The notes under the pieces were generated by a model. The model made no database searches. It was not told where the DNA came from and saw nothing but the letters and a program-made list of their open reading frames with translations. From assembly GCA_944325245.1 (NCBI GenBank), contig CALUZM010000003.1:1-64000 (forward strand): a DNA stretch of 64,000 nt, read 5' to 3'. This document shows, one piece after another, positions 1 through 64,000 of this stretch. How positions within the stretch are numbered: position 1 is the stretch's first letter; the number at the start of each line of letters is the position of its first letter. This DNA is from an uncultured Massilimicrobiota sp. Lineage in GTDB: Bacteria > Bacillota_I > Bacilli_A > Erysipelotrichales > Coprobacillaceae. The position numbers and the translations under genes are program-made.

Positions 1-452
1 GTATATTGATAACGTTTATCCCATACTCTAGCAATTAATCTGGCAGCTTTCCCACTCGATACAATCGGTGCCAAAAGGGCCTTTCCCTTAGCAAATTTAG
101 GCAAATCTAATGGTAAGCCGGCTCCTGAAATAATCGCATCACATCCACTTTCCAGTGAAGCTTTCACAAAATCCTCATAGTTTTGACTGGCAACCATGAT
201 ATTAACACCAATCAAACCATTTCCTTGAGCAATCTCTTTAGCACGTCGAATATGATCTTTTAAAGCCTGGCAATTCACAGCAACAGGATTTTTTCTAAAT
301 CCTTCATAATTATAGCCTGGATGGGCAGCACTGATCACTCCCATGGCACCACATTTAGCAACAGCACCAGCTAATGATGATAAGGAAATTCCAACACCCA
401 TTCCACCTTGGATAATAGGAAGTTTCATGAAACGATCTTGTATTTTTATCAT
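1..452 (-). CDS. Nitronate monooxygenase-like flavoprotein (partial, 3' end beyond window)
   Basis: The first 150 codons run off the left edge. The protein opens with a TIM-barrel phosphate/flavin-type start (KLPIIQGGMGVGIS) followed by GAVAKCGAMGVISAAHPG and GLIGVNIMVAS, the pattern of the 2-nitropropane dioxygenase/FabK superfamily of FMN enzymes. It is a diverged paralogue of the adjacent fabK. The ATG overlaps the fabK stop by four bases and has a GGAGG site about eight bases upstream, so it is translationally coupled to the fatty-acid operon. It could be a nitronate monooxygenase or a second enoyl-reductase-like protein; the missing C-terminal half prevents a choice. Confidence 0.8.
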   Translation of the reverse strand, partial: MIKIQDRFMKLPIIQGGMGVGISLSSLAGAVAKCGAMGVISAAHPGYNYEGFRKNPVAVNCQALKDHIRRAKEIAQGNGLIGVNIMVASQNYEDFVKASLESGCDAIISGAGLPLDLPKFAKGKALLAPIVSSGKAARLIARVWDKRYQY

Positions 453-1393
453 TGGATCTCCTCCATGACTTTTTGTAAGTTTGCATAAACTTGTTTTGTA
501 GATTCCATCATTTCATCAAGAATCTGTTGCATTGGTTTTTTCTCTTTAACCATTCCGGCAATCTGTCCCATCATGACAGATCCTGTTTTCACATCACCAG
601 TTTGAACGGCCTTTCTTAAAGCTCCTAATGTTAATTTTTCTAGTTCTTCACGACTTTCAAAATGTCCTTCAAGCTTTAAATATTCTCTGGCCATCTGATT
701 CTTTAAAATACGGACAGGTGTATTCACACTTCTTCCTGTGACAACAGTATCTGTATCTTTTGCTTTAATAACAGCATCTTTATAATTTTCATGAATTGGA
801 CATTCATCAGCAACCAATAAACATGTTCCTACTTGAACACCAATAGCACCTAAGCTTAAAGCTGCCATCATACCACGTCCATCAGCAATACCACCAGCTG
901 CAATAACGGGAATATTGACAGCATCAACAACTTGTGGAACTAAAGCCATTGTTGTCATTTCACCAACATGTCCACCAGATTCTCCACCTTCAACAATCAA
1001 AGCATCAGCACCAGCTCTTTCCATACGTTTGGCTAAACCTACGCTTGGTACAACTGGAAAAACTTTAATACCGGCAGATTTCAATTTTTCCATATATGTT
1101 CCTGGATTTCCAGCACCAGTTGTCACAACATGGACACCTTCTTCTACAATGACATCAATAATCTCACTGGCATAAGGATTCATCAACATGACATTCACAC
1201 CAAATGGTTTATCTGTTAACTGTTTACATTTTTGAATTTCTTCACGTGTCTGAGTGGCATCCATTGATCCTGTCGCAATAATACCTAAACCACCACTGTT
1301 AGAAACACAGGCTGCAAAAGAAGCTGTCGCAATGTTAGCCATGGCTCCTTGAATAATGGGATATTTAATATTTAATAATTCATTTAATAACAC
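449..1393 (-). CDS. fabK: Enoyl-ACP reductase II, FMN-dependent
   Basis: This 314-residue protein matches FabK, which uses FMN and NAD(P)H to reduce enoyl-ACP in the last step of each elongation cycle in Firmicutes lacking FabI. Visible motifs are the N-terminal YPIIQGAM, the central GADALIVEGGESGGHVG flavin-site region and VPVIAAGGIADGRG-like segment (IPVIAAGGIADG). The start is GTG at 1393, nine bases after AGGAGG; there is no better ATG. It follows fabH with a one-base gap, and its operon context with acpP and acc genes supports FabK rather than a generic nitronate monooxygenase. Confidence 0.93.
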   Translation of the reverse strand: MLLNELLNIKYPIIQGAMANIATASFAACVSNSGGLGIIATGSMDATQTREEIQKCKQLTDKPFGVNVMLMNPYASEIIDVIVEEGVHVVTTGAGNPGTYMEKLKSAGIKVFPVVPSVGLAKRMERAGADALIVEGGESGGHVGEMTTMALVPQVVDAVNIPVIAAGGIADGRGMMAALSLGAIGVQVGTCLLVADECPIHENYKDAVIKAKDTDTVVTGRSVNTPVRILKNQMAREYLKLEGHFESREELEKLTLGALRKAVQTGDVKTGSVMMGQIAGMVKEKKPMQQILDEMMESTKQVYANLQKVMEEIQ

Positions 1394-1394
1394 T

Positions 1395-2369
1395 TTATTG
1401 TCCTCCTACATTATCAATTAAAGTTGCTCCATAAGTTAATCCAGCACCAAATCCAACTAAAATCACACGTCCATGTTCAGGAATCAAACCTTCTTCTTTG
1501 GCCATGGCATAAGCAATTGGTATACTGGCAGCAGATGTATTTCCAAACTCCTGAAGATTCATATAAAATTTTGAAATATCAACTTTCATTTTCTTCGCTA
1601 CATGATTGATAATACGATAATTGGCCTGATGTGGAATGACTAAATCTATATCATCAATCGTTAATCCTGACTGCTCTAATACATTTTCAATAGATTCTTT
1701 TAAAACTCTTATCGCAAATCTAAACACATCATTTCCTTTCATTGTTAAAAAATGTGTTTGTGGTTCACTGTTTTGTAAATCATGTATTAATGGTAAACCT
1801 TCAGTATGTAACACTTGTTGAAGATCACCTTCACTATTGGCATAGTGATAAAGCTGTGTTTCTCCACGTCCTAAAACCATCGCTCCTGCGCCATCCCCAA
1901 AAAGAACACATGTTGAACGATCGTTCCAGTCAATCATTTTACTGATTGTTTCACTACCAATGACTAAAATATGATGATAACGATTTAACAAATCACTGGC
2001 AATCTGAAAAGCATAGAGAAAACCACTACATGCCCCATTAATATCAAAAGCAAAGATTGGGCAATCATTTAATCCCAATTTAGCCTGAACAAGACACGCT
2101 GTTGAAGGTGTCATACAATCAGGTGTCATTGTTGCAACAATAATGACTTCAATATCTTCCTTTTGAATATGTGCATCTTCAATTGCTTTTAAACTGGCTT
2201 TATACGCCAAATCACTTGTATTTTCTGTTTCACTGACATAACGTGATGAAATGCCTGTTCGTTGAACAATCCATTCATCACTTGTATCAACTCTCTTTTC
2301 TAAATCAAAATTAGATATTTTCTTTTCTGCACTGACATATCCAGTACCTAGTATTTCTATTGAACTCAT
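1395..2369 (-). CDS. fabH: 3-oxoacyl-ACP synthase III (KAS III)
   Basis: The 324-residue protein initiates fatty-acid synthesis by condensing an acyl-CoA primer with malonyl-ACP. The thiolase-fold catalytic triad is intact: Cys114 in NGACSGF, His247 in VIPHQAN and Asn277 in EFGNTSA. Length is normal for FabH. Its ATG overlaps the accA stop by four bases, and AGGAAG lies just upstream. Position in the acc/fab operon places malonyl-CoA synthesis and chain initiation under a single promoter. Confidence 0.97.
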   Translation of the reverse strand: MSSIEILGTGYVSAEKKISNFDLEKRVDTSDEWIVQRTGISSRYVSETENTSDLAYKASLKAIEDAHIQKEDIEVIIVATMTPDCMTPSTACLVQAKLGLNDCPIFAFDINGACSGFLYAFQIASDLLNRYHHILVIGSETISKMIDWNDRSTCVLFGDGAGAMVLGRGETQLYHYANSEGDLQQVLHTEGLPLIHDLQNSEPQTHFLTMKGNDVFRFAIRVLKESIENVLEQSGLTIDDIDLVIPHQANYRIINHVAKKMKVDISKFYMNLQEFGNTSAASIPIAYAMAKEEGLIPEHGRVILVGFGAGLTYGATLIDNVGGQ

Positions 2370-3286
2370 GACATACTTCCTATCTTACGAAATTTCTGAT
2401 AACGTTTTTCTAATAATTCTTTTTCCTTTGTATGTGTTAAAACATCTAATTCCTTTAATAAATATTGATCAATATTATCTAATACAAGTTTTAAATCATT
2501 TTGCATACCACCTGTTGGTTCTTTGACAAGATAATCAGCAATTCCTTTTTCATATAAATCATAAGATGTTAATTTCATCACTTCTGCTGCTTCCTGTACA
2601 CGACTATCATCTTTCCATAAGATACTTGCAAAACCTTCAGGTGATAAAACAGAGTAAATAGCATTTTCCAACATACAAATACGATCAGCAACACTGAGTG
2701 CTAATGCACCACCACTGCCACCTTCTGATAAGACAATACAAATAACCGGTGTTTTTAAATCTGAGAATGTATATAAACATTCTGCAATAGCTTGAGCCTG
2801 TCCCCTCTCTTCGGCTTCAATTCCTGGATAAGCCCCCGCTGTATCCACAAAAGTAATAATTGGGCGATGAAACTTTTCTGCTTGTTTAGCAAGTCTTAAA
2901 GCTTTGCGATATCCTTCTGGATTGCACATTCCAAAATGACGATTCACATTTTCTTCCAATGTCTTTCCTTTAGCCTGCGCAATCACTGTAACCGGCATAT
3001 TATGAAAGTAACCAATTCCCCCAATAATCGCTTGATCATCTCCAAAGCATCTATCCCCATGTAATTCATAGAAATGATCAAACAATCCTTCAATAAAATC
3101 ACTCGCTTTTGGACGTGACGGATGTCTTGCCAGTGTCACACGATCCCAAGCTGTTAAATTATGATATGTTTCTTTTGTCAGAGCATCAATCTCTTTTGAT
3201 AATTCATCATGTTCACTTTGATCTTGAGTTTGAGCTCTTTTGGCTTGTAATTCTTTTATTTTTCTTTCATTATCTATGAGGCTCAT
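2366..3286 (-). CDS. accA: Acetyl-CoA carboxylase carboxyltransferase, alpha subunit
   Basis: This 306-residue subunit pairs with AccD to move the carboxyl group from biotin to acetyl-CoA, giving malonyl-CoA. An N-terminal coiled-coil-like region is followed by the family core, including RHPSRPKASDFI, FVDTAGAYPGIEAEERGQ and the oxyanion-region LSEGGSGGALAL. The start has GGAGG upstream and overlaps the accD stop by four bases (ATGA). Length fits the bacterial split-subunit enzyme. Confidence 0.97.
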   Translation of the reverse strand: MSLIDNERKIKELQAKRAQTQDQSEHDELSKEIDALTKETYHNLTAWDRVTLARHPSRPKASDFIEGLFDHFYELHGDRCFGDDQAIIGGIGYFHNMPVTVIAQAKGKTLEENVNRHFGMCNPEGYRKALRLAKQAEKFHRPIITFVDTAGAYPGIEAEERGQAQAIAECLYTFSDLKTPVICIVLSEGGSGGALALSVADRICMLENAIYSVLSPEGFASILWKDDSRVQEAAEVMKLTSYDLYEKGIADYLVKEPTGGMQNDLKLVLDNIDQYLLKELDVLTHTKEKELLEKRYQKFRKIGSMS

Positions 3287-4152
3287 AATCTTCCTCCATG
3301 TAACTTTAATAAATCTGAAATCACATTCTTTAAATCATGTCTTTGAACAATCATATCAATAAAACCTTTTTGAAGTAAAAACTCTGCTGTTTGAAAACCT
3401 TCAGGCAATTCCTGTTTGATTGTATCCTGAATCACACGTTTTCCGGCAAACCCAATTAAAGCCTGTGGTTCAGAAATAATAATATCTCCTAACATTGCAA
3501 AGCTGGCACTGACACCACCAGTTGTAGGATGTGTCAACAATGCAATATATAAACCACCCTGATTAGAAAAGCGCTTCAATGCGGCACTGATTTTGGCCAT
3601 CTGCATTAAAGAGTCAATACCTTCCTGCATTCTGGCTCCACCACTTGTACAGCTAATAATCAGTGGTAATTTTTTACGCATGGCTAATTCTACAGACTTA
3701 CATATCTTTTCACCAACAACTTTTCCCATGCTTCCCATCATGAAACGAGAGTCCATGACACATAAAACCACGCGTGTCTGATTGATTTTTCCTACTCCAC
3801 AGATCACTGCTTCATTCATTCCTGTAGACATTTGTGCTTTTTTCAGCTTTTCATCATAACCTGGAAAATTCTCAGTGTTTTGTGAGCGTTCTTTTTCTAA
3901 ATATTCTTTCCATGTCCCTTCGTCAATCAAATCACGAATACGTTGTCTTGCACTAATTTTCATATGATAGCCACATTTAGGACAGACATAATCATTTTCA
4001 ATCAATGAAAAATAAGGAATAGATTCATGACAATGATCACACTGTTTAAAAATATTCTCTGGAATTTCTTTTTTTTCTTTAACTTTATGTCTTTTTAGCC
4101 ATGAAGAGAATTCTTTCAATTCTTCATTTCTTTTTTTAAACAATTGATCCAT
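3283..4152 (-). CDS. accD: Acetyl-CoA carboxylase carboxyltransferase, beta subunit
   Basis: The 289-residue subunit carries the N-terminal four-cysteine zinc ribbon typical of AccD (Cys38, Cys41, Cys57, Cys60) and the crotonase-fold core with SCTSGGARMQEG and LTHPTTGGVSASFA. With AccA it forms the carboxyltransferase tetramer. The gene overlaps accC by 17 bases, consistent with translational coupling within the operon. Confidence 0.97.
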   Translation of the reverse strand: MDQLFKKRNEELKEFSSWLKRHKVKEKKEIPENIFKQCDHCHESIPYFSLIENDYVCPKCGYHMKISARQRIRDLIDEGTWKEYLEKERSQNTENFPGYDEKLKKAQMSTGMNEAVICGVGKINQTRVVLCVMDSRFMMGSMGKVVGEKICKSVELAMRKKLPLIISCTSGGARMQEGIDSLMQMAKISAALKRFSNQGGLYIALLTHPTTGGVSASFAMLGDIIISEPQALIGFAGKRVIQDTIKQELPEGFQTAEFLLQKGFIDMIVQRHDLKNVISDLLKLHGGRL

Positions 4153-5503
4153 TCTCTTTCAACTCCTTTATAAATGTTTCACAGAAACTTGTATCGTATT
4201 TTCCTTCGATAAATTCTTTAGAATGAAGGACATAATAATGAAATTTGGTATTTGTTGAAATACCATCAATAATCACTTCACTTAAAGCTGCACGCATTTT
4301 TTTAATACATTCTAATCGTGTAGGGTCAAATGTAATCAATTTTAAAATCATGGAATCATAATAAGGTGAAATTTCACAACCACTATACATGGCACTATCC
4401 ACACGGACACCTCTACCTCCTGGCAAATGCATAAATGTGATTTTTCCAGGTGTAGGTGCAAAATCACGATTCATATCTTCAGCGTTAATACGGCATTCTA
4501 AAGCATATCCATTTTGATGAATATCTTCCTGCTGATAAGGGAGTTTATGTCCTTCAGCCACCTTAATCTGTAACTTCACTAAATCCACACCACAAATCAT
4601 TTCTGTAATAGGATGTTCTACCTGAATACGCGTATTCATTTCCATAAAATAATAATTTCCATGTTTATCTAATAAAAATTCAATTGTTCCAACACTATTA
4701 TATCCAACATGACGACAGGCCTTTAAAGCATCTTCAAATAATCTTTGACGCACATCTTTCTTTAATATATGGCAAGGAGCTTCTTCAATCATCTTTTGAT
4801 GACGTCTTTGAAAAGAACAGTCTCTTTCATATAAATGAATGACATTACCATGCTGATCTCCAATGACCTGAACTTCTATATGCTTTGGATTTTCAATCAA
4901 TTTTTCAAGATAGACATCATCATCTCCAAAACAGGCTTTGGCTTCTGATTTGGCATTTTGATACTGTGTTTCGAACTCTTCTTCATTATTGACAACACGC
5001 ATACCACGTCCACCGCCACCATTGCTGGCTTTAATCATGACTGGATAACCAATATCTGCTGCAATCTGTTTCCCCTGTTCAACAGTTTCAACAACTTCCT
5101 TAGACCCTGGAATAACGGGAATACCTGCTTCTTTCATCATTTTTCTGGCTGCTGATTTGTTCCCTAACATATCAATAATATCAGGGGAAGGTCCAACCCA
5201 AATCAGTCCACATTGCATAACCAGTCTGGCAAATTGACTATTTTCACTTAAAAATCCAAATCCAGGATGAATCGCATCACATCCTGTATTACAAGCTGCC
5301 TGTATGATGGCATTCATGTTCAAATAAGAATCATTTGCTAAGGGTCCACCAATACATACAGATTCATCAGCAAGCTGAACATGTAAAGAATGCTTATCAG
5401 CTGTTGAATAAACAGCCACTGTCTGAATCCCCATTTCTTTACATGTACGAATGATTCTGACTGCAATCTCTCCACGATTAGCAATTAATAATTTTTCAAT
5501 CAC
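4136..5503 (-). CDS. accC: Acetyl-CoA carboxylase, biotin carboxylase subunit
   Basis: The 455-residue ATP-grasp enzyme carboxylates the biotin on AccB. Hallmarks seen are the N-terminal LLIANRGEIAVRI, the glycine-rich ATP loop KASNGGGGRGMR, the metal/ATP site FMEMNTRIQVEHP and the C-terminal biotin-carboxylase domain with GYALECRINAED. The start is GTG at 5503, about eight bases after AAGGTG; the overlapping ATG at 5505 is in another frame and reads ATG-TGA. It sits nine bases after accB. Confidence 0.97.
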   Translation of the reverse strand: MIEKLLIANRGEIAVRIIRTCKEMGIQTVAVYSTADKHSLHVQLADESVCIGGPLANDSYLNMNAIIQAACNTGCDAIHPGFGFLSENSQFARLVMQCGLIWVGPSPDIIDMLGNKSAARKMMKEAGIPVIPGSKEVVETVEQGKQIAADIGYPVMIKASNGGGGRGMRVVNNEEEFETQYQNAKSEAKACFGDDDVYLEKLIENPKHIEVQVIGDQHGNVIHLYERDCSFQRRHQKMIEEAPCHILKKDVRQRLFEDALKACRHVGYNSVGTIEFLLDKHGNYYFMEMNTRIQVEHPITEMICGVDLVKLQIKVAEGHKLPYQQEDIHQNGYALECRINAEDMNRDFAPTPGKITFMHLPGGRGVRVDSAMYSGCEISPYYDSMILKLITFDPTRLECIKKMRAALSEVIIDGISTNTKFHYYVLHSKEFIEGKYDTSFCETFIKELKENGSIV

Positions 5504-5512
5504 ATTATCACC

Positions 5513-5929
5513 TTACCCTATCATCATCAAAGTCTGATCATATTCAACAGTTTCACCATCTTGCACTTCAATAGATAAAACTTTTCCAGAGACAGTTGCT
5601 TTGATTTCATTCATGACCTTCATCGCTTCAATAATACAAATTGTATCTCCTTCTTGAATCATATCTCCTACTTTGACATAAGGTTCTTTTCCTTCACCAC
5701 TAGACTGATAATATGTTCCAACAATTGGACTTTTGATTGGTGTCCCCAATTTTTCTTCTTGTGTATTGTCTTCAACAGTTTGTTCTACTGTCACAGGAAC
5801 AACCTGTTTAACTTCTACATCTTTTTCTAATGTGATATGTAAATCACCATCAGTTAAATCCATCTTAGATATTTGACTTTCTTCAAACATCTGCATAATT
5901 GATTTAATTTTTTCAGTATCCATATCCAT
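5513..5929 (-). CDS. accB: Biotin carboxyl carrier protein of acetyl-CoA carboxylase
   Basis: The 138-residue carrier has a variable, acidic N-terminal half and a C-terminal biotinyl domain. The biotin attachment motif is EAMKVMNE with the modified lysine at residue 104. It shuttles carboxybiotin between AccC and the AccA/AccD complex. It lies 36 bases downstream of acpP and directly upstream of accC, the usual accBC pairing. Confidence 0.96.
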   Translation of the reverse strand: MDMDTEKIKSIMQMFEESQISKMDLTDGDLHITLEKDVEVKQVVPVTVEQTVEDNTQEEKLGTPIKSPIVGTYYQSSGEGKEPYVKVGDMIQEGDTICIIEAMKVMNEIKATVSGKVLSIEVQDGETVEYDQTLMMIG

Positions 5930-5965
5930 TCCTCCTTAGAAAAATAAGCTAAGTGAAACCTTAGC

Positions 5966-6190
5966 TTATTGTTTAGATTCAATTAATTTCACAATATCTT
6001 CTACAGTTACTAATGCAGCTAATTCTTCATCAGAAATTTCAACATCAAATTCTGTTTCTAAATCTAAAGATAATTCAACAGCTGCTAGAGAATCAATTCC
6101 TAAATCATCTTTTAAATTTGATTCTAATTTAATTTCATCTCCATCAATATTTAAAGATTCTACTAAAGCATCTTTTACTTGTTCAAACAT
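5966..6190 (-). CDS. acpP: Acyl carrier protein
   Basis: The 74-residue acidic helical protein carries the phosphopantetheine site LGIDSLAAVEL with Ser34. It is the first gene of the acc/fab operon and has an excellent ribosome-binding site (TAGGAGG). ACP carries all intermediates of fatty-acid synthesis. The promoter and palindromic operator just upstream suggest that the whole operon answers to lipid status. Confidence 0.97.
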   Translation of the reverse strand: MFEQVKDALVESLNIDGDEIKLESNLKDDLGIDSLAAVELSLDLETEFDVEISDEELAALVTVEDIVKLIESKQ

Positions 6191-6231
6191 GATATGTCCT
6201 CCTATGTGTTTACTTAAAAATTTTTATATTC

Positions 6232-6253
6232 TTACTTCAAATTTTTGAAGTAA
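6232..6253 (-). promoter_or_regulatory. Palindromic operator at the acpP operon start site
   Basis: Two perfect 10-bp arms (TTACTTCAAA and TTTGAAGTAA) flank a two-base centre. The palindrome begins four bases downstream of the -10 box, so a bound dimer would cover the start site and block initiation. FabT and FapR regulators act on fatty-acid operons in other Firmicutes; this sequence is not an obvious match to either consensus, so the regulator is unknown. Confidence 0.65.
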
Positions 6254-6257
6254 TGTT

Positions 6258-6286
6258 ACTATACACCTCTTTTTCTTATTTGTAAA
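6258..6286 (-). promoter_or_regulatory. Sigma-A-type promoter of the acpP-acc-fab operon
   Basis: The minus strand reads TTTACA, a 17-bp spacer, then TATAGT. The predicted start falls inside the palindrome at 6232-6253, about 60 bases before the acpP ATG. No other gene-sized gap lies between this promoter and the partial gene at the left edge, so it probably drives all eight genes. Confidence 0.8.
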
Positions 6287-6346
6287 TAGATTTTCCATAT
6301 TTTATTTAAAAAATTTTATATAAATTTTTTTAAAGTATTTAAATAT

Positions 6347-6380
6347 TAAAAAAATAACTTACTCCTAGAAGTAAGTTATT
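6347..6380 (-). terminator. Rho-independent terminator of the MarR-ABC exporter operon
   Basis: A 10-bp perfect stem (AATAACTTAC / GTAAGTTATT, 6353-6380) with an 8-base loop is followed on the minus strand by a run of T. The stem includes the stop codon of the exporter gene at 6376. Confidence 0.85.
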
Positions 6381-8199
6381 CATGACTAGATTCAAATTGT
6401 GATTGATAAAGATTAGCGTAGAAGCCACCTTTTTGAAGAAGTGATTCATGATTTCCAAGTTCAACAATATCTCCATCTTTCATGACAATAATTGTATTGG
6501 CATCCTTGATTGTAGAAAGTCTATGTGCAATGATAAAGCAAGTTCTACCTTCCATCAGCTTATCCATACCTCGTTGAATCAAAACTTCAGTTCTCGTATC
6601 AACTGATGATGTCGCTTCATCAAGAATTAGAATTTTTGGATTTGCTAAAAAAGCTCTAGCAATTGTTAATAACTGCTTCTGTCCTTGAGAAATGTTATTT
6701 GACTCTTCATTGATGACTGTATCATAGCCATCTTCTAATGTATTAATAAAATGATCAGCATAAGCCAGACGACAAGCTTCATACATTTCTTCATCAGTTG
6801 CATCCAGTTTTCCATATTTTAAGTTTTCTCTAATCGTTCCACCAAATAACCATGTATCCTGCAAAACCATACCAAATAAACTTCTTAAATCACTTCTTGC
6901 CATATGTGTAATATCTTCACCATCAACAAGAATATGACCACTATTCAGTTCATAAAAACGCATCAGCAGTTTGACAATCGTTGTTTTTCCATCACCTGTT
7001 GCACCAACAATTGCCATACTTTGTCCTGCATGAACATGCATTGAAAAATCATGAATGATTGTTTTTTCAGGTGTATATCCAAAACGAACATGATCAAACG
7101 TGACACTTCCCTGCATCTTTTGAACTTCATCATGCCCAACTAATGCATTGTCTTCACTCATTTCTGGTTCATCTAAAAATTCAAAGACACGTTCTGCTGC
7201 GGCAGCTGTTGACTGTAATTGATTCATGATCTGAGCTAGCTGCGTAATAGGTTGATTAAACTGACGTACATATTGAATAAAAGCTTGAATATCTCCAATT
7301 GTAATCATTTGAGATGTCGCTAAAAAACCACCTAAAAGACAGACACCAACATATCCAATATTTCCAACAAAGTTTGTTAGTGGCTGCATCAATCCAGAGA
7401 AAAATTGTGATTTCCAGGCTGATTCATATAAATCATCATTATATTTTTCAAACTGTCGAACTGAACTTTCTTCTCCATTAAATGCTTTGACAACCTGATG
7501 TGCCCCATACATTTCTTCAATATGTCCATTGACATTTCCTAAACTTGTTTGTTGAGAAATGAAATATTTCTGACTTCTTTTCATGATTTTAGACATCAAA
7601 AACATAGAGACTGGCAAAACACATAATGCCAATATAGTCATAGGAACGCTAATGGTTAACATCATGATAAAAATACCAATGACAGTGACAGTTGAAGTAA
7701 CAATCTGTGTTAAACTCTGATTCAATGACTGAGCAATCAAATCCACGTCATTTGTGACACGTGATAAAGTATCACCACTAGAATGTGTATCAAAATAACT
7801 TAATGGTAAACGATCCATCTTTTCAGAAATCTCTTTTCTAAAATCATAAGCAACTTTTTGTGAAATACCTGAAGTTAAAAATCCCTGTACATAGTTCAAT
7901 AAAGCACTTAATAAATAAATACAAACTAAGAAAATGAGAATTTGAAAAATAGCCTCAAAATCAATACCACCAGTATGTGTGACCTTAGCCATAATTCCTT
8001 CACTTAACTTATCTGTTGCCTGGGCTAACACTTTAGGTCCAAAAATAGAGAAGACTGTAGACCCACCAGCAAAGATAAAAATGAAAATAAATTTAATATA
8101 ATAAGGTTGAAGATGTGCAAATAATTTCTTGATTGTTCCTTTAAAGTCCTTAGCTTTTTCGGTAGACATTCCTCTACCACCCATATGTCCTCTAGGCAT
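6376..8199 (-). CDS. ABC exporter half-transporter, catalytically complete subunit
   Basis: A 607-residue type IV ABC exporter half: six-helix membrane domain (about 40-340) then a nucleotide-binding domain. Walker A is GATGDGKT, the signature is NISQGQKQ, Walker B is ILILDEATS with catalytic Glu, and the switch is AHRLST. It is the canonical partner of the preceding degenerate half, giving a TM287/288-type heterodimer. The start at 8199 follows AAAGGAGG by nine bases and overlaps the partner gene by eight bases; an upstream in-frame alternative has no ribosome site. A drug or lipid efflux role is inferred from MarR linkage; the substrate is unknown. Confidence 0.93.
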   Translation of the reverse strand: MPRGHMGGRGMSTEKAKDFKGTIKKLFAHLQPYYIKFIFIFIFAGGSTVFSIFGPKVLAQATDKLSEGIMAKVTHTGGIDFEAIFQILIFLVCIYLLSALLNYVQGFLTSGISQKVAYDFRKEISEKMDRLPLSYFDTHSSGDTLSRVTNDVDLIAQSLNQSLTQIVTSTVTVIGIFIMMLTISVPMTILALCVLPVSMFLMSKIMKRSQKYFISQQTSLGNVNGHIEEMYGAHQVVKAFNGEESSVRQFEKYNDDLYESAWKSQFFSGLMQPLTNFVGNIGYVGVCLLGGFLATSQMITIGDIQAFIQYVRQFNQPITQLAQIMNQLQSTAAAAERVFEFLDEPEMSEDNALVGHDEVQKMQGSVTFDHVRFGYTPEKTIIHDFSMHVHAGQSMAIVGATGDGKTTIVKLLMRFYELNSGHILVDGEDITHMARSDLRSLFGMVLQDTWLFGGTIRENLKYGKLDATDEEMYEACRLAYADHFINTLEDGYDTVINEESNNISQGQKQLLTIARAFLANPKILILDEATSSVDTRTEVLIQRGMDKLMEGRTCFIIAHRLSTIKDANTIIVMKDGDIVELGNHESLLQKGGFYANLYQSQFESSHE

Positions 8200-10414
8200 T
8201 GGCCAATTCCTCCTTTGAAAGTTGTGAATAAGCAATCTCCTGATAAACCTGACAGTTTTTCATCAATTCATCATGAGTACCTTTTCCAACAATTTTTCCA
8301 TTATCTAATACGATAATCTGATCTGCATCCATAATAGAAGCAATTCTTTGTCCAACAATCAAGACGGTCTTTTTTGTTTTTTCCATTAACTGACTTAATT
8401 CTTTTCTTAATGTCGCATCTGTCTTAAAGTCAAGTGCTGAAAAACTATCATCAAAGATAAGAATTTCAGGATCCTTGGCTAAAGCTCGTGCAATCGCCAG
8501 TCTTTGTTTTTGCCCACCAGAAACATTAGTTCCACCTTGGGAAATAGCTTCATCTAAACCATGTGGTTTCGCATCCACAAATTCTTTTGCCTGAGCAACT
8601 CGAATGACTTCATTTAAATCTTCATCACTGGCATCAGGAGCTCCATATTTTAAGTTAGAACGAATTGTTCCAGAGAATAAGACACCTTTTTGAGGAACTA
8701 GACCAATACGTTCTCTTAAATCATGCTGATAAACCTCTTTAACATTGACACCATCGACAAGCACTTCACCTTCACTGACATCATAGAAACGTGGAATCAA
8801 ATGAATTAATGTACTCTTTCCTGATCCTGTTGAACCAATAAAGGCTGTCGTTTGTCCCGGTTTTGCGACAAAGCTGATATGACTTAATACGGCTTCCTGT
8901 GCTCCAGGATATTGGAAGGATACATCTTTAAACTCTACCATTCCTTTTTCTTGTTCGTGGAATGCTTCAGGCTGTTTAGGATCTTGAATTGTTAAATCTG
9001 TTGATAAAACTTCATAAACACGATCAGCAGCAACACTGGCACGTGGAATCATAATGAAGATCATGGCAATAAACAAGAATGACATAATAATTTGCATTGC
9101 ATATTGAATAAAAGCCATCATTTCTCCAATCGCAATATTTCCTAAATCTAGTTGTTGAGAACCCACCCAAACAACTAAAACAGTCGCAAAGTTCATGATA
9201 AACATCATAATTGGCATTAATGTCGCCATAGCACGATTGACAAATAAGTTAACCGTTGTTAAATCATTATTGGCTTTATCAAAACGTTCTTCACTATGTT
9301 TTTCATTACCAAATGCTCTAATGACTAAAACTCCTGTTAAATTTTCACGCATTGTTAAATTTAATTTATCAATTAAAGATTGAATGATTTTAAACTTAGG
9401 TAAAACAACTTTCATCAAAACAATGATGACAGCAGTAATGACAATTAATATCATTAAAATAATCCAAGTCATTGATGATGAATGTGTAAAAGCTTTAATT
9501 AAAGCTCCAATTCCCATCATAGGTGCAAACAAAACAATTCTCAGCAGCATAATCATTAACATTTGCACTTGTGTAATATCATTCGTTGTTCTGGTAATTA
9601 ATGAAGCTGTTGAAAATTTATTAAATTCACTGTTAGAAAAACTCTCAACTTTTTCAAACACTGCTTTTCTTAAATCTCTCGCAAAACCAGAGCCAACACG
9701 TGATGATAAAAAGGCAGATGCCATTGCAGCAAGTGATCCTATCAAAGCAATGCCCAGCATCTTTAATCCAGATTGGAATATATAAGCCGTCTGCATCTGA
9801 TCAACATCTGCTCCTAAAGCTTCATATTCAGTTTTGACACCATTTCCAGCTGCTACCAGCATTGTTGACTCCCCCATTGTCTCAATCTGACTGTCAATCT
9901 GTTGTGTCATCTGGTTTCTTGTCTCTTCATCCATCATCGCAAAAGCCTGATAGACATCCATTCCCTCAGGTAAATTTTGGAATAATTGCTGATATTCAGC
10001 AGAATTTTCATCCATACTATCAATAGATGAAACCATCAGCATAGGCTTAATCAATGCACTTTCCAACTCTTTTGTCTGTTGTTGTGAAAGATCATTAAGA
10101 ATATAAGCATCTTTCAATTTTGGAAAGTCTTTTTTTATGTTATCTGATAAATCTTCATATGGGGTATAAGTATAACTTGATTCAATAGTATCTTTTTGCT
10201 GTTCATCTGCAAAAATTAATAAATGTTCAAAAGTTTCCTGACTATATACTTCAGCAATTGACGTATCAAATCCCCCAGCTTGGATCCCATTTGTCACTAT
10301 ATCACTCATATAGTCTGGCAAGGCCAATTCAGATTGTGATTGAATAAAAACACAAGCAATACACAAAAGTATTGGCAACCAGAATTTATAAGCAAACTTG
10401 CGTAACTTAATCAC
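8192..10414 (-). CDS. ABC exporter half-transporter with degenerate ATP site and large extracytoplasmic insert
   Basis: This 740-residue half has a normal exporter fold except for an insertion of roughly 160 residues between the first two membrane helices (about residues 40-205), absent from the second exporter at 20592. Its nucleotide-binding domain has Walker A GSTGSGKS and signature NVSGGQKQ, but Asp replaces the catalytic Glu after Walker B (LIFDDSFS) and Gln replaces the switch His (VGQRIAS), the known hallmark of the non-hydrolysing site in heterodimeric exporters. The start is GTG at 10414, six bases after GGAGG and overlapping the MarR stop. Confidence 0.92.
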   Translation of the reverse strand: MIKLRKFAYKFWLPILLCIACVFIQSQSELALPDYMSDIVTNGIQAGGFDTSIAEVYSQETFEHLLIFADEQQKDTIESSYTYTPYEDLSDNIKKDFPKLKDAYILNDLSQQQTKELESALIKPMLMVSSIDSMDENSAEYQQLFQNLPEGMDVYQAFAMMDEETRNQMTQQIDSQIETMGESTMLVAAGNGVKTEYEALGADVDQMQTAYIFQSGLKMLGIALIGSLAAMASAFLSSRVGSGFARDLRKAVFEKVESFSNSEFNKFSTASLITRTTNDITQVQMLMIMLLRIVLFAPMMGIGALIKAFTHSSSMTWIILMILIVITAVIIVLMKVVLPKFKIIQSLIDKLNLTMRENLTGVLVIRAFGNEKHSEERFDKANNDLTTVNLFVNRAMATLMPIMMFIMNFATVLVVWVGSQQLDLGNIAIGEMMAFIQYAMQIIMSFLFIAMIFIMIPRASVAADRVYEVLSTDLTIQDPKQPEAFHEQEKGMVEFKDVSFQYPGAQEAVLSHISFVAKPGQTTAFIGSTGSGKSTLIHLIPRFYDVSEGEVLVDGVNVKEVYQHDLRERIGLVPQKGVLFSGTIRSNLKYGAPDASDEDLNEVIRVAQAKEFVDAKPHGLDEAISQGGTNVSGGQKQRLAIARALAKDPEILIFDDSFSALDFKTDATLRKELSQLMEKTKKTVLIVGQRIASIMDADQIIVLDNGKIVGKGTHDELMKNCQVYQEIAYSQLSKEELANA

Positions 10415-10839
10415 TTGATTTCCTCCTTTAAATTCTTTTTGATTTTTCTGATCACATTTAAAACAGCATCATAATCATCAATCGTCATATTTTGACAGAT
10501 AACATGATGAATATGATCAAAGTCCTGTTTCAACTCATTCATGATTGTTTTTCCAAAATCAGATAAAACAATCTGATAATTTCTTTTATCGTCTGGATTC
10601 ATTTTCTTTTCAACAATTCCCATGTCAACCAGACGTCTTATTCGAACTGAAAGAGTTGCTTCAGTAATACGAAGTTCTTTAGCAATCTGTTTTTGATTCA
10701 CTTGATTTTGAGAAATAAAAGAAATCAGACGCATTTGTTCTATCGTCAAATGATGACAACTTTGCATGGTCAGTTTTTGAACCAATTTATGAACTTCGCC
10801 CACTTCTTCCATCATCTTTCTAAAGTATTCATATTCCAT
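10411..10839 (-). CDS. MarR-family transcriptional regulator
   Basis: The 142-residue protein has a winged helix with QKQIAKELRITEATLSVRIRRL and the wing region KKMNPDDKRNYQI, as in MarR repressors that sense small ligands. The start at 10839 follows AAGGAGG by seven bases; a longer in-frame reading up to 10920 would run through the promoter and has no ribosome site. It is the first gene of the ABC exporter operon, and a palindrome in its own promoter suggests autorepression and ligand-induced efflux. Confidence 0.92.
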   Translation of the reverse strand: MEYEYFRKMMEEVGEVHKLVQKLTMQSCHHLTIEQMRLISFISQNQVNQKQIAKELRITEATLSVRIRRLVDMGIVEKKMNPDDKRNYQIVLSDFGKTIMNELKQDFDHIHHVICQNMTIDDYDAVLNVIRKIKKNLKEEIK

Positions 10840-10870
10840 AGCATACCTCCTTCGAATAAATGTAACTCCC

Positions 10871-10899
10871 ATTATAGTTAGTGCACTAAGTAATGTCAA
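10871..10899 (-). promoter_or_regulatory. Consensus promoter of the MarR-exporter operon with embedded operator
   Basis: The minus strand has TTGACA, 17 bp, TATAAT: both hexamers are perfect. The spacer contains TTAGTGCACTAA (10878-10889), a perfect 12-bp palindrome that extends imperfectly to 16 bp, in the size range of MarR operators. Binding there would exclude RNA polymerase. Regulator identity is inferred from adjacency. Confidence 0.85.
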
Positions 10900-10900
10900 G

Positions 10901-10927
10901 AAAAAAACAGTTATTTCCATAACTGTT
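10901..10927 (-). terminator. Terminator of the proBA operon
   Basis: A 9-bp stem (AACAGTTAT / ATAACTGTT) with a 4-base loop is followed by seven T on the minus strand. The stem overlaps the proA stop codon, and the T run abuts the -35 box of the MarR promoter. Confidence 0.85.
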
Positions 10928-12167
10928 ATTCTCTTACTTCTCCATGACCATAGATTTTATATTGATAAGATGTCATTTCTCTTAATCCTAGTGGTCCTCT
11001 CGCATGCAATTTTTGTGTACTGATTCCTAGTTCTGCCCCAAAGCCAAACTGTCCACCATCACTAAAGCGAGTAGAAGCATTATGATAGACACAGGCAGAA
11101 TCAATACTGCTCATAAAGAAATCTGCTCTCTCTTTGTTTTCTGTAATAATAGCTTCAGAATGTTTGGTAGAATATTGATAAATATGTTCAATGGCTTCAT
11201 CAATGCTGGAAACAACTCTCACAGCCACAATATAGTCATCATATTCTGTCGCATAATCTAAAGAAGTGGCCGGAATACAAGGAATGATTTTTTGAACTTT
11301 TTCATCACCACGGATCTCCACTTGATTTTCAAAAGCCTTATACATCAAAGGCAAATATACATCTGCAACATCCTGGTGTACCAAGATGGTTTCAATCGCA
11401 TTACAAACTGATGGTCTTTGTATTTTCGCATTTACACTGATATCTATCGCCTTTTTCATATCCGCATCTTTATCAATATATAAATGACAGTTTCCTGCCC
11501 CTGTTTCAATAACTGGTACAGTAGCATTTTGAACCACATGTGAAATCAATCCAGCTCCACCTCGTGGTACGACAACATCTACATAGCCATAAGCATGAAT
11601 CAATTCATCAACCATTTCTCTTCCACCATAATCAATAAGCTGAACACATTCAACAGGTAATATATTTTTGATAGCCTCCTGCATCAGCTTTGTTAAAATA
11701 CGATTAGAATACATTGCTTCTTTGCCACCTTTTAATATACAGACATTAGAAGACTTGATACATAGGCAGGCAATATCCACTGTGACATTAGGTCTTGATT
11801 CATAAATGATACCAAATATCCCCATAGGGACTCGCACCTGTTGTATCAATAAGCCATTAGGCCTTTTGATTTCTCTGATGATTTCTCCTATTGGATCCTC
11901 TAATTCAACTAACTGCAAAACATCTTGCGCCATAGCCTGAATTCTTTTTTCATCCAGTTTTAAACGATCAATCATCGCTGAGGACATACCTTGTTGCTTC
12001 GCATTTTCAATATCCTTTTGATTTTCTTGAATAATATTTTGCATCTGATCAAGAAGCGTTCTTGAAATCTGCATTAAAGCCTGATTTTTTGTTTGGGTAT
12101 CTATTCTCATCATCTGACGACTGGCATCCTTTGCCAGATGCAGTTGTTTTAAAAGTTTATCATTCAT
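10926..12167 (-). CDS. proA: Glutamate-5-semialdehyde dehydrogenase (gamma-glutamyl phosphate reductase)
   Basis: The 413-residue enzyme reduces gamma-glutamyl phosphate with NADPH to glutamate semialdehyde in proline synthesis. The aldehyde-dehydrogenase fold is clear, with the catalytic cysteine region QRPSVCNAIETIL and the ProA stretch GGQFGFGAELGIST. The start at 12167 lies nine bases after AGGAG; the in-frame ATG three codons earlier touches the ribosome site and is unlikely. It overlaps proB by eight bases. Confidence 0.96.
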   Translation of the reverse strand: MNDKLLKQLHLAKDASRQMMRIDTQTKNQALMQISRTLLDQMQNIIQENQKDIENAKQQGMSSAMIDRLKLDEKRIQAMAQDVLQLVELEDPIGEIIREIKRPNGLLIQQVRVPMGIFGIIYESRPNVTVDIACLCIKSSNVCILKGGKEAMYSNRILTKLMQEAIKNILPVECVQLIDYGGREMVDELIHAYGYVDVVVPRGGAGLISHVVQNATVPVIETGAGNCHLYIDKDADMKKAIDISVNAKIQRPSVCNAIETILVHQDVADVYLPLMYKAFENQVEIRGDEKVQKIIPCIPATSLDYATEYDDYIVAVRVVSSIDEAIEHIYQYSTKHSEAIITENKERADFFMSSIDSACVYHNASTRFSDGGQFGFGAELGISTQKLHARGPLGLREMTSYQYKIYGHGEVRE

Positions 12168-13293
12168 GGTTTTCATCTCCTAACAATACCATATTATTCA
12201 CATGAATCACTTCATCATAGTCATGACTCTTAAGTATGTTTTTCATTTCCTGACTATTATGACCCTTAATTAAAGAAATTTCAAAACTTGTATATTGCAC
12301 AATCCCTTTAGCAATCTTTTCTCCCTGTTTGTTGAGAACGTCTACAACCTGCCCAGCAAAAAACTGTCCCTGAACATCTAAAATACCAGAAGACAATAAG
12401 CTTTTATGCTGCTTGATTGCCCGACATGCGCCATCATCAATAATCAAACTTCCTTTCGATTGTGTACGATAGGCAATCCAATGTGCTCTTGCTTTCATAT
12501 GTCTACCACTTGCGCCATTGAACCATGTTCCTTCTTCATTTTCATCAAAAATATGCAATAAACTATTTTCCTTTTGTCCATTCACAATAACCATATGTTT
12601 TCCATAATCATTGACAATCTTGGCCGCTTTAATTTTTGTAGCCATTCCTCCCGTTCCAAGCTGTGAAGTTGAACCAGATGCCATCTTTTCAATATTTTCA
12701 TCCACGCGATCAACATATTTTAAAAGCTTTGCTTCAGGATGTACATGTGGATTAGCAGTATATAAACCATCAATATCACTGACGAGAATCAACAAATCTG
12801 CATCAATCACAGGAACCAGTAAAGCAGCTAATGTATCATTATCACCAACTTTAATTTCTTCAACTGCCAAAGCATCATTTTCATTGACAATAGGAATGAC
12901 ACCATATTTCATTAAAGCATTCATTGTATGAGAAAGATTTAAGAGTCTCTGACGATCATCAAAATCTCCATGATTTAATAAAACCTGCGCACATTTTAAG
13001 TGAAACAACTGAAAAAGCTCTTCATAAATCTGCATCAGTTTCGCCTGTCCAATTGCTGCCAAAGCCTGCTTTTGTGGAAGTGTCTCAGGCTTTCGTGGTA
13101 ATTCCATAAATCCCATTCCCGCACTAATCGCTCCAGAAGACACCACAACAACCGAGTACCCATTTTCAATCAGTTTAGCTATTTGCATAACCAGATATAA
13201 AATCTTCTGTTTATCAATATACCCGGTTTCCTGACATAATGAAGATGATCCAATTTTAATAATGATTCTTTTAATATTTTTAATATTCCTCAT
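12160..13293 (-). CDS. proB: Glutamate 5-kinase with PUA domain
   Basis: The 377-residue enzyme phosphorylates glutamate in the first step of proline synthesis. The amino-acid-kinase domain shows IIIKIGSSSL, VSSGAISAGMGF, VNENDALAVEEIKVGDND and GTGGMATKIKAA; a C-terminal PUA domain begins near residue 270 (GSLIIDDGACRAI). AAAGGA lies upstream of the ATG. It overlaps the preceding membrane-protein gene by 14 bases, so proB and proA are co-transcribed with it. Confidence 0.96.
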   Translation of the reverse strand: MRNIKNIKRIIIKIGSSSLCQETGYIDKQKILYLVMQIAKLIENGYSVVVVSSGAISAGMGFMELPRKPETLPQKQALAAIGQAKLMQIYEELFQLFHLKCAQVLLNHGDFDDRQRLLNLSHTMNALMKYGVIPIVNENDALAVEEIKVGDNDTLAALLVPVIDADLLILVSDIDGLYTANPHVHPEAKLLKYVDRVDENIEKMASGSTSQLGTGGMATKIKAAKIVNDYGKHMVIVNGQKENSLLHIFDENEEGTWFNGASGRHMKARAHWIAYRTQSKGSLIIDDGACRAIKQHKSLLSSGILDVQGQFFAGQVVDVLNKQGEKIAKGIVQYTSFEISLIKGHNSQEMKNILKSHDYDEVIHVNNMVLLGDENHE

Positions 13294-14110
13294 GATAATC
13301 CTTTCTTATTTCCTTATAAAATAAATATTTCGCAATTTCAAATCTTCCTTTAAAAATACCAATATATAAAAATAAAGATGTCACAATACAAAACAGCATC
13401 AAAATATCATTCAAATGTCCAATCCATAAAACAATACAACCCGTGATCATCCAATAAAAAGCATGTCTTAAAATATATAAAAGATAAAGACGGATATAAT
13501 CTATAATATGATATTTCATTAAACGAATAGAATAATGAATACATTCACTCCATGAAAATTCTTCAAGTTCCATTACATAAGGAACTGGCATAAACAATGT
13601 TGTTAAAAAGAGATAAATAATAATACATACAATCAAATTCATAAACAGGAAAGCATTTTGTAAAATGGGCTGAACATATTCAAACTGTGGTATAAAATAT
13701 TCCGTTTGAATAAACGCATTTCCTAAAGAAGCAATCCATTGTACAGGAAGTTCAGGAATCAGATTCCTTATTGTTAATAATGATGGAAGAAAACATATCA
13801 AAACACTCAATAAGATAATCGCTTTACGCATCAGATATGCTGGAGCTACTCTTGGGAAACAGAAAACGCCATTCAATGAATCATGATAATCCAAAACTGG
13901 TTTTTCTTCATCAACCAGTTTCATTGCACATTTGACATACCCATAACCAATAGGTGATAAAAACAAAGATACAAAAAAGGAGAAAAGTCCACTTCTTAAA
14001 TATTGAGCCAAAATAGCTACATAACCAACATAGAAAAACTCTGGAATAATGCTTGTTTTATATTTTCTATAAATCTGATCTGCTTTTTGTCCAATCCATT
14101 GAATATTCAT
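13280..14110 (-). CDS. Integral membrane protein, DUF975-like
   Basis: A 276-residue protein with about six hydrophobic segments. The pattern SPIGYGYVKCAMKLVDEEKP followed by a late LxxSxxLMKxHxxDYIRL-like segment (YSIRLMKYHIIDYIRLYLL) resembles DUF975 membrane proteins, whose role is unknown. It is the first gene of the proBA operon, but nothing in it points to proline. The family assignment is by eye only; a generic small membrane protein remains possible. Confidence 0.6.
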   Translation of the reverse strand: MNIQWIGQKADQIYRKYKTSIIPEFFYVGYVAILAQYLRSGLFSFFVSLFLSPIGYGYVKCAMKLVDEEKPVLDYHDSLNGVFCFPRVAPAYLMRKAIILLSVLICFLPSLLTIRNLIPELPVQWIASLGNAFIQTEYFIPQFEYVQPILQNAFLFMNLIVCIIIYLFLTTLFMPVPYVMELEEFSWSECIHYSIRLMKYHIIDYIRLYLLYILRHAFYWMITGCIVLWIGHLNDILMLFCIVTSLFLYIGIFKGRFEIAKYLFYKEIRKDYHEEY

Positions 14111-14139
14111 AACTTCCCCCCTTTTTCGTTATTGAAGAT

Positions 14140-14168
14140 ATTATACACAAGTTCTTAAAATTTGTAAA
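14140..14168 (-). promoter_or_regulatory. Promoter of the membrane protein-proBA operon
   Basis: The minus strand reads TTTACA, 17 bp, TATAAT, with the -10 box about 30 bases before the first start codon. No T-box or proline leader was seen in the short untranslated region. Confidence 0.8.
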
Positions 14169-14212
14169 ACTGAAAACAATCTCTTTAGATGACTACAATT
14201 ATCTTGCAATAA

Positions 14213-14267
14213 TAAAAAGAAGCTATAATGATTCTTGATTATAACATCAAGTTTTCATTATCGCTTC
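14213..14267 (-). terminator. Terminator of the surface MBL protein gene
   Basis: A long hairpin: outer 13-bp arms GAAGCGATAATGA / TCATTATAGCTTC with one mismatch, and an inner 6-bp helix CTTGAT / ATCAAG. It is followed by TTTTTATT on the minus strand. Confidence 0.88.
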
Positions 14268-14275
14268 ATTAAAGA

Positions 14276-17071
14276 TTAATTCAATCTCTTTTTGATAAAG
14301 TATGCACCAGCACCTAATGCAATCATACCAGTTACAACATAAAGACCAATAACACTCTGATCTCCAGTTTGAGGAGTTTGAGCTGTTGTTTGTGTACTTG
14401 TAGTACTTGTTGGAGAAGTTGTTGTCTGTTCATTAGGTTTTGGAGTTGTTGAATCTTGAGGATTCTGTGAATTTTGTGTTTCTTCAGTTTCTAAATCATT
14501 TCTAAAGTTAACTGAAGCCACTTTTAATTCCTCAGCATCTGTTAATCCATTAGCGAACATTTCGCTCATTCTCTCACTTGTAACAACTTTTCCATTTTCC
14601 ACAATGACAAGTCCACCAGCCCATTTTTTATCCTGGGCTACTTGATCTTGTGCATATTCCAGAGCTGTTAATACCCATGATGCAAAATCCGAAGTATTCA
14701 GATAAGGAGTATGTCCACCAATAATACCTGTAATTCCATGTTCTTCAATATAGTTCACTGATTTTTGAACACCATCAATCCAACTTTGAAGTGATGATAA
14801 ACTAACAGTCGTTCCCCCTAAATGAACTTGTGCTCCTAAAGTATCACCACTATATAAGATGTTGTTTGTTAAATCTGCTAACTGTCCACCACCTGGTGTA
14901 TGTTCATCTGGAATTTCAATGAACTGGAATTCGTTTCCAGCAACACTAATCTTTTCCATATCACTGATTGTTTGAACATCAAACAATTCAACAAGATCTT
15001 GGCCAATCATATTGTCTGCAACTGTATCTTTTTCAGTTAAAACAGTATGTGGTTCATTTTCGGGCCAGATAAGTGTTGTGATTTCTTTTAATCTTTCATC
15101 CTGTGCAATCATGGCCAAGTTATTGACATGGTCACCATGATTATGAGTTAAGAAGATCTTCAATGATTCACATTTATCGCCAATGACACTCTTAATGACA
15201 TTGTTAAGCGCATAAGAACCATACATATCAACATCAATCATGAAAGCTTCTTTACCATCTTCACTGACATAAATCATAGGATTTTCAAGATCTGTACCAC
15301 GTAACATATACAATTGACCAGGACCTTGATTATCCATTTGAATCACAAAGAAATGACCATATTTTAAAGTATATTCATGTTGCATTTCCTGAGCTTCTTC
15401 ATCGCTTAATCCCATCACAAGTCCTGTGATTGAATCATGAGCTCCTAAATCATATCCCCACCATCCATGAGAATCAATATGGAATGTCAATGTCACATTT
15501 CCTTCTTTACTTGTTGCAATGACATCAGAACCATTACTCTTCGTATAATCATATTTTAAATTCGTTGTTGGATCAAAATCATTGATTTGTTTCAATAATC
15601 CAGCAAGTTCATCAATATAAGCACTGTTGACTTCATTTCCCTTATTGTCAACAACAGTATATTGAGGATATGTATCCAACAATTGTTGAATCTGTAAAAC
15701 ATCAGTATAGTAGTTCATCATATTGTAATAGCTTTCTCCGGCAGCTGATTTACCATTGAGATAATCAGAAGCCAAATAAACATCTTTCAATTGAACGTCA
15801 ACTGTTAAAGTTTTATTTGATTCATCTACAGTTGCTGTTAAATCAGTTGTATCAAGATGTGCTTTTAAATATTCAGAAACTTTTTGTTCTGTCTTGCTTC
15901 CATCAGCTTCATATCTAGGAATGATAACTGAACTAATGGCTTTATCATAAGAAGCAGTATCTGTTGCTGTATTAGTTTTTTGACTAGCAAATTCTAGTAC
16001 TGCATCTTCTTGAGCTGTAAATCCAGGTCTTTTCCCATCGTGATTTAAGTCGCTTGCTTCTGAATAAAAACTAATTCCATTACCATAAGCTTTATTAGTA
16101 ATATATTCATTATTTCTTACATCTTTCATCAATTGAACAAACTCTTTGACGTATTGTTTACCTATTTCTCCAAGAAGACATTGATCTTCTGTATTAGCTG
16201 TAGCTGCGACATATGGATTTGTACCATATTGTTGCCAACGATGTCCACTATAAAGAATTGGATTATCCATATCTTTAATAGCGTTCCATAAATTATTAAC
16301 ACCATATTCAAATTCTTCTAATGTTTTAAGATTACCTAAATAAACAGTACTTGATCCCACTGAATCATCTGAAAAGATAATTTCTCTTTCATAATTAATT
16401 AATGCACATGATCCTTCAGTTTGACCAGGAACATCTACAACTTTCATTTTGAAATGTGTTGTTCCCAAAACATCATCTTGTTTAAATGTTTGAACCTCGT
16501 AATTTGCAGTCACTTCTGGAATACCAGCATAATCCTTTTCATGGATATACATAGGTGTACCTACAGGGATAACTTCCGTAGTCACAAATGCACCTGTATG
16601 ATCTCCATGATTATGAGCAATAATTACTTGTAAATCTTTGTCAACATTAAATACTAATTCATCTAAAATACTTTTAAGATCTTGATTAAATGTTGTATTT
16701 GCTGATGCTGCACCATTACCACCATCTATCAATACAACTTCATTTCCATCAATAATTAAATACATTGATGAACAATTATTCATTCCTTGATTATTGAAAC
16801 CAGCTGGATTTACAGCAGTCGCTTCATCAATGTGTAAAACACCTTCTTGAACTTTTGTAGCTCTTAATCCACCAACTTCATACCAATCTTCCAAGTTTGC
16901 ATCTACTAATGCTGTTAAGCTATCGGCTTTGTTACCTTCCTCTAAGGAAATCTCTGAACCTTCTTGAACAGTTTGTACTTGTTCTGTTGCATAAACATTG
17001 TTAAACAATGCTGGTGCTAACATAGAAAATGTTAACGATAATGCAACAAACTTTTTTAGTGATTTTTTCAT
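14276..17071 (-). CDS. Secreted, wall-anchored protein with two metallo-beta-lactamase-fold domains
   Basis: A 931-residue exported protein. It has a signal peptide (MKKSLKKFVALSLTFSM...ATE), a first MBL domain with HNHGDH at 153-158, a second with HNHGDH at about 643-648 followed by SGDTLGAQ and a late GGHTP, a Thr/Ser/Gln-rich stalk, and a C-terminal TPQTGD sorting-type motif, membrane helix and KKR tail. Both domains keep the zinc-binding HxHxDH motif. The substrate is unknown; MBL hydrolases act on esters, lactams, thioesters and nucleic acids. The start at 17071 has GGAAG upstream and begins the signal peptide; the upstream in-frame extension is intergenic. No neighbour shares its operon. 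A sortase gene was not seen. Confidence 0.85.
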   Translation of the reverse strand: MKKSLKKFVALSLTFSMLAPALFNNVYATEQVQTVQEGSEISLEEGNKADSLTALVDANLEDWYEVGGLRATKVQEGVLHIDEATAVNPAGFNNQGMNNCSSMYLIIDGNEVVLIDGGNGAASANTTFNQDLKSILDELVFNVDKDLQVIIAHNHGDHTGAFVTTEVIPVGTPMYIHEKDYAGIPEVTANYEVQTFKQDDVLGTTHFKMKVVDVPGQTEGSCALINYEREIIFSDDSVGSSTVYLGNLKTLEEFEYGVNNLWNAIKDMDNPILYSGHRWQQYGTNPYVAATANTEDQCLLGEIGKQYVKEFVQLMKDVRNNEYITNKAYGNGISFYSEASDLNHDGKRPGFTAQEDAVLEFASQKTNTATDTASYDKAISSVIIPRYEADGSKTEQKVSEYLKAHLDTTDLTATVDESNKTLTVDVQLKDVYLASDYLNGKSAAGESYYNMMNYYTDVLQIQQLLDTYPQYTVVDNKGNEVNSAYIDELAGLLKQINDFDPTTNLKYDYTKSNGSDVIATSKEGNVTLTFHIDSHGWWGYDLGAHDSITGLVMGLSDEEAQEMQHEYTLKYGHFFVIQMDNQGPGQLYMLRGTDLENPMIYVSEDGKEAFMIDVDMYGSYALNNVIKSVIGDKCESLKIFLTHNHGDHVNNLAMIAQDERLKEITTLIWPENEPHTVLTEKDTVADNMIGQDLVELFDVQTISDMEKISVAGNEFQFIEIPDEHTPGGGQLADLTNNILYSGDTLGAQVHLGGTTVSLSSLQSWIDGVQKSVNYIEEHGITGIIGGHTPYLNTSDFASWVLTALEYAQDQVAQDKKWAGGLVIVENGKVVTSERMSEMFANGLTDAEELKVASVNFRNDLETEETQNSQNPQDSTTPKPNEQTTTSPTSTTSTQTTAQTPQTGDQSVIGLYVVTGMIALGAGAYFIKKRLN

Positions 17072-17102
17072 TTTTGCCCTTCCTTTCCTCTTTTCTGATA
17101 TC

Positions 17103-17131
17103 ATTGTACCAAATAAGTAAGCGCTTTTATA
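17103..17131 (-). promoter_or_regulatory. Probable promoter and cre-like site of the MBL protein gene
   Basis: TACAAT (17103-17108) could be the -10 box; a -35 box 17 bp upstream (TATAAA) is poor. Overlapping it, ATAAAAGCGCTTACT (17116-17130, minus strand) matches 14 of 15 positions of the general cre consensus for CcpA (WTGNAANCGNWNNCW). Carbon catabolite control is inferred. Confidence 0.5.
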
Positions 17132-17177
17132 TTTTTTAAAAAAATGTTTGTTTCTATATTTGAGACACTTATTATAA

Positions 17178-17206
17178 TAAAAAAAACGTCTCATTTTTTG
17201 AGACGT
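17178..17206 (-). terminator. Terminator of the RpiR regulator pair
   Basis: Perfect 8-bp arms ACGTCTCA / TGAGACGT with a 5-base loop, followed by a run of T on the minus strand, eight bases after the stop at 17214. Confidence 0.9.
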
Positions 17207-17213
17207 ATCGAGC

Positions 17214-17963
17214 TTATAAAAAGTGTTGAGAACATTGAACTGTAAGATAATCCATGATATACATAAGAATAAAATCATCATAATAACTACTCTTTGTTGA
17301 AGGAAGTTTTATATCATACTGTGTTGTATGATGATAGTCGTTTTTATGAGAAATCAGGACTGTCGATTGAGAATGGTTTAGTATTTGTTGATAAGTATCT
17401 CTATTGCTTTCAAGAAAACGACCAGAATAACTGATAATGATATGGACACCTTCAGGTACATCTATCTTGGAAGGATGATAGCTAAATTGAATAACTTTGA
17501 CAGGAATACCTAAAATAGCCATATCTTCAATAAATGACTGACACAGCGCTAAAGGATAAGTTGCTCCATAAATATATATTTTTTTATATGTTTGAATTAA
17601 ATCAACAACTTCTTGAAGCTGATGTGTAAAAGTTTCTTCTTGAAATTCAGCAGTCATCATTTTCATAGCATTCATACAGTTTTGAAAATCAAAATGAGCA
17701 TTCTTTTCTTTTAATTGCAATGTCCTTGTTTTCATAGTGGATAAGAGTTGACTTTTAAAATTTCTAAATGATTGAAAACCTAATAAATGACAGAATCTTA
17801 AAATCGTATTTGTAGACATATGACAATCATCAGCCATTTTTTGAATACTTATTGTTTCAATCACTGATAAATGATTTAAAATATATCTTGCAATTAAATA
17901 ATAATTATCATCTTTTAAATTATTCTGTTGTATTAAAACTATCAATGATAAAACTGTATTCAT
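17214..17963 (-). CDS. RpiR-family regulator
   Basis: The 249-residue protein has an N-terminal RpiR helix-turn-helix (SIQKMADDCHMSTNTILRFCHLLGFQSF) and a C-terminal SIS-like domain (IYIYGATYPLAL, IIISYSGRFLES), the arrangement of regulators that sense phosphosugars. The ATG overlaps the stop of the upstream regulator gene by four bases, so the two are a bicistronic pair. The following gene is the MBL surface protein, separated by a terminator. Its effector and targets are unknown. Confidence 0.85.
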   Translation of the reverse strand: MNTVLSLIVLIQQNNLKDDNYYLIARYILNHLSVIETISIQKMADDCHMSTNTILRFCHLLGFQSFRNFKSQLLSTMKTRTLQLKEKNAHFDFQNCMNAMKMMTAEFQEETFTHQLQEVVDLIQTYKKIYIYGATYPLALCQSFIEDMAILGIPVKVIQFSYHPSKIDVPEGVHIIISYSGRFLESNRDTYQQILNHSQSTVLISHKNDYHHTTQYDIKLPSTKSSYYDDFILMYIMDYLTVQCSQHFL

Positions 17964-18697
17964 GAATTCATCTCCTTTATCATATGTTGATAAATATAAT
18001 CATCTAAATGTTCTAAATAAAGAGGAGTTGAATGATAATATCCATAAGGAACTTTAATATTATGAAATTCCTGCCATTGATCAGTATCTGCTTCTCCAAT
18101 ATAAAACTTAATGAAAGGAAATTCATTGATTTTTTCAAGATTAAGCATGTGGGATGTGTTTAAACTCTTTTCATAAATACCTTGTATTCGCCATGAACTT
18201 TCCACCATAATGAATAGATCATTGGGATGAAAACGTTCAAGAATATCATAACATTTAGATAAGTCCCAACGATTCAACATCATAACATCACAATGTACCG
18301 AAAACAAATAAAAAATCATCTTAGAAAAAGATATAATTTCTCTTTCATTTCCATAAAACGCAATTTGCGATGCATGTTTAATTTGTTTTATAAAATCATC
18401 TATATTTTGACAATCAATGATATCATGAAGTGGTTCTACTGAATAAGACATATCCTGCGAAGAAATAAGCTTGATTTTGATTTCCTCATCCAGACTTAAT
18501 AACAAATCCTTGAAGCTTGAATAACCACCTTGATGATAGAAACGATGTAAAGAAGCCTTAGAAATTCCAAGCTCTTCAACTACTTTTTTCACTTTCAAAT
18601 GATTTAATGAATTCATATGCATCAACAAATAACGTGCAATATCACTATAATTACTTTCTTGTCCGCATAACTTCAATAATCGTTCATAGGTATACAT
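17960..18697 (-). CDS. RpiR-like regulator
   Basis: A 245-residue protein with an N-terminal HTH of RpiR type (VKKVVEELGISKASLHRFYHQGGYSSFKDLL) and a diverged C-terminal SIS-like region (IAFYGNEREIIS, LFIMVESSWRI) lacking an obvious phosphosugar Ser loop. It is paired with and overlaps the gene at 17214-17963. The two may form a heteromer, which is speculation from their coupling. It has a good promoter and GGAGG site upstream. Confidence 0.8.
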   Translation of the reverse strand: MYTYERLLKLCGQESNYSDIARYLLMHMNSLNHLKVKKVVEELGISKASLHRFYHQGGYSSFKDLLLSLDEEIKIKLISSQDMSYSVEPLHDIIDCQNIDDFIKQIKHASQIAFYGNEREIISFSKMIFYLFSVHCDVMMLNRWDLSKCYDILERFHPNDLFIMVESSWRIQGIYEKSLNTSHMLNLEKINEFPFIKFYIGEADTDQWQEFHNIKVPYGYYHSTPLYLEHLDDYIYQHMIKEMNS

Positions 18698-18723
18698 GAT
18701 ATTTTCCTCCCCATTCCTTCAAT

Positions 18724-18752
18724 ATTATACTTGATTATGTAGAAAATGAAAA
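18724..18752 (-). promoter_or_regulatory. Promoter of the RpiR pair
   Basis: Minus strand TTTTCA, 17 bp, TATAAT, about 26 bases before the start codon. Confidence 0.65.
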
Positions 18753-18786
18753 GATAGACATAAGAATATGATATTGATTTGTCTAT

Positions 18787-18816
18787 CAAAAAAGAGAAGT
18801 TAAACAAAATTTAACT
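18787..18816 (-). terminator. Probable terminator of the second ABC exporter operon
   Basis: A 7-bp AT-rich stem (AGTTAAA / TTTAACT) with a 5-base loop lies just past the stop at 18821, followed after a few bases by TTTTTT on the minus strand. It is weaker than the other terminators here. Confidence 0.55.
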
Positions 18817-18820
18817 CCTC

Positions 18821-20599
18821 CTACCCTTCTTGAAATTGAGCATTATACAATTGACTGTAGAAGCCACCTTGAGCCAACAATTCTTCATGTTTTCCCTGTT
18901 CAACAAGATAACCATCCTTAATCACAAGAATCAAATCAGCATTTTTAATTGTTGATAAACGATGGGCAATCACAAAACTTGTGCGTCCTTTCATCACATT
19001 TTGCATTGCATCCTGTAATCGTTTCTCTAAACGGGTATCAACTGATGAAGTGGCTTCATCTAAAATCATGATTTGCGGATCTTTTAATAAAGCACGCGCA
19101 ATTGTTAACAACTGCTTTTCTCCTTGAGAAATATTATTTGCCTCTTCATTGACAATTGAATCATAACCATCTGGTAAAGTTCTAATAAAATGATCCACAT
19201 TCGCCTGTCTAGCTGCTTCAATGACTTCATCTTTTCTTGCACTCAAACGTCCATAGTGAATATTTTCATAGATTGTCCCATGAAAAAGCCATGTATCCTG
19301 TAATACCATTCCAAACATAGAACGCAGTTCCTCTCTTGGAATATCTCTAATATCTACACCATCAATGCGAATACATCCAGATGTCGCATCATAGAAACGT
19401 AATAAAAGACTAATCAATGTTGTTTTTCCTGAACCCGTTGGACCGACAATGGCTACCATCTGTCCACTTTGAATATCAATATTCAAATGATGTAAGACTT
19501 CTTTATCATGATACCCAAAACATAATTGATCAAATTCAACATGTCCTTTGACATTTTGAATAGTTTGTGGATGTTCAACTGGCTGTTCTTCCGTTTCATT
19601 TAATATTTCAGAAATTCTATGTAGAGCCGCAAAGGCTGATTGAATCTGAGATGACAGATTGCTTACCTGAGAAATAGGATCATTGACCTGCCAGATATAG
19701 CGCACAAAAGCCTGTAACTCTCCTACCAATAATGTTCCCTGTAAAACAAATAAACTTCCTAAAAAACCAATCGTTCCAATAATCATATAGGTTACCAGTG
19801 AAATACATGGTGAAATGATGGATGACATGAATTGTGCCTGAAAAGCATTGTGATATAAATTCTGATTAATATCTTTAAATTTTTCAATCACATCTTTTTG
19901 TTTATTAAACAATAAGATTTCACGATATCCACCATACATCTCAGTAATCGCCCCATTCAGATTTCCCACAGCATCCTGTTGCGCCTGGAATTTCTTTTGA
20001 GAACGCTTGACAATAACTTTAGTGATAATCGTCGCTGCTGGAATAATCAACAAGACAATACATGTCATCAGAATATGAATACGAATCATCATGACGATGG
20101 CTAAAATTAGCATCAGAACACCTCTAATGATTTCCGTCAAAGTTTGCTGGAGAGCATTAGACAAGGTATCGACATCATTTGTGATACGGCTTAATACATC
20201 TCCATACTTATGGTTGTCAAAATAGCTGACAGGAAGTTTTCTGATTTTATCCTGAAGGGCATTTCTTAAATCATGCATTGTCTTTTGAATAGAATTGGTC
20301 AGAGTCACGATTGTTATCGATTGAGAAACTGTTTTTAAACAGTAAAATCCCAGTAACATCATCATAATTTCAATCACACGCTGAAAATCGACTCCTGCAC
20401 CTTCTACATTTTGCATAATATCCATTGCATTTTCCATCAATAATGATGTTAGCATTCCTTCAATCATTGGTGAAATCGATAAAGCAAAGCATGTCACAAC
20501 AATCATAGCAATCGCTATAAAGAAGCCCCATTTATAAGGTGAAAGGAATGGAGAAATTTGATGAATGGATCTTTTGAATGTCTGCCATTTTTTATTCAT
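18821..20599 (-). CDS. ABC exporter half-transporter, catalytically complete subunit
   Basis: A 592-residue exporter half with six membrane helices and an ATPase domain: Walker A GPTGSGKT, signature NISQGEKQ, Walker B IMILDEATS and switch AHRLST, all competent. It pairs with the degenerate half encoded just upstream and closely resembles the 6376-8199 protein. The start at 20599 follows GGAGG by nine bases and overlaps the partner by eight; the in-frame GTG six codons earlier is part of the ribosome site. The substrate is unknown. Confidence 0.92.
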   Translation of the reverse strand: MNKKWQTFKRSIHQISPFLSPYKWGFFIAIAMIVVTCFALSISPMIEGMLTSLLMENAMDIMQNVEGAGVDFQRVIEIMMMLLGFYCLKTVSQSITIVTLTNSIQKTMHDLRNALQDKIRKLPVSYFDNHKYGDVLSRITNDVDTLSNALQQTLTEIIRGVLMLILAIVMMIRIHILMTCIVLLIIPAATIITKVIVKRSQKKFQAQQDAVGNLNGAITEMYGGYREILLFNKQKDVIEKFKDINQNLYHNAFQAQFMSSIISPCISLVTYMIIGTIGFLGSLFVLQGTLLVGELQAFVRYIWQVNDPISQVSNLSSQIQSAFAALHRISEILNETEEQPVEHPQTIQNVKGHVEFDQLCFGYHDKEVLHHLNIDIQSGQMVAIVGPTGSGKTTLISLLLRFYDATSGCIRIDGVDIRDIPREELRSMFGMVLQDTWLFHGTIYENIHYGRLSARKDEVIEAARQANVDHFIRTLPDGYDSIVNEEANNISQGEKQLLTIARALLKDPQIMILDEATSSVDTRLEKRLQDAMQNVMKGRTSFVIAHRLSTIKNADLILVIKDGYLVEQGKHEELLAQGGFYSQLYNAQFQEG

Positions 20600-22328
20600 A
20601 AGCCAATTCCTCCTCACTTAACTGTGATGAAGCAATTTCATGATAAATAGGACAAGTCTTTAATAAATCATGATGTTTGCCATGTCCTACAATCTGACCT
20701 TCATCCAAAACAATAATCTGATCGGCATCTTTAATCGTAGAAATTCTCTGTGCCACAATAAAAACAATGGAATGCTTGGTTTCATCTTTTAAAGCATGCC
20801 TTAAAACAGCATCAGTTTTATAGTCTAAAGCAGAAAAAGAATCATCAAAAATATAAATTTCTGGTTTTCTAATCAAAGCTCTCGCAATGCTTAAACGCTG
20901 TCTTTGTCCACCTGAAACATTCGTTGCACTTTCTGTAATCATTTCATCAAAACCTAACGGTTTTTGCATAATAAAATCATAACTCTGTGAGACCTTTGCA
21001 GCATGTTCTAATTCTTCTAATGATGCATCTGCTTTTCCATATTTTAAATTTTCCGCTATTGTTCCAGTAAAAAGCATAGCTTTTTGAGGAATAAACCCAA
21101 TCTTATTTCTTAAATCATCAATACGATAATCTTTGATATCCACACCATCAATTTGAATACTTCCACTACTGATATCATAGAAACGAGGAATCAAATTAAT
21201 CAATGTACTCTTTCCAGATCCCGTACTTCCAATAAAAGCAACAGTTTCTCCTTCATGTGCTTCAAATGAAATATTTTTTAATACTGGTTCCTCTCCATCT
21301 GGATAAACAAAAGTCACATCTTTGAAAATCACCTGATGTTGAGCAGTACGTGATGGCTTTGTCTGAGTCACAGTATCTTGAATACCACTTTGTGTATTTA
21401 ATACATCCTGAATACGTCTAGCAGAGACTGCGGCACGTGGATACATCACAAATACATTACAAAACAGCATCATTGAAAACATAGCGTGAAAAAGATAATC
21501 CTGAAAAGCGATTAATTTTCCTACCTGTAGAGTACCAGCATCCACCATAAAGCTGGCTACATAGAAAATAAGCAGGGTTGCTAAATTCATCAGGAAATAA
21601 AAAATTGGCTGAGTCAAAAGCATAAGCTTAAAGATTCTTTTGGTATAACCTGTAAATTCACTATTTGTCTGATTAAAACGAGATTGTTCATAATCATCAT
21701 TACCAAAAGCTCGAATAACTCTTAAACCGGAAAGATTTTCTCTGGTAATACGATTCATGTGATCTAAAGAGCGCTGCTGTTTTTGAGACAATGGTTCTGA
21801 TATTCTTGCCACAACAACGACACCAATCACAATAACTGGCAATGTTGCTGCAATAATGGCAGATAATTCTAGTAATGTCTTCAAAGTCATGAACACACTG
21901 ATAACGACCATAACAGGTGTCATTAAAGCAGTTCTTAATAAAACATTGACAAATAATTGAATCTGGAAAGCATCATTATTAGTACGTGTTATTAATGACG
22001 AAATGCCAAAACGATTAAATTCGTGTGGAGAAAAACTTTGAATATGAGTAAAAATATCATTACGCATATCTCTCGTAATAGAAGTAGAGATTTTTGCACA
22101 GCAGAATCCTAATATTATCGTCCCAGCCACACCAATGATAGAAATACCTATTGCCAAGAACCACATAGAGTATAAATACCCTTCATTTTGGGTTGTCACC
22201 CCATTATCAATCATATCAGCAATTATTGTTGGTAAACCTAGTTCTACCAAAGCAAAACCAAAGACGGATATCACATTTAAAACAAAAAGTTTTTTATATT
22301 TTTTGAGATAATGTAATATAAGTTTCAT
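20592..22328 (-). CDS. ABC exporter half-transporter with degenerate ATP site
   Basis: A 578-residue half of normal length without the large extracytoplasmic insert found at 8192. Walker A is GSTGSGKS and the signature NVSGGQRQ, but Asp follows Walker B (YIFDDSFS) and Gln replaces the switch His (VAQRIST), marking the non-catalytic site of a heterodimer. The start at 22328 follows AAAGGAGG by six bases; the in-frame extension upstream covers the promoter region. A TATAAT box sits at 22356-22361 without a convincing -35 box. Confidence 0.92.
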   Translation of the reverse strand: MKLILHYLKKYKKLFVLNVISVFGFALVELGLPTIIADMIDNGVTTQNEGYLYSMWFLAIGISIIGVAGTIILGFCCAKISTSITRDMRNDIFTHIQSFSPHEFNRFGISSLITRTNNDAFQIQLFVNVLLRTALMTPVMVVISVFMTLKTLLELSAIIAATLPVIVIGVVVVARISEPLSQKQQRSLDHMNRITRENLSGLRVIRAFGNDDYEQSRFNQTNSEFTGYTKRIFKLMLLTQPIFYFLMNLATLLIFYVASFMVDAGTLQVGKLIAFQDYLFHAMFSMMLFCNVFVMYPRAAVSARRIQDVLNTQSGIQDTVTQTKPSRTAQHQVIFKDVTFVYPDGEEPVLKNISFEAHEGETVAFIGSTGSGKSTLINLIPRFYDISSGSIQIDGVDIKDYRIDDLRNKIGFIPQKAMLFTGTIAENLKYGKADASLEELEHAAKVSQSYDFIMQKPLGFDEMITESATNVSGGQRQRLSIARALIRKPEIYIFDDSFSALDYKTDAVLRHALKDETKHSIVFIVAQRISTIKDADQIIVLDEGQIVGHGKHHDLLKTCPIYHEIASSQLSEEELAYE

Positions 22329-22396
22329 ATTGACCTCCTTTTGACATGTGACAACATTATATAACAAATATCCATAAGAGTATAGGTCTATTCCAT

Positions 22397-22431
22397 AAAA
22401 AAACAATACTCTCCTTTCAAGAAAGTACTGT
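22397..22431 (-). terminator. Terminator of the rubrerythrin gene
   Basis: A bulged hairpin (CTTTC/GAAAG inner stem, about 6 further pairs outside a 5-base bulge) followed by TTTTTTT on the minus strand, 18 bases after the stop. Confidence 0.65.
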
Positions 22432-22448
22432 TTCTATCAATCAAATCA

Positions 22449-23051
22449 TCATTGTGATTGATCACATGTAAATGGCGCATCTTTTAATCTGATAAAGTAT
22501 CCTTGATCATGGCTGCAAACTGGACAAAGCTGCGGTGCTCTCGTTCCTTCAAAAATGAATCCACAGTTTAAACACATCCAATAACATGGTGTATCCGATG
22601 CATAAAGTTGCCCATTTTCTAAAAGGGTTGCAAACTTTTCAAAACGATCACCGTGCGTTTTTTCTATCTCAGCAATATTAAAGAAATCTTGGGCAATTTT
22701 ATGGAAACCTTCTTCTTTAGCAACTGTTCCAAAATTCTGATAAACATCTTCATATTCTTCATATTCATTATGTCTGGCACTCTTTAAAAGTGACAAAACA
22801 TCATCATAGGTATCCACTGGATAGCCGCCATCAACGCTAATCGTTTCTCCTGTCAATTCTTTTAAATGATTATAAAAGATTTCAGCATGTTCCTTTTCCT
22901 GATTCGCTGTAAAATAAAAGACATCAGCTAACATGTGATAACCTTTTTTAGCGGCCAAACCACCTGCAAAAGTATAACGATTTCTGGCCTGTGATTCACC
23001 CGCAAAAGCACGCATTAAATTATCTTTTGTTTGACTATTTCGAAAATCCAT
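22449..23051 (-). CDS. rbr: Rubrerythrin
   Basis: The 200-residue protein is a peroxide-reducing di-iron protein typical of anaerobes. The ferritin-like domain holds Glu19, the EKEH motif (52-55), EEG (113-115) and EIEKTH (128-133); a C-terminal rubredoxin-like domain holds Cys160, Cys163, Cys176 and Cys179. Electrons probably come from NADH via a reductase encoded elsewhere. GAGGTG precedes the ATG. It follows the hydrogenase-linked ABC genes but has its own terminator; a weak TATACT box lies in the 42-base gap upstream. Confidence 0.95.
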   Translation of the reverse strand: MDFRNSQTKDNLMRAFAGESQARNRYTFAGGLAAKKGYHMLADVFYFTANQEKEHAEIFYNHLKELTGETISVDGGYPVDTYDDVLSLLKSARHNEYEEYEDVYQNFGTVAKEEGFHKIAQDFFNIAEIEKTHGDRFEKFATLLENGQLYASDTPCYWMCLNCGFIFEGTRAPQLCPVCSHDQGYFIRLKDAPFTCDQSQ

Positions 23052-23093
23052 ATTCTTTCACCTCAAAAACAGTATAACCATTCTGTCATAAAA

Positions 23094-23822
23094 TCATTCA
23101 TCACGACTCCATTTCTTTAAAAGAATATGCATAATCATCTGTAAAATCATAATAATAGCAATCAACCATAATATCCATGCAAAAATGCCTGTCATATCAA
23201 TTTGAACACGTGCAAAGTATAATTGCTTACCTATTCCATATTGAGATGAAACAAAAATTTCTGCCATTACACCAACTTTTAAGCTTAAGGGCAAACATGA
23301 TTCAATAGCGGAAATAATATAGCCTTTTATCAATGGTAAATAGGCATATTTCAGATTATAGAAAAAAGAATGATGATAGAGCAAAATGATATCTTGTAAG
23401 TCACTGTCAATATGACAAATGCCCTGCATAGCATTGAAATAAAAAACAGGAACAAGCATAAAAAAGACAATCAACAACAAAGCTGTATCACTATGAAACC
23501 AGACGAGCAGTATGAGAATATACCCAATTTGTGGAATTGTCTGTAAAAAAGTCATAACAGGTTGTAAACATTGTCGAAATGGTATAGAAAGACCACTCAC
23601 TATGCCTAAAAAAATACCGATGATCATCGCTAAGAAAAAACTACTTAATACACGTATCAGAGTCAACCCAACAGCAACATAAAATTGTTTTTCAGATACA
23701 TAAGTCAGCATTCTAAACAAAACATCGCCAGGAAATGGCAAAATGACTTCTTTTTGAATCATCAATGAAGCCATTTGCCATAAAAGCATCATTATAATAA
23801 CTGTGATAATTTTTCTTTTCAT
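23094..23822 (-). CDS. ABC transporter permease, SsuC/TauC-like
   Basis: A 242-residue protein with about six membrane helices and the inner-membrane permease signature near residues 125-185 (weakly conserved EAA-type loop around ESCLPLSLKVGVMAEIF). The layout matches nitrate/sulfonate/taurine-type permeases. It overlaps the binding-protein gene by four bases. No ATPase gene is present in this operon, so the importer must borrow one or be incomplete. Confidence 0.85.
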   Translation of the reverse strand: MKRKIITVIIMMLLWQMASLMIQKEVILPFPGDVLFRMLTYVSEKQFYVAVGLTLIRVLSSFFLAMIIGIFLGIVSGLSIPFRQCLQPVMTFLQTIPQIGYILILLVWFHSDTALLLIVFFMLVPVFYFNAMQGICHIDSDLQDIILLYHHSFFYNLKYAYLPLIKGYIISAIESCLPLSLKVGVMAEIFVSSQYGIGKQLYFARVQIDMTGIFAWILWLIAIIMILQMIMHILLKKWSRDE

Positions 23823-24697
23823 GAAGCCAACATATTAGAATTATATGTGATATTGAAAAGCTGTAAAAACTGACTTATTTCATTTTCACATTGATCAGCA
23901 GGTACATAATGTACGTTTTGACGTTCAATTGAGGAAACTGTGATATCAACACTTGGAAGTCCTAATTGTTCTATTCCAATATTTTCTAATTTTTCTTTCA
24001 ATTCAGGATAACCATTTTCACAAAATTCTTCAATAGACTGAAACAATTCATCATTCTGATATCCATCTTTGACAAACATCGCAGCCTGAGGATATCCACT
24101 TCCTCCATAGGCTTCCTGTAAATCAACAATGACAGATAAATCAATACCAGATTGTTTCGCTTTCGCAATTGTCGCACTTGCGAGTGGTTCTGCCAATAAT
24201 CCTACTTTTGCCTGACCTGAAATTAATCTTTGTTGGACAAGAGTTGCGGATGAATAGTAATGGGGCTGAAGATTTGTTTCCACATCGACTGTTTCGACAA
24301 TTTTCTGTGGTACAGCTCCTTCACCAAATAAAGCCAGTTCCCCTGTTTCATCAAGTGCTTCAGCTGAAGTCCCAACATAATAAAGATTACCCCATGTTAA
24401 AACACTTTGCAGACGATAATCCGTCTGTTCTTGAGCAATAAGCTGTGCTCCTAAATTAATTGGAGCAACAATGATATCATACTCACTATCTGCTTTAGAT
24501 AATTCAGCAATCAGCTGATCGGTTCCATCTACAAAATCAATACTACCATCTTCACAGATTTGCTCATATTCACCAACGAGCGCTAAAGATGGTGCACCCG
24601 TTGGACATAGAATATGAACAGCTTTTTCTTGTTGTTGACAAGCCGTCATCAACACACCAATGAATAAAGATAAAACTATTTGAATTATTTTTTTCAT
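23819..24697 (-). CDS. ABC transporter substrate-binding lipoprotein, SsuA/NitT-like
   Basis: The 292-residue protein has a lipoprotein signal peptide with lipobox LMTAC (lipidated Cys near residue 20) and a bilobed periplasmic-binding fold with IIVAPINLGAQL and GLLAEPLASATI, resembling the NMT1/SsuA group. It starts 15 bases after the hydrogenase gene hydA and is coupled to the permease, so it may be part of the hydrogenase transcript. The ligand is unknown; a metal-, sulfur- or cofactor-related ligand would fit but is only a guess. Confidence 0.85.
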   Translation of the reverse strand: MKKIIQIVLSLFIGVLMTACQQQEKAVHILCPTGAPSLALVGEYEQICEDGSIDFVDGTDQLIAELSKADSEYDIIVAPINLGAQLIAQEQTDYRLQSVLTWGNLYYVGTSAEALDETGELALFGEGAVPQKIVETVDVETNLQPHYYSSATLVQQRLISGQAKVGLLAEPLASATIAKAKQSGIDLSVIVDLQEAYGGSGYPQAAMFVKDGYQNDELFQSIEEFCENGYPELKEKLENIGIEQLGLPSVDITVSSIERQNVHYVPADQCENEISQFLQLFNITYNSNMLAS

Positions 24698-24711
24698 AAA
24701 AACCTCCAGAT

Positions 24712-26460
24712 TTATTTAAATCTTGCTTTCTTTGTATAATGTGTATGCAAGAGGTGATGAGCCTTTTCGCTATTGGGTTCTCCTAAAAAGTTTTTATAGA
24801 GATTTTGAATCTGTGAGTTCTTATGAGATTTACGCACTGGCAATGAAACATCTTCATCATACAAAGCTTTGGCACGTGCCTGTTTATAATTAAATCCACT
24901 ATTTCGTAATGTTGCATTGACATAAGGTTGTCCACCACCATTAATACATCCACCTGGGCAGCCCATAATTTCAATAAAGTGATATGGAGAAACACCCTTT
25001 CTGATATCTTCTAACAATGGTTTAGCTAGACTCATGCTTTGAGCCACTGCCACCTTTAATGTCTGATCTCCAATCTTAATCGTTGATTCTTTGACTCCTT
25101 CAACACCTCTCACCGCATGATAATCTATCATCGTTAAGTCTTCTTTGGCCAAAACATCTGCGACCGTTCTTAAAGCGGCTTCCATAACGCCACCACTGGC
25201 TCCAAAAATAACACCAGCACCACTATATTCACCAAAGAGATCCTGATCAAAATCATCATCTTTTAATTCAGGGAAATTAATTCCAAACATCTTAATAAGT
25301 TTTGCCAATTCACGTGTTGTCAAAACAGCATCAACATCTGGATAGGGCTGTGTTAGATTTTCAGGTCGTTCTTTTTCTCCTTTTTTCGCCACACATGGCA
25401 TGATAGACACAACATAAATATTTTGCGGATCCATATCATGCGTTTGGGCATAGAATGATTTAATCATTGCTCCTAACATCATATGTGGTGATTTACAGCT
25501 AGAAAGATGGTCTAATAAATCCGGATATTCATGTTCAATATAATTGATCCATCCTGGACTACACGATGTCAACATTGGTAAAACACCTTGATTTTTAAGA
25601 CGCCCAATAAATTCATAACCTTCTTCCATAATTGTTAAATCAGCTCCAAAGTTTGTATCATAAACCTTATCAAAGCCAACCAATTTCAAAGCATGAACCA
25701 TTTTTCCAGTGACACGTGTTCCTATTGGCATTCCAAATTCTTCACCTAAAGCTGCTCTAATTGCAGGAGCTGTTTGCACAACGACATATTTTTGGGGATC
25801 ATTTAAAGCCTCAATCACATCATGAATTTCTTCTTTTTCATGTAATGCACCAACAGGACAGACATTAATACATTGTCCACATTGCATGCAGTTCACATCA
25901 TCAAAGCTTTTATCATAGATAGGTCCCACTTTTGTTTTGAAACCACGATTCATATACCCTAAAATACCTAATCCCTGTGTTTTCATACATGTTTCTACAC
26001 AACGACCACATAGTACACATTTTGACGTATTTCTCACAATTCCTGGTGAAACAGTATCAAAAGTGGGTTCGCTTTTTTCACCGGCAAAAGCATCTTCTCT
26101 AACCCCCAACTCCTGACATAAACGCTGTAATTCACAGTTGGTATTACGAATACATGATAGACAGTCTTTAGAATGATTAGAAACAATCAATTCTACAACT
26201 CTTCTTCTCGCATCAAGAGCACGAGCAGAATTTGTTTTAATAACCATTCCTTCTCTGACAGGATAAACACATGCAGCACATAATGTCTTTGCGCCTTCTA
26301 CTTCCACCTGACAGACACGACACGCTCCTGTTCCTGTAACATCTTTAAGATAACATAAAGTAGGAATATGAATGCCATTATTTTTAGCGGCTTCAAGAAC
26401 AGTTTGTCCCTCATAAGCTTCTACTTCTCGATTATTAATAGTTATTTTTATTTTCGACAT
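24712..26460 (-). CDS. hydA: [FeFe] hydrogenase catalytic subunit (M3-type, NADH/ferredoxin-linked)
   Basis: The 582-residue subunit makes or oxidises H2. In order it has an N-terminal [2Fe-2S] domain (CYLKDVTGTGACRVC), a His-ligated [4Fe-4S] segment (HSKDCLSCIRNTNC), two [4Fe-4S] motifs (CVLCGRCVETC, CMQCGQCINVCP), and the H-cluster domain with L1 TSCSPGW, L2 MPCVAKK and L3 MGCPGGCINGGGQP. With HydB and the NuoE-like subunit it forms the trimeric, often electron-bifurcating hydrogenase that couples NADH and ferredoxin oxidation to H2. Maturases HydE, HydF and HydG are not in the window. Confidence 0.96.
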   Translation of the reverse strand: MSKIKITINNREVEAYEGQTVLEAAKNNGIHIPTLCYLKDVTGTGACRVCQVEVEGAKTLCAACVYPVREGMVIKTNSARALDARRRVVELIVSNHSKDCLSCIRNTNCELQRLCQELGVREDAFAGEKSEPTFDTVSPGIVRNTSKCVLCGRCVETCMKTQGLGILGYMNRGFKTKVGPIYDKSFDDVNCMQCGQCINVCPVGALHEKEEIHDVIEALNDPQKYVVVQTAPAIRAALGEEFGMPIGTRVTGKMVHALKLVGFDKVYDTNFGADLTIMEEGYEFIGRLKNQGVLPMLTSCSPGWINYIEHEYPDLLDHLSSCKSPHMMLGAMIKSFYAQTHDMDPQNIYVVSIMPCVAKKGEKERPENLTQPYPDVDAVLTTRELAKLIKMFGINFPELKDDDFDQDLFGEYSGAGVIFGASGGVMEAALRTVADVLAKEDLTMIDYHAVRGVEGVKESTIKIGDQTLKVAVAQSMSLAKPLLEDIRKGVSPYHFIEIMGCPGGCINGGGQPYVNATLRNSGFNYKQARAKALYDEDVSLPVRKSHKNSQIQNLYKNFLGEPNSEKAHHLLHTHYTKKARFK

Positions 26461-26468
26461 ATCAACAC

Positions 26469-28268
26469 CTACTTTCTTTCTATAACTTTAAAGTGACAGG
26501 CTTTCATACATAAGCCACAGCGAATACATTTATCGGGATCAATTTCAAAAGCTTCTTTTCCAATCTTACCACTGATGGCACCAACAGGACACTGTCTCGC
26601 ACAAAGTCCACATTTACGACAGCTTTCTTTATCGATTTCATAACGCAATAACTTTTTACAAACACCAGCAGGACAACGTTTATCAACAATATGAGCAAGA
26701 TATTCATCTCTAAACTGATGAATTGTTGAAAGGACTGGATTGGGAGCTGATTGTCCTAATCCACAAAGCGCTGTATCCTTAATCGTCTGTGCTAATGTTT
26801 CCAATTCATCCAATGTTTCCATGGTTCCCTGACCATCACAAATCTGCTGCAACAATTCCAGCATACGTTTTGTTCCAACACGACATGGTGTACACTTTCC
26901 ACATGATTCATCAACAATAAAATCCATATAGAATCTAGCCACATCAACCATACAGTTATCTTCATCAAGAACAATCATTCCCCCAGATCCCATCATTGAA
27001 CCTAATTTAACAAGTTCATCAAAACCAATAGGTGTATCTAATTGTTCTTCTGTTAAACATCCTCCTGATGGTCCACCTGTCTGTACTGCTTTGAATGCTT
27101 TATGATTTGGACAACCTCCTCCAATTTCATAAATCACTTCACGTAAAGTTGTTCCCATCGGAACTTCAACCAATCCAGTATTAGTAATTTTACCACCCAA
27201 TGCAAACACTTTGGTTCCCGGTGAAGATTCTGTCCCAATAGAACGGAACCAGTCAGCACCATGCAATATAATTTGAGCAATATTAGCATATGTTTCTACA
27301 TTATTAATAATCGTCGGTTTCCCCCAGACACCTTTATGCGCAGGAAATGGAGGTTTTGACACTGGCATACCACGTTCACCTTGAATAGATTGAATCAGTG
27401 CTGTTTCCTCACCACAGACAAAGGCTCCTGCCCCTAAACGAATTTCCAAATCAAAATCAAATCCTGAACCAAAAATATTTTTTCCTAATAATCCTAATTC
27501 TTTAGCTTGGCTAATGGCTGTCTTAAGACGTTCAACAGCGATTGGATATTCAGCACGAATATAAATATATCCATAATGGGCTCCAATAGCATATCCTGCA
27601 ATAATCATAGCTTCAATCACACTGTGTGGATTTCCTTCGAGAATCGAACGATCCATAAAAGCTCCTGGATCCCCTTCATCGGCATTACAGATGACATATT
27701 TTTCTTCACCTGGTTCATCCAAAGCAAACTGCCATTTTAAACCGGTTGGGAATCCTCCACCACCACGACCTCTTAAACCACTCTTTTTGATTTCATCTAC
27801 AACTTGCTGGGGTGTCATTTCCAATAACACTTTTCCTAATGCAAAATATCCATCTTCAGCAATATATTCTTCAATATTTTCTGGATCAATAACACCACAA
27901 TTATGCAAAGCGACACGTTTTTGCTTGGCATAAAACTTGGTATGATTAATATCATGGATTTCATTTGTTTCCTGATCAGACTCATTCAACATTAAACGTT
28001 GAACTGGTCTTCCTTTATAGAGATGTTCCAATACAATTTCCTGAACATCTTCAACTTTCACACCTTTATAAATAATATTATCTGGATAGATGGAAATATT
28101 AGGTCCAGCACCACATAATCCCAAACATCCCGTTCTTAAAACATCTATTTCTTTATCAAGTCCCATAGACTTGATTTCTTTTTCGAATTCTTTGATTAGT
28201 TCGCCAGAATTTCCAATGGTACAACCCGTTCCTGCACAAACTAAAACCTGTGTTCTTTTATACGGCAT
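26469..28268 (-). CDS. hydB: NADH-binding subunit of bifurcating [FeFe] hydrogenase (NuoF-like)
   Basis: A 599-residue flavoprotein. The N-terminus is a thioredoxin-like [2Fe-2S] domain (CAGTGCTIG, TGCLGLCGAGP); then the NuoF core with NAD/FMN loops GLRGRGGGGFPTG and CNADEGDPGAFMDR; a [4Fe-4S] site ESCGKCTPCRVG; and two C-terminal [4Fe-4S] motifs (CRKCGLCARQCP, CIRCGLCMKAC). This is the NADH- and FMN-binding subunit. AGGAGGG precedes the ATG. Confidence 0.95.
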   Translation of the reverse strand: MPYKRTQVLVCAGTGCTIGNSGELIKEFEKEIKSMGLDKEIDVLRTGCLGLCGAGPNISIYPDNIIYKGVKVEDVQEIVLEHLYKGRPVQRLMLNESDQETNEIHDINHTKFYAKQKRVALHNCGVIDPENIEEYIAEDGYFALGKVLLEMTPQQVVDEIKKSGLRGRGGGGFPTGLKWQFALDEPGEEKYVICNADEGDPGAFMDRSILEGNPHSVIEAMIIAGYAIGAHYGYIYIRAEYPIAVERLKTAISQAKELGLLGKNIFGSGFDFDLEIRLGAGAFVCGEETALIQSIQGERGMPVSKPPFPAHKGVWGKPTIINNVETYANIAQIILHGADWFRSIGTESSPGTKVFALGGKITNTGLVEVPMGTTLREVIYEIGGGCPNHKAFKAVQTGGPSGGCLTEEQLDTPIGFDELVKLGSMMGSGGMIVLDEDNCMVDVARFYMDFIVDESCGKCTPCRVGTKRMLELLQQICDGQGTMETLDELETLAQTIKDTALCGLGQSAPNPVLSTIHQFRDEYLAHIVDKRCPAGVCKKLLRYEIDKESCRKCGLCARQCPVGAISGKIGKEAFEIDPDKCIRCGLCMKACHFKVIERK

Positions 28269-28279
28269 TCTCTACCCTC

Positions 28280-28648
28280 CTATTTTGAATAATGTCCTAC
28301 TGTATATTCCTCAATGACTTCTCCATGCATCAAATGACGTAAAACGATATCTTTCGCTTTTTTTGTATCTACCAGAACATATGTTGTCTTATGATTATCC
28401 TTATCAAAAACTTCAACAATAGGTTCTAAAGCACACATCCCAATGCATCCTGTTTGCATCACAGTGACTGGTAAATGTTCTCTTGCGACTTCTTCGACTA
28501 AAGTATTCAAGACCGGTCTAGCTCCTGCCGCAATCCCACAAGTGGCCATTCCCACAACAACACGATAATCATGATCACCATTTTCACGCATCGTCATTCG
28601 TTCTTTAGCCTGATCTCTAATCCTCTTTAATTCTTCTAACGATTTCAT
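28280..28648 (-). CDS. Thioredoxin-like [2Fe-2S] ferredoxin
   Basis: The 122-residue protein has the thioredoxin-like ferredoxin cysteines (GMATCGIAAGA, TGCIGMC) also found at the N-terminus of NuoF-like subunits. Such stand-alone ferredoxins occur between nuoE-like and nuoF-like genes in Firmicute hydrogenase operons. The start at 28648 follows GGAGGG and overlaps the preceding ATPase-like gene by four bases; a longer in-frame reading has no ribosome site. Confidence 0.9.
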   Translation of the reverse strand: MKSLEELKRIRDQAKERMTMRENGDHDYRVVVGMATCGIAAGARPVLNTLVEEVAREHLPVTVMQTGCIGMCALEPIVEVFDKDNHKTTYVLVDTKKAKDIVLRHLMHGEVIEEYTVGHYSK

Positions 28649-29178
28649 TTCTGCATACCCTCCTTTATATAATCTTTTAACCAAAGTATGATATCTGGTT
28701 GATTGATAGGGACTCCATCAAGAATGTCTTTGATTTCTTTGGTATTCAAAACCCACTCAAAATCATCACATATATATTGAAAAACATAATCAATATGATC
28801 ATCATATTGAATCAATGTAATAAGAGTTTCTGCGATATTGCCCATCGGTGGTGTATCCAAATGATTCTTGACATATTCACCAATGATTTTAGTACCCACA
28901 CCTTTTTGTGATTCAATGGAAAACCAGCCACCTGTTGCTTCGACACTTTCTTTAAACATTGGAATACCCAAACCAATCTGACGTGTTGTTCTGGTTGTAT
29001 AAAAAGGATCAGTAACTTTCTGTAAAGTCTTGTCATCCATTCCACATCCATCATCCAGACATTCAATATGAATGATATTATCTTTGTGACTATCACGAAT
29101 CACAATTTGAATAAGTTTTGCACAAGCACGAATGGAGTTTTGGGCAATATCCAATATCGTCATGGCGATTTCCTGCAT
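28645..29178 (-). CDS. HATPase-domain protein of the hydrogenase operon
   Basis: The 177-residue protein is a GHKL ATPase domain without a histidine phospho-acceptor domain: N box LDIAQNSIRA, G1 DDGCGMD and G2 QIGLGIPM. It looks like the kinase half of a sensor histidine kinase or an anti-sigma kinase. Such genes recur beside PHP and DRTGG genes in hydrogenase operons, with no established function that I know of. The start at 29178 follows GGAGGAA; the gene overlaps the PHP gene by 19 bases. Confidence 0.85.
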   Translation of the reverse strand: MQEIAMTILDIAQNSIRACAKLIQIVIRDSHKDNIIHIECLDDGCGMDDKTLQKVTDPFYTTRTTRQIGLGIPMFKESVEATGGWFSIESQKGVGTKIIGEYVKNHLDTPPMGNIAETLITLIQYDDHIDYVFQYICDDFEWVLNTKEIKDILDGVPINQPDIILWLKDYIKEGMQK

Positions 29179-29882
29179 AATGCTTTCCTCCATAATCTTT
29201 GAAGCTGTTCTTCATCAATTTCATAAAACGGTTCACTTATATCTTCTAGCTGATGCGCATCACTATTGATAAAGATAAACTCATCATCAATATGTGGACA
29301 TTTCTTTTTTAAATCACGATATTCTTTTGGACAAGTCACTTCTAAAGCGTCATAACTTAAATCAGAAGGAATATCATGATAAATTTCATATATGCCATAT
29401 CGCTTAGCCAAAACATGCGCCAAAACCGCAACACCTTGAAACTGATGAATAGCTTCAATAACTTGATATATATTTAAATCCAAAGAACTTAACAACAAAT
29501 GATTTTCCTCAGCTATGATTTCATCCATTGCATTAAAAATATATTGATTGCCATAATAATCAGGCTGATGAGGAACTTGAATCAGATGCTGATCTATCCA
29601 CTGTTGAATAGGTTTTAAAGGTGTTCCTCTTTGAAAATAAGCCAAGACATGTATCTCTTCTTGACTTTGTAATTCGACGCCATGAAGAAAATCAATATGT
29701 CCTTTAAGAATTTTATTTTGAACAATCTGCTCCAAATAAGTCTGTTGCTTTAAAGAATTATGATCTGTAATAGCAATCAGCTGTAAACCCTTGATATACG
29801 CCATATTAAAAATATTATGAATTGTCATCGTATCATCACTACATGGTGATAAGGCTGAGTGAATGTGTAAATCATAATACAT
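29160..29882 (-). CDS. PHP-domain metal-dependent phosphoesterase
   Basis: The 240-residue protein has the PHP metal motifs YDLHIHSALSPCSDD, ITDHNSL, HGVELQ, VLAHV and FINSDAH. PHP domains hydrolyse phosphoesters; close relatives act on nucleotides such as 3',5'-bisphosphates. Here it is embedded in the hydrogenase operon between ATPase-like and DRTGG genes. One base separates it from the DRTGG gene. A role as histidinol phosphatase was considered but operon membership argues against it. Confidence 0.87.
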   Translation of the reverse strand: MYYDLHIHSALSPCSDDTMTIHNIFNMAYIKGLQLIAITDHNSLKQQTYLEQIVQNKILKGHIDFLHGVELQSQEEIHVLAYFQRGTPLKPIQQWIDQHLIQVPHQPDYYGNQYIFNAMDEIIAEENHLLLSSLDLNIYQVIEAIHQFQGVAVLAHVLAKRYGIYEIYHDIPSDLSYDALEVTCPKEYRDLKKKCPHIDDEFIFINSDAHQLEDISEPFYEIDEEQLQRLWRKALCRKSP

Positions 29883-29883
29883 A

Positions 29884-30210
29884 CTAGAATCCTAAACCTA
29901 TCAGATCTTTTGCAGTCCCAAAAGCATCTTTATGACTTAAAAACAAAGGAATCTGCAATTCTGTTGCCTTTTGAATGGTATCTTCATCAGGATAGCTATC
30001 CTGAACAAAAACAATCCCAGCAAAATCATGCAATTGGGCAATGGCAATGACATTCAAATGCTTTTGCACTGTCAGCCATAACATACCCTCTTTTCCACTA
30101 GCCATCACAACACTCAATAAATCACCAATATAAATATCCTCGACCTGTCCATTTAAAGGCACTTCATTAATCAATTGCAAAGGTAATCTCAATATATTTT
30201 GAATATCCAT
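29884..30210 (-). CDS. DRTGG-like domain protein
   Basis: A 108-residue protein matching the stand-alone DRTGG domain seen with CBS-type and phosphotransacetylase regulators: GQVEDIYIGDLLSVVMASGKEGMLWLT, then IVFVQDSYPDEDTIQKA. The name-giving DRTGG residues are not conserved. A ligand-binding regulatory role is inferred. It lies directly between the sensor-hydrogenase-like and PHP genes. Confidence 0.75.
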   Translation of the reverse strand: MDIQNILRLPLQLINEVPLNGQVEDIYIGDLLSVVMASGKEGMLWLTVQKHLNVIAIAQLHDFAGIVFVQDSYPDEDTIQKATELQIPLFLSHKDAFGTAKDLIGLGF

Positions 30211-30214
30211 ATAT

Positions 30215-31375
30215 TCACCTTCTCTTCACACGGCATAATGAATCATCAACTTCACCACTGGCAATACGTGTCGCTAGTCCTCGACAATTCGCAAAACCAC
30301 AACTGCCACAATCAAATTGCGGTAATGTTTCTAAGATGGCATTGACTTTATTAAACCATGCCATACGATCCTTAAATGTTTGTTTCTGTTCATTCACATG
30401 ACGTTTTTTATAATATTCACTGTATTGAAGTTGAGCGATGGGAGCCTGACATTGGTCAAGCATACTTTCAATGCGGAAATGTCCTTCAAAAGGGTTGTTC
30501 CATAAATAATAACCTCCAATGCACCCCTGATAACAATGATACAATGCTAATAAACGAATATGTTTCAACTGATCAAATTCAATCAGATCCAATACTGTAC
30601 GAATCTGAGGCAATCCCTCTACACTCATAATTGATAACTGATGATTACCAAATAAATCACCGACATTGCTTTTCACTCCATCTCTATTGATGGCAATATT
30701 TTCTTTTCCATGTCCTTTTCTTTTATTAAAATGAGGAAACATTCTAGAAATGCTTAAAGCATAATCAATTTGCGAATCCATTTTTCCCAATGGTTCTTTC
30801 GCTAAGGTCAGTTTCCCAACACACTCACATAAAGAGAAGATACCAATATCCTGTCCTTTGTATTTTTCTCTTAAACGTCGAGCTGCAATTTCTACAGGAT
30901 AATCATATGGTAAAAGATGATCAATCAGTGTTGGATATTCCTGCTTAATTAATCGATTGATTGTAGGACAAAAAGATGTCAACATGACATGGTCTGACTG
31001 ACGACTATCTTTTAATGCCTGTTGATAAAGCATTCCTTCAATATCACTGTATTGAACGACTTCATCAAAATGAAATGCTTTAATCGCATGAACAAGTTCT
31101 TTTAATTCATCAAATTCCTGAAAATCAGACAAGATGGATGTTGGTATTAAGGCAATATTATAAGCATGTTGCTTGAAAGCTTCATCTAAATTCACTTCTC
31201 TTATTTTTAACTGTTTTTGATCACATACTTGAACACAAACATGACAGTTGATACATTGAGTATCATCAATAATCACTTTTCCATTGATAATAGAAATAGC
31301 TTCTGTTGGACAAGATTTCACACATTTAATACAACTTTTGCAGTTTTCACCTAAAAAATGAATAACGGGTTTCAT
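30215..31375 (-). CDS. Sensory-type [FeFe] hydrogenase-like iron-sulfur protein
   Basis: The 386-residue protein has two N-terminal [4Fe-4S] motifs (CKSCIKCVKSCP, CINCHVCVQVC), a hydrogenase large-subunit-like core and a C-terminal four-cysteine Fe-S motif (CGSCGFANC...C). The core keeps the cysteine positions expected to hold the H-cluster (TSFCP for L1, SLCECVGK for L2, HCYQGCIGG for L3) but loses most flanking catalytic residues. This suits a putative H2 or redox sensor (HydS-like) rather than an efficient enzyme. ATGA overlap with the upstream RsbW-like gene. Confidence 0.85.
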   Translation of the reverse strand: MKPVIHFLGENCKSCIKCVKSCPTEAISIINGKVIIDDTQCINCHVCVQVCDQKQLKIREVNLDEAFKQHAYNIALIPTSILSDFQEFDELKELVHAIKAFHFDEVVQYSDIEGMLYQQALKDSRQSDHVMLTSFCPTINRLIKQEYPTLIDHLLPYDYPVEIAARRLREKYKGQDIGIFSLCECVGKLTLAKEPLGKMDSQIDYALSISRMFPHFNKRKGHGKENIAINRDGVKSNVGDLFGNHQLSIMSVEGLPQIRTVLDLIEFDQLKHIRLLALYHCYQGCIGGYYLWNNPFEGHFRIESMLDQCQAPIAQLQYSEYYKKRHVNEQKQTFKDRMAWFNKVNAILETLPQFDCGSCGFANCRGLATRIASGEVDDSLCRVKRR

Positions 31376-31782
31376 TGAAATGTCATATATATATGCGTTC
31401 CTTCTTTTGAAGAACGAATATCAAAAGAAGATGCAACACTTTTCATATTGACGAGACCCATTCCTGCTCCAAAGCCTAATGATCTGGCTTTTGGGGAAGC
31501 TGTTGAATAGCCCGGTGTTTGTGCAAGTTCTAAATCTTCAATACCAGGACCAATATCATCAAATGACAAACGAATCAATCCATCATCATCATCAATTTCA
31601 AATGTCACTGTTCCTCCATCAGAATGAATGACAATATTAATTTCAGCTTCATAACAGGCAATTGCTACTGCCTTGAGAACTTTTCGCTCAATACCTAAAG
31701 TTTTTAAAGTTCTCTTAATATCAGTAGAGGCTTTTCCTGCATCTTCATAATTATCCTTTTCAACCTGATAAACTTTCTTCAT
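31372..31782 (-). CDS. RsbW-like ATP-binding protein
   Basis: The 136-residue GHKL ATPase resembles anti-sigma-factor kinases: ACYEAEINIVIHS as N box, DDIGPGIEDL as G1 and GFGAGMGLVNM as G2. No anti-anti-sigma partner is encoded nearby. It occurs in a conserved position between DRTGG and sensor-hydrogenase genes in similar operons. The start ATG at 31782 overlaps the stop of the preceding gene (TGATG). Confidence 0.87.
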   Translation of the reverse strand: MKKVYQVEKDNYEDAGKASTDIKRTLKTLGIERKVLKAVAIACYEAEINIVIHSDGGTVTFEIDDDDGLIRLSFDDIGPGIEDLELAQTPGYSTASPKARSLGFGAGMGLVNMKSVASSFDIRSSKEGTHIYMTFQ

Positions 31783-32132
31783 CAACGCATACCTTTCTCA
31801 TAAAGAAGACCGCAGACTTGAAACATTGTTAAATCTGTTTGAAAAAGATTAATGTGTAAATCTTTTGCCATCTCAGCCATATGTGTATCTATAGGTTTAC
31901 CTCGAACCAGTAAAACAGTCTCTAAATCCAAAACCTCTGCTGTTCTTAATGATTGAACATTAGAAAGCCCACTAATCAATAAAACATCTTCTGTTTCATC
32001 CTTTAACAGGGCCAAAGCATCCGACATCAAATCTGTCGCAAATCCATGCTCATAATTTTTTTCATAGATATTTTCATCAGCTATATAAATTTCTCTTGCC
32101 TTCAATAGATCCTTGATGTCTTTCACTAACAT
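31782..32132 (-). CDS. DRTGG-like domain protein
   Basis: A 116-residue protein related to the 108-residue DRTGG-like protein at 29884, with a two-part layout: IKDLLKAREIYIADENI, then VLLISGLSNVQSLRTAEVLDL. No catalytic residues are recognised. It overlaps the NuoE-like gene by seven bases and has GGAAG upstream. Assignment rests on length, position and weak pattern similarity. Confidence 0.7.
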   Translation of the reverse strand: MLVKDIKDLLKAREIYIADENIYEKNYEHGFATDLMSDALALLKDETEDVLLISGLSNVQSLRTAEVLDLETVLLVRGKPIDTHMAEMAKDLHINLFQTDLTMFQVCGLLYEKGMR

Positions 32133-32617
32133 GGTGCTTCTTCCTTTAAGTAATCAAGAATCAGCATTTTTAAATCTTCAAGTTGTTTCGCACATCCAAA
32201 AACTGTTCCATCCACACTGACAACTGGCGCAAGTCCACAGGCACCTACACAACGTGTAGCATCAATAGAAAATAATCCATTTTCACTTGTTGAATTGACT
32301 TCACACTCTGTCATTTCACAAAGCAAGTCTAAAATTGTCTGTGCCCCATTGACATAACATGCTGTTCCTAGACATACGGAAATCACGTGCTTTCCTTTTG
32401 GTTCTGTTGTAAACTGTGAATAAAAAGTCACAACACCATAGACTTTAGAAACAGGAACATCCAAAGTTTCAGCAATCTTTTCCATGGCTTCAAAAGGAAT
32501 ATATCCAAGTTCATCCTGAATATCATGAAGCATGAGTTTCATAGGCCCTTTTTGATCCTTATGTTTATCAACAATGGCATCAATCTTGTCTAAATACTCT
32601 TGTTTTAAACCTCCCAT
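32126..32617 (-). CDS. hydC: NuoE-like [2Fe-2S] subunit of the hydrogenase
   Basis: The 163-residue thioredoxin-like subunit has the NuoE pattern: helical N-terminus, GVVTFYSQF, [2Fe-2S] ligands in CLGTACYVNGA and RCVGACGLAPV. It completes the HydABC trimer together with the genes at 24712 and 26469, although seven genes lie between. The start at 32617 lies seven bases after GAAAGGAG; the ATG two codons earlier sits on top of the ribosome site. It is the first gene of the operon. Confidence 0.92.
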   Translation of the reverse strand: MGGLKQEYLDKIDAIVDKHKDQKGPMKLMLHDIQDELGYIPFEAMEKIAETLDVPVSKVYGVVTFYSQFTTEPKGKHVISVCLGTACYVNGAQTILDLLCEMTECEVNSTSENGLFSIDATRCVGACGLAPVVSVDGTVFGCAKQLEDLKMLILDYLKEEAPC

Positions 32618-32646
32618 ACACATACTCCTTTCTCTTATATATGCTT

Positions 32647-32675
32647 ATTATAACATATTTTGAAAGCGCTTGAAA
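32647..32675 (-). promoter_or_regulatory. Hydrogenase operon promoter with overlapping cre-like site
   Basis: TATAAT (32647-32652) lies 17 bp from a poor -35 box (TTTCAA). TTTCAAGCGCTTTCA (32661-32675, minus strand) matches 14 of 15 positions of the cre consensus and covers the -35 box and spacer, a position expected for CcpA repression. A CcpA role is inferred; no ccpA gene is in the window. Confidence 0.65.
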
Positions 32676-32736
32676 TTTTATTTTGTGATAGAGTTCAACA
32701 TCATTATTTTCACATCATTGTTTGATAATATGTGTT

Positions 32737-32770
32737 AAAAAAAGACCATTAGATTTCATTTCTAATAGTC
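32737..32770 (-). terminator. Terminator of the histidine operon
   Basis: Ten-bp stem GACTATTAGA / TCTAATGGTC with one G-U pair and a 7-base loop, followed by TTTTTTT on the minus strand. The stem includes the hisIE stop codon. Confidence 0.9.
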
Positions 32771-33406
32771 TCCTCGTTGATGAAAAGTTTTTTTATTGCC
32801 ACTGATTTGATGTCTTTCTTCCAATTTTCTTTCAATATCCTCAACCTGGACACCTTGTTGATACATTAAAACCAGTACATGATAAAACAAATCACTAATT
32901 TCACCAATCAATTCTTCCTTATTATTATTTTTGGCAGCGATAATTGTTTCACTCGCTTCTTCTCCAACTTTTTTACATATCTTATCAACACCCTGATCCA
33001 ATAAATAATTGGTATAAGACTTTTCTACAGGGTGCAGCTTGCGATCGGCAATGACATCATAAACTTCATGAAAAATAGTCTTTGAAAAATCATAAGGTAT
33101 GACTTCATTAAAGAAACATGAATAAGCCCCTGTATGGCAAGCTGCTCCTACTTGTTCTACGATAATCAGCAATGTATCTTCATCACAGTCTAAATACATC
33201 CCTTGAATATATTGGAAATGTCCTGAAGTTTCCCCTTTATGCCATAACTGCTTACGTGAACGAGAATAAAAATATGTTTCTCCACTCTCCAACATTTTTT
33301 CATAAGCTTCCTCATTGACATAAGCCAGCATTAAAACATCTTTGGTCTGAAAATCCTGCACAATGGCAGGAACCAATCCATTACCCTTTTCAAAATCTGG
33401 TCTCAT
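32762..33406 (-). CDS. hisIE: Bifunctional phosphoribosyl-AMP cyclohydrolase / phosphoribosyl-ATP pyrophosphatase
   Basis: The 214-residue fusion catalyses steps two and three of histidine synthesis. The N-terminal HisI domain shows [26 protein letters not shown] and the zinc/metal segment DCDEDTLL with GAACHTG; the C-terminal HisE helical domain (from about residue 110) has [15 protein letters not shown] and [13 protein letters not shown]. The start at 33406 follows GGAGG and overlaps the hisF stop; a longer in-frame reading lacks a ribosome site. Confidence 0.96.
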
Positions 33407-34170
33407 AAATTCCTCCTTACTGGAATATGATGTTGGGCACATAATGCCTTAACATCATCAATCGTTGCTTCCTGATAATGAAACAAAGAAGCAGCTAACG
33501 CTCCATCACAATTTGTTTTTTCAAAGACTTCAACAATATCTTCTTTATCACCACAGCCTCCACTGGCAATCACAGGAATCGAAACAACATCCAAGACAGC
33601 ATTAAGCATCTCAATATCAAAACCATCACGTGTGCCATCTTTATCCATGGAAGTTAATAAGATTTCCCCAGCACCTAACTGCTCACATTGTTGAACCCAC
33701 TTTAATAAATCAATACCTGTGTTCTTACGACCACCGGCAATATAAACATCATATCCATCATCATCTTTTCTTTTTTTCGCATCTACAGCGACAACAACAC
33801 ACTGCACACCAAATTCATCAGCAGCCTGTTTAATCAAACCAGGATGCTGTATCGCTGCTGAATTAATAGAAACTTTATCTGCTCCACTGGATAATATCAT
33901 ACGAAAATCATCCAAACTGCGAATACCACCACCAACAGTTAATGGAATCGATAATTCACTGGCAGCTCTTTGAATCAAATCTTTGATAATATCACGATTT
34001 TCATAAGTCGCTGTAATATCTAAAAAAACCACTTCATCAGCACATTGCTGATCATATCTTTTGGCTATTTCAATAGGATCCCCTACATCTTTTAAGCCTT
34101 CAAAATTGACCCCTTTGACAACTTTACCATCTTTAATATCTAAACAGGGGATGATTCTTTTGGCAAGCAT
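33403..34170 (-). CDS. hisF: Imidazole glycerol phosphate synthase, cyclase subunit
   Basis: The 255-residue TIM barrel has the catalytic Asp of [23 protein letters not shown] and [13 protein letters not shown]. With HisH it turns PRFAR and glutamine-derived ammonia into IGP and AICAR. Its start overlaps hisA by 31 bases, with GAGGTG upstream. Confidence 0.97.
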
Positions 34171-34877
34171 GATATCACCTCTTTTAAATTGATTTTGCCT
34201 TCATAGTACGCTTTTCCCACAATACAACCCTCATATCCTTGACGTGCTGCTTCATAAATATCCTCGGCATCTTTGACACCACCTGAAACAATGCAGCGCA
34301 AAGAACTCTCCTGCTGAATTTTCTGATAAATATCAAATGAAGGTCCCTGTAATGTGCCATCTTTGGAAATATCGGTACAAACAATATAGACAATACCCAT
34401 CTTTTCTAATTCCTTAATAAAGTCCAAATAATAGGTCTGAGTATTGACCAGCCAGCCCCCCGTAGAGACATAACCATCTTTGATATCCATACCGACAACA
34501 ATACGCTTTTCACCATAACGTTCAAGAGCATTTTTTAAAAATTCTGGATTCTCAATCGCTGCTGTTCCTAAAATCACACGGTCAATACCTATTCTATCCA
34601 AATAAAGTTCAACAGTCTCCATATCACGAATTCCACCACCAACTTCTATAGGAATACTAATCGTCTCACGAATTTTTTTGATTGTTGTTAGATTACCTGT
34701 CTGTCCTTGTTTGGCTCCATCTAAATCCACAACATGAAGATATTGAGCACCCATCTTTTCAAACTCTAAAGCTAAGTTTTCAGGATGAGAAGAATAAACT
34801 GTTTTTTGTTGATAATCTCCTTTATACAGGCGCACTGCCTGTCCATCTTTTAAATCAATTGCTGGTATGACAATCAT
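34140..34877 (-). CDS. hisA: ProFAR isomerase
   Basis: The 245-residue TIM barrel isomerises ProFAR to PRFAR. It has [27 protein letters not shown] and [14 protein letters not shown], the HisA versions of the paired catalytic aspartates. Overlaps with both hisH (four bases) and hisF (31 bases) show tight coupling. Confidence 0.97.
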
Positions 34878-35479
34878 TGAACCATCTCCTTAAACGCTAA
34901 TAAAATTTTCTGCCCAATGGCACCACTTTTTTCAGGATGAAATTGACATCCCATGACATGATCTTTAGCCACAATCGCTGTAATCTTTTGATCACCATAC
35001 TCACAATAAGCGACTAACTCATCATCAGAAGGAAAAGCCATGTAAGAATGAACAAAATATACATAGTCTCCCTCTTTTATATTTTGAATTAATGGATGTT
35101 TTTTAACAAACATTAATTCATTCCACCCCATATGAGGAATTTTTTCTGATACATTCATGAGTTTGACTTCACCTTTTAAAAATCTCAGTCCCTGTGTTTC
35201 TTGAACTTCATAGCCTTTTTCAAAAAGAATCTGCATTCCTAAACATATACCTAAAATAGGAATACCCGCTTCTTTTCTTTCCTGAAGAACATCAATCAAC
35301 TGATACTTTATCAGATTTTCCATCGCTACTGGAAAAGTGCCTACACCCGGTAAAACAATACCTTTTGCCTGACGAATCACCTCAATATCACGACTGACAA
35401 CAGCTTCTACGCCAATTCTTAAAAAGGCATTTTGCACACTCATTAAATTCCCGACATTATAATCTACAATCACAATCAT
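34874..35479 (-). CDS. hisH: Imidazole glycerol phosphate synthase, glutaminase subunit
   Basis: The 201-residue class I glutamine amidotransferase has the nucleophile GICLGMQILFE and the His/Glu pair in GCQFHPEKSG. It feeds ammonia to HisF. The start at 35479 is six bases after AGGAGGG; the ATG two codons upstream touches the ribosome site. Confidence 0.96.
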   Translation of the reverse strand: MIVIVDYNVGNLMSVQNAFLRIGVEAVVSRDIEVIRQAKGIVLPGVGTFPVAMENLIKYQLIDVLQERKEAGIPILGICLGMQILFEKGYEVQETQGLRFLKGEVKLMNVSEKIPHMGWNELMFVKKHPLIQNIKEGDYVYFVHSYMAFPSDDELVAYCEYGDQKITAIVAKDHVMGCQFHPEKSGAIGQKILLAFKEMVQ

Positions 35480-35490
35480 ACTCATCCCTC

Positions 35491-36078
35491 CTACAATAAA
35501 CCTTTAGAAGACACAATCTGATCTTGATGATTTTCATCAATCATGACTGCCTGTTTTAATGCTCTAGCAAAACTTTTAAACATAGCCTCAATGATATGAT
35601 GTGTATTTTCACCATAATTTTCGATAATATGCAAAGTCATCAAAGCATGATCGCTCACTGCCTTAAAAAATTCCTTTGTCATTTCTGTCTCATAATTGCC
35701 TAGTCGTTCACAATGCAACTGCGCCTGATAAACCAGATAAGGGCGACCACTTAAATCTAATGTTGTTGTGACTAAAGCTTCATCCATAGGAATGGCCATT
35801 TGACCATAGCGATAAATCCCTTTTTTATCTCCTAACGCTTCTTTTAAACATTCACCAAAAACAATACCTAAATCCTCAACAGTATGATGACTATCAACTT
35901 TTAAATCACCTTGACATTGAACAGACAAATCAAAGCCTCCATGAAAAGCTAACAGTTCCAACATATGGTCCATAAAACCAATCCCTGTTTCAATGTGTGC
36001 CTGTCCTTGACCATCAAGATTTAAAGACATTTTTATATCTGTTTCATTCGTTTGACGTTTGATTTCACTCTTTCTCAT
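35491..36078 (-). CDS. hisB: Imidazoleglycerol-phosphate dehydratase
   Basis: The 195-residue monofunctional dehydratase has the manganese-binding histidine motifs HHTVEDLG and DHALMTLHI-type region plus ENTHHIIEAMFKSFARAL. It lacks the N-terminal phosphatase of the enterobacterial fusion, so histidinol-phosphate phosphatase must be elsewhere. It overlaps hisD by 14 bases. Confidence 0.96.
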   Translation of the reverse strand: MRKSEIKRQTNETDIKMSLNLDGQGQAHIETGIGFMDHMLELLAFHGGFDLSVQCQGDLKVDSHHTVEDLGIVFGECLKEALGDKKGIYRYGQMAIPMDEALVTTTLDLSGRPYLVYQAQLHCERLGNYETEMTKEFFKAVSDHALMTLHIIENYGENTHHIIEAMFKSFARALKQAVMIDENHQDQIVSSKGLL

Positions 36079-37378
36079 AAGTTTCCTCCTTAAATCTCAC
36101 TGCAATACTATTGGCATGAGCATCTAATCCTTCTTTTTTGGCAAATGTCATCACATCATCCTTAAAAGTTGCCAAAACATTTTGAGGATAATAACTGTAA
36201 GATGAATATTTCACAAAATCATAAACACCTAAGGCACTATAAAATTTAGCTGTGCCTCCAGTTGGTAAAACATGATTTGTGCCAGACATATAATCACCTA
36301 AAGGCTCAGGTGTATATTCTCCTAAAAAGATAGATCCTGCATTATGAATAAGAGGTAAAGTGTTCATCGGATTATCAACCAGCACCTCTAAATGCTCTGG
36401 CGCAAATTCGTTAGAAACCTGAAAAGCTTCTTCAATGGAATCAACAATAAATGCTCCACCATAGTTTTCTAAAGAATCTTGAATAATATCCGCACGAGAT
36501 AAATATTGAATCTGTTTTTCCAGCTCCAAATTAACTGCTTCTACCAGTGATTTTGATGTTGTAACCAACAAAGCACTGGCTAAACGATCATGTTCAGCCT
36601 GACTCATTAAGTCAGCTGCAATATATGCTGGATTCGCCTTTTCATCAGCAATAATTAACACTTCACTTGGCCCTGCAATCATATCAATATCCACTTGCCC
36701 ATAACAGCATTTTTTAGCTGTCGCAACATAAATATTTCCTGGACCTACAATCTTATCCACTTTAGGAACGGTATGCGTTCCTAAAGCCACTGCGGCAACA
36801 CCCTGTGCACCTCCAACCTTATAAATTTTATCAATACCACAAACATAAGCTGCAGCTAAAATCGCTGGATTGACTTTCCCATCAGCTTTCACTGGTGTAA
36901 TAATCATCAAATTTTGAACACCTGCTAATTGGGCAGGAATGGCATTCATCATGACCGTTGATGGATAAGTGGCTGTTCCTCCTGGAACATATAATGCAAC
37001 ATTTTTTAAACCACGGGCAATTTGTCCCATGATGACTCCATTGTCTTTATATATCGACCATGATTGACTGACTTGATGTTGATGAAAATCAATCAGCTGT
37101 TCCTTGGTACGTTCGAGAATTCTTATAAAATCTTTTCCTACACTTGTCACACCATCTAATATTTCCTGTTTAGAAACAATGAACTGACGAGGATCATCAA
37201 TCATAAATCCATCAAATTGTTGACAATATTTCATTAAGGCCTGATCCCCATTTTTCGCGACATTATCAATAATATCTAAAACTGCATCATTAACCTGCTT
37301 GGAAATTTCTGTCTTTCGTGATGAAAATTTCTTGACAACATCCTTGAATTGTCCCTGTAAATCATACGTTTTTAACAT
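36065..37378 (-). CDS. hisD: Histidinol dehydrogenase
   Basis: The 437-residue zinc enzyme performs the last two oxidations to histidine. Motifs include [46 protein letters not shown] and the C-terminal [14 protein letters not shown]. It overlaps hisG by seven bases and has an AGGAGG site. Confidence 0.97.
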
Positions 37379-37998
37379 GTTTCTTCCTCCTTTAACATCT
37401 CTATTAAATGAAATATCTCGTCTTTTTTAAATTTTAAACTCACTTTATTCACTATCATTTTAGTTGAAACATCACTGATTTTCTCAATAACTTCCAATCC
37501 ATTCGCTTTTAATGTTGAACCTGTTTCCACAATATCCACAATGGCATCACTCAAACCAACAACAGGGCCTAATTCCACAGAACCTTCCAATTTAATGATT
37601 TCAACATCTTCCTGTTTTCTGGTGAAATAATCTTTTGCGACTTTGGTATATTTAGAAGCAATACGCTGACGACGATGGAAAACTTTCTCACGATATTCAG
37701 GATATGCCGCAACCGCAAAATAACATTTCCCAATATTCAAATCGAGCATTTCATAATAATCATGAAAATCACTATCTTCTAATGTATCTTTGCCAACAAA
37801 TCCCACATCAACAATACCATGTTCCAAAAAAGTCAAAACATCATTGGCTTTCGCAAAAACCATCGATAAACCATCAGCTGTCTCAATCAGTAATTCACGA
37901 TCTTTATGCAAAACAGGCTCCATATCATATCCTTTTTGAGAAAGCAGCTGACACACCTGTTTTTCAATACGACCTTTGGTAATAGCAATTTTAATCAT
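37372..37998 (-). CDS. hisG: ATP phosphoribosyltransferase, short catalytic subunit
   Basis: The 208-residue HisG-S form catalyses the first committed step of histidine synthesis. It has [21 protein letters not shown] and the PRPP-loop-like [16 protein letters not shown]. The short form lacks the C-terminal regulatory domain and needs HisZ, which is encoded immediately upstream with a four-base overlap. Confidence 0.96.
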
Positions 37999-38957
37999 AC
38001 CTCTTCCTCCTTTTCTAATGCCTTTAAGATATGACTTAAATCATAACTAAATCCAATAGCAGAAACCTGTCTATGGAAATGATTCATCAGTTGATCATAT
38101 CGTCCACCATTCATAATCGGTTCTGCACTATAAGGAGAATACCCTTTTAACATAATACCTGTATAATATTTCATCATCGGTGTCATAGCCAAATCAAATG
38201 TCAGACAATCTTTCATACAGGATGCTTCATATAAATGAATCAATTCTGCAATCGATTCATTTAAGATATCATCATGAATCAGATTCTGTATCTGATATAA
38301 AACCTCAACCCCTCCAAAAGTCTGTGGCAAATGCATCAATAAATTTTGCATTGACGTATCAAAAGAATGCTCTTGAACGAAATCTTTCATAGCTGTTAAA
38401 TCACGTCTTTTTAAGATATCCACAAAGCGTTCATCATCAACAATTTCACATAAACGATGATAGAACTTAGCAGATCCCATTTCTATACGAATCGTTTTTA
38501 ATTTTAAACATGACATTGTTTCTTTGATTAGCTGAAGACATTCTAAATCTCCTGCAACACCCGCTTTTCCCAGCAGTTCTACACCTGCCTGAAAAAATTC
38601 ACTGCTACGCCCTTTATGTCTTTTTTCCTTACGATAAACCTTTCCAAAATAACAATATCTCTTCTCTCCCTCTTCTTTTTGTGAGCAGTAAAGCCTTGCG
38701 AGAGGAACAGTAAAGTCTACTCTTAAAGCCACTCTCTTGCCTTCATAATTCATATATTGAAACATCTTTTCCTCATCAATACCTATATCCATATCGTTAT
38801 ACAAATCTACATATTCAAAAGATGGCATCAACACTTCCAAATACTGATGTTCCACAAAAATTCTTCTCAAATCATTTTCTATTTCTCTAAGCTTAGAAAC
38901 ATTACTCATAATAGCGTCAATACTTTCTTCTGGTATCAGATATTTAAATTCTTCCAT
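37995..38957 (-). CDS. hisZ: ATP phosphoribosyltransferase regulatory subunit
   Basis: The 320-residue class II aminoacyl-tRNA-synthetase-like protein matches HisZ: a HisRS-type core with [20 protein letters not shown]-like [12 protein letters not shown] and the late GGRYDQLM, but too short and without an anticodon domain. It binds HisG-S and gives histidine feedback control. The ATG at 38957 lies after AAAGGGGG. It is the first structural gene after the attenuator. Confidence 0.95.
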
Positions 38958-38974
38958 CAAATTCCCCCTTTAAC

Positions 38975-39002
38975 AAAAAAAGACGAGTCTTAATGACTCG
39001 TC
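38975..39002 (-). terminator. Attenuator terminator of the histidine operon
   Basis: A perfect 8-bp GC-rich stem (GACGAGTC / GACTCGTC) with a 5-base loop is followed by TTTTTTT on the minus strand, 18 bases before hisZ. It lies between the his leader peptide and the first structural gene. Confidence 0.92.
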
Positions 39003-39079
39003 ACTATCTATAAGTCATTAGATACACCCATTGATAAAATATATGCAAAATGGGCTGTATCTTTACACAGATATAACCC
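38991..39079 (-). promoter_or_regulatory. Competing RNA helices of the his attenuator
   Basis: Four pairings compete on the minus strand. Helix A:B pairs 39069-39079 with 39052-39062 (GGGTTATATCT / AGATACAGCCC, one mismatch). Helix B:C pairs 39049-39062 with 39020-39032 (13 bp, one bulge). The antiterminator pairs 39013-39020 with 38991-38998 (TAATGACT / AGTCATTA). The latter shares bases with the terminator stem at 38982-39002. The A arm begins one base past the leader-peptide stop, so ribosome position can choose between structures. Confidence 0.8.
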
Positions 39080-39136
39080 TTAAGTGTTCCAATGATGATG
39101 GCGATGAAATTGTACGTTTAAAATTGTCTTTTTCAT
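39080..39136 (-). CDS. hisL: Histidine operon leader peptide
   Basis: An 18-codon reading frame encodes MKKTILNVQFHRHHHWNT. Four of five consecutive codons at 39092-39106 are histidine (CAT-CGC-CAT-CAT-CAT). GAGGTG lies about eight bases before the ATG. It precedes competing hairpins and a terminator ahead of hisZ, the layout of ribosome-mediated attenuation known from enterobacterial his operons: stalling on His codons when charged tRNA-His is scarce would favour readthrough. Confidence 0.9.
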   Translation of the reverse strand: MKKTILNVQFHRHHHWNT

Positions 39137-39180
39137 AAATATCACCTCATTTTTTACCATTTTAACATACTTTGTATAAT

Positions 39181-39210
39181 AAAAAAAGAATTTTTTAAAA
39201 ATTCTTTTTT
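39181..39210 (-). terminator. Terminator after the DUF89/membrane protein operon
   Basis: An AT-rich hairpin (AAAGAATTT / AAATTCTTT core) followed by TTTTTTT on the minus strand. It overlaps the stop codon at 39209. The his promoter must lie within the next 45 bases; TAAAAT about 20 bases before the leader ATG is the only -10 candidate and its -35 box is unclear. Confidence 0.7.
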
Positions 39211-40933
39211 ACCATGCATTTTCCACAACCTGATGCCCTTCAATACGATAAAGATATTCCGTTGTTTGACGTGTTTCATAGGGTTCATTATCTGTCCTTC
39301 CTGTTGCAGGCATAAAACGTACACTATAAAATCTGGTTCCAACATAATCCTGATTTTGTTTTCTCATTAAAATAACATCTTCTACAGTCTGTGATTCTGC
39401 CACTGAAGAATCAATACGCTTTGTGATGTAAATTCCATACTGATTATCATTTTGAGAAGAGATAGTCATACTCAAAATCTGTACATCTAAAATAACACCT
39501 TCACTATTATCAATACGTGTTATTTCCTGATCAATGGCTTTAATAATCTGGTAAATATCATCCTGATTATCATGAACTTTCACCAAATTTTCATTTGACT
39601 TAACACTTGATAAATCATCAAGTTCAAGCATATCATTATAAGCTTGATAACGTTGCTGATCTTTCTCTTCTTCATCATATTGAAGAGATTCCGACAAAAG
39701 TTCTTCCTGCGAAGATTCGGTTGTTTCCTGTTGTTGAGATTCCGTTTCTACTTCCTCATCATCTTGTTCATCTTCGAAAAGATTCTGATTTAGATTTAAG
39801 GTTCTCTGATATGACATATCTAACTGATAGACTTCACACTCGTTATAATCCAAACTGATTAAATAATCATGAAATTCAGTTTGAATATACAAAACATGAT
39901 TCCCAACCAAAGAGACTTCACATGCTTCCTGATTCATGAACACTTTATGTTGATCAATCACAACATTCATCCATAGACTACCATATGCATGATGCTCTTG
40001 ATTATTCAACAATGTATTGATATCCTGTGTTATCTTATCAATAGCATAAAAATCATAAGTCTGGTCATGAGCAACATAAAATACATTCTCAAACACACCC
40101 ACTCTTTGCACGTTATCTGTTTCAATTTGAGCAATCTGCTGACCAAACAGGTAACGAACATTTTGATAAAGAGAGACACGATCATCTTCAATACGATAAG
40201 CCAGTTCATGCCCCTGATATGTCAAATGATCTAATCTACCTAATGGTAAAATCATCAAAATTGCCACAATGACGCAAGCTATCATATAAATAATGAAATC
40301 ATATTTTTTAATCATATAAACAAGTCCAATACTTATCATCACAATGAATAAAATACCAAATTCTATCCATAAACCATTCCCATCAATCAGATATGTAGAG
40401 GCAAACAGACAATAAAGAATTCCCGCAATCAGTTTAAAAATAATAGTACAAGCAATAATCACCAAAATCATAAGCAAACTCAAAGTGATTCTTCGTTTTG
40501 GAGTTAAAGAAATATCAACAACTTGTGAACATAATGTTCGAAAATAATTGAGAGCATCTTCATCACATTCCAAAAACAAGACATAATCTTCAAAAACAGC
40601 AATGATAACATGTTGATTATATTGAACTCTTATTAATGATTTCAAATCAAAAATACGATTTTGATAAAAAAAACGATGATTTTCATCTGTAATGACAAGA
40701 TCACTACTGATAGTTTGTGTCAATCCCTGTTCTTTTCGTCTTTGTCTCATAACAATCATTTCCAGACAAAGAACAAGAATTGCCAAAACGATGCTAATAG
40801 AAGGCACTTTAAAAACCAAGCATGTTATAGCTAAACAGCACCCTAAACACATTATCAATATCATAATGAGAGATATGATATTTTTCCTTCGAAAAGATAC
40901 ATTATCCAACATTTTTTGAATATGTAGTTCCAT
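39209..40933 (-). CDS. Uncharacterised membrane protein with acidic low-complexity linker
   Basis: A 574-residue protein I do not recognise. Two hydrophobic segments lie at about 18-60, three to four more at about 148-235; then a soluble domain, an acidic Gln/Glu/Ser-rich stretch at about 390-440, and a C-terminal beta-rich segment. No catalytic motif is visible. It starts after GGAGGGGGG and follows the DUF89 gene by 24 bases, so the two are probably co-transcribed. Confidence 0.7.
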   Translation of the reverse strand: MELHIQKMLDNVSFRRKNIISLIMILIMCLGCCLAITCLVFKVPSISIVLAILVLCLEMIVMRQRRKEQGLTQTISSDLVITDENHRFFYQNRIFDLKSLIRVQYNQHVIIAVFEDYVLFLECDEDALNYFRTLCSQVVDISLTPKRRITLSLLMILVIIACTIIFKLIAGILYCLFASTYLIDGNGLWIEFGILFIVMISIGLVYMIKKYDFIIYMIACVIVAILMILPLGRLDHLTYQGHELAYRIEDDRVSLYQNVRYLFGQQIAQIETDNVQRVGVFENVFYVAHDQTYDFYAIDKITQDINTLLNNQEHHAYGSLWMNVVIDQHKVFMNQEACEVSLVGNHVLYIQTEFHDYLISLDYNECEVYQLDMSYQRTLNLNQNLFEDEQDDEEVETESQQQETTESSQEELLSESLQYDEEEKDQQRYQAYNDMLELDDLSSVKSNENLVKVHDNQDDIYQIIKAIDQEITRIDNSEGVILDVQILSMTISSQNDNQYGIYITKRIDSSVAESQTVEDVILMRKQNQDYVGTRFYSVRFMPATGRTDNEPYETRQTTEYLYRIEGHQVVENAW

Positions 40934-40957
40934 TTTGATCCCCCCTCCAAGTTTAGA

Positions 40958-41812
40958 TTATAACAAGCTTTGAGACATGCAAACGAGTGATTTTTCTGGT
41001 ATTCCTATATAATGACTAATTACAGCACATTTGACCATCAATAAGAAATAAATATTTTTCTTTTCTTCACTTAAGCACTCAAAATTAGCTTGTCCTTTCG
41101 CTATCACCACATCAGCTTTCTGATAAACATCTAAAAACTCTTGGCTGACGCGTGAAAGAACTGTTCCTAAAGAATAATCTCCATTTGATATAATCGTTGC
41201 ATACTCATCAATACCAACCTTATAGGCATCCTCTTCAATGGAATCATTAACAACCGGCTCGCCTCTTGTCGCAAAATATAAAGATATATTGGGATTGAGT
41301 GCTTTAATTCTTTTGAGTAACAATTTATCCAAGCAGATTTCTCCACAATTATCTCCGATATATAGTAAAGATGTAGCCTGCGAGATATCTGTTTTTAAGT
41401 TTTCAATATGATTGATTGTTAAAGACAAATCATCGATATTTTGAAAATAAGTCATGACATCATGTTCTACATTTTGATGCATAGGACTAAAATCAATAAT
41501 ATTTCCTACAATGGCATATTTCACGGCATAATCAAAAGTTTGAATACGTTGATCTAATTGATCAAGTTGTTTTAAAAACATTTCATTATAATCATTTCTG
41601 ATATGACGGTATGGATCTTGATCATGGATATACTCTTTCACTAAAGCAAAGACCTCACCAATAATTTCAGGATTCGTTTTTGTAAAGTCTACATGACTCA
41701 TATATCTAAAAACTTGATGAAATAATCCATCTTGATTGAGACTCCCTGTCATCTCTGCCATCTTCACATGCTGATGCATCAGACATTGTAAACATCGTTT
41801 ATTCATTTTCAT
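40958..41812 (-). CDS. DUF89 / ARMT1-like metal-dependent phosphatase
   Basis: The 284-residue protein matches subfamily I of DUF89: N-terminal RCLQCLMHQ (two cysteines), IGDNCGEICLDKLL, TRGEPVVNDSIEED and IAKGQANFECLS. DUF89 members are damage-control phosphatases acting on phosphometabolites, with the Asp/Asn pair of GDN...ND binding metal. The start at 41812 follows AGAGGTG; the in-frame GTG at 41821 is part of that ribosome site. The substrate is unknown. Confidence 0.85.
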   Translation of the reverse strand: MKMNKRCLQCLMHQHVKMAEMTGSLNQDGLFHQVFRYMSHVDFTKTNPEIIGEVFALVKEYIHDQDPYRHIRNDYNEMFLKQLDQLDQRIQTFDYAVKYAIVGNIIDFSPMHQNVEHDVMTYFQNIDDLSLTINHIENLKTDISQATSLLYIGDNCGEICLDKLLLKRIKALNPNISLYFATRGEPVVNDSIEEDAYKVGIDEYATIISNGDYSLGTVLSRVSQEFLDVYQKADVVIAKGQANFECLSEEKKNIYFLLMVKCAVISHYIGIPEKSLVCMSQSLL

Positions 41813-41832
41813 TGTTTTCACCTCTACAACGG

Positions 41833-41838
41833 ATTATA
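41833..41838 (-). promoter_or_regulatory. Extended -10 promoter element before the DUF89 gene
   Basis: TATAAT preceded by TGA (TGATATAAT) on the minus strand, 20 bases before the start. The -35 region is poor, which an extended -10 can offset. Confidence 0.55.
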
Positions 41839-41872
41839 TCATAGCTTCATCAACTATAGAGATATTTCCATT

Positions 41873-42643
41873 TTAAGGAAATGATTTTCTTGTTTTTAAG
41901 TAACATGAAAGAATCAAATCATTAAAACAATGTATCAAATAAGATAGATTCCCATGAATATGAGGTATCAAAATAACCCGATCAACATAATCCAATGATT
42001 GAACTTTTGGATTTCCTGTAACAACCCAAATCTTTGCCTGACTTTTTTTCAATGATTCTACAATACCATAATAACGTGAATAACCATTATCAAAAACATA
42101 TTCACCTGACATAGAATAAATAACAATCACACCATGACTGTGACGTATATGCTCTAATTGGTCTTGAATATGAAAAAAAGTGAGACATATTTGATGGTGC
42201 AAAGCTAAATTATATTGAAGTTATCTCACATTATTTTCACTATTTAATAATCCAAATAAAGCAATATCCTCTACAGATAAAAGCATATCTACAAAAGCAA
42301 CACATTGTGTGTAATCAAAATGCTCATAGAAATAATCAATATCTTCATGAAGATGCTGTTGAAAATCTGAACAATCCATACCTCTTTGAACTAATGAATG
42401 GCGTTTTGGATTACCATGATATAATAATGATTCTTTAAAATCAGAAAACGAAGAAAATCCTATATGACGAACAAAACGACTGATCTGTGAGCAAGATACA
42501 TGAAGTAAATCTGCGAAAACAGAAATAGTCATATCTGCTATTTCTGTATCGTGTTTTAATATATAAGTTGCAATCATATAATCAACTGGAGAAATTTGAG
42601 GATCAGCAATATAATCCAACAACATCATCACAACAAGATTCAT
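41873..42643 (-). pseudogene. RpiR-family regulator interrupted by an in-frame stop
   Basis: The reading frame spans 257 codons, the usual RpiR length, but TAA at 42221-42223 splits it after NSENNVR. The frame then continues without shift into QYNLALHHQICLTF and a SIS-like half (VIVIYSMSGEY). The N-terminal half keeps the helix-turn-helix (ISVFADLLHVSCSQISRFVRHIGFSSF). A single nonsense change (for example from CAA or AAA) would explain it. The truncated product would keep DNA binding but lose effector sensing. It lies three bases after a small membrane-protein gene. Confidence 0.85.
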
Positions 42644-42645
42644 AA

Positions 42646-43014
42646 TTATTGATTCATCTCCTGATAAGCCTTTAAAAAAGCATCACTGTTAAAAACATAT
42701 ATATGGCTTGTTTTTTGATGTTCCACAATAATATGATGTTTTGATTTCTTTTGAATAGATTGAATATTTTGATAAGGAATAAGTGTTGGTAACATAGCTG
42801 CGACTTTCCATTCATAAATCATCATTTCATTATCAAATAAAATAATCTTATACCTTGCACACATTAACAACAATGCAATCAATGAAAGCAAAAAACATCC
42901 TATACTTTGAGGTAATGCTTTTTGAATAAAAGCATAAATACCCAATAATATGAATATAATAAATAAACAAAGACAAAATAAAAACGTTCTATATTCTTTA
43001 AATTTTTTTATCAT
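42646..43014 (-). CDS. Small membrane protein, PH-like
   Basis: A 122-residue protein with two hydrophobic segments (about 12-55) and a short beta-rich tail (KIILFDNEMMIYEWKVA), reminiscent of small bacterial PH-like membrane proteins. Function unknown. The start at 43014 follows GAGGTGG; an upstream in-frame GTG is part of the ribosome site. It precedes the broken RpiR gene by two bases. Confidence 0.65.
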   Translation of the reverse strand: MIKKFKEYRTFLFCLCLFIIFILLGIYAFIQKALPQSIGCFLLSLIALLLMCARYKIILFDNEMMIYEWKVAAMLPTLIPYQNIQSIQKKSKHHIIVEHQKTSHIYVFNSDAFLKAYQEMNQ

Positions 43015-43040
43015 TTTTACCACCTCTTGTAGTTTATCAT

Positions 43041-43069
43041 ATTTTATAAAGAATGAAAACTTTAATCAA
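43041..43069 (-). promoter_or_regulatory. Promoter of the small membrane protein-RpiR pseudogene unit
   Basis: Minus strand TTGATT, 17 bp, TAAAAT, 26 bases before the start codon; divergent from the gdhA promoter. Confidence 0.65.
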
Positions 43070-43188
43070 AACATTATAAAAATTTATTATTTTCAAAAAG
43101 AAATACTGCCTTTAATTCTATTTAAACGAAAAAGTATCACATTTTTTATCTAAATTTCAAAAAATGTAATAATTTTTTATTAAAATGC

Positions 43189-43216
43189 TTGTTTTTTATT
43201 TATCATTGTATATAAT
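43189..43216 (+). promoter_or_regulatory. Promoter of gdhA
   Basis: TTGTTT, 16 bp, TATAAT on the plus strand; the AAGGAGG site of gdhA follows within 15 bases, so the 5' leader is very short. Confidence 0.75.
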
Positions 43217-43238
43217 AAATTCAAGGAGGATTCAAACT

Positions 43239-44582
43239 ATGAAATATATTGAAAAAGTATTAGAAGATGTGAAAACAAAAAATGCTGATCAGCCTGAGTT
43301 CATTCAAGCTGTAGAAGAAGTTTTAGAAAGCTTGGAACCAGTAATTGCTGCTCATCCAGAATATGAAGATATGGCTATTTTGGAAAGACTTGTTGAACCA
43401 GAAAGAACAATTATGTTTAAAGTTCCTTGGCAAGATGATCAAGGTAAGGTTCATGTCAATAGAGGATATCGTGTTCAATTCTCAAGTGCAATTGGACCAT
43501 ATAAAGGTGGTTTAAGATTACATCCATCTGTCAATTTAGGAATTATTAAATTCCTTGGATTTGAACAAATCTTTAAAAATTCACTAACAACTTTACCAAT
43601 CGGTGGTGGTAAAGGTGGTTCTGACTTTGATCCACAAGGAAAATCTGACGCTGAAGTTATGCGTTTCTGCCAATCATTTATGACTGAATTATATCGTCAT
43701 ATTGGACCAGACGTTGACGTTCCTGCTGGGGATATTGGAACAGGTGCCAGAGAAATTGGATATATGTATGGACAATATAAAAGAATCAGAGGTGCCTATG
43801 AAAATGGTGTCTTAACTGGTAAACCATTACCATATGGTGGTTCTTTAATTAGACCAGAAGCAACTGGTTATGGAGCTGTTTATTATGGTAAAGAAGTTTT
43901 AAAACATTTTAATGATTCTTATGAAGGAAAAACAATTGCATGTTCAGGTTATGGAAATGTTGCCTGGGGTGTATGTTTAAAAGCCAGAGAGTATGGAGCT
44001 AAAGTTGTTTCTATTTCTGGTAGAGATGGATATGTCTATGATCCAGAAGGTATTACAACAGATGAAAAAATTGATTTCTTATTAAAAATCAGAGAATCTA
44101 ATGATGTCAAATTAAAAGACTATGCTGAAAAATTTGGTTGTGAATTCCACCCAGGTGAAAAACCATGGGGATTAAAAGTTGATATGGCTTTCCCATGTGC
44201 AACACAAAATGAAATTGGATTAGAAGAAGCCAAACAATTAGTCGCTAATGGTGTCAAATATATTATTGAAGGTGCCAATATGCCTACAACTCCAGAAGCT
44301 ATTGCTTATTTCTTAGAAAATGGTGGAACTTTAGGACCAGCCAAAGCTGCTAATGCTGGTGGAGTTGCCGTATCTGCATTAGAAATGGCTCAAAACTCTA
44401 TGCGTTATAGCTGGACTGCTGAAGAAGTTGATCAGAAGTTACATGATATCATGGTTAATATTCATGAATCTTCAGTCAAAGCTGCTGAAAAATATGGTTT
44501 AGGTTATGATTTAATCAAAGGAGCTAATATTGCTGGATTTGAAAAAGTTGTAGCTGCCATGATTTCTCAGGGAATCTATTAA
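43239..44582 (+). CDS. gdhA: NADP-type glutamate dehydrogenase
   Basis: The 447-residue enzyme interconverts 2-oxoglutarate plus ammonia and glutamate. Motifs are the substrate-binding RVQFSSAIGPYKGGLRFH-like segment (GPYKGGLRLHPSVN), the catalytic lysine signature PIGGGKGGSDFDP, DVPAGDIGTGAREIG and the nucleotide fold CSGYGNVAWG. Length and N-terminus fit the hexameric NADP-dependent group used for ammonia assimilation. The start at 43239 follows AAGGAGG by nine bases; an upstream in-frame reading runs through the promoter. It is the only intact plus-strand gene here and has its own promoter and terminator. Confidence 0.97.
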   Translation: MKYIEKVLEDVKTKNADQPEFIQAVEEVLESLEPVIAAHPEYEDMAILERLVEPERTIMFKVPWQDDQGKVHVNRGYRVQFSSAIGPYKGGLRLHPSVNLGIIKFLGFEQIFKNSLTTLPIGGGKGGSDFDPQGKSDAEVMRFCQSFMTELYRHIGPDVDVPAGDIGTGAREIGYMYGQYKRIRGAYENGVLTGKPLPYGGSLIRPEATGYGAVYYGKEVLKHFNDSYEGKTIACSGYGNVAWGVCLKAREYGAKVVSISGRDGYVYDPEGITTDEKIDFLLKIRESNDVKLKDYAEKFGCEFHPGEKPWGLKVDMAFPCATQNEIGLEEAKQLVANGVKYIIEGANMPTTPEAIAYFLENGGTLGPAKAANAGGVAVSALEMAQNSMRYSWTAEEVDQKLHDIMVNIHESSVKAAEKYGLGYDLIKGANIAGFEKVVAAMISQGIY

Positions 44583-44593
44583 TAAAAAATAAT

Positions 44594-44627
44594 GGTTGTT
44601 GGATTATAAAATCTAACAACCTTTTTT
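44594..44627 (+). terminator. Terminator of gdhA
   Basis: A 12-bp stem GGTTGTTGGATT / AATCTAACAACC (one G-U pair), 4-base loop, followed by TTTTTT on the plus strand. Confidence 0.92.
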
Positions 44628-44649
44628 CATTAAGTATTTATCAGCCTTT

Positions 44650-44874
44650 TCATAAATCATTCTCATTAATCACTTCAATACAACAGTCAGGACATCTATA
44701 CACTTTAATACTAGAGCCATGAATCCAACTCATCTTAGCCAACATCTTTTGATAAGGTTTTGCTCTATTGACAATCCAGCTTTGTTTCTTTCCTTTTGGT
44801 GTCCAACATATATCTTGTTTACCAATTCCAATATAGCCTTCCTGCATATCCTGTTGACAATATGGACATTTCAT
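44650..44874 (-). CDS. Small zinc-ribbon protein (DUF6487-like)
   Basis: A 74-residue protein with CPYC near the N-terminus and CPDC near the C-terminus, together forming a likely zinc ribbon, and a central WTPKGKK segment. The pattern resembles DUF6487 proteins of Firmicutes, whose function is unknown. AAAGGA precedes the ATG. It may be co-transcribed with the membrane protein at 44920. Confidence 0.75.
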   Translation of the reverse strand: MKCPYCQQDMQEGYIGIGKQDICWTPKGKKQSWIVNRAKPYQKMLAKMSWIHGSSIKVYRCPDCCIEVINENDL

Positions 44875-44919
44875 ATTTTCAAATCCTTTCTATCATAAAC
44901 CAATAAAATTCATTGCACT

Positions 44920-45201
44920 CTATTTTTTTCGATAACTCAATAACAAAGGCATCACATTGATAATAAATGAAACAATAACAAAAATCCATAAAATCATGGC
45001 CATTGTTGGAACAACATCCTCTATAGCACTCCAATCACCAGCTAAACTCCATGACGCTATCATTTGATATTGAGTGCATAGTGTTAATGCTGTAAAAAAT
45101 AAAGCTAATATCATAAAAATATGAAAATCTTTTTTAAAATAATAACAATATATATTTATCATTGTAAAAACCACAACGAATAATCCTAAAATAATCCACA
45201 T
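44920..45201 (-). CDS. Small integral membrane protein
   Basis: A 93-residue protein with three predicted membrane helices (about 1-20, 27-48, 66-88) and a basic C-terminus. No family recognised. TAGGAG lies seven bases before the ATG. It sits between the PEPCK-fold gene terminator and the zinc-ribbon gene. Confidence 0.65.
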   Translation of the reverse strand: MWIILGLFVVVFTMINIYCYYFKKDFHIFMILALFFTALTLCTQYQMIASWSLAGDWSAIEDVVPTMAMILWIFVIVSFIINVMPLLLSYRKK

Positions 45202-45221
45202 AATCTTTCTCCTATTGATTG

Positions 45222-45254
45222 AAAAGAATAAGGAAACTCTCCGTTTCCTTATTC
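45222..45254 (-). terminator. Terminator of the PEPCK/HprK-fold gene
   Basis: Perfect 12-bp arms GAATAAGGAAAC / GTTTCCTTATTC with a 5-base loop, then TTTTC on the minus strand; the stem contains the stop codon at 45249. Confidence 0.88.
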
Positions 45255-47003
45255 TTCAACTGGCAATTCTTTTAATTCATCTTCACCTGTTACATATTTT
45301 AAAATTGCAATAGCGGCATCTTTTGGTCCTTGATGCTCATTACCTTTAATACCTAAACGTGTACGCAACTGTCCTACTTTAATACCTTGTTTAAACATTC
45401 TTTTAAAGTAATCCTGTAAAATAGGTTCAGTTTGTTCTCTTCTTTGTACTGGTCCAAAAGGATTTGCAAAATAACTTCCAACAAGACCATATTCTGTTGT
45501 TGTTCCTTTGGCCATACGATTTCCTGCTCTAAAGACTTCAAGTGCTTCCTCAGGTGTATCAAAGAAGCTTAATGCTTCACCATCTTCGTCATAGTTATTA
45601 GCATATAAGAACATATCTACATCATGTTTTGTGACAACATCTTTATAATCAGTAATTGGAATGACAATACGAGCATTCACTTTATCTGGGTTCATGAATA
45701 CAGATCTATCCAACTCTTTAAAGCTATACCCTGCATCCAAGTCATCTAGTCTGACAAAGGCACCAATTTCTGTTCCAGATGTTTTAACTTTACCTTTTTC
45801 TCCTAATGATAAGACACCCATATCATCATAGATTGTTTTTAAATCTGTAATGTATGCGGCACCAATAACCTTGATCTGTTCAATAGTTTCACTCTTACCA
45901 GCTCCACTATCTCCCATAACAACAATATTTTTTGTTTCACCATTGTGAAGTGTCATTTTGACCATTGCTCCATGAACTGGCAATTCACGATGATTAATCT
46001 TTTGTACATTATGCAATGTTAAACACATTTTTTTCATATATCCAAAATAATCAAAGTCATCACTAGCTGACAATAATGCTACAATCATATCATTAGATTC
46101 ATCCTGATAGAAAGCCTGATTCATTTCACCATCTTCATATCCATAAACATAAATTAAATCTGGTTTACGATTACGATACTCAGATTCATCAGCTAAATCA
46201 AACAAGTTACATAAAGTCACACCTTGAGCCATGAACTTGACATTAAAGTAAACAAAGCATAACAAATCTCCAACTTTTGCAGGATAACATAACCATGATT
46301 CAGAATCGAATTTCTTATCTTCAATTGGATTTGTTTTAATTTCTGGAAATACACCATCACGTTTATTACGTTTTGAATACGCAATAAATGGTGGATGAAT
46401 AACAACAGATTCAATAAAAGGAATTTCATCAAGATTGCGGTATTCATATGGCAAAAATGGACGCATATGTGTTACAGCCAATCCCGCATTAACCCCAGCT
46501 GTAATTTGACGTAAAACTTTATCTTTTTTACCAACAGCTGATTGAATAGAGCGATAAACTTCTAAAACAAGTTCTTCAAATTCACTTTGTGCATCAGCAA
46601 ACTGTACATTCTGATATCCAGCTCTTTTTGTTTCATTGAAAACAATTGCATATCTTTGAAGACGTCTCCAGAATAAATAAATATCTTCTACCAAAGCAAT
46701 AAACATATCTCTATCTTTAAAATAAGCTTTGCATTGAGAACGCATTGCACAAACTTCTTCAACAGACATAACTAATAATAATTTAAAGATATCTCTTAAA
46801 TCTTTTAATAAATCAACATCATCTTCTTGGATGCCATGTAAATATTCATAAACTGTTGTATCAGTTCTTTTAATATGTTTAATATACTTTTCTAAAACTT
46901 TTGCGAAAGACTCACTTTCAATTAATTGACAACGACTTTGACAAAATTCTTCAGAAAAATTCAAGATTGCATTACCACGTGTAATATTAAATTTATATGC
47001 CAT
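45249..47003 (-). CDS. Uncharacterised P-loop protein of the PEPCK/HPr-kinase fold
   Basis: A 584-residue protein. The N-terminal 340 residues have no recognised domain. Around residues 360-372 lies GDSGAGKSET, the P-loop form seen in HPr kinase (GxSGxGKSE) and close to that of ATP-PEPCK. C-terminal segments such as ARIVIPI, TTTEYGLVGSYFANPFGP and VGQLRTRLGIKG echo the PEPCK C-terminal core. It is far longer than HPr kinase (about 310) and lacks the usual PEPCK N-terminus, so it is probably a distinct kinase or nucleotide-dependent enzyme. AAAGGA precedes the ATG. Monocistronic by its flanking signals. Confidence 0.65.
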   Translation of the reverse strand: MAYKFNITRGNAILNFSEEFCQSRCQLIESESFAKVLEKYIKHIKRTDTTVYEYLHGIQEDDVDLLKDLRDIFKLLLVMSVEEVCAMRSQCKAYFKDRDMFIALVEDIYLFWRRLQRYAIVFNETKRAGYQNVQFADAQSEFEELVLEVYRSIQSAVGKKDKVLRQITAGVNAGLAVTHMRPFLPYEYRNLDEIPFIESVVIHPPFIAYSKRNKRDGVFPEIKTNPIEDKKFDSESWLCYPAKVGDLLCFVYFNVKFMAQGVTLCNLFDLADESEYRNRKPDLIYVYGYEDGEMNQAFYQDESNDMIVALLSASDDFDYFGYMKKMCLTLHNVQKINHRELPVHGAMVKMTLHNGETKNIVVMGDSGAGKSETIEQIKVIGAAYITDLKTIYDDMGVLSLGEKGKVKTSGTEIGAFVRLDDLDAGYSFKELDRSVFMNPDKVNARIVIPITDYKDVVTKHDVDMFLYANNYDEDGEALSFFDTPEEALEVFRAGNRMAKGTTTEYGLVGSYFANPFGPVQRREQTEPILQDYFKRMFKQGIKVGQLRTRLGIKGNEHQGPKDAAIAILKYVTGEDELKELPVEE

Positions 47004-47054
47004 ATTTTCATCCTTTCTTTCGAGAGATTCACTCCATCTTTCAAATATGACTCA

Positions 47055-47083
47055 ATTCTATCAAAAAAATGCCTTCTTGACTA
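47055..47083 (-). promoter_or_regulatory. Possible promoter of the PEPCK/HprK-fold gene
   Basis: Minus strand TAGTCA, 17 bp, TAGAAT, about 50 bases before the start; both boxes are imperfect. Confidence 0.4.
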
Positions 47084-47098
47084 CAAAAATCATAAAAT

Positions 47099-47593
47099 TT
47101 ATGAAATGATAGCGTTTTTATTTTCAATTTTTATATTTTTTTCGTTTTTTAACAATATTTTTTCTATAAAATAGACAGAAAGATATATATTTTTATGAGA
47201 AATATAAATATGTTCATTGTTTTTTTCAACATTTATACAATCATCATTGTATTTAATCTCATCTCTACCAAAATCAATATAATATGTTGTATCACTTAAC
47301 TGATAGACCATAGTATGTTTTTGATAGTCCACATAAACTTGAGCATCTTCATCCTCAATCACAACCCAATTATATAAATCATTTAGAGACAAATAGACTT
47401 TTTCCCCTACTTCAAATCCTTTCAAATCAAAAGTATAAATCTTCTGATCTTTTTGATAACTTCCTATATAGGTATCAATTGTCCCATCATACTCATAATA
47501 ATGACACCGATTCAAAAACAAATAACTCACAATTCCTATCAACAAACAACCTATCATTACAACCAAAACTACACGTTTATATCTGAGTTTCAT
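47099..47593 (-). CDS. Membrane-anchored extracytoplasmic protein, unknown
   Basis: A 164-residue protein with one N-terminal membrane helix (about 5-27) and a soluble, Tyr/Asp-rich extracytoplasmic part. Its alternating beta pattern (VYLSLNDLYNWVV, YYIDFGRDEI) vaguely resembles copper-amine-oxidase-type N-terminal domains, but this is not firm. The start at 47593 follows GGGAGG by six bases; it lies behind a terminator overlapping the lepB stop, so it may be read at reduced level from lepB. Confidence 0.65.
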   Translation of the reverse strand: MKLRYKRVVLVVMIGCLLIGIVSYLFLNRCHYYEYDGTIDTYIGSYQKDQKIYTFDLKGFEVGEKVYLSLNDLYNWVVIEDEDAQVYVDYQKHTMVYQLSDTTYYIDFGRDEIKYNDDCINVEKNNEHIYISHKNIYLSVYFIEKILLKNEKNIKIENKNAIIS

Positions 47594-47610
47594 GATAATC
47601 CTCCCAAAAT

Positions 47611-47634
47611 AAAAAGGTCTTATCAAAAGACCTT
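47611..47634 (-). terminator. Intercistronic terminator after lepB
   Basis: Perfect 8-bp stem AAGGTCTT / AAGACCTT with a 5-base loop holding the lepB stop codon, followed by TTTTTATTTT on the minus strand and then directly the next ribosome site. Confidence 0.75.
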
Positions 47635-48123
47635 AAAAAAGACACGACCAACAACCTGATCATCAAAATCAATATATCCAATTTCTCTAGAATCAACACT
47701 ATGATTACGATTATCACCCATCACAAAAATCTTGCCTTCAGGAATATCATACGAAAAATCTTCATTCCCTTGCATTGTTTCATTAATATAATCCTCATTC
47801 AGCAATTCTCCATTGCGATAAAGTTGATTATCTTTCATTTCCAGATGATCACCTGGCAAACCAACCACTCTCTTAATAATCTGATCTTCCCCTTCTGCCA
47901 CATGATACTTTACCACAACAATATCATTATATGAGGGTTCTCCTCTTTTATAAAAGAATTTATCAACCAGAATAATATTTCCATTATGATAAGTAGGTTC
48001 CATAGATGACCCAACAACTCTAGATATTTGAACAAAATACAAAACACCAAGCGTTAAAGCAACTGTAATAATAATGACTTTTATATATTCTAATAAAGAT
48101 TTCTTAAAATCGTTTTTTTCCAT
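47623..48123 (-). CDS. lepB: Signal peptidase I
   Basis: The 166-residue membrane peptidase has one N-terminal helix (about 14-33), the catalytic Ser40 in VVGSSMEPTYH, the general-base Lys84 in IIKRVVGLPGD and the box MGDNRNHSVDSREIG. It removes signal peptides of exported proteins on the outer face of the membrane. It follows sigF, with a promoter inside the sigF 3' end. Confidence 0.95.
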   Translation of the reverse strand: MEKNDFKKSLLEYIKVIIITVALTLGVLYFVQISRVVGSSMEPTYHNGNIILVDKFFYKRGEPSYNDIVVVKYHVAEGEDQIIKRVVGLPGDHLEMKDNQLYRNGELLNEDYINETMQGNEDFSYDIPEGKIFVMGDNRNHSVDSREIGYIDFDDQVVGRVFFKVF

Positions 48124-48142
48124 TTTTTATCGCCTCTGGTGT

Positions 48143-48171
48143 ATTATAGCATACTATTTTCCATCTTTTAA
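48143..48171 (-). promoter_or_regulatory. Promoter of lepB
   Basis: Minus strand TTAAAA, 17 bp, TATAAT; the -35 box lies within the last codons of sigF and the -10 box about 20 bases before the lepB start. Confidence 0.55.
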
Positions 48172-48879
48172 GCGCGATCTTAATTTTGTGACAATTTTCT
48201 TTTCCAAACGAGAAACCTGAACCTGTGAAATCCCTAAACGCTTCGCAATCGTTTCCTGATTATAATCTAGCTGATAGCGCATATAAATAATCATCTTTTC
48301 CTTATCATCCAGTTTCTCCATTTCCATTTCTAAAGCAATTTTTTCAAACCACATCGTATCACTCTTATCAATTAAACGATCTTCAACACTAATTGTTGAA
48401 CCATCTTTTTCATAAATAGGTTCATTTAATGATGTTGGATAATAAGATGAATCAATAGCCTCTACAACATCCTGTGGTTCAACACCTAAATATGCAGCGA
48501 CTTCTTCAATAGTTGGTTCCTTATTATTTTGATTTTGTAAGATTTCTTTCGCTTTTGTGACCTTGATATTTAATTCTTTTAAAGAACGTGAAACCTTAAT
48601 TGTCCCATCATCACGAAAATAACGTTTAATTTCTCCCATAATAATAGGAACAGCATAAGTAGAAAATTGCACATGATAAGATGTATCAAAATGATTAATA
48701 GCCTTCATCAACCCAATACACCCAATTTGAAACAAGTCTTCTTTATCATAATAACTATTCTTAAATCGATGGACAATTGACCATACCAAACCTAAATTAT
48801 CTTTCACAACCTCTTCTTTAGCCTGTTCATCCCCTAAACGTACTTTTTCTAAGAGGTCCAATGTTTTAGACTGTGTCAT
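48154..48879 (-). CDS. sigF: Sporulation sigma factor F
   Basis: The 241-residue sigma-70-family factor has region 2 (DLFQIGCIGLMKAINHFD, FSTYAVPIIMGEIKRYFRDD) and region 4 (DYNQETIAKRLGISQVQVSRLEKKI). Position after spoIIAA and spoIIAB identifies it as sigma-F, the first forespore-specific factor, over the related sigma-G. SpoIIAB holds it inactive until SpoIIAA releases it. It overlaps spoIIAB by 14 bases. Confidence 0.95.
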   Translation of the reverse strand: MTQSKTLDLLEKVRLGDEQAKEEVVKDNLGLVWSIVHRFKNSYYDKEDLFQIGCIGLMKAINHFDTSYHVQFSTYAVPIIMGEIKRYFRDDGTIKVSRSLKELNIKVTKAKEILQNQNNKEPTIEEVAAYLGVEPQDVVEAIDSSYYPTSLNEPIYEKDGSTISVEDRLIDKSDTMWFEKIALEMEMEKLDDKEKMIIYMRYQLDYNQETIAKRLGISQVQVSRLEKKIVTKLRSRLKDGK

Positions 48880-49297
48880 GATTTTTTAAGCTTTTTGTGA
48901 TAATCAGTTTTGTTCCTATATTGATAACACTCTCAATTTCTAAACGATCTGCCAGTGTTTCGATGATTGTTAATCCCATGCCTGCATGTTCCAGATCTTT
49001 TGCAGTTGTGTAAAAAGGTGCTTTGACCTCCTCTAAATTTTCTATGCCCTTACCATAATCCTGAACTGTCAACTGAACAGCGCGCCCATCTATTTTCATC
49101 TTAATAACCACAAAACATTCAGAATTTTGGTTATAACCATGAATAATAGCATTGCTGACAGCTTCTGAAACAATTGTTTTGAATTCTATAACTTCATCAA
49201 TTGTTGGATTTAAAGGTGTTAAAAAGGCCGCTACTGTTGTTCTTGCAAAATTTTCATTGTCTAATATTGCACTAAAGCTCACTTCCATCTGATTCAT
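48866..49297 (-). CDS. spoIIAB: Anti-sigma-F factor and SpoIIAA kinase
   Basis: The 143-residue GHKL-type Ser kinase has N box EAVSNAIIHGY, G1 DYGKGIENL and G2 HAGMGLTIIE. It binds and inhibits sigma-F and phosphorylates SpoIIAA. Its ATG overlaps the spoIIAA stop by four bases. Confidence 0.96.
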   Translation of the reverse strand: MNQMEVSFSAILDNENFARTTVAAFLTPLNPTIDEVIEFKTIVSEAVSNAIIHGYNQNSECFVVIKMKIDGRAVQLTVQDYGKGIENLEEVKAPFYTTAKDLEHAGMGLTIIETLADRLEIESVINIGTKLIITKSLKNHDTV

Positions 49298-49635
49298 AGC
49301 GTTCCCTCCTTTAAACTTTCTATGGATTCATAATAAGGCATAATTTGAAATAACCCCGTTAATTCAAAAAGACGATATGCCACTTGATTTAAACCCGTTA
49401 AAATAAGCGTACGATGTTCAAATTTCAATTGATTATAACGCCCTAATACCAGTCCTATACCAGAACTATCTATAAAAGATGTATTTTGAAAATCAAAAAC
49501 AAGATCTTCCTGTGTTTCATCTATCAAATCACTCAATTGTCCACGATAAACAGGTGCCATAACACTATCAATTTCACCATAAAAATGGACAATAATCAGG
49601 TGATGACTTTTTTCAATTTCTATATGATTTTCCAT
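49294..49635 (-). CDS. spoIIAA: Anti-anti-sigma factor
   Basis: The 113-residue STAS protein carries the phosphorylatable serine in FIDSSGIGLVLGRY (Ser58 by analogy). Unphosphorylated SpoIIAA frees sigma-F from SpoIIAB in the forespore. AGGAGG precedes the ATG. It is the first gene of the operon after a terminator-bearing gap that contains Spo0A-box-like sites. Confidence 0.95.
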   Translation of the reverse strand: MENHIEIEKSHHLIIVHFYGEIDSVMAPVYRGQLSDLIDETQEDLVFDFQNTSFIDSSGIGLVLGRYNQLKFEHRTLILTGLNQVAYRLFELTGLFQIMPYYESIESLKEGTL

Positions 49636-49689
49636 TTCTATTCCTCCTTCCTAAGTATCATATACCAATTCAAAATGAAAAAAAATCGT

Positions 49690-49718
49690 TTCGCCAAAAG
49701 TAGAATTGATTCAACAAA
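49690..49718 (-). promoter_or_regulatory. Two Spo0A-box-like sites upstream of spoIIAA
   Basis: On the minus strand TTTGTTGAA (49710-49718) and TTTGGCGAA (49690-49698) each match 8 of 9 bases of the 0A box TTTGTCGAA and are exactly 20 bp apart, two helical turns. In Bacillus the spoIIA operon is activated by phosphorylated Spo0A with sigma-H. A sigma-H promoter was sought downstream but only a GAAT element (49668-49671) fits. Confidence 0.65.
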
Positions 49719-49733
49719 ACTAGAACATTTATG

Positions 49734-49765
49734 CAAAATAAAAATCCATCACAAGATAGATTTTT
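49734..49765 (-). terminator. Terminator of dacF
   Basis: Stem AAAAATCTATC / GATGGATTTTT with a 4-base loop and one G-U pair, followed by ATTTT on the minus strand; overlaps the dacF stop codon. In Bacillus dacF is partly co-transcribed with spoIIA; this hairpin would limit that. Confidence 0.75.
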
Positions 49766-50909
49766 AAACCAGAATTTTCAATTGATTTACCACTTTTTCA
49801 ACAAATGACAAAGCCTCAACATCTTGATTGACAATGATTTCAAAAGATGCAATATTTTCATCTTGACGCATTAAAAGCAAATGACCAATTGTTTCACCTT
49901 TTTTTAATGGTGGAACCAAATTTGTATAGTTCATCTGATACGTCACTTCAGTAGAATCACTTTTATCTTGAACATATTGAATATCTTCCTTAGCAATGGC
50001 TTCTATTTGTCGAACTTTCGCATTATCAATACTTACTTTTTCTATTACATCACCTTTTTGAAACAAAGTGACATTTTCATATAAAGAAAATCCATAATCC
50101 AACAATTGAGAAACTTCCTGATTTCTTATTTTAGGATCACTTTCCTTTAAGACAATACCAATTAATCTGAGTCCACTTCTTTTGGCTGTTGTGACAATAC
50201 AATAACCGGCTTCTTTGGTATAGCCTGTCTTGAGTCCATCTGCTCCCTCATATGATTTTAAAAGCTTGTTGGTATTAACCAGCCAGAATTTATGTGCTGT
50301 ATCTTCACGGATATAACTATCATAGAGTGATGTTGTCTGAAACAAACGTTCTCCTCCTATTTCAATTAAGTAAGCTGCCATGATGCCTAAATCAATTGCA
50401 CAAGTATAATGATTATCATCATGTAATCCTGTTGGATTTGCAAAATGTGTATTGACAAGATTAAGCTCTTTGGCTTTTTCATTCATCATTTTTACAAAAT
50501 TATCATTCGTTCCAGCAATACGTTCCCCAATCATAACACAGGCATCATTTGCTGAAGCAATGCTGATGGCTTTAAACAAATCTGTCACATTCATCTTTTC
50601 ACCCTCTTCAAGATAAATCTGACTCCCTCCCATACTGGCAGCATAAGCACTACAACTCAATTCTTCATCCCATTTCAGCGTTCCTTTATTAATCGCTTCA
50701 AACATCAAAATCATCGTCATAATCTTTGTGGTAGAAGCTGGAAAAAGTTTTTCTTTTTCATTATTGGCATAAAGAACCTGCCTAGATGAAGCTTCCATCA
50801 ATAATGATGATGCTGCATTGGGTGTCAATTTCAAATCTTCTGCATGCACAGGGACAATCTGCATACATAATATGAATACACATAAACAAATCAAGTATTT
50901 TTTTATCAT
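49764..50909 (-). CDS. dacF: D-alanyl-D-alanine carboxypeptidase (DacF-like)
   Basis: The 381-residue penicillin-binding protein has a signal peptide (cleavage near VHA/ED), SxxK motif STTK (59-62), SAN and KTG (LKTGYTKEAGYC), and a C-terminal beta domain. It trims peptidoglycan stem peptides. The order dacF-spoIIAA-spoIIAB-sigF equals that of Bacillus, supporting the DacF name and a forespore role over the vegetative DacA. No terminal amphipathic anchor is obvious beyond FVEKVVNQLKILV. Confidence 0.92.
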   Translation of the reverse strand: MIKKYLICLCVFILCMQIVPVHAEDLKLTPNAASSLLMEASSRQVLYANNEKEKLFPASTTKIMTMILMFEAINKGTLKWDEELSCSAYAASMGGSQIYLEEGEKMNVTDLFKAISIASANDACVMIGERIAGTNDNFVKMMNEKAKELNLVNTHFANPTGLHDDNHYTCAIDLGIMAAYLIEIGGERLFQTTSLYDSYIREDTAHKFWLVNTNKLLKSYEGADGLKTGYTKEAGYCIVTTAKRSGLRLIGIVLKESDPKIRNQEVSQLLDYGFSLYENVTLFQKGDVIEKVSIDNAKVRQIEAIAKEDIQYVQDKSDSTEVTYQMNYTNLVPPLKKGETIGHLLLMRQDENIASFEIIVNQDVEALSFVEKVVNQLKILV

Positions 50910-51008
50910 GAAAACACCTCAATTTATTATATGAAAAAAAGAGAAAATCAGTCCTTTTTTAAAAAGATTGCTTATCCCTATTTAATAAAAATACATTCAC
51001 TTTTTGAT

Positions 51009-51040
51009 GAAAGATGCAAGATTAACACCTTGCATCTTTC
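51009..51040 (-). terminator. Strong hairpin after the DUF1848 gene
   Basis: Perfect 12-bp arms (GAAAGATGCAAG / CTTGCATCTTTC) with an 8-base loop, four bases past the stop at 51044. A clear T run is missing on the minus strand, so termination may be partial or the hairpin may protect the 3' end. Confidence 0.55.
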
Positions 51041-51043
51041 TAT

Positions 51044-51973
51044 TTATAAGTCCAATGATAATTGTCTTTGCTTGTAACTTTTTTGTTTTGCCTGTTTAAT
51101 TATATCATCTTTATGAACATGTCCAATTAATAAAGGAGAGCGTGGATCATGTCGTTTATAGTTTTCTATCACCTTTTGTTTATTTTCATTCGCATAACAA
51201 TATAAACAACCATGTGGGCACGTATTATATTCTCCAATATCACGACTTGGATAACAATGACAATGTTGTCTTAAGGGTTGATTGGAAACAGAAATAAAAT
51301 CATAACCTGTTATATTTTTTAGAATTGCTTCGTTTATGCAGCTTTGTGAAGATACACCTAAATATGAAAAATCATAAGGTTCTGCACACATTTGGATTTG
51401 AAATTGATATTTCCTGGCAATCTTTACAAAAGCTTCAACAAGGGCCTGTTGTTTCAAATAAGAAACTTCCTGAATTCCAGGAAAGTTTCTTTTTGTTTTT
51501 TGGTAAAGATCAATAAAACTGATAACACAAAGATGTGTATATCCTTGAAGTTTTGAGAGAATATCTTCAAAATAGAACAAATGTTTTTCAAATGTATATT
51601 CCTGATTGATAAAGATAGGATCATAACGAATACCTACTGATTGTGGTCCAAGCTGTAATGAAAGCTTTTGAATATCAGAAATCACATCCTGATAATGAGG
51701 AACATAGGGTTCAATCTGTTTTCCATAGGGTGTAATGGTAACATAGAAAAAAGAAGGATAAGGTTTGAGTTCATCTAAACGTGATAATATAGGATGTGGA
51801 TTTTTTGTACAGAAGACAAAACAATCTACAACATCTTCATTGATCAAATATTTAGTAATCTGTGTAGGATAATAAGGATTTCTGACATAGACATACCCTT
51901 CTTTTAAACGATGAAAAAACCAGTCACTGTAAAAAGCAACAATATCGCTGCGACCACTAATATTAAAAATCAT
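51044..51973 (-). CDS. DUF1848 family protein
   Basis: The 309-residue protein matches DUF1848: N-terminal ISGRSDIVAFYSDWFFHRLKEG, VDCFVFCTKNP, and a C-terminal cysteine motif CPHGCLYCYAN, similar to radical-SAM or Fe-S binding proteins. The biochemical role is unknown. It follows the AIM24-like gene by three bases, and an upstream ribosome site overlaps that gene's end. Confidence 0.85.
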   Translation of the reverse strand: MIFNISGRSDIVAFYSDWFFHRLKEGYVYVRNPYYPTQITKYLINEDVVDCFVFCTKNPHPILSRLDELKPYPSFFYVTITPYGKQIEPYVPHYQDVISDIQKLSLQLGPQSVGIRYDPIFINQEYTFEKHLFYFEDILSKLQGYTHLCVISFIDLYQKTKRNFPGIQEVSYLKQQALVEAFVKIARKYQFQIQMCAEPYDFSYLGVSSQSCINEAILKNITGYDFISVSNQPLRQHCHCYPSRDIGEYNTCPHGCLYCYANENKQKVIENYKRHDPRSPLLIGHVHKDDIIKQAKQKSYKQRQLSLDL

Positions 51974-51976
51974 AAT

Positions 51977-52651
51977 TTATTTTCCTGTTGGAATAAAAGG
52001 AATAATACTTTGAGCAATTGTTGAAATCGGCATCGTTTGTAAAACAACACGACCTGGTCCTGTAATGACTGTATGAAATAAACCTTCGCCACCTAATAAT
52101 TTATTCTTCATACCCGGTACAGTTTGTGTTGTCAATTGACAAGTTGCATCCATTAAAGCCAGATTACCAGAATCAACAATGAGCTTTTGCCCGGCTTCTA
52201 GCTGATATTCTACAGTTGCGCCATCAATTTCAATAAAGGCAACACCATGTCCAGATAAACGACTCATCACAAAACCTTCACCACCAAAAAGTCCTGTTGA
52301 TACTTTCTTATTAAAGAAAACACTTCTTTCTACTGTTTCTTCACAGGCTAAAACAGATGATTTTTGAACAACAATTTCCTTACCAGGTGCTATATCATAT
52401 TTTTTGATTTCACCAGGAAATGAAGAACCAAAAGCAATTTTACCAGCTTCTTTTGCCTGATAGACATTTAAAAACATTGTTTCTCCTGAAAACATTCTTC
52501 CAAAGGCTTTACCAATACCACCACTTGTTGTTTCCATCGTCATACATGGATCCATCCAAGCCATTGCGCCACTATCACTCACCATTTTTTCACCTTTCTC
52601 CAATTCACAAATGACAACTGGAAAAGGTGTTCCTTGAATTTCATACCTCAT
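51977..52651 (-). CDS. AIM24/TIGR00266-like protein
   Basis: A 224-residue protein with repeated beta segments and glycine-rich motifs (SGGIGKAFGRMFSGE, LFGGEGFVMSRLSG, LLGGEGLFHTVITGPG), as in the AIM24 family. Function in bacteria is unknown; the fold is a tryptophan-RNA-binding-attenuator-like beta roll. The start at 52651 follows GTGAGGG; the in-frame GTG at 52666 is part of the ribosome site. It begins one base past the mgsA stop. Confidence 0.85.
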   Translation of the reverse strand: MRYEIQGTPFPVVICELEKGEKMVSDSGAMAWMDPCMTMETTSGGIGKAFGRMFSGETMFLNVYQAKEAGKIAFGSSFPGEIKKYDIAPGKEIVVQKSSVLACEETVERSVFFNKKVSTGLFGGEGFVMSRLSGHGVAFIEIDGATVEYQLEAGQKLIVDSGNLALMDATCQLTTQTVPGMKNKLLGGEGLFHTVITGPGRVVLQTMPISTIAQSIIPFIPTGK

Positions 52652-52652
52652 T

Positions 52653-53027
52653 TTATTTTCCCTCACTTTCTAAAGTTTTAATAATCAGCTCTGCTGTTTT
52701 TTGGTGTGATGCTAGAGGAACTTGATGGACATCACAAACACGCATCAAAGCATTAATATCAGGCTCATGGGGTTGAGCTGTCAGAGGATCTCTAAAGAAA
52801 ATCACAAAATCCATTTTTCCTTCACCCACATAACCACCAATCTGCTGATCTCCACCATAAGGTCCAGATAAACAACGATGAATCTTCAAATCCGTATTTT
52901 CCATAATTTTCAATCCTGTTGTCCCTGTCGCAAATAATGTATGTTGCTTAAAAAAAGATTCATGTTTTTTGACAAATTCAATCATTTCCTGTTTTTTAGA
53001 ATCATGTGCTATTAATGCTATATTCAT
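52653..53027 (-). CDS. mgsA: Methylglyoxal synthase
   Basis: The 124-residue enzyme converts dihydroxyacetone phosphate to methylglyoxal, an overflow branch of glycolysis that frees phosphate. Motifs [14 protein letters not shown] and [13 protein letters not shown] are intact, as is [11 protein letters not shown] with the catalytic Asp. The start at 53027 follows GAGGTGG; the in-frame GTG is within that site. Confidence 0.95.
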
Positions 53028-53047
53028 ATAAACCACCTCTTATTTTT

Positions 53048-53086
53048 ATTATACATGAAAAAAAGCTCTCATCAAAATGAAAGCTT
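53048..53086 (-). terminator. Terminator of the RpiR-HAD unit merged with the mgsA promoter
   Basis: Ten-bp stem AAGCTTTCAT / ATGAGAGCTT (one G-U pair), 4-base loop, TTTTTTT on the minus strand; the stem includes the HAD stop. TATAAT for mgsA (53048-53053) lies just past the T run, with TTGATG in the hairpin loop as possible -35 box 16 bp away. Confidence 0.8.
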
Positions 53087-53891
53087 ACAAAATATGTTTT
53101 TCAATAAATTTTCCAATACCATCATGATCATTATCATCTGTGATATAATCAGCAACACTCTTTGTCTTGTCACTACCATTGGCCATGACGACACCTACAC
53201 CAGCATGAAGTGTCATATCGTAATCATTATCGGCATCTCCAAATGTACATAATTGTTCCATTGAAATATCATGCATTGCCATCACTTCCTGTAAACCATG
53301 TGTTTTTGTAACTCTTGGATCCATATATTCATATAAAACACTGGCTGTTTTCAATGAAGATGATTTATACTTGTCATTAGAAAATGTCTGACTTCTTTCC
53401 ACAACTTGATCCATATATTCAGGTTGACAAATAATAATCAGTTTAGGACGAGGTTCTTTTAAGAATTCATCAAAATCTATGACCTGATAAGGCACACGAT
53501 CATCTCTTGATAACATTTGAATATATTCATCATCTTTGGGTGCATACAATATACCTTGATAAGGAATAGCAAAATTCACGTCCATATCCTCATAATGACG
53601 AATAATATCTTTAATTAATTCTCCATCTAATGGGTAGCTTGATTTATCAACTTGAAGTGTATAATCATAAATTTCAGCGCCACCAGTTCCCACAATAGCA
53701 TCTACCAAACCTTCAATACCCCAAATCTTTAAAAGTGTTTTGACGCTATGCACATCTCTACCTGTTGATAAGCCAAATAAAATGCCCTTTTCTCTCGCTT
53801 TTTTTATCATATCAACTGTCATTGGAGAAACAATCCCTTGACTGTTTAATAATGTTCCATCAACATCACACATAATCGCTTTGACATCCAT
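53085..53891 (-). CDS. HAD-family (Cof-type) phosphatase
   Basis: The 268-residue protein has HAD motifs CDVDGTLLNSQG (nucleophile Asp), LSTGRDV, and FGDADNDYDM with a large C2 cap, as in Cof/YbjI sugar-phosphate or nucleotide phosphatases. The substrate is unknown. It follows an RpiR gene by 12 bases, so regulator and phosphatase form one unit, suggesting phosphosugar metabolism. Confidence 0.9.
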   Translation of the reverse strand: MDVKAIMCDVDGTLLNSQGIVSPMTVDMIKKAREKGILFGLSTGRDVHSVKTLLKIWGIEGLVDAIVGTGGAEIYDYTLQVDKSSYPLDGELIKDIIRHYEDMDVNFAIPYQGILYAPKDDEYIQMLSRDDRVPYQVIDFDEFLKEPRPKLIIICQPEYMDQVVERSQTFSNDKYKSSSLKTASVLYEYMDPRVTKTHGLQEVMAMHDISMEQLCTFGDADNDYDMTLHAGVGVVMANGSDKTKSVADYITDDNDHDGIGKFIEKHIL

Positions 53892-53903
53892 AAATGAAAC
53901 CTC

Positions 53904-54656
53904 CTAAATATAATATTTTGTATAATAATAAATACGTAAAACATCAAAAATCATCATCATCTGATAATTGAATTGAATACCATCAAAACGTCCTGGCACT
54001 TGAATCACATATTGTGCTCCCAAATCATTTTTATTTTTATATTTAACATTTTGCGTTAACAATACAATTTGAGCATCTTGGATATTTTGATGAGCACTTT
54101 CTTTTAAATAATCATGTAAAGTTCTTCCAGTAGCACTCATAAAAATAACGACATCATCTTTTTGGAATTGAAAATCTTTAACAAAATGATGATATTGAAT
54201 GACTTCTTTACCAAAAGTAATAAAATCAGTCTGAAATTCTACCGCAATGCTTGTTGGATACAAAGCCCCTATTAAAATAACACGTTTATTTTTAAATATG
54301 AGTTCACAAATTAATTCTAATTCCTTCACAAGACTTTCCTTATCATATGATGGATCCAACTGTTCAATTAAGCCTGCAGCCGAAACACCTAACATACGTG
54401 CACGAATCTGAGAGACACGCAGCATATAATCTGCAATAAGTTCATTTTGAAAATCTTCATAAGTTTCAAAGCCTAAATGTCTACAGAAATCTAAAATCTC
54501 ATCTTCACGAAAATGCCCTTCATCTATAACTCTCTGCAATGAATAATCTTCCATTTCCACATAATGATGGACAACAAACAAACCAATACGATACATATGA
54601 TCATCATCAAGACAACCATTTAAATATTTTAAAATTCTTGATAAAACAATATCCAT
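53904..54656 (-). CDS. RpiR-family regulator
   Basis: A 250-residue protein with an RpiR-type N-terminal HTH (LQRVIDEGHFREDEILDFCRHLGF) and a SIS domain (VILIGALYPTSIAV, VVIFMSATGRTLHD). It closely resembles the partial gene at the right edge (63725-64000), which shares DDVVIF...ATGRT. The start at 54656 follows AGGAGG; a longer in-frame reading covers the promoter (TATAAT at 54682-54687). It probably controls the HAD gene downstream. Confidence 0.87.
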   Translation of the reverse strand: MDIVLSRILKYLNGCLDDDHMYRIGLFVVHHYVEMEDYSLQRVIDEGHFREDEILDFCRHLGFETYEDFQNELIADYMLRVSQIRARMLGVSAAGLIEQLDPSYDKESLVKELELICELIFKNKRVILIGALYPTSIAVEFQTDFITFGKEVIQYHHFVKDFQFQKDDVVIFMSATGRTLHDYLKESAHQNIQDAQIVLLTQNVKYKNKNDLGAQYVIQVPGRFDGIQFNYQMMMIFDVLRIYYYTKYYI

Positions 54657-54843
54657 AAATGCTCCTCCTTTACATATCTTGATTATAATCCATTTTTGAA
54701 TGAAAAGATTATTTTTTCTCAAACAGATAAGAGACAAGTCTATTTTATCAAAGATAAAGAATAAAAACAGATGTCCAGCCACTTTAGACATATATTTTTA
54801 TAAAAAACGAAAAAAAAGGAAAAAATTTGAAAAAATTTTTTCA

Positions 54844-56158
54844 CTACTTTGAAATTTCTAAAAAATGTCGGAAAGAAAACTTGAATTTTCCTATTAGCAT
54901 TGTGATGAATTCAACACATGGAAATGCTAACCAAATCCCTGTCATACCCCATAAAATCGCAAACAGACAAGCACCCATAATAATACCTATACATCCCCTT
55001 AACAAAGATAATCTGAATGCTGAAAAAACCTGATTGGTTGTACTTAATAAGGAAATCGTTAAATAATTATAACCGATAAATAGAAATCCAATAAAATAAT
55101 ATCTCATCCCTTCATCAGCGAGTAACTGTAAAGTTTGATGATTTTCATGATTAAATAAAGCAACCAAATGAGATGATAACAGATAAGCCATACATAACAC
55201 ACAGATTCCTATACTCAAAACCACATAACATCCCTTTTTATATAAGTATTGAATTTCCTGACTCTGCCCTTGACCATAGGCTCTGCTTAATAATGGCTGA
55301 AGTCCTTGCGCAACACCTGTAAAAATAGCCAAAACAATCAAAGCCAAATTTGCGACAATCCCATAGGCGGCTACACCAATATGACCTTCCAAATTTAAAA
55401 TCAGTAAATTAAATACAACAAGCACAAGACTTGAAGAAAACTCATTAATAAAGCTTGATAGTCCTGGCTTTAAAATGGTAAGAAGTTGAGAAATTTGAAA
55501 TGAAGTTCTTGTCAAGTGAAAGCCATGTCTTTGAAGGAAAATATAAAGACATGCAATGAAAACACTGATGGTTGGCGCCAAACCAGTCGCTAAAGCCGCT
55601 CCCAATATTCCCATATGTAAGGGATACATGAAAAGATAATCTAAAACAATGTTTGTTAAACTGCCAGATATCATCAGCAGCATTGCCAGTTGAGGACTTC
55701 CATCATGACGAACAAATGACATGAAAAGATGATTCAATAAAAAACTTGGTGCAAACATAAGAATCGTTCTTAAATAAGTTGTACATAAAGGCAATATAGC
55801 CCTGATTAGCACCTAAACATTTTGCAAGTCCTGAGGCACCATACAACCCCATGAAAAAGAATAAGCATCCTAAGCCTACCGTCATTTGAAAAGATAAAGT
55901 AAAGGTTTGATTCGCCTCACCATGACGTTGTTGAGCCTTATAGATACTATAGCGAGTGGCACCACCAATCCCAATCATCATCCCTAATCCATTGAGAAGT
56001 CCAAATATCGCAATCGCTATATTTAAAGCAGCCAAACCTTCTGAACCTAATCTATGCGAAACAAAAAACGTATCTGCTAAAATTGCTCCTGATGAACCAA
56101 TCATCCCCAAGATAGCAAACATCATATATCTCCAAAATTCTTTTTTTAAATGTTTCAT
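54844..56158 (-). pseudogene. MATE-family efflux pump with a single-base frameshift
   Basis: About 437 codons of a MATE drug/sodium antiporter. The N-terminal part (MMFAILGMIGSSGAILADTFF) reads to AKCLGANQ; then the frame shifts at a GGG run (plus 55800-55802). Deleting one G restores NQ-A-ILPLCTTYLRTILM, the usual continuation. The remainder (twelve-helix family pattern) is intact to its stop at 54844. Either the gene is broken after residue 119 or the base call is wrong. Start ATG has AAAGGAGG; the gene lies behind a leader with a terminator. Confidence 0.85.
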
Positions 56159-56181
56159 TCATAATCCTCCTTTGCCAAAAT

Positions 56182-56235
56182 AAAAAGGTGCCTGAACGCA
56201 TTCCTTCTCAGATCTACGGAATACGTTCAAGCACC
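56182..56235 (-). terminator. Attenuator-like terminator in the MATE leader
   Basis: An 18-bp stem (arms 56187-56204 and 56218-56235, two G-U pairs) with a 13-base loop is followed by TTTTTATTTT on the minus strand, only 24 bases before the MATE start. As the nearest promoter lies upstream of it, expression requires readthrough. Confidence 0.85.
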
Positions 56236-56274
56236 TCAAGATATATTCATCCGATGACAAATATTCATGTGCAT
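56236..56274 (-). CDS. Possible leader peptide upstream of the MATE gene
   Basis: A 12-codon frame (MHMNICHRMNIS) ends with TGA immediately before the first base of the terminator stem. A stalled ribosome here would melt the stem. The ribosome site (TAAAGA) is weak and close, so translation is uncertain. Confidence 0.35.
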   Translation of the reverse strand: MHMNICHRMNIS

Positions 56275-56293
56275 TCTTTAATTTTGCTCAACC

Positions 56294-56322
56294 ATCTTAT
56301 CATGGCATTCATATAAAGTCAA
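56294..56322 (-). promoter_or_regulatory. Promoter of the MATE leader
   Basis: Minus strand TTGACT, 17 bp, TAAGAT, just past the stop of the upstream HAD gene. It would give a leader of about 130 bases containing the small frame and the terminator. Confidence 0.7.
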
Positions 56323-56334
56323 ATATTTTCAATA

Positions 56335-57186
56335 TTATATATCACTATCAATCAATTTCATTTCTTTCATCACTTTATAAATACCATCATCATCAGGATC
56401 AGTAAAGAAATATTTTCCTAATGCTTTTAAATTGTCTGTTGCTCCTTCATAGACAACACCTACATTAACTTCTTGAAGCATCTGATAATCATTCATACTA
56501 TCTCCAAATCCAATTGTATCTTTCATTTGTCCATGGAAATGATTCACAACCTTTAAAATACCATCAGCTTTTGTACAATGTTTTAAAATAATTTCTCCGT
56601 TTATAAAATCATCTTCCTCTTTAGAAAAAGTCACAATATTAAAGAATTCTTCTAAGAAAGGTACACAATCTAAAAAACTTTGTTTATGAGGTGCTATAAA
56701 ACATACTTTGGTAACACCTGTTGTTAAAATATTAAAATCTTTAATTGGTAAACGATTTTCTCCCATACGTCTCAACTGAAAAAATCGCATTAATTCTAAA
56801 TTGTTTTCACAATCTTTTTGATGTTTCTGATCAAAGAATTCATTTACACCTGGAGTTTGATATAAAGCATTTTTAGTTTCCAATGTAAATAAGATATGAT
56901 TGTTAATGAATAGAGTCATCACTTCCGACAAAATATATTGATTCATAAAATTTTCAAAAATATATTCACCATTCACAATGACAAAACCACCTGCACTACA
57001 GATTGCTCCATCAAACTCAATATTTTGAATATCTCCTACAATAGACGTTGGAGCACGCCCTGTACAAAGAAAAGCACGATGTCCATTTTGTCTGGCATTT
57101 TGAATAGCTTGTTTTGTTTTTTCAGTCACCATTTTAGATTTGCCAACCAATGTCCCATCAATATCAAAAAATAAAAATTTTCCCAT
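56335..57186 (-). CDS. HAD-family (Cof-type) phosphatase
   Basis: The 283-residue protein has HAD motifs FDIDGTLVGKSK, CTGRAPTS and GFGDSMNDYQML with a large cap domain, a second Cof-type phosphatase in the window. Substrate unknown. The start at 57186 follows GGTGGTG; GTG codons in frame upstream belong to the ribosome site. TATAAT lies 25-30 bases upstream without a good -35 box. Confidence 0.9.
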   Translation of the reverse strand: MGKFLFFDIDGTLVGKSKMVTEKTKQAIQNARQNGHRAFLCTGRAPTSIVGDIQNIEFDGAICSAGGFVIVNGEYIFENFMNQYILSEVMTLFINNHILFTLETKNALYQTPGVNEFFDQKHQKDCENNLELMRFFQLRRMGENRLPIKDFNILTTGVTKVCFIAPHKQSFLDCVPFLEEFFNIVTFSKEEDDFINGEIILKHCTKADGILKVVNHFHGQMKDTIGFGDSMNDYQMLQEVNVGVVYEGATDNLKALGKYFFTDPDDDGIYKVMKEMKLIDSDI

Positions 57187-57259
57187 TATTTTCACCACCG
57201 CATATTATTATACATCATTTTTCGACATCACGTATAAAAATATCACTTTTTGAAAATAA

Positions 57260-58561
57260 TTATGACAAAACTTCATCAATGAGTTGTGGCTTTCCAACAA
57301 ATTCATCTGAAAAATCATAAGCATTGAAAATTTCAGTTTCAAGTTCCTGACTTAAACCCGTATTTGTATGAACTTCAACTAATACTTCACCCTTTTTCAC
57401 AAAATCCCCTATTTTTTTATGAAGAACTAAACCAACACTATAATCAATCTCATCATCTGTTTTTTCACGTCCTCCACCCAGCTTCATACTGACTATACCT
57501 AAAGGCTTTGCTTTTAAATCTTTGACATATCCTGTTTTTTGACTATAAACAGGAATTACGTCTTTAGCCTTAGGAAACATTTCTGGATGTCTGATATAAG
57601 CATCATCACCACCTTGAGCTTTGACCATAGCACATAATGTACGAAGCGCTTTTTTACTTTCAATAGTCTCTTCAAGCATTTTTCTTGCGGTAATTAGAGA
57701 ATCTGTTTTTTGAGCCTGAATTAACATATGACTTCCTGCCTGTAAACAAAGTTCTAATAAATCTTCTGGTCCATGTCCATTTAAAGTATCAATAGCTTCT
57801 TTCACTTCCAGACTATTTCCAATAGCATAACCTAATGGCTGACTCATATTAGAAATGGTTGCTCTGGTATCTTTACCAAGCGAATCACCAATGTCAATCA
57901 TTGTACGTGCCAATTCTTTGGCATCTTCAATTGTATTCATAAAGGCTCCATCACCATATTTCACATCTAACAATATCGCATCACTGCCTGCTGCCAGTTT
58001 TTTTGACATGATAGAAGAGGCAATTAATGGAATACAGGAAACAGTGGCGGTGACATCACGCAAGGCATACATTTTTTTATCAGCTGGATCTAAATGACCA
58101 CTCTGTCCAATAATCGCCAAGCCACAATCATTAACCTGCTTCACAAAATCTTCTTCATCAATCATAATATGAAGTCCCGGTATAGATTCTAATTTATCCA
58201 ATGTCCCACCAGTATGTCCTAGTCCTCTTCCGCTCATTTTTGCTACTGGTACTCCACAAGCTGCCACAATCGGTCCTAAAACTAAAGATGTTTTATCGCC
58301 AACACCTCCCGTGCTATGTTTATCAACTTTGATGCCTTGAATACCACTTAAATCAATAACATCACCACTATGCATCATTTCTTTAGTTAAAATAGCTGTT
58401 TCTTCCTTATCTAAGCCTTGAAAACAGACTGCCATGAGCCATGCACTCATCTGATAATCAGGAATATCTCCTTTGGTATAACCTGCTACAATAAAGTGAA
58501 TCTCTTCTGGAGTATGTTTGAATCCATCTTTTTTCTTTTCAATTAAATCAACCATTCGCAT
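57260..58561 (-). CDS. pdp: Pyrimidine-nucleoside phosphorylase
   Basis: The 433-residue enzyme cleaves thymidine/uridine with phosphate to free base and (deoxy)ribose 1-phosphate. The signature KMSGRGLGHTGGTLDKLESIPG-type region is present (SGRGLGHTGGTLDKLES), with VDKHSTGGVGDKTS for phosphate binding. The C-terminal PYNP domain (LGGGREKTDDEID) supports the Firmicute Pdp form. The start at 58561 follows GAGGAAG; the in-frame GTG is part of that site. No deoxyribose genes are nearby. Confidence 0.95.
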   Translation of the reverse strand: MRMVDLIEKKKDGFKHTPEEIHFIVAGYTKGDIPDYQMSAWLMAVCFQGLDKEETAILTKEMMHSGDVIDLSGIQGIKVDKHSTGGVGDKTSLVLGPIVAACGVPVAKMSGRGLGHTGGTLDKLESIPGLHIMIDEEDFVKQVNDCGLAIIGQSGHLDPADKKMYALRDVTATVSCIPLIASSIMSKKLAAGSDAILLDVKYGDGAFMNTIEDAKELARTMIDIGDSLGKDTRATISNMSQPLGYAIGNSLEVKEAIDTLNGHGPEDLLELCLQAGSHMLIQAQKTDSLITARKMLEETIESKKALRTLCAMVKAQGGDDAYIRHPEMFPKAKDVIPVYSQKTGYVKDLKAKPLGIVSMKLGGGREKTDDEIDYSVGLVLHKKIGDFVKKGEVLVEVHTNTGLSQELETEIFNAYDFSDEFVGKPQLIDEVLS

Positions 58562-58613
58562 TGTTTTCTTCCTCACTTTTCTTTTTTAAAAGATTACGAA
58601 ATCTTATATCTCC

Positions 58614-58619
58614 ATTATA
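58614..58619 (-). promoter_or_regulatory. Probable -10 box of pdp
   Basis: TATAAT on the minus strand, about 52 bases before the start. No clear -35 box at 16-18 bp. Confidence 0.45.
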
Positions 58620-58667
58620 CACTTCCCAGATTGTGAATGCACGATTTATCCAAAAATCAATATGATT

Positions 58668-58745
58668 TCACATAACAACAAAATGATTTCCCCAGTTTTC
58701 CATAATACCATTTTTTTGATTCACAATGATTTCTCCTATATTCAT
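58668..58745 (-). CDS. Possible small ORF upstream of pdp
   Basis: A 25-codon frame starting at 58745 (MNIGEIIVNQ...), with TAGGAG 13 bases before the ATG and a second TAGGAG before an in-frame GTG at codon 8 (58724), better spaced at about 8 bases. It could be a small peptide or a relic; no homology is claimed. Confidence 0.2.
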   Translation of the reverse strand: MNIGEIIVNQKNGIMENWGNHFVVM

Positions 58746-58803
58746 TATATGTAATATACTCCTAGAGCTCACCACATAAAAGCAGAATTCAAAAATGGGC
58801 AGA

Positions 58804-58835
58804 GAAAAAGCAGTTCATTATCAAAACAAACTACT
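58804..58835 (-). terminator. Probable terminator of the arginase-family gene
   Basis: Seven-bp stem AGTAGTT / AACTGCT (one G-U pair) with a 13-base loop, followed by TTTTTC on the minus strand, about 70 bases after the stop. Confidence 0.6.
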
Positions 58836-58902
58836 CCTACAAATATTTTTTAATCAATGATAATTCCTTTTTATAATCTTTGACAATCTTTCATATAATA
58901 AA

Positions 58903-59755
58903 TTATTCAGTAAACATATTCATTTGTGAAAACATTTTATAGAGCTTATATTCATCAAAAGGCAGATATTCGGCAATCGTAAATCCTACAACATTGGCAT
59001 TTTCTGTAATACAGTGAAGAGTTCTTTCTAATTGATCAAATGTCATTTTTCCTCCACCTGAACCATCGCCTGTTAATTCATCATTTGCAAAATAAGTAGA
59101 ATGAAAAAGTTTTTCATCAAGAACATCAACATCAAAATGAACAAGTATATTTTCATGTTTCTTTATAAAAGACAAAATATCTTGATCAGATACAAATTCA
59201 TTTGTTTGTATTTTATAATTGACTCCTGCTTCATCTAAAAATTGTCTTTGATAATCATGTAAATCTTGAAGCCCCACATATAATATTTCATCAGATTGAA
59301 AATATTTATTTTTCATCAAATCGGATAAGCTTTTGTCTCCATAACCCATCAAAGAACCTAATACCATAGCATGAGCATTTGGATAACCATTTTTTACTGT
59401 AGAAACATCAGGGTGAGCATCTATCCAAATGATACCTACATTATCATATTTTCCATGTAAATAATCAAATGGTGCTAACGAAACAATACAATTTCCACCA
59501 ATTGTAATTATTTTATCTGGATTTTCTTTTTCTATTTTTTCTATTGCATTTTTTATTCCTGATATAACTTCATTTTTTCCATAAATACCATCTATGACTC
59601 TTTTTTCTTTTCCATCCGGTGGTGAAATTTCCACGTTTACAACTGGTTGATTGTTATTTTGAGACAAAATATGTGACATTAAATGAGCTCCAAAAAAAAT
59701 ATTGTTCTAATCCACCACTCATATAATCAGGATATAGTAATCTTATTGTCTTCAT
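58903..59755 (-). pseudogene. Arginase/agmatinase-family gene with a frameshift in a T8 run
   Basis: A GGAGG-preceded ATG at 59755 opens MKTIRLLYPDYMSGGLEQYFF; the frame breaks at eight T (plus 59692-59699, A8). With seven T it would continue GAHLMSHILSQ into the remaining 258-codon frame, giving about 284 residues, normal for the family. Metal motifs WIDAHPDVST and FDVDVLDE are present; the first motif reads GGNC where GGDH is usual. Either the gene is inactive, or the run is a slippage site or a sequencing error. Substrate is unknown (ureohydrolase fold). Confidence 0.75.
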
Positions 59756-59777
59756 AACATCCTCCTTAAATATGATT

Positions 59778-59807
59778 TTATACTATTATAACACGCGCTA
59801 TCACAAT
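59778..59807 (-). promoter_or_regulatory. Promoter of the arginase-family gene
   Basis: Minus strand TTGTGA, 18 bp, TATAAA, with an alternative TATAAT (59786-59791) inside the spacer; 23 bases before the start codon. Confidence 0.5.
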
Positions 59808-59864
59808 CGTCATTTGCTCTGCTTTTAAACGATTACTTAAATGGAATCATTTTTTGGTATATAA

Positions 59865-60154
59865 AATCTTTTATTGCATAATCAAGGACAAATGCCTCTC
59901 AATAAACATTATGCATTGCTTCCAATAAATAAGATAAGTATTTTTGAACATCTGTAGAAACTCTTTTTCAACAGCTATTTTCTTTTATTCTTCATCTTTT
60001 TAATAGCCATAAAAAAGATGCATTCCTTGAATCTAGTTTTATAGATGATGTCTGTTCACTTCAATTTGTTAAACAACTTTTGACTGAGTCTTTGTTTTAT
60101 GATGAAATACATAAACTTGATTCCTTTCTCACAAAACATTCACTTACAAAATGA
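59865..60154 (+). pseudogene. Decayed plus-strand reading frame
   Basis: Two adjacent plus-strand frames without starts: 59865-59957 (NQGQMPLNKHYALLPINKI...FEHL, stop TAG) and 59948-60154 (68 codons: ETLFQQLFSFILHLFNSHK...LESSFIDDVCSLQFVKQLL...). A one-base shift near 59950-59958 would join them. Their composition looks protein-like and the strand is opposite to neighbours, suggesting the tail of a lost gene. Family not recognised. The remainder of the 59756-60171 gap holds only the neighbouring promoter and terminator. Confidence 0.4.
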
Positions 60155-60155
60155 C

Positions 60156-60188
60156 GAAAAAATACAAAGTTTTATTCAAACTTTGTAT
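60156..60188 (-). terminator. Terminator of fmt
   Basis: Perfect 11-bp stem ATACAAAGTTT / AAACTTTGTAT with a 5-base loop and TTTTTT on the minus strand; includes the fmt stop codon. Confidence 0.9.
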
Positions 60189-61122
60189 TGACTTCAAAGA
60201 TACAATGTCCATTCAAATAATCTTTGACAGACATTCTCTTTTTACCTTCTAATTGTAATTCTGTTATCAAATAAACACCATCATTGACTTTAACACCAAT
60301 CGCATCTTTAAAGATTTTGACGATTGTGCCATTATCCTGATGGGCATGATGTTTCACTGCATTTTCACATTGATGAACATGTCCAGCCCAGATTTTAACT
60401 GTCTTTCCCTGATAAGTTGTATAGCTTCCAGGCCATGGATTGGTTCCACGAACCTTGTTATAAACTTGTCTGGCAGACATATTCCAATCAAGACGTTCAT
60501 CTTCTCTTGTTAGTGTAGGGGCATATGTGACCAGACTTTCATCCTGTGGGATGCGCTGATTTTGACCTGCAAGAATATCAGGCAAAGTCTCTTTAAGCAG
60601 CTTGGCACCTAAATCACTTAAACGATCATATAAAACACCCACTGTATCATCTTCTAAAATAGGTGTCTCTCTTTGGGCAATCATATCACCTGCATCCATT
60701 TTCTTGACCATATACATAATTGTCACACCTGTTTTATCTTGTCCATCAATAATGGCCTGATGAACTGGCGCTCCTCCACGATATAATGGTAACAATGATG
60801 CATGGACATTAATACAACCTAAACGAGGGATATCCAAAACTGCCTGTGGGACAATTTGACCATATGCTGCTGTAATAATCAAATCCGGTTTTAAATCCAC
60901 AACCGCCTGATAATCTTCTTTAATACGTGCTGGTTGAATCACAGGTATATCATGTTTCAAAGCTTCTATTTTGACATCAGGCATTGTTAAAACTTTTTTT
61001 CTTCCTACATATCGATCAGGCTGTGTGACAACACCGACAATATGATAGTTTTCTTCAATCAACATTTTCAAAACAGCTAATGAAAAAGATGCTGTTCCCA
61101 TAAATACAATTCTTTCTTTCAT
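60172..61122 (-). CDS. fmt: Methionyl-tRNA formyltransferase
   Basis: The 316-residue enzyme formylates initiator Met-tRNA from 10-formyl-THF. Motifs are IVFMGTASFS, the formyl-binding NVHASLLPLYRGGAPV with catalytic Asn/His, and MDAGDMIAQ; a C-terminal OB-like domain follows (KIWAGHV). The start at 61122 has a modest site (GTGAG) and is where the conserved MKERIVFMGT begins; upstream starts lack one. It is separate from def and priA, which often flank it. Confidence 0.95.
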   Translation of the reverse strand: MKERIVFMGTASFSLAVLKMLIEENYHIVGVVTQPDRYVGRKKVLTMPDVKIEALKHDIPVIQPARIKEDYQAVVDLKPDLIITAAYGQIVPQAVLDIPRLGCINVHASLLPLYRGGAPVHQAIIDGQDKTGVTIMYMVKKMDAGDMIAQRETPILEDDTVGVLYDRLSDLGAKLLKETLPDILAGQNQRIPQDESLVTYAPTLTREDERLDWNMSARQVYNKVRGTNPWPGSYTTYQGKTVKIWAGHVHQCENAVKHHAHQDNGTIVKIFKDAIGVKVNDGVYLITELQLEGKKRMSVKDYLNGHCIFEVNTKFE

Positions 61123-61149
61123 GTCATCACTCACTTTCATCAATTTATA

Positions 61150-61178
61150 ATATTATGATATTTTTTAATTTTATACAA
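61150..61178 (-). promoter_or_regulatory. Possible promoter of fmt
   Basis: Minus strand TTGTAT, 17 bp, TAATAT, about 28 bases before the start. Confidence 0.45.
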
Positions 61179-61184
61179 TCATTT

Positions 61185-62600
61185 TCAATTTTTTTCTTCT
61201 AGATATTTCACGCATAGTGCTGTCAATCCATCAAGCATATAAGGACTTGATTCTTTCATACTATAAAATTCTGGCATAAATTCCTCAGGGATAAATGACA
61301 TTAATTTATTTTTGACTTCATTCATATCACTGGTCATTGGTGAACAGATGACAACAGCTTCTGGTCCCAACACACAGATAGAAGGTAATAATGATTTTGT
61401 GACAAGTTCCAAAACACCTTCGTGTGTCCAGGCTAGTTTTCCACATTCATCAGATAACTGCATACGTCGAATAAAATACTTAATCTCTCCAGCCAAACCA
61501 TTTTTCCCTATAACAATCTTTCCTTGAGAAATAACACCCTGTCCATCAACACCAAAACCAAAAGGCTGCGAATGATAAATAATATTCTGATATTCAGGAT
61601 GTTCCAACGCAAAACCAACAACAGCTGCATTAGCATTATTATAAATCACGACCTGTATACCATATTTCTTTTCAAAATCTTCCTTAATATCAATATTTCT
61701 TTCATCGACAGTATTTCTTAACTGTTTATCATCTTTAACGATTCCAGGCGTTGCAATACCAATCACATCAATATGAGAATGTTTTAATAAAACAGTATCA
61801 ATAATATCATATAAATCATAAATATTCATTGTTGGTTTAATAATCATATTGCTATCAATGATTTCACAGTGATCACTTAAACGATAATAGATACGTGTCT
61901 GAGCTTTATTATGTGAAATGACAATAGATAAAATACGATTATCATACTCAACACAATGTGTATGTTCTTTTTTGATTTCCTGTGTTTTATTGGCATTATA
62001 TTGTTCTAATTCATTTTGTAAGAATTTTAAAGCACCTAAAGCATCATAGGATGCAAAAACAGCTGTTGGAATCTGTAAAACCAGTTTATCCGTCAAACTG
62101 TCTTTCAAACGATTCAACATATAGCCAATCTGTGGTGCAATCAAAACAACATCATATTTTTCAACTTCTTCATAAATACTTAAATATGAGACAGCATCAA
62201 AATGATAATCCAAGCCCAGCATACCTGACACACTATTTAAGTTTTCCGCAAACATTGATGTTGTTAGTCCTGCTGAACATGACAAAAGAACCTGTAATGT
62301 TTTCTCAGCTTTTAATCCAACCAATGTTTCTACCATCTCATCATACAATTGTTTGGCATGATCTTCATCATTCAGTTCAAAATGCAAATAAAACTTAACT
62401 GAATCATCTTTTTTCGAAACAATAGAAAATTCAACAATCGTACTTTCTTCAATCTGTGTAAATGTAATAGAAGCTTCCCCATAATCAGTTAATAATTTAA
62501 TCAGATGTTCATCCTCTGCAACAATCTGATAATCATCACTATGATGTGACTGAATCCATGCAGGAAAATCAAAATCCAATACCTTTCTTTCTTGATCCAT
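61185..62600 (-). CDS. Fusion of a PTS EIIB (lactose/cellobiose-type) domain with a ROK-like domain
   Basis: A 471-residue protein. Residues 1-98 have no recognised family. Residues 101-200 match the lactose/cellobiose EIIB fold: VLLSCSAGLTTSMF with phospho-acceptor Cys108, VVLIAPQIGYML, and a late VFASYDALGALKFLQ. Residues 221-471 resemble ROK sugar kinases/regulators (IGIATPGIVKDD, NNANAAVVGFAL, GQGVISQGKIVIGKNGLAGEI), but the N-terminal ATP-binding DxGxT-type motif and the ROK zinc cysteines are missing. A regulatory role reading PTS phosphorylation is inferred. Start at 62600 follows GAGGAT; no EIIA or EIIC is nearby. Confidence 0.8.
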   Translation of the reverse strand: MDQERKVLDFDFPAWIQSHHSDDYQIVAEDEHLIKLLTDYGEASITFTQIEESTIVEFSIVSKKDDSVKFYLHFELNDEDHAKQLYDEMVETLVGLKAEKTLQVLLSCSAGLTTSMFAENLNSVSGMLGLDYHFDAVSYLSIYEEVEKYDVVLIAPQIGYMLNRLKDSLTDKLVLQIPTAVFASYDALGALKFLQNELEQYNANKTQEIKKEHTHCVEYDNRILSIVISHNKAQTRIYYRLSDHCEIIDSNMIIKPTMNIYDLYDIIDTVLLKHSHIDVIGIATPGIVKDDKQLRNTVDERNIDIKEDFEKKYGIQVVIYNNANAAVVGFALEHPEYQNIIYHSQPFGFGVDGQGVISQGKIVIGKNGLAGEIKYFIRRMQLSDECGKLAWTHEGVLELVTKSLLPSICVLGPEAVVICSPMTSDMNEVKNKLMSFIPEEFMPEFYSMKESSPYMLDGLTALCVKYLEEKN

Positions 62601-62626
62601 AAAATTATCCTCTTTTCTATATCTTA

Positions 62627-62655
62627 ATTCTATTTTATCATGAAACCCCAAACAA
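62627..62655 (-). promoter_or_regulatory. Promoter of the EIIB-ROK gene
   Basis: Minus strand TTGTTT, 17 bp, TAGAAT, 27 bases before the start. Confidence 0.6.
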
Positions 62656-62667
62656 AACCATATAAAG

Positions 62668-62690
62668 AAAAATAGCACATGAGTGCTATT
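62668..62690 (-). terminator. Terminator of the capA-like gene
   Basis: Perfect 8-bp stem AATAGCAC / GTGCTATT with a 4-base loop, followed by TTTC on the minus strand; includes the stop codon at 62686. Confidence 0.8.
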
Positions 62691-63702
62691 CAATATTATG
62701 AACTTTACTTAAAACACGCTCAGCATCATCACCATCAACAATTGTTGGCTGATAATTATTGCGTGATGAAGTTGATGAAATCATACATGGAATGATTTCG
62801 TGATCTTCTTTAACCAGCTGATCATCTTCAAAAGAAAAAGTATGCTGATAAATCATTGTATCCTTATCACTTGGATTCTTATTTCCACCAAAACAGAAAT
62901 TTCCTAAACTATAAACAATTTGTTTGCCCTTATAAGTTTCTATTCCCTGTAAAACATGAGGATGAGAACCTATGACCAAATCAGCACCTGTATCAATTGT
63001 CTTTTTTGCAATGGAACGTTGTGATTCCATTGGAGATTGATCACGTTCAATACCCCAGTGATAATAAACAATAACCAAATCACTTTGTTTCTTTAAATCC
63101 ATAATGGCTTGACTCATTTCAGATGTCAAACTATCTGGAAAAGAATAGCCTAAAAAACCAATTTTCACTCCCTGAACATCCATGATACAACTCTCATCAT
63201 AGCCAAAATGCTCAATCTGATTTTCATCTAATATATCTTTTGTATCCTGCATTCCCTGTTCAAAATGATCACGGGAATGATTATTCGCTAAAGTGACAGC
63301 TTCAATATTCCCTTCCTTTAATATATTCACATATTCAGGTTTTCCCTGAAAGGCAAATGTCTTTTCAGCATGATCTCTGGAGGTTGTTAAAGGTCCTTCC
63401 AAATTGGCAATCGTTAAATCATCTTTTTCAAAAACAGATCGCACATTTTTCAAAAAATAAGTACTATCTTGTCCCTGATTTTCATATTCCTGATCAAAAG
63501 AACCACTATAGCCCTGACCAGCATAATTTCCTAATGTGATATCACCTACAAAAGATAAAGTAATTGTCGTTTTCTTCACTTCAGGTTCCTTTGTTTCAAC
63601 AGTTTCTTCTGGTGTTTTCTCAACCGTTTCCTTTTGATTTTGGCATGCCATCAATGTTAAAACCATCACCATTGATAATATCGCCTGTAATATTTTCTTC
63701 AT
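62686..63702 (-). CDS. CapA-like (poly-gamma-glutamate synthesis type) lipoprotein
   Basis: The 338-residue protein has a lipoprotein signal (lipobox LMAC) and a Glu/Thr-rich linker, then a CapA metallophosphatase-like domain: SFVGDITLG, NLEGPLT, ALANNHSRD, YYHWGIE and VIGSHPHVLQG with SLGNF. CapA/PgsA proteins take part in poly-gamma-glutamate or capsule synthesis, but many members are orphan. No pgsB/pgsC genes are nearby. The start at 63702 follows GGGGAAGG. It follows an RpiR gene by 22 bases. Confidence 0.88.
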   Translation of the reverse strand: MKKILQAILSMVMVLTLMACQNQKETVEKTPEETVETKEPEVKKTTITLSFVGDITLGNYAGQGYSGSFDQEYENQGQDSTYFLKNVRSVFEKDDLTIANLEGPLTTSRDHAEKTFAFQGKPEYVNILKEGNIEAVTLANNHSRDHFEQGMQDTKDILDENQIEHFGYDESCIMDVQGVKIGFLGYSFPDSLTSEMSQAIMDLKKQSDLVIVYYHWGIERDQSPMESQRSIAKKTIDTGADLVIGSHPHVLQGIETYKGKQIVYSLGNFCFGGNKNPSDKDTMIYQHTFSFEDDQLVKEDHEIIPCMISSTSSRNNYQPTIVDGDDAERVLSKVHNIE

Positions 63703-63724
63703 TTTAACCTTCCCCATAATTCTA

Positions 63725-64000
63725 TTATTCTTCTGAATAAAATTTCTGATAATAACGAATACGTATCAAATCTAAAATCATCATCGTCTGATAACCAAAT
63801 TCCAGACCATCAAATGTTCCTAAAACATGTACAACGTAATCTGAACAAACATTTTCAAATTGAACATATTTCATATTTTGAGTCACCAAAACAACATAGG
63901 CATCACACAAATGCTGTTTGACCATTTTTTTCGCATTTTGTTCCATGGTACGTCCTGTTGCTGTGATAAAAATGACAACGTCATCATCAGAAAACTCAAA
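63725..64000 (-). CDS. RpiR-family regulator (partial, 5' end beyond window)
   Basis: The last 91 codons of an RpiR-type protein: FSDDDVVIFITATGRTMEQ marks the SIS phosphosugar loop, followed by YVVLVTQN and the C-terminal helix region LEFGYQTMMILDLIRIRYYQKF. It is a close relative of 53904-54656. The reading frame runs open to the window edge. It precedes the CapA-like gene and may regulate it. Confidence 0.85.
   Translation of the reverse strand, partial: FEFSDDDVVIFITATGRTMEQNAKKMVKQHLCDAYVVLVTQNMKYVQFENVCSDYVVHVLGTFDGLEFGYQTMMILDLIRIRYYQKFYSEE

Follow-up and report, generated by a model that had tools for sequence, protein, structure and literature searches.

The enterobacterial his leader is a row of hairpins. 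Among Firmicutes, ribosome-mediated attenuation has experimental support for the Rli60 ilv-leu attenuator of Listeria (PMC5864092) and for the ilv attenuator of Staphylococcus aureus, which has a leucine-rich peptide (PMC5794164), and Bacillus has been described as carrying His leader peptides ahead of hisZ and of a paralogue of hisS (Naville & Gautheret 2010, PMC2965389). Closest to the present case is the study of Ashniev et al. (2022, PMC9413887), in which Firmicute his operons without HisR and T-boxes were searched for attenuators. Candidate His attenuators were listed there for the Bacillus cereus group, for Peptostreptococcaceae and Lutispora within Eubacteriales, and for six species of Erysipelotrichales under the names Eggerthia, Erysipelatoclostridium, Catenibacterium, Coprobacillus and [Clostridium], genera of the family studied here included.

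The element analysed here precedes hisZ in a 64,000-nucleotide stretch of DNA from an uncultured Massilimicrobiota sp., a gut Firmicute (the window is this whole stretch), and the features described below all lie on its minus strand. As described in PMC9413887, the attenuators of Ashniev et al. share with it the order and the family, a His-rich leader peptide with 3-5 consecutive His codons, a his operon preceded by attenuator, antiterminator and terminator, and the lack of a T-box at that place. The two are almost certainly the same element, compared by description and not base by base; as far as can be told, the genus of the window is not on the list. An exact-pattern search recovered Eggerthia, Thomasclavelia (formerly Erysipelatoclostridium) and [Clostridium] spiroforme, matching the list. 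The first-pass annotation had regarded a his leader peptide as unusual for this lineage, a claim that did not hold, His attenuators having already been predicted in Erysipelotrichales according to the same paper. Since this kind of switch was predicted in the lineage in 2022, the novelty is limited; what is added here, relative to that description, is a co-varying protector helix, coevolution tests, a promoter motif and a census showing one copy per genome in this family only.

The Bacillus leader resembles the present one in that, again in a Firmicute, a leader peptide with His codons and a terminator stand ahead of hisZ, but it belongs to a different lineage, and the likeness is one of description. 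The Listeria and S. aureus ilv systems likewise represent ribosome-mediated attenuation of amino-acid synthesis in Firmicutes, but concern branched-chain amino acids, other genes and other leader peptides. With the enterobacterial leader (RF00514) the locus has in common a leader frame with His codons and a chain of alternative helices whose last member is a terminator, and it would operate in a like manner; unlike that leader, it has no Rfam match, and its protector helix (0:C, see below) encloses a nested hairpin (A:B).

Leader frame, promoter and his operon

The leader peptide hisL (MKKTILNVQFHRHHHWNT) is encoded by an 18-codon frame at 39136-39080, stop codon TAA, preceded by the Shine-Dalgarno (SD) sequence GAGGTG at 39148-39143, so that the His-rich frame with a ribosome site reported in the first-pass annotation was found as claimed. 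Judging from its sequence, this short frame is equipped for translation and carries consecutive codons for the amino acid made by the pathway. When the 64 kb window was scanned, hisL was the only small SD-bearing frame with four His in five codons, and no second convincing leader peptide was found in it; 30 first-order random windows contained no such frame with an SD and 25 without one. The folding energy of the leader was below that of shuffled sequences (z = -3.4).

An extended -10 promoter (TATGTTAAAAT, 39169-39159) of the TRTGNTANNNT type lies upstream, and the motif is found 20-23 nt upstream of the leader SD in 34 of 34 aligned loci (see below); from its position, the transcript should start just ahead of the leader ribosome site. 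Downstream of the frame, an intrinsic terminator with stem GACGAGUC/GACUCGUC at 39002-38982 and a U-tract reaching 38975 sits between hisL and hisZ, and was the one terminator found in its 600 bases (0.2 expected). It had been placed 18 bases before hisZ; the terminator is indeed present, and the gap to the hisZ ATG is 17 nt.

The first regulated gene, hisZ (37995-38957, ATG at 38957), scored 233.8 bits with TIGR00443, below the cut-off of 271.65, yet this was its best match. It is followed by hisG-hisD-hisB-hisH-hisA-hisF-hisIE (32762-37998, assigned with NCBIfam models), with tight spacing or overlaps, giving an operon hisZ-G-D-B-H-A-F-IE that is complete save for hisC.

Conservation of the leader was assessed in relatives fetched with HisZ, from which 34 regions upstream of hisZ were aligned. 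The element was present in all 34, and 33 kept four or five His codons in a row (or HRHHH), as expected from the earlier reading; the SD was kept in nearly all relatives. The choice between CAT and CAC differed among relatives with His unchanged, the N-terminal half of the peptide was variable, and the His run was followed by Trp in the majority of genera and by Arg in the rest.

Alternative helices and their covariation

Six segments of the leader RNA take part in pairing. Segment 0 (39095-39081), the protector strand, consists of the final nucleotide of one His codon, the last His codon, the Trp-Asn-Thr codons and the TA of the stop codon, and pairs with C. Segment A (GGGUUAUAUC, 39079-39070) lies immediately 3' of the stop codon and pairs with B (GAUACAGCCC followed by a conserved AUUUUG, 39061-39046), which can have either A or C as its partner. 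Segment C (UGGGUGUAUCUAAUGAC, 39030-39014) pairs through its 5' part with B, through its 3' part (CUAAUGAC) with D and over its whole length with 0. Segment D (GACGAGUCAUUA, 39002-38991) is both the 3' strand of the antiterminator C:D and the 5' arm of the terminator D:E, which is completed by segment E (GACUCGUC and the U-tract, 38989-38975).

Helices 0:C, C:D and D:E are mutually exclusive through the common segments C and D, and all three co-vary; together they make up the textbook chain of protector (1:2), antiterminator (2:3) and terminator (3:4). Within this chain sits a nested module, in which hairpin A:B, starting at the stop codon, lies inside the protector loop and B alternatively pairs with the 5' part of C. 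The four helices that had been listed by eye (A:B, B:C, antiterminator and terminator) all exist, so the order of segments given for them stands in that respect, but the protector 0:C had been left out, and B:C does not simply compete with the antiterminator, since it lies end to end with C:D (without overlap) instead of excluding it. Stacked on each other, B:C and C:D may make up a composite antiterminator; alternatively, B:C may relay the position of the ribosome. The AUUUUG at 39051-39046, which forms the tail of B directly after A:B, is kept in most relatives and is not needed for A:B; it resembles a pause signal for polymerase or a weak terminator.

Pair counts made on the alignment of the 34 loci (alignment A1) gave 95% of cells paired for D:E (4 pairs with compensatory changes), 96% for C:D (2 pairs with compensatory changes) and 97% for B:C (1 pair with double changes), which bears out the covariation expected of the helices. 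For A:B, 99.3% of cells were paired with no double changes, and since its sequence is nearly invariant this helix is unproven by covariation. The protector 0:C was paired in 84.7% of cells, compared with 30-45% in slid controls, and showed double changes at 5 pairs, along with 20 other pair types.

A swap test set the energy of pairing between segments of the same sequence against that of pairing with segments from distant relatives, using a permutation that ignores relatedness. For 0:C, own segments gave -12.2 kcal/mol and swapped segments -10.2 kcal/mol, with 0 of 2000 permutations as good, and the own partner was better, with P no higher than 0.0005, for each of the helices 0:C, A:B, B:C, C:D and D:E. 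No own-partner advantage was seen for 0:B, B:D and 0:D, which served as controls, and these null controls argue against a general bias in the test. In one relative (L027), segment C has been rewritten, and both 0:C and B:C have been rebuilt with other bases. Judged by these comparisons, the five predicted helices co-vary or co-evolve.

Proposed mechanism and alternative explanations

The attenuation reading rests on the frame, the promoter motif, conservation, co-varying helices, the single copy and the position before hisZ. We hold with high confidence that the leader controls the his operon by ribosome-mediated transcription attenuation, a reading already proposed for it and well supported by the conserved His frame, the co-varying helices and the absence of a T-box; beyond this, it is stalling, the direction of the response, the timing and the exact role of A:B and B:C that we infer. 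With transcription under way from the extended -10 promoter, a ribosome would load on the leader frame. With charged tRNA-His plentiful, the ribosome would complete the leader and depart, exposing strand 0, which would pair with C as the protector (A:B nested inside) and keep C from D, and the D:E terminator would then halt transcription ahead of hisZ. With charged tRNA-His scarce, the ribosome would stall on the His run, hiding strand 0 and leaving C free to pair with the emerging D as the antiterminator, probably stacked on B:C, so that no terminator would form and the operon would be transcribed. The his genes would thus very probably be read only when histidine is short. The protector strand consists of the last His codons and what follows, matching the footprint expected of a ribosome stalled on the His run, and A:B/B:C would be a candidate RNA-polymerase pause hairpin, a relay of ribosome position, or both.

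The switch was not reproduced when the 34 sequences were folded at equilibrium (partition function) with a ribosome mask placed on the first or last His codon or on the stop codon, so that the earlier proposal to see it by folding with and without masking of the His codons was not borne out. In full-length folds, the terminator was dominant in nearly every mask state and the mask hardly mattered. Before E was made, a stalled ribosome raised C:D in 17-18 of the 34 sequences and lowered it in 8-9 (a small mean gain), and mean C:D was highest with the ribosome at the stop codon (6.7 C:D pairs). Since a ribosome that paused at the stop codon would hide both 0 and A, which by these folds promotes C:D as well, the model needs prompt release of the ribosome. 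Either the switching decision is kinetic or the energy model is too crude, and since equilibrium masks fail to give the switch, its direction is one that we infer.

Two ways of wiring the nested module within ribosome-mediated attenuation were considered. It is tentatively suggested that the locus is a nested variant of the classical attenuator, confined to a single Firmicute family, whose protector is the coding strand itself and whose stop-codon hairpin A:B, with the conserved AUUUUG after it, pauses RNA polymerase and relays the position of the ribosome to C via B, so that attenuation would work where polymerase may outrun the ribosome. Polymerase is reported to be ahead of the ribosome in Bacillus subtilis (Johnson et al. 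2020, as cited in PMC7858274); leader-peptide attenuation requires timing between the two, and an attenuator present throughout a family offers a ready test of this timing in a Firmicute. In the other wiring, which we rate as possible though doubtful, an A:B/B:C relay would replace direct coverage of C: a ribosome at the stop codon would cover A and free B, B:C would take C from D, and termination would occur with the ribosome bound. Since segment A starts at the stop codon, it alone would be covered by a ribosome in that position, and B:C is conserved, having been rebuilt with other bases in L026 as well as in L027; however, B:C stops where C:D starts, and in the stop-codon state C:D stayed formed alongside B:C at the mean given above, so that a block of C:D by B:C is not obvious.

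It is very unlikely that a small molecule, tRNA or protein acts on the RNA (as a T-box, riboswitch or target of a binding protein) and that the His-rich frame is a mere bystander. In favour of this, some stretches of A, B and C are conserved beyond the needs of pairing (invariant columns), but a search of the leader against Rfam gave no T-box (RF00230), riboswitch or other family at threshold, in line with the first-pass reading, and the proteobacterial his leader (RF00514) gave no match in it either at the gathering threshold or at E up to 10. Further against a ligand are the His run, retained through synonymous changes in 33 of 34 relatives, the covariation of the coding strand itself with C, and the reported absence of HisR from all 20 Erysipelotrichales genomes studied by Ashniev et al. 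(2022, PMC9413887). A plain terminator next to a spurious short frame, with no translation-based regulation, is scarcely credible, for although in nearly all folding states no helix was more stable than the terminator, the frame, SD, promoter motif and alternative helices are conserved family-wide and the random windows held no SD-bearing His frame.

Distribution among relatives and T-boxes

A covariance model of the element gave one good match in the window's own genome (the next match had an E-value of about 1) and exactly one copy in 39 of 43 genomes of the family. In the four genomes without a match, hisZ was absent (G005, G013 and G016) or cut by the contig start (G063). Searches of the class and phylum (approximately 395 genomes) gave only near-chance matches outside the family, three of them with E-values of 0.001-0.009, and these three loci matched no Rfam family either. 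The exact pattern, searched over 84,980 genomes, was found at 26 loci, and these, as far as names tell, all belong to organisms of Coprobacillaceae type, including Faecalibacillus, Longibaculum, Massilimicrobiota, Kandleria and Beduini in addition to Thomasclavelia and Eggerthia. Re-use of the scaffold for other genes or amino acids was also considered, and was rejected on the basis of one good match in the window's own genome and one per family genome.

T-boxes occupy the same place before hisZ in five genomes of a sister family. They share with the attenuator the gene, the place and presumably the signal (charging of tRNA-His), but differ in that the RNA reads uncharged tRNA directly, with no ribosome. 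The window's own genome contains 19 T-box matches, 18 of them over the cut-off, and one (G000:C50:13083-13266, locus L124) lies just upstream of hisS; with a T-box at hisS and the attenuator at hisZ, there are therefore two different devices for histidine genes in one cell. Within one order, the device before hisZ has thus been swapped, with a T-box in the sister family and a leader peptide here, while the T-box of hisS has been retained.

Variant loci and the upstream flank

The exception among the 34 aligned regions is L013 (G018), whose leader has only two His (HRH) and has lost the usual stop codon (read-through), with the helices mostly retained; natural decay or an altered sensitivity is possible. 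In a close relative (G004, loci L024 and L035), the leader is intact and hisZ is broken by in-frame stops or a frameshift (giving two overlapping matches), which may reflect a sequencing error or a decaying operon.

The gene upstream of the leader (39209-40933) encodes a 574-aa protein with several hydrophobic stretches, probably membrane-spanning, for which no NCBIfam match was found. Between this gene and the leader, an inverted repeat (AAAGAATTTTT/AAAAATTCTTT) followed by T's at 39205-39170 overlaps the -35 region of the leader promoter and is probably the terminator of the upstream gene. Similar inverted repeats are present at the same spot upstream of the leader promoter in several relatives.
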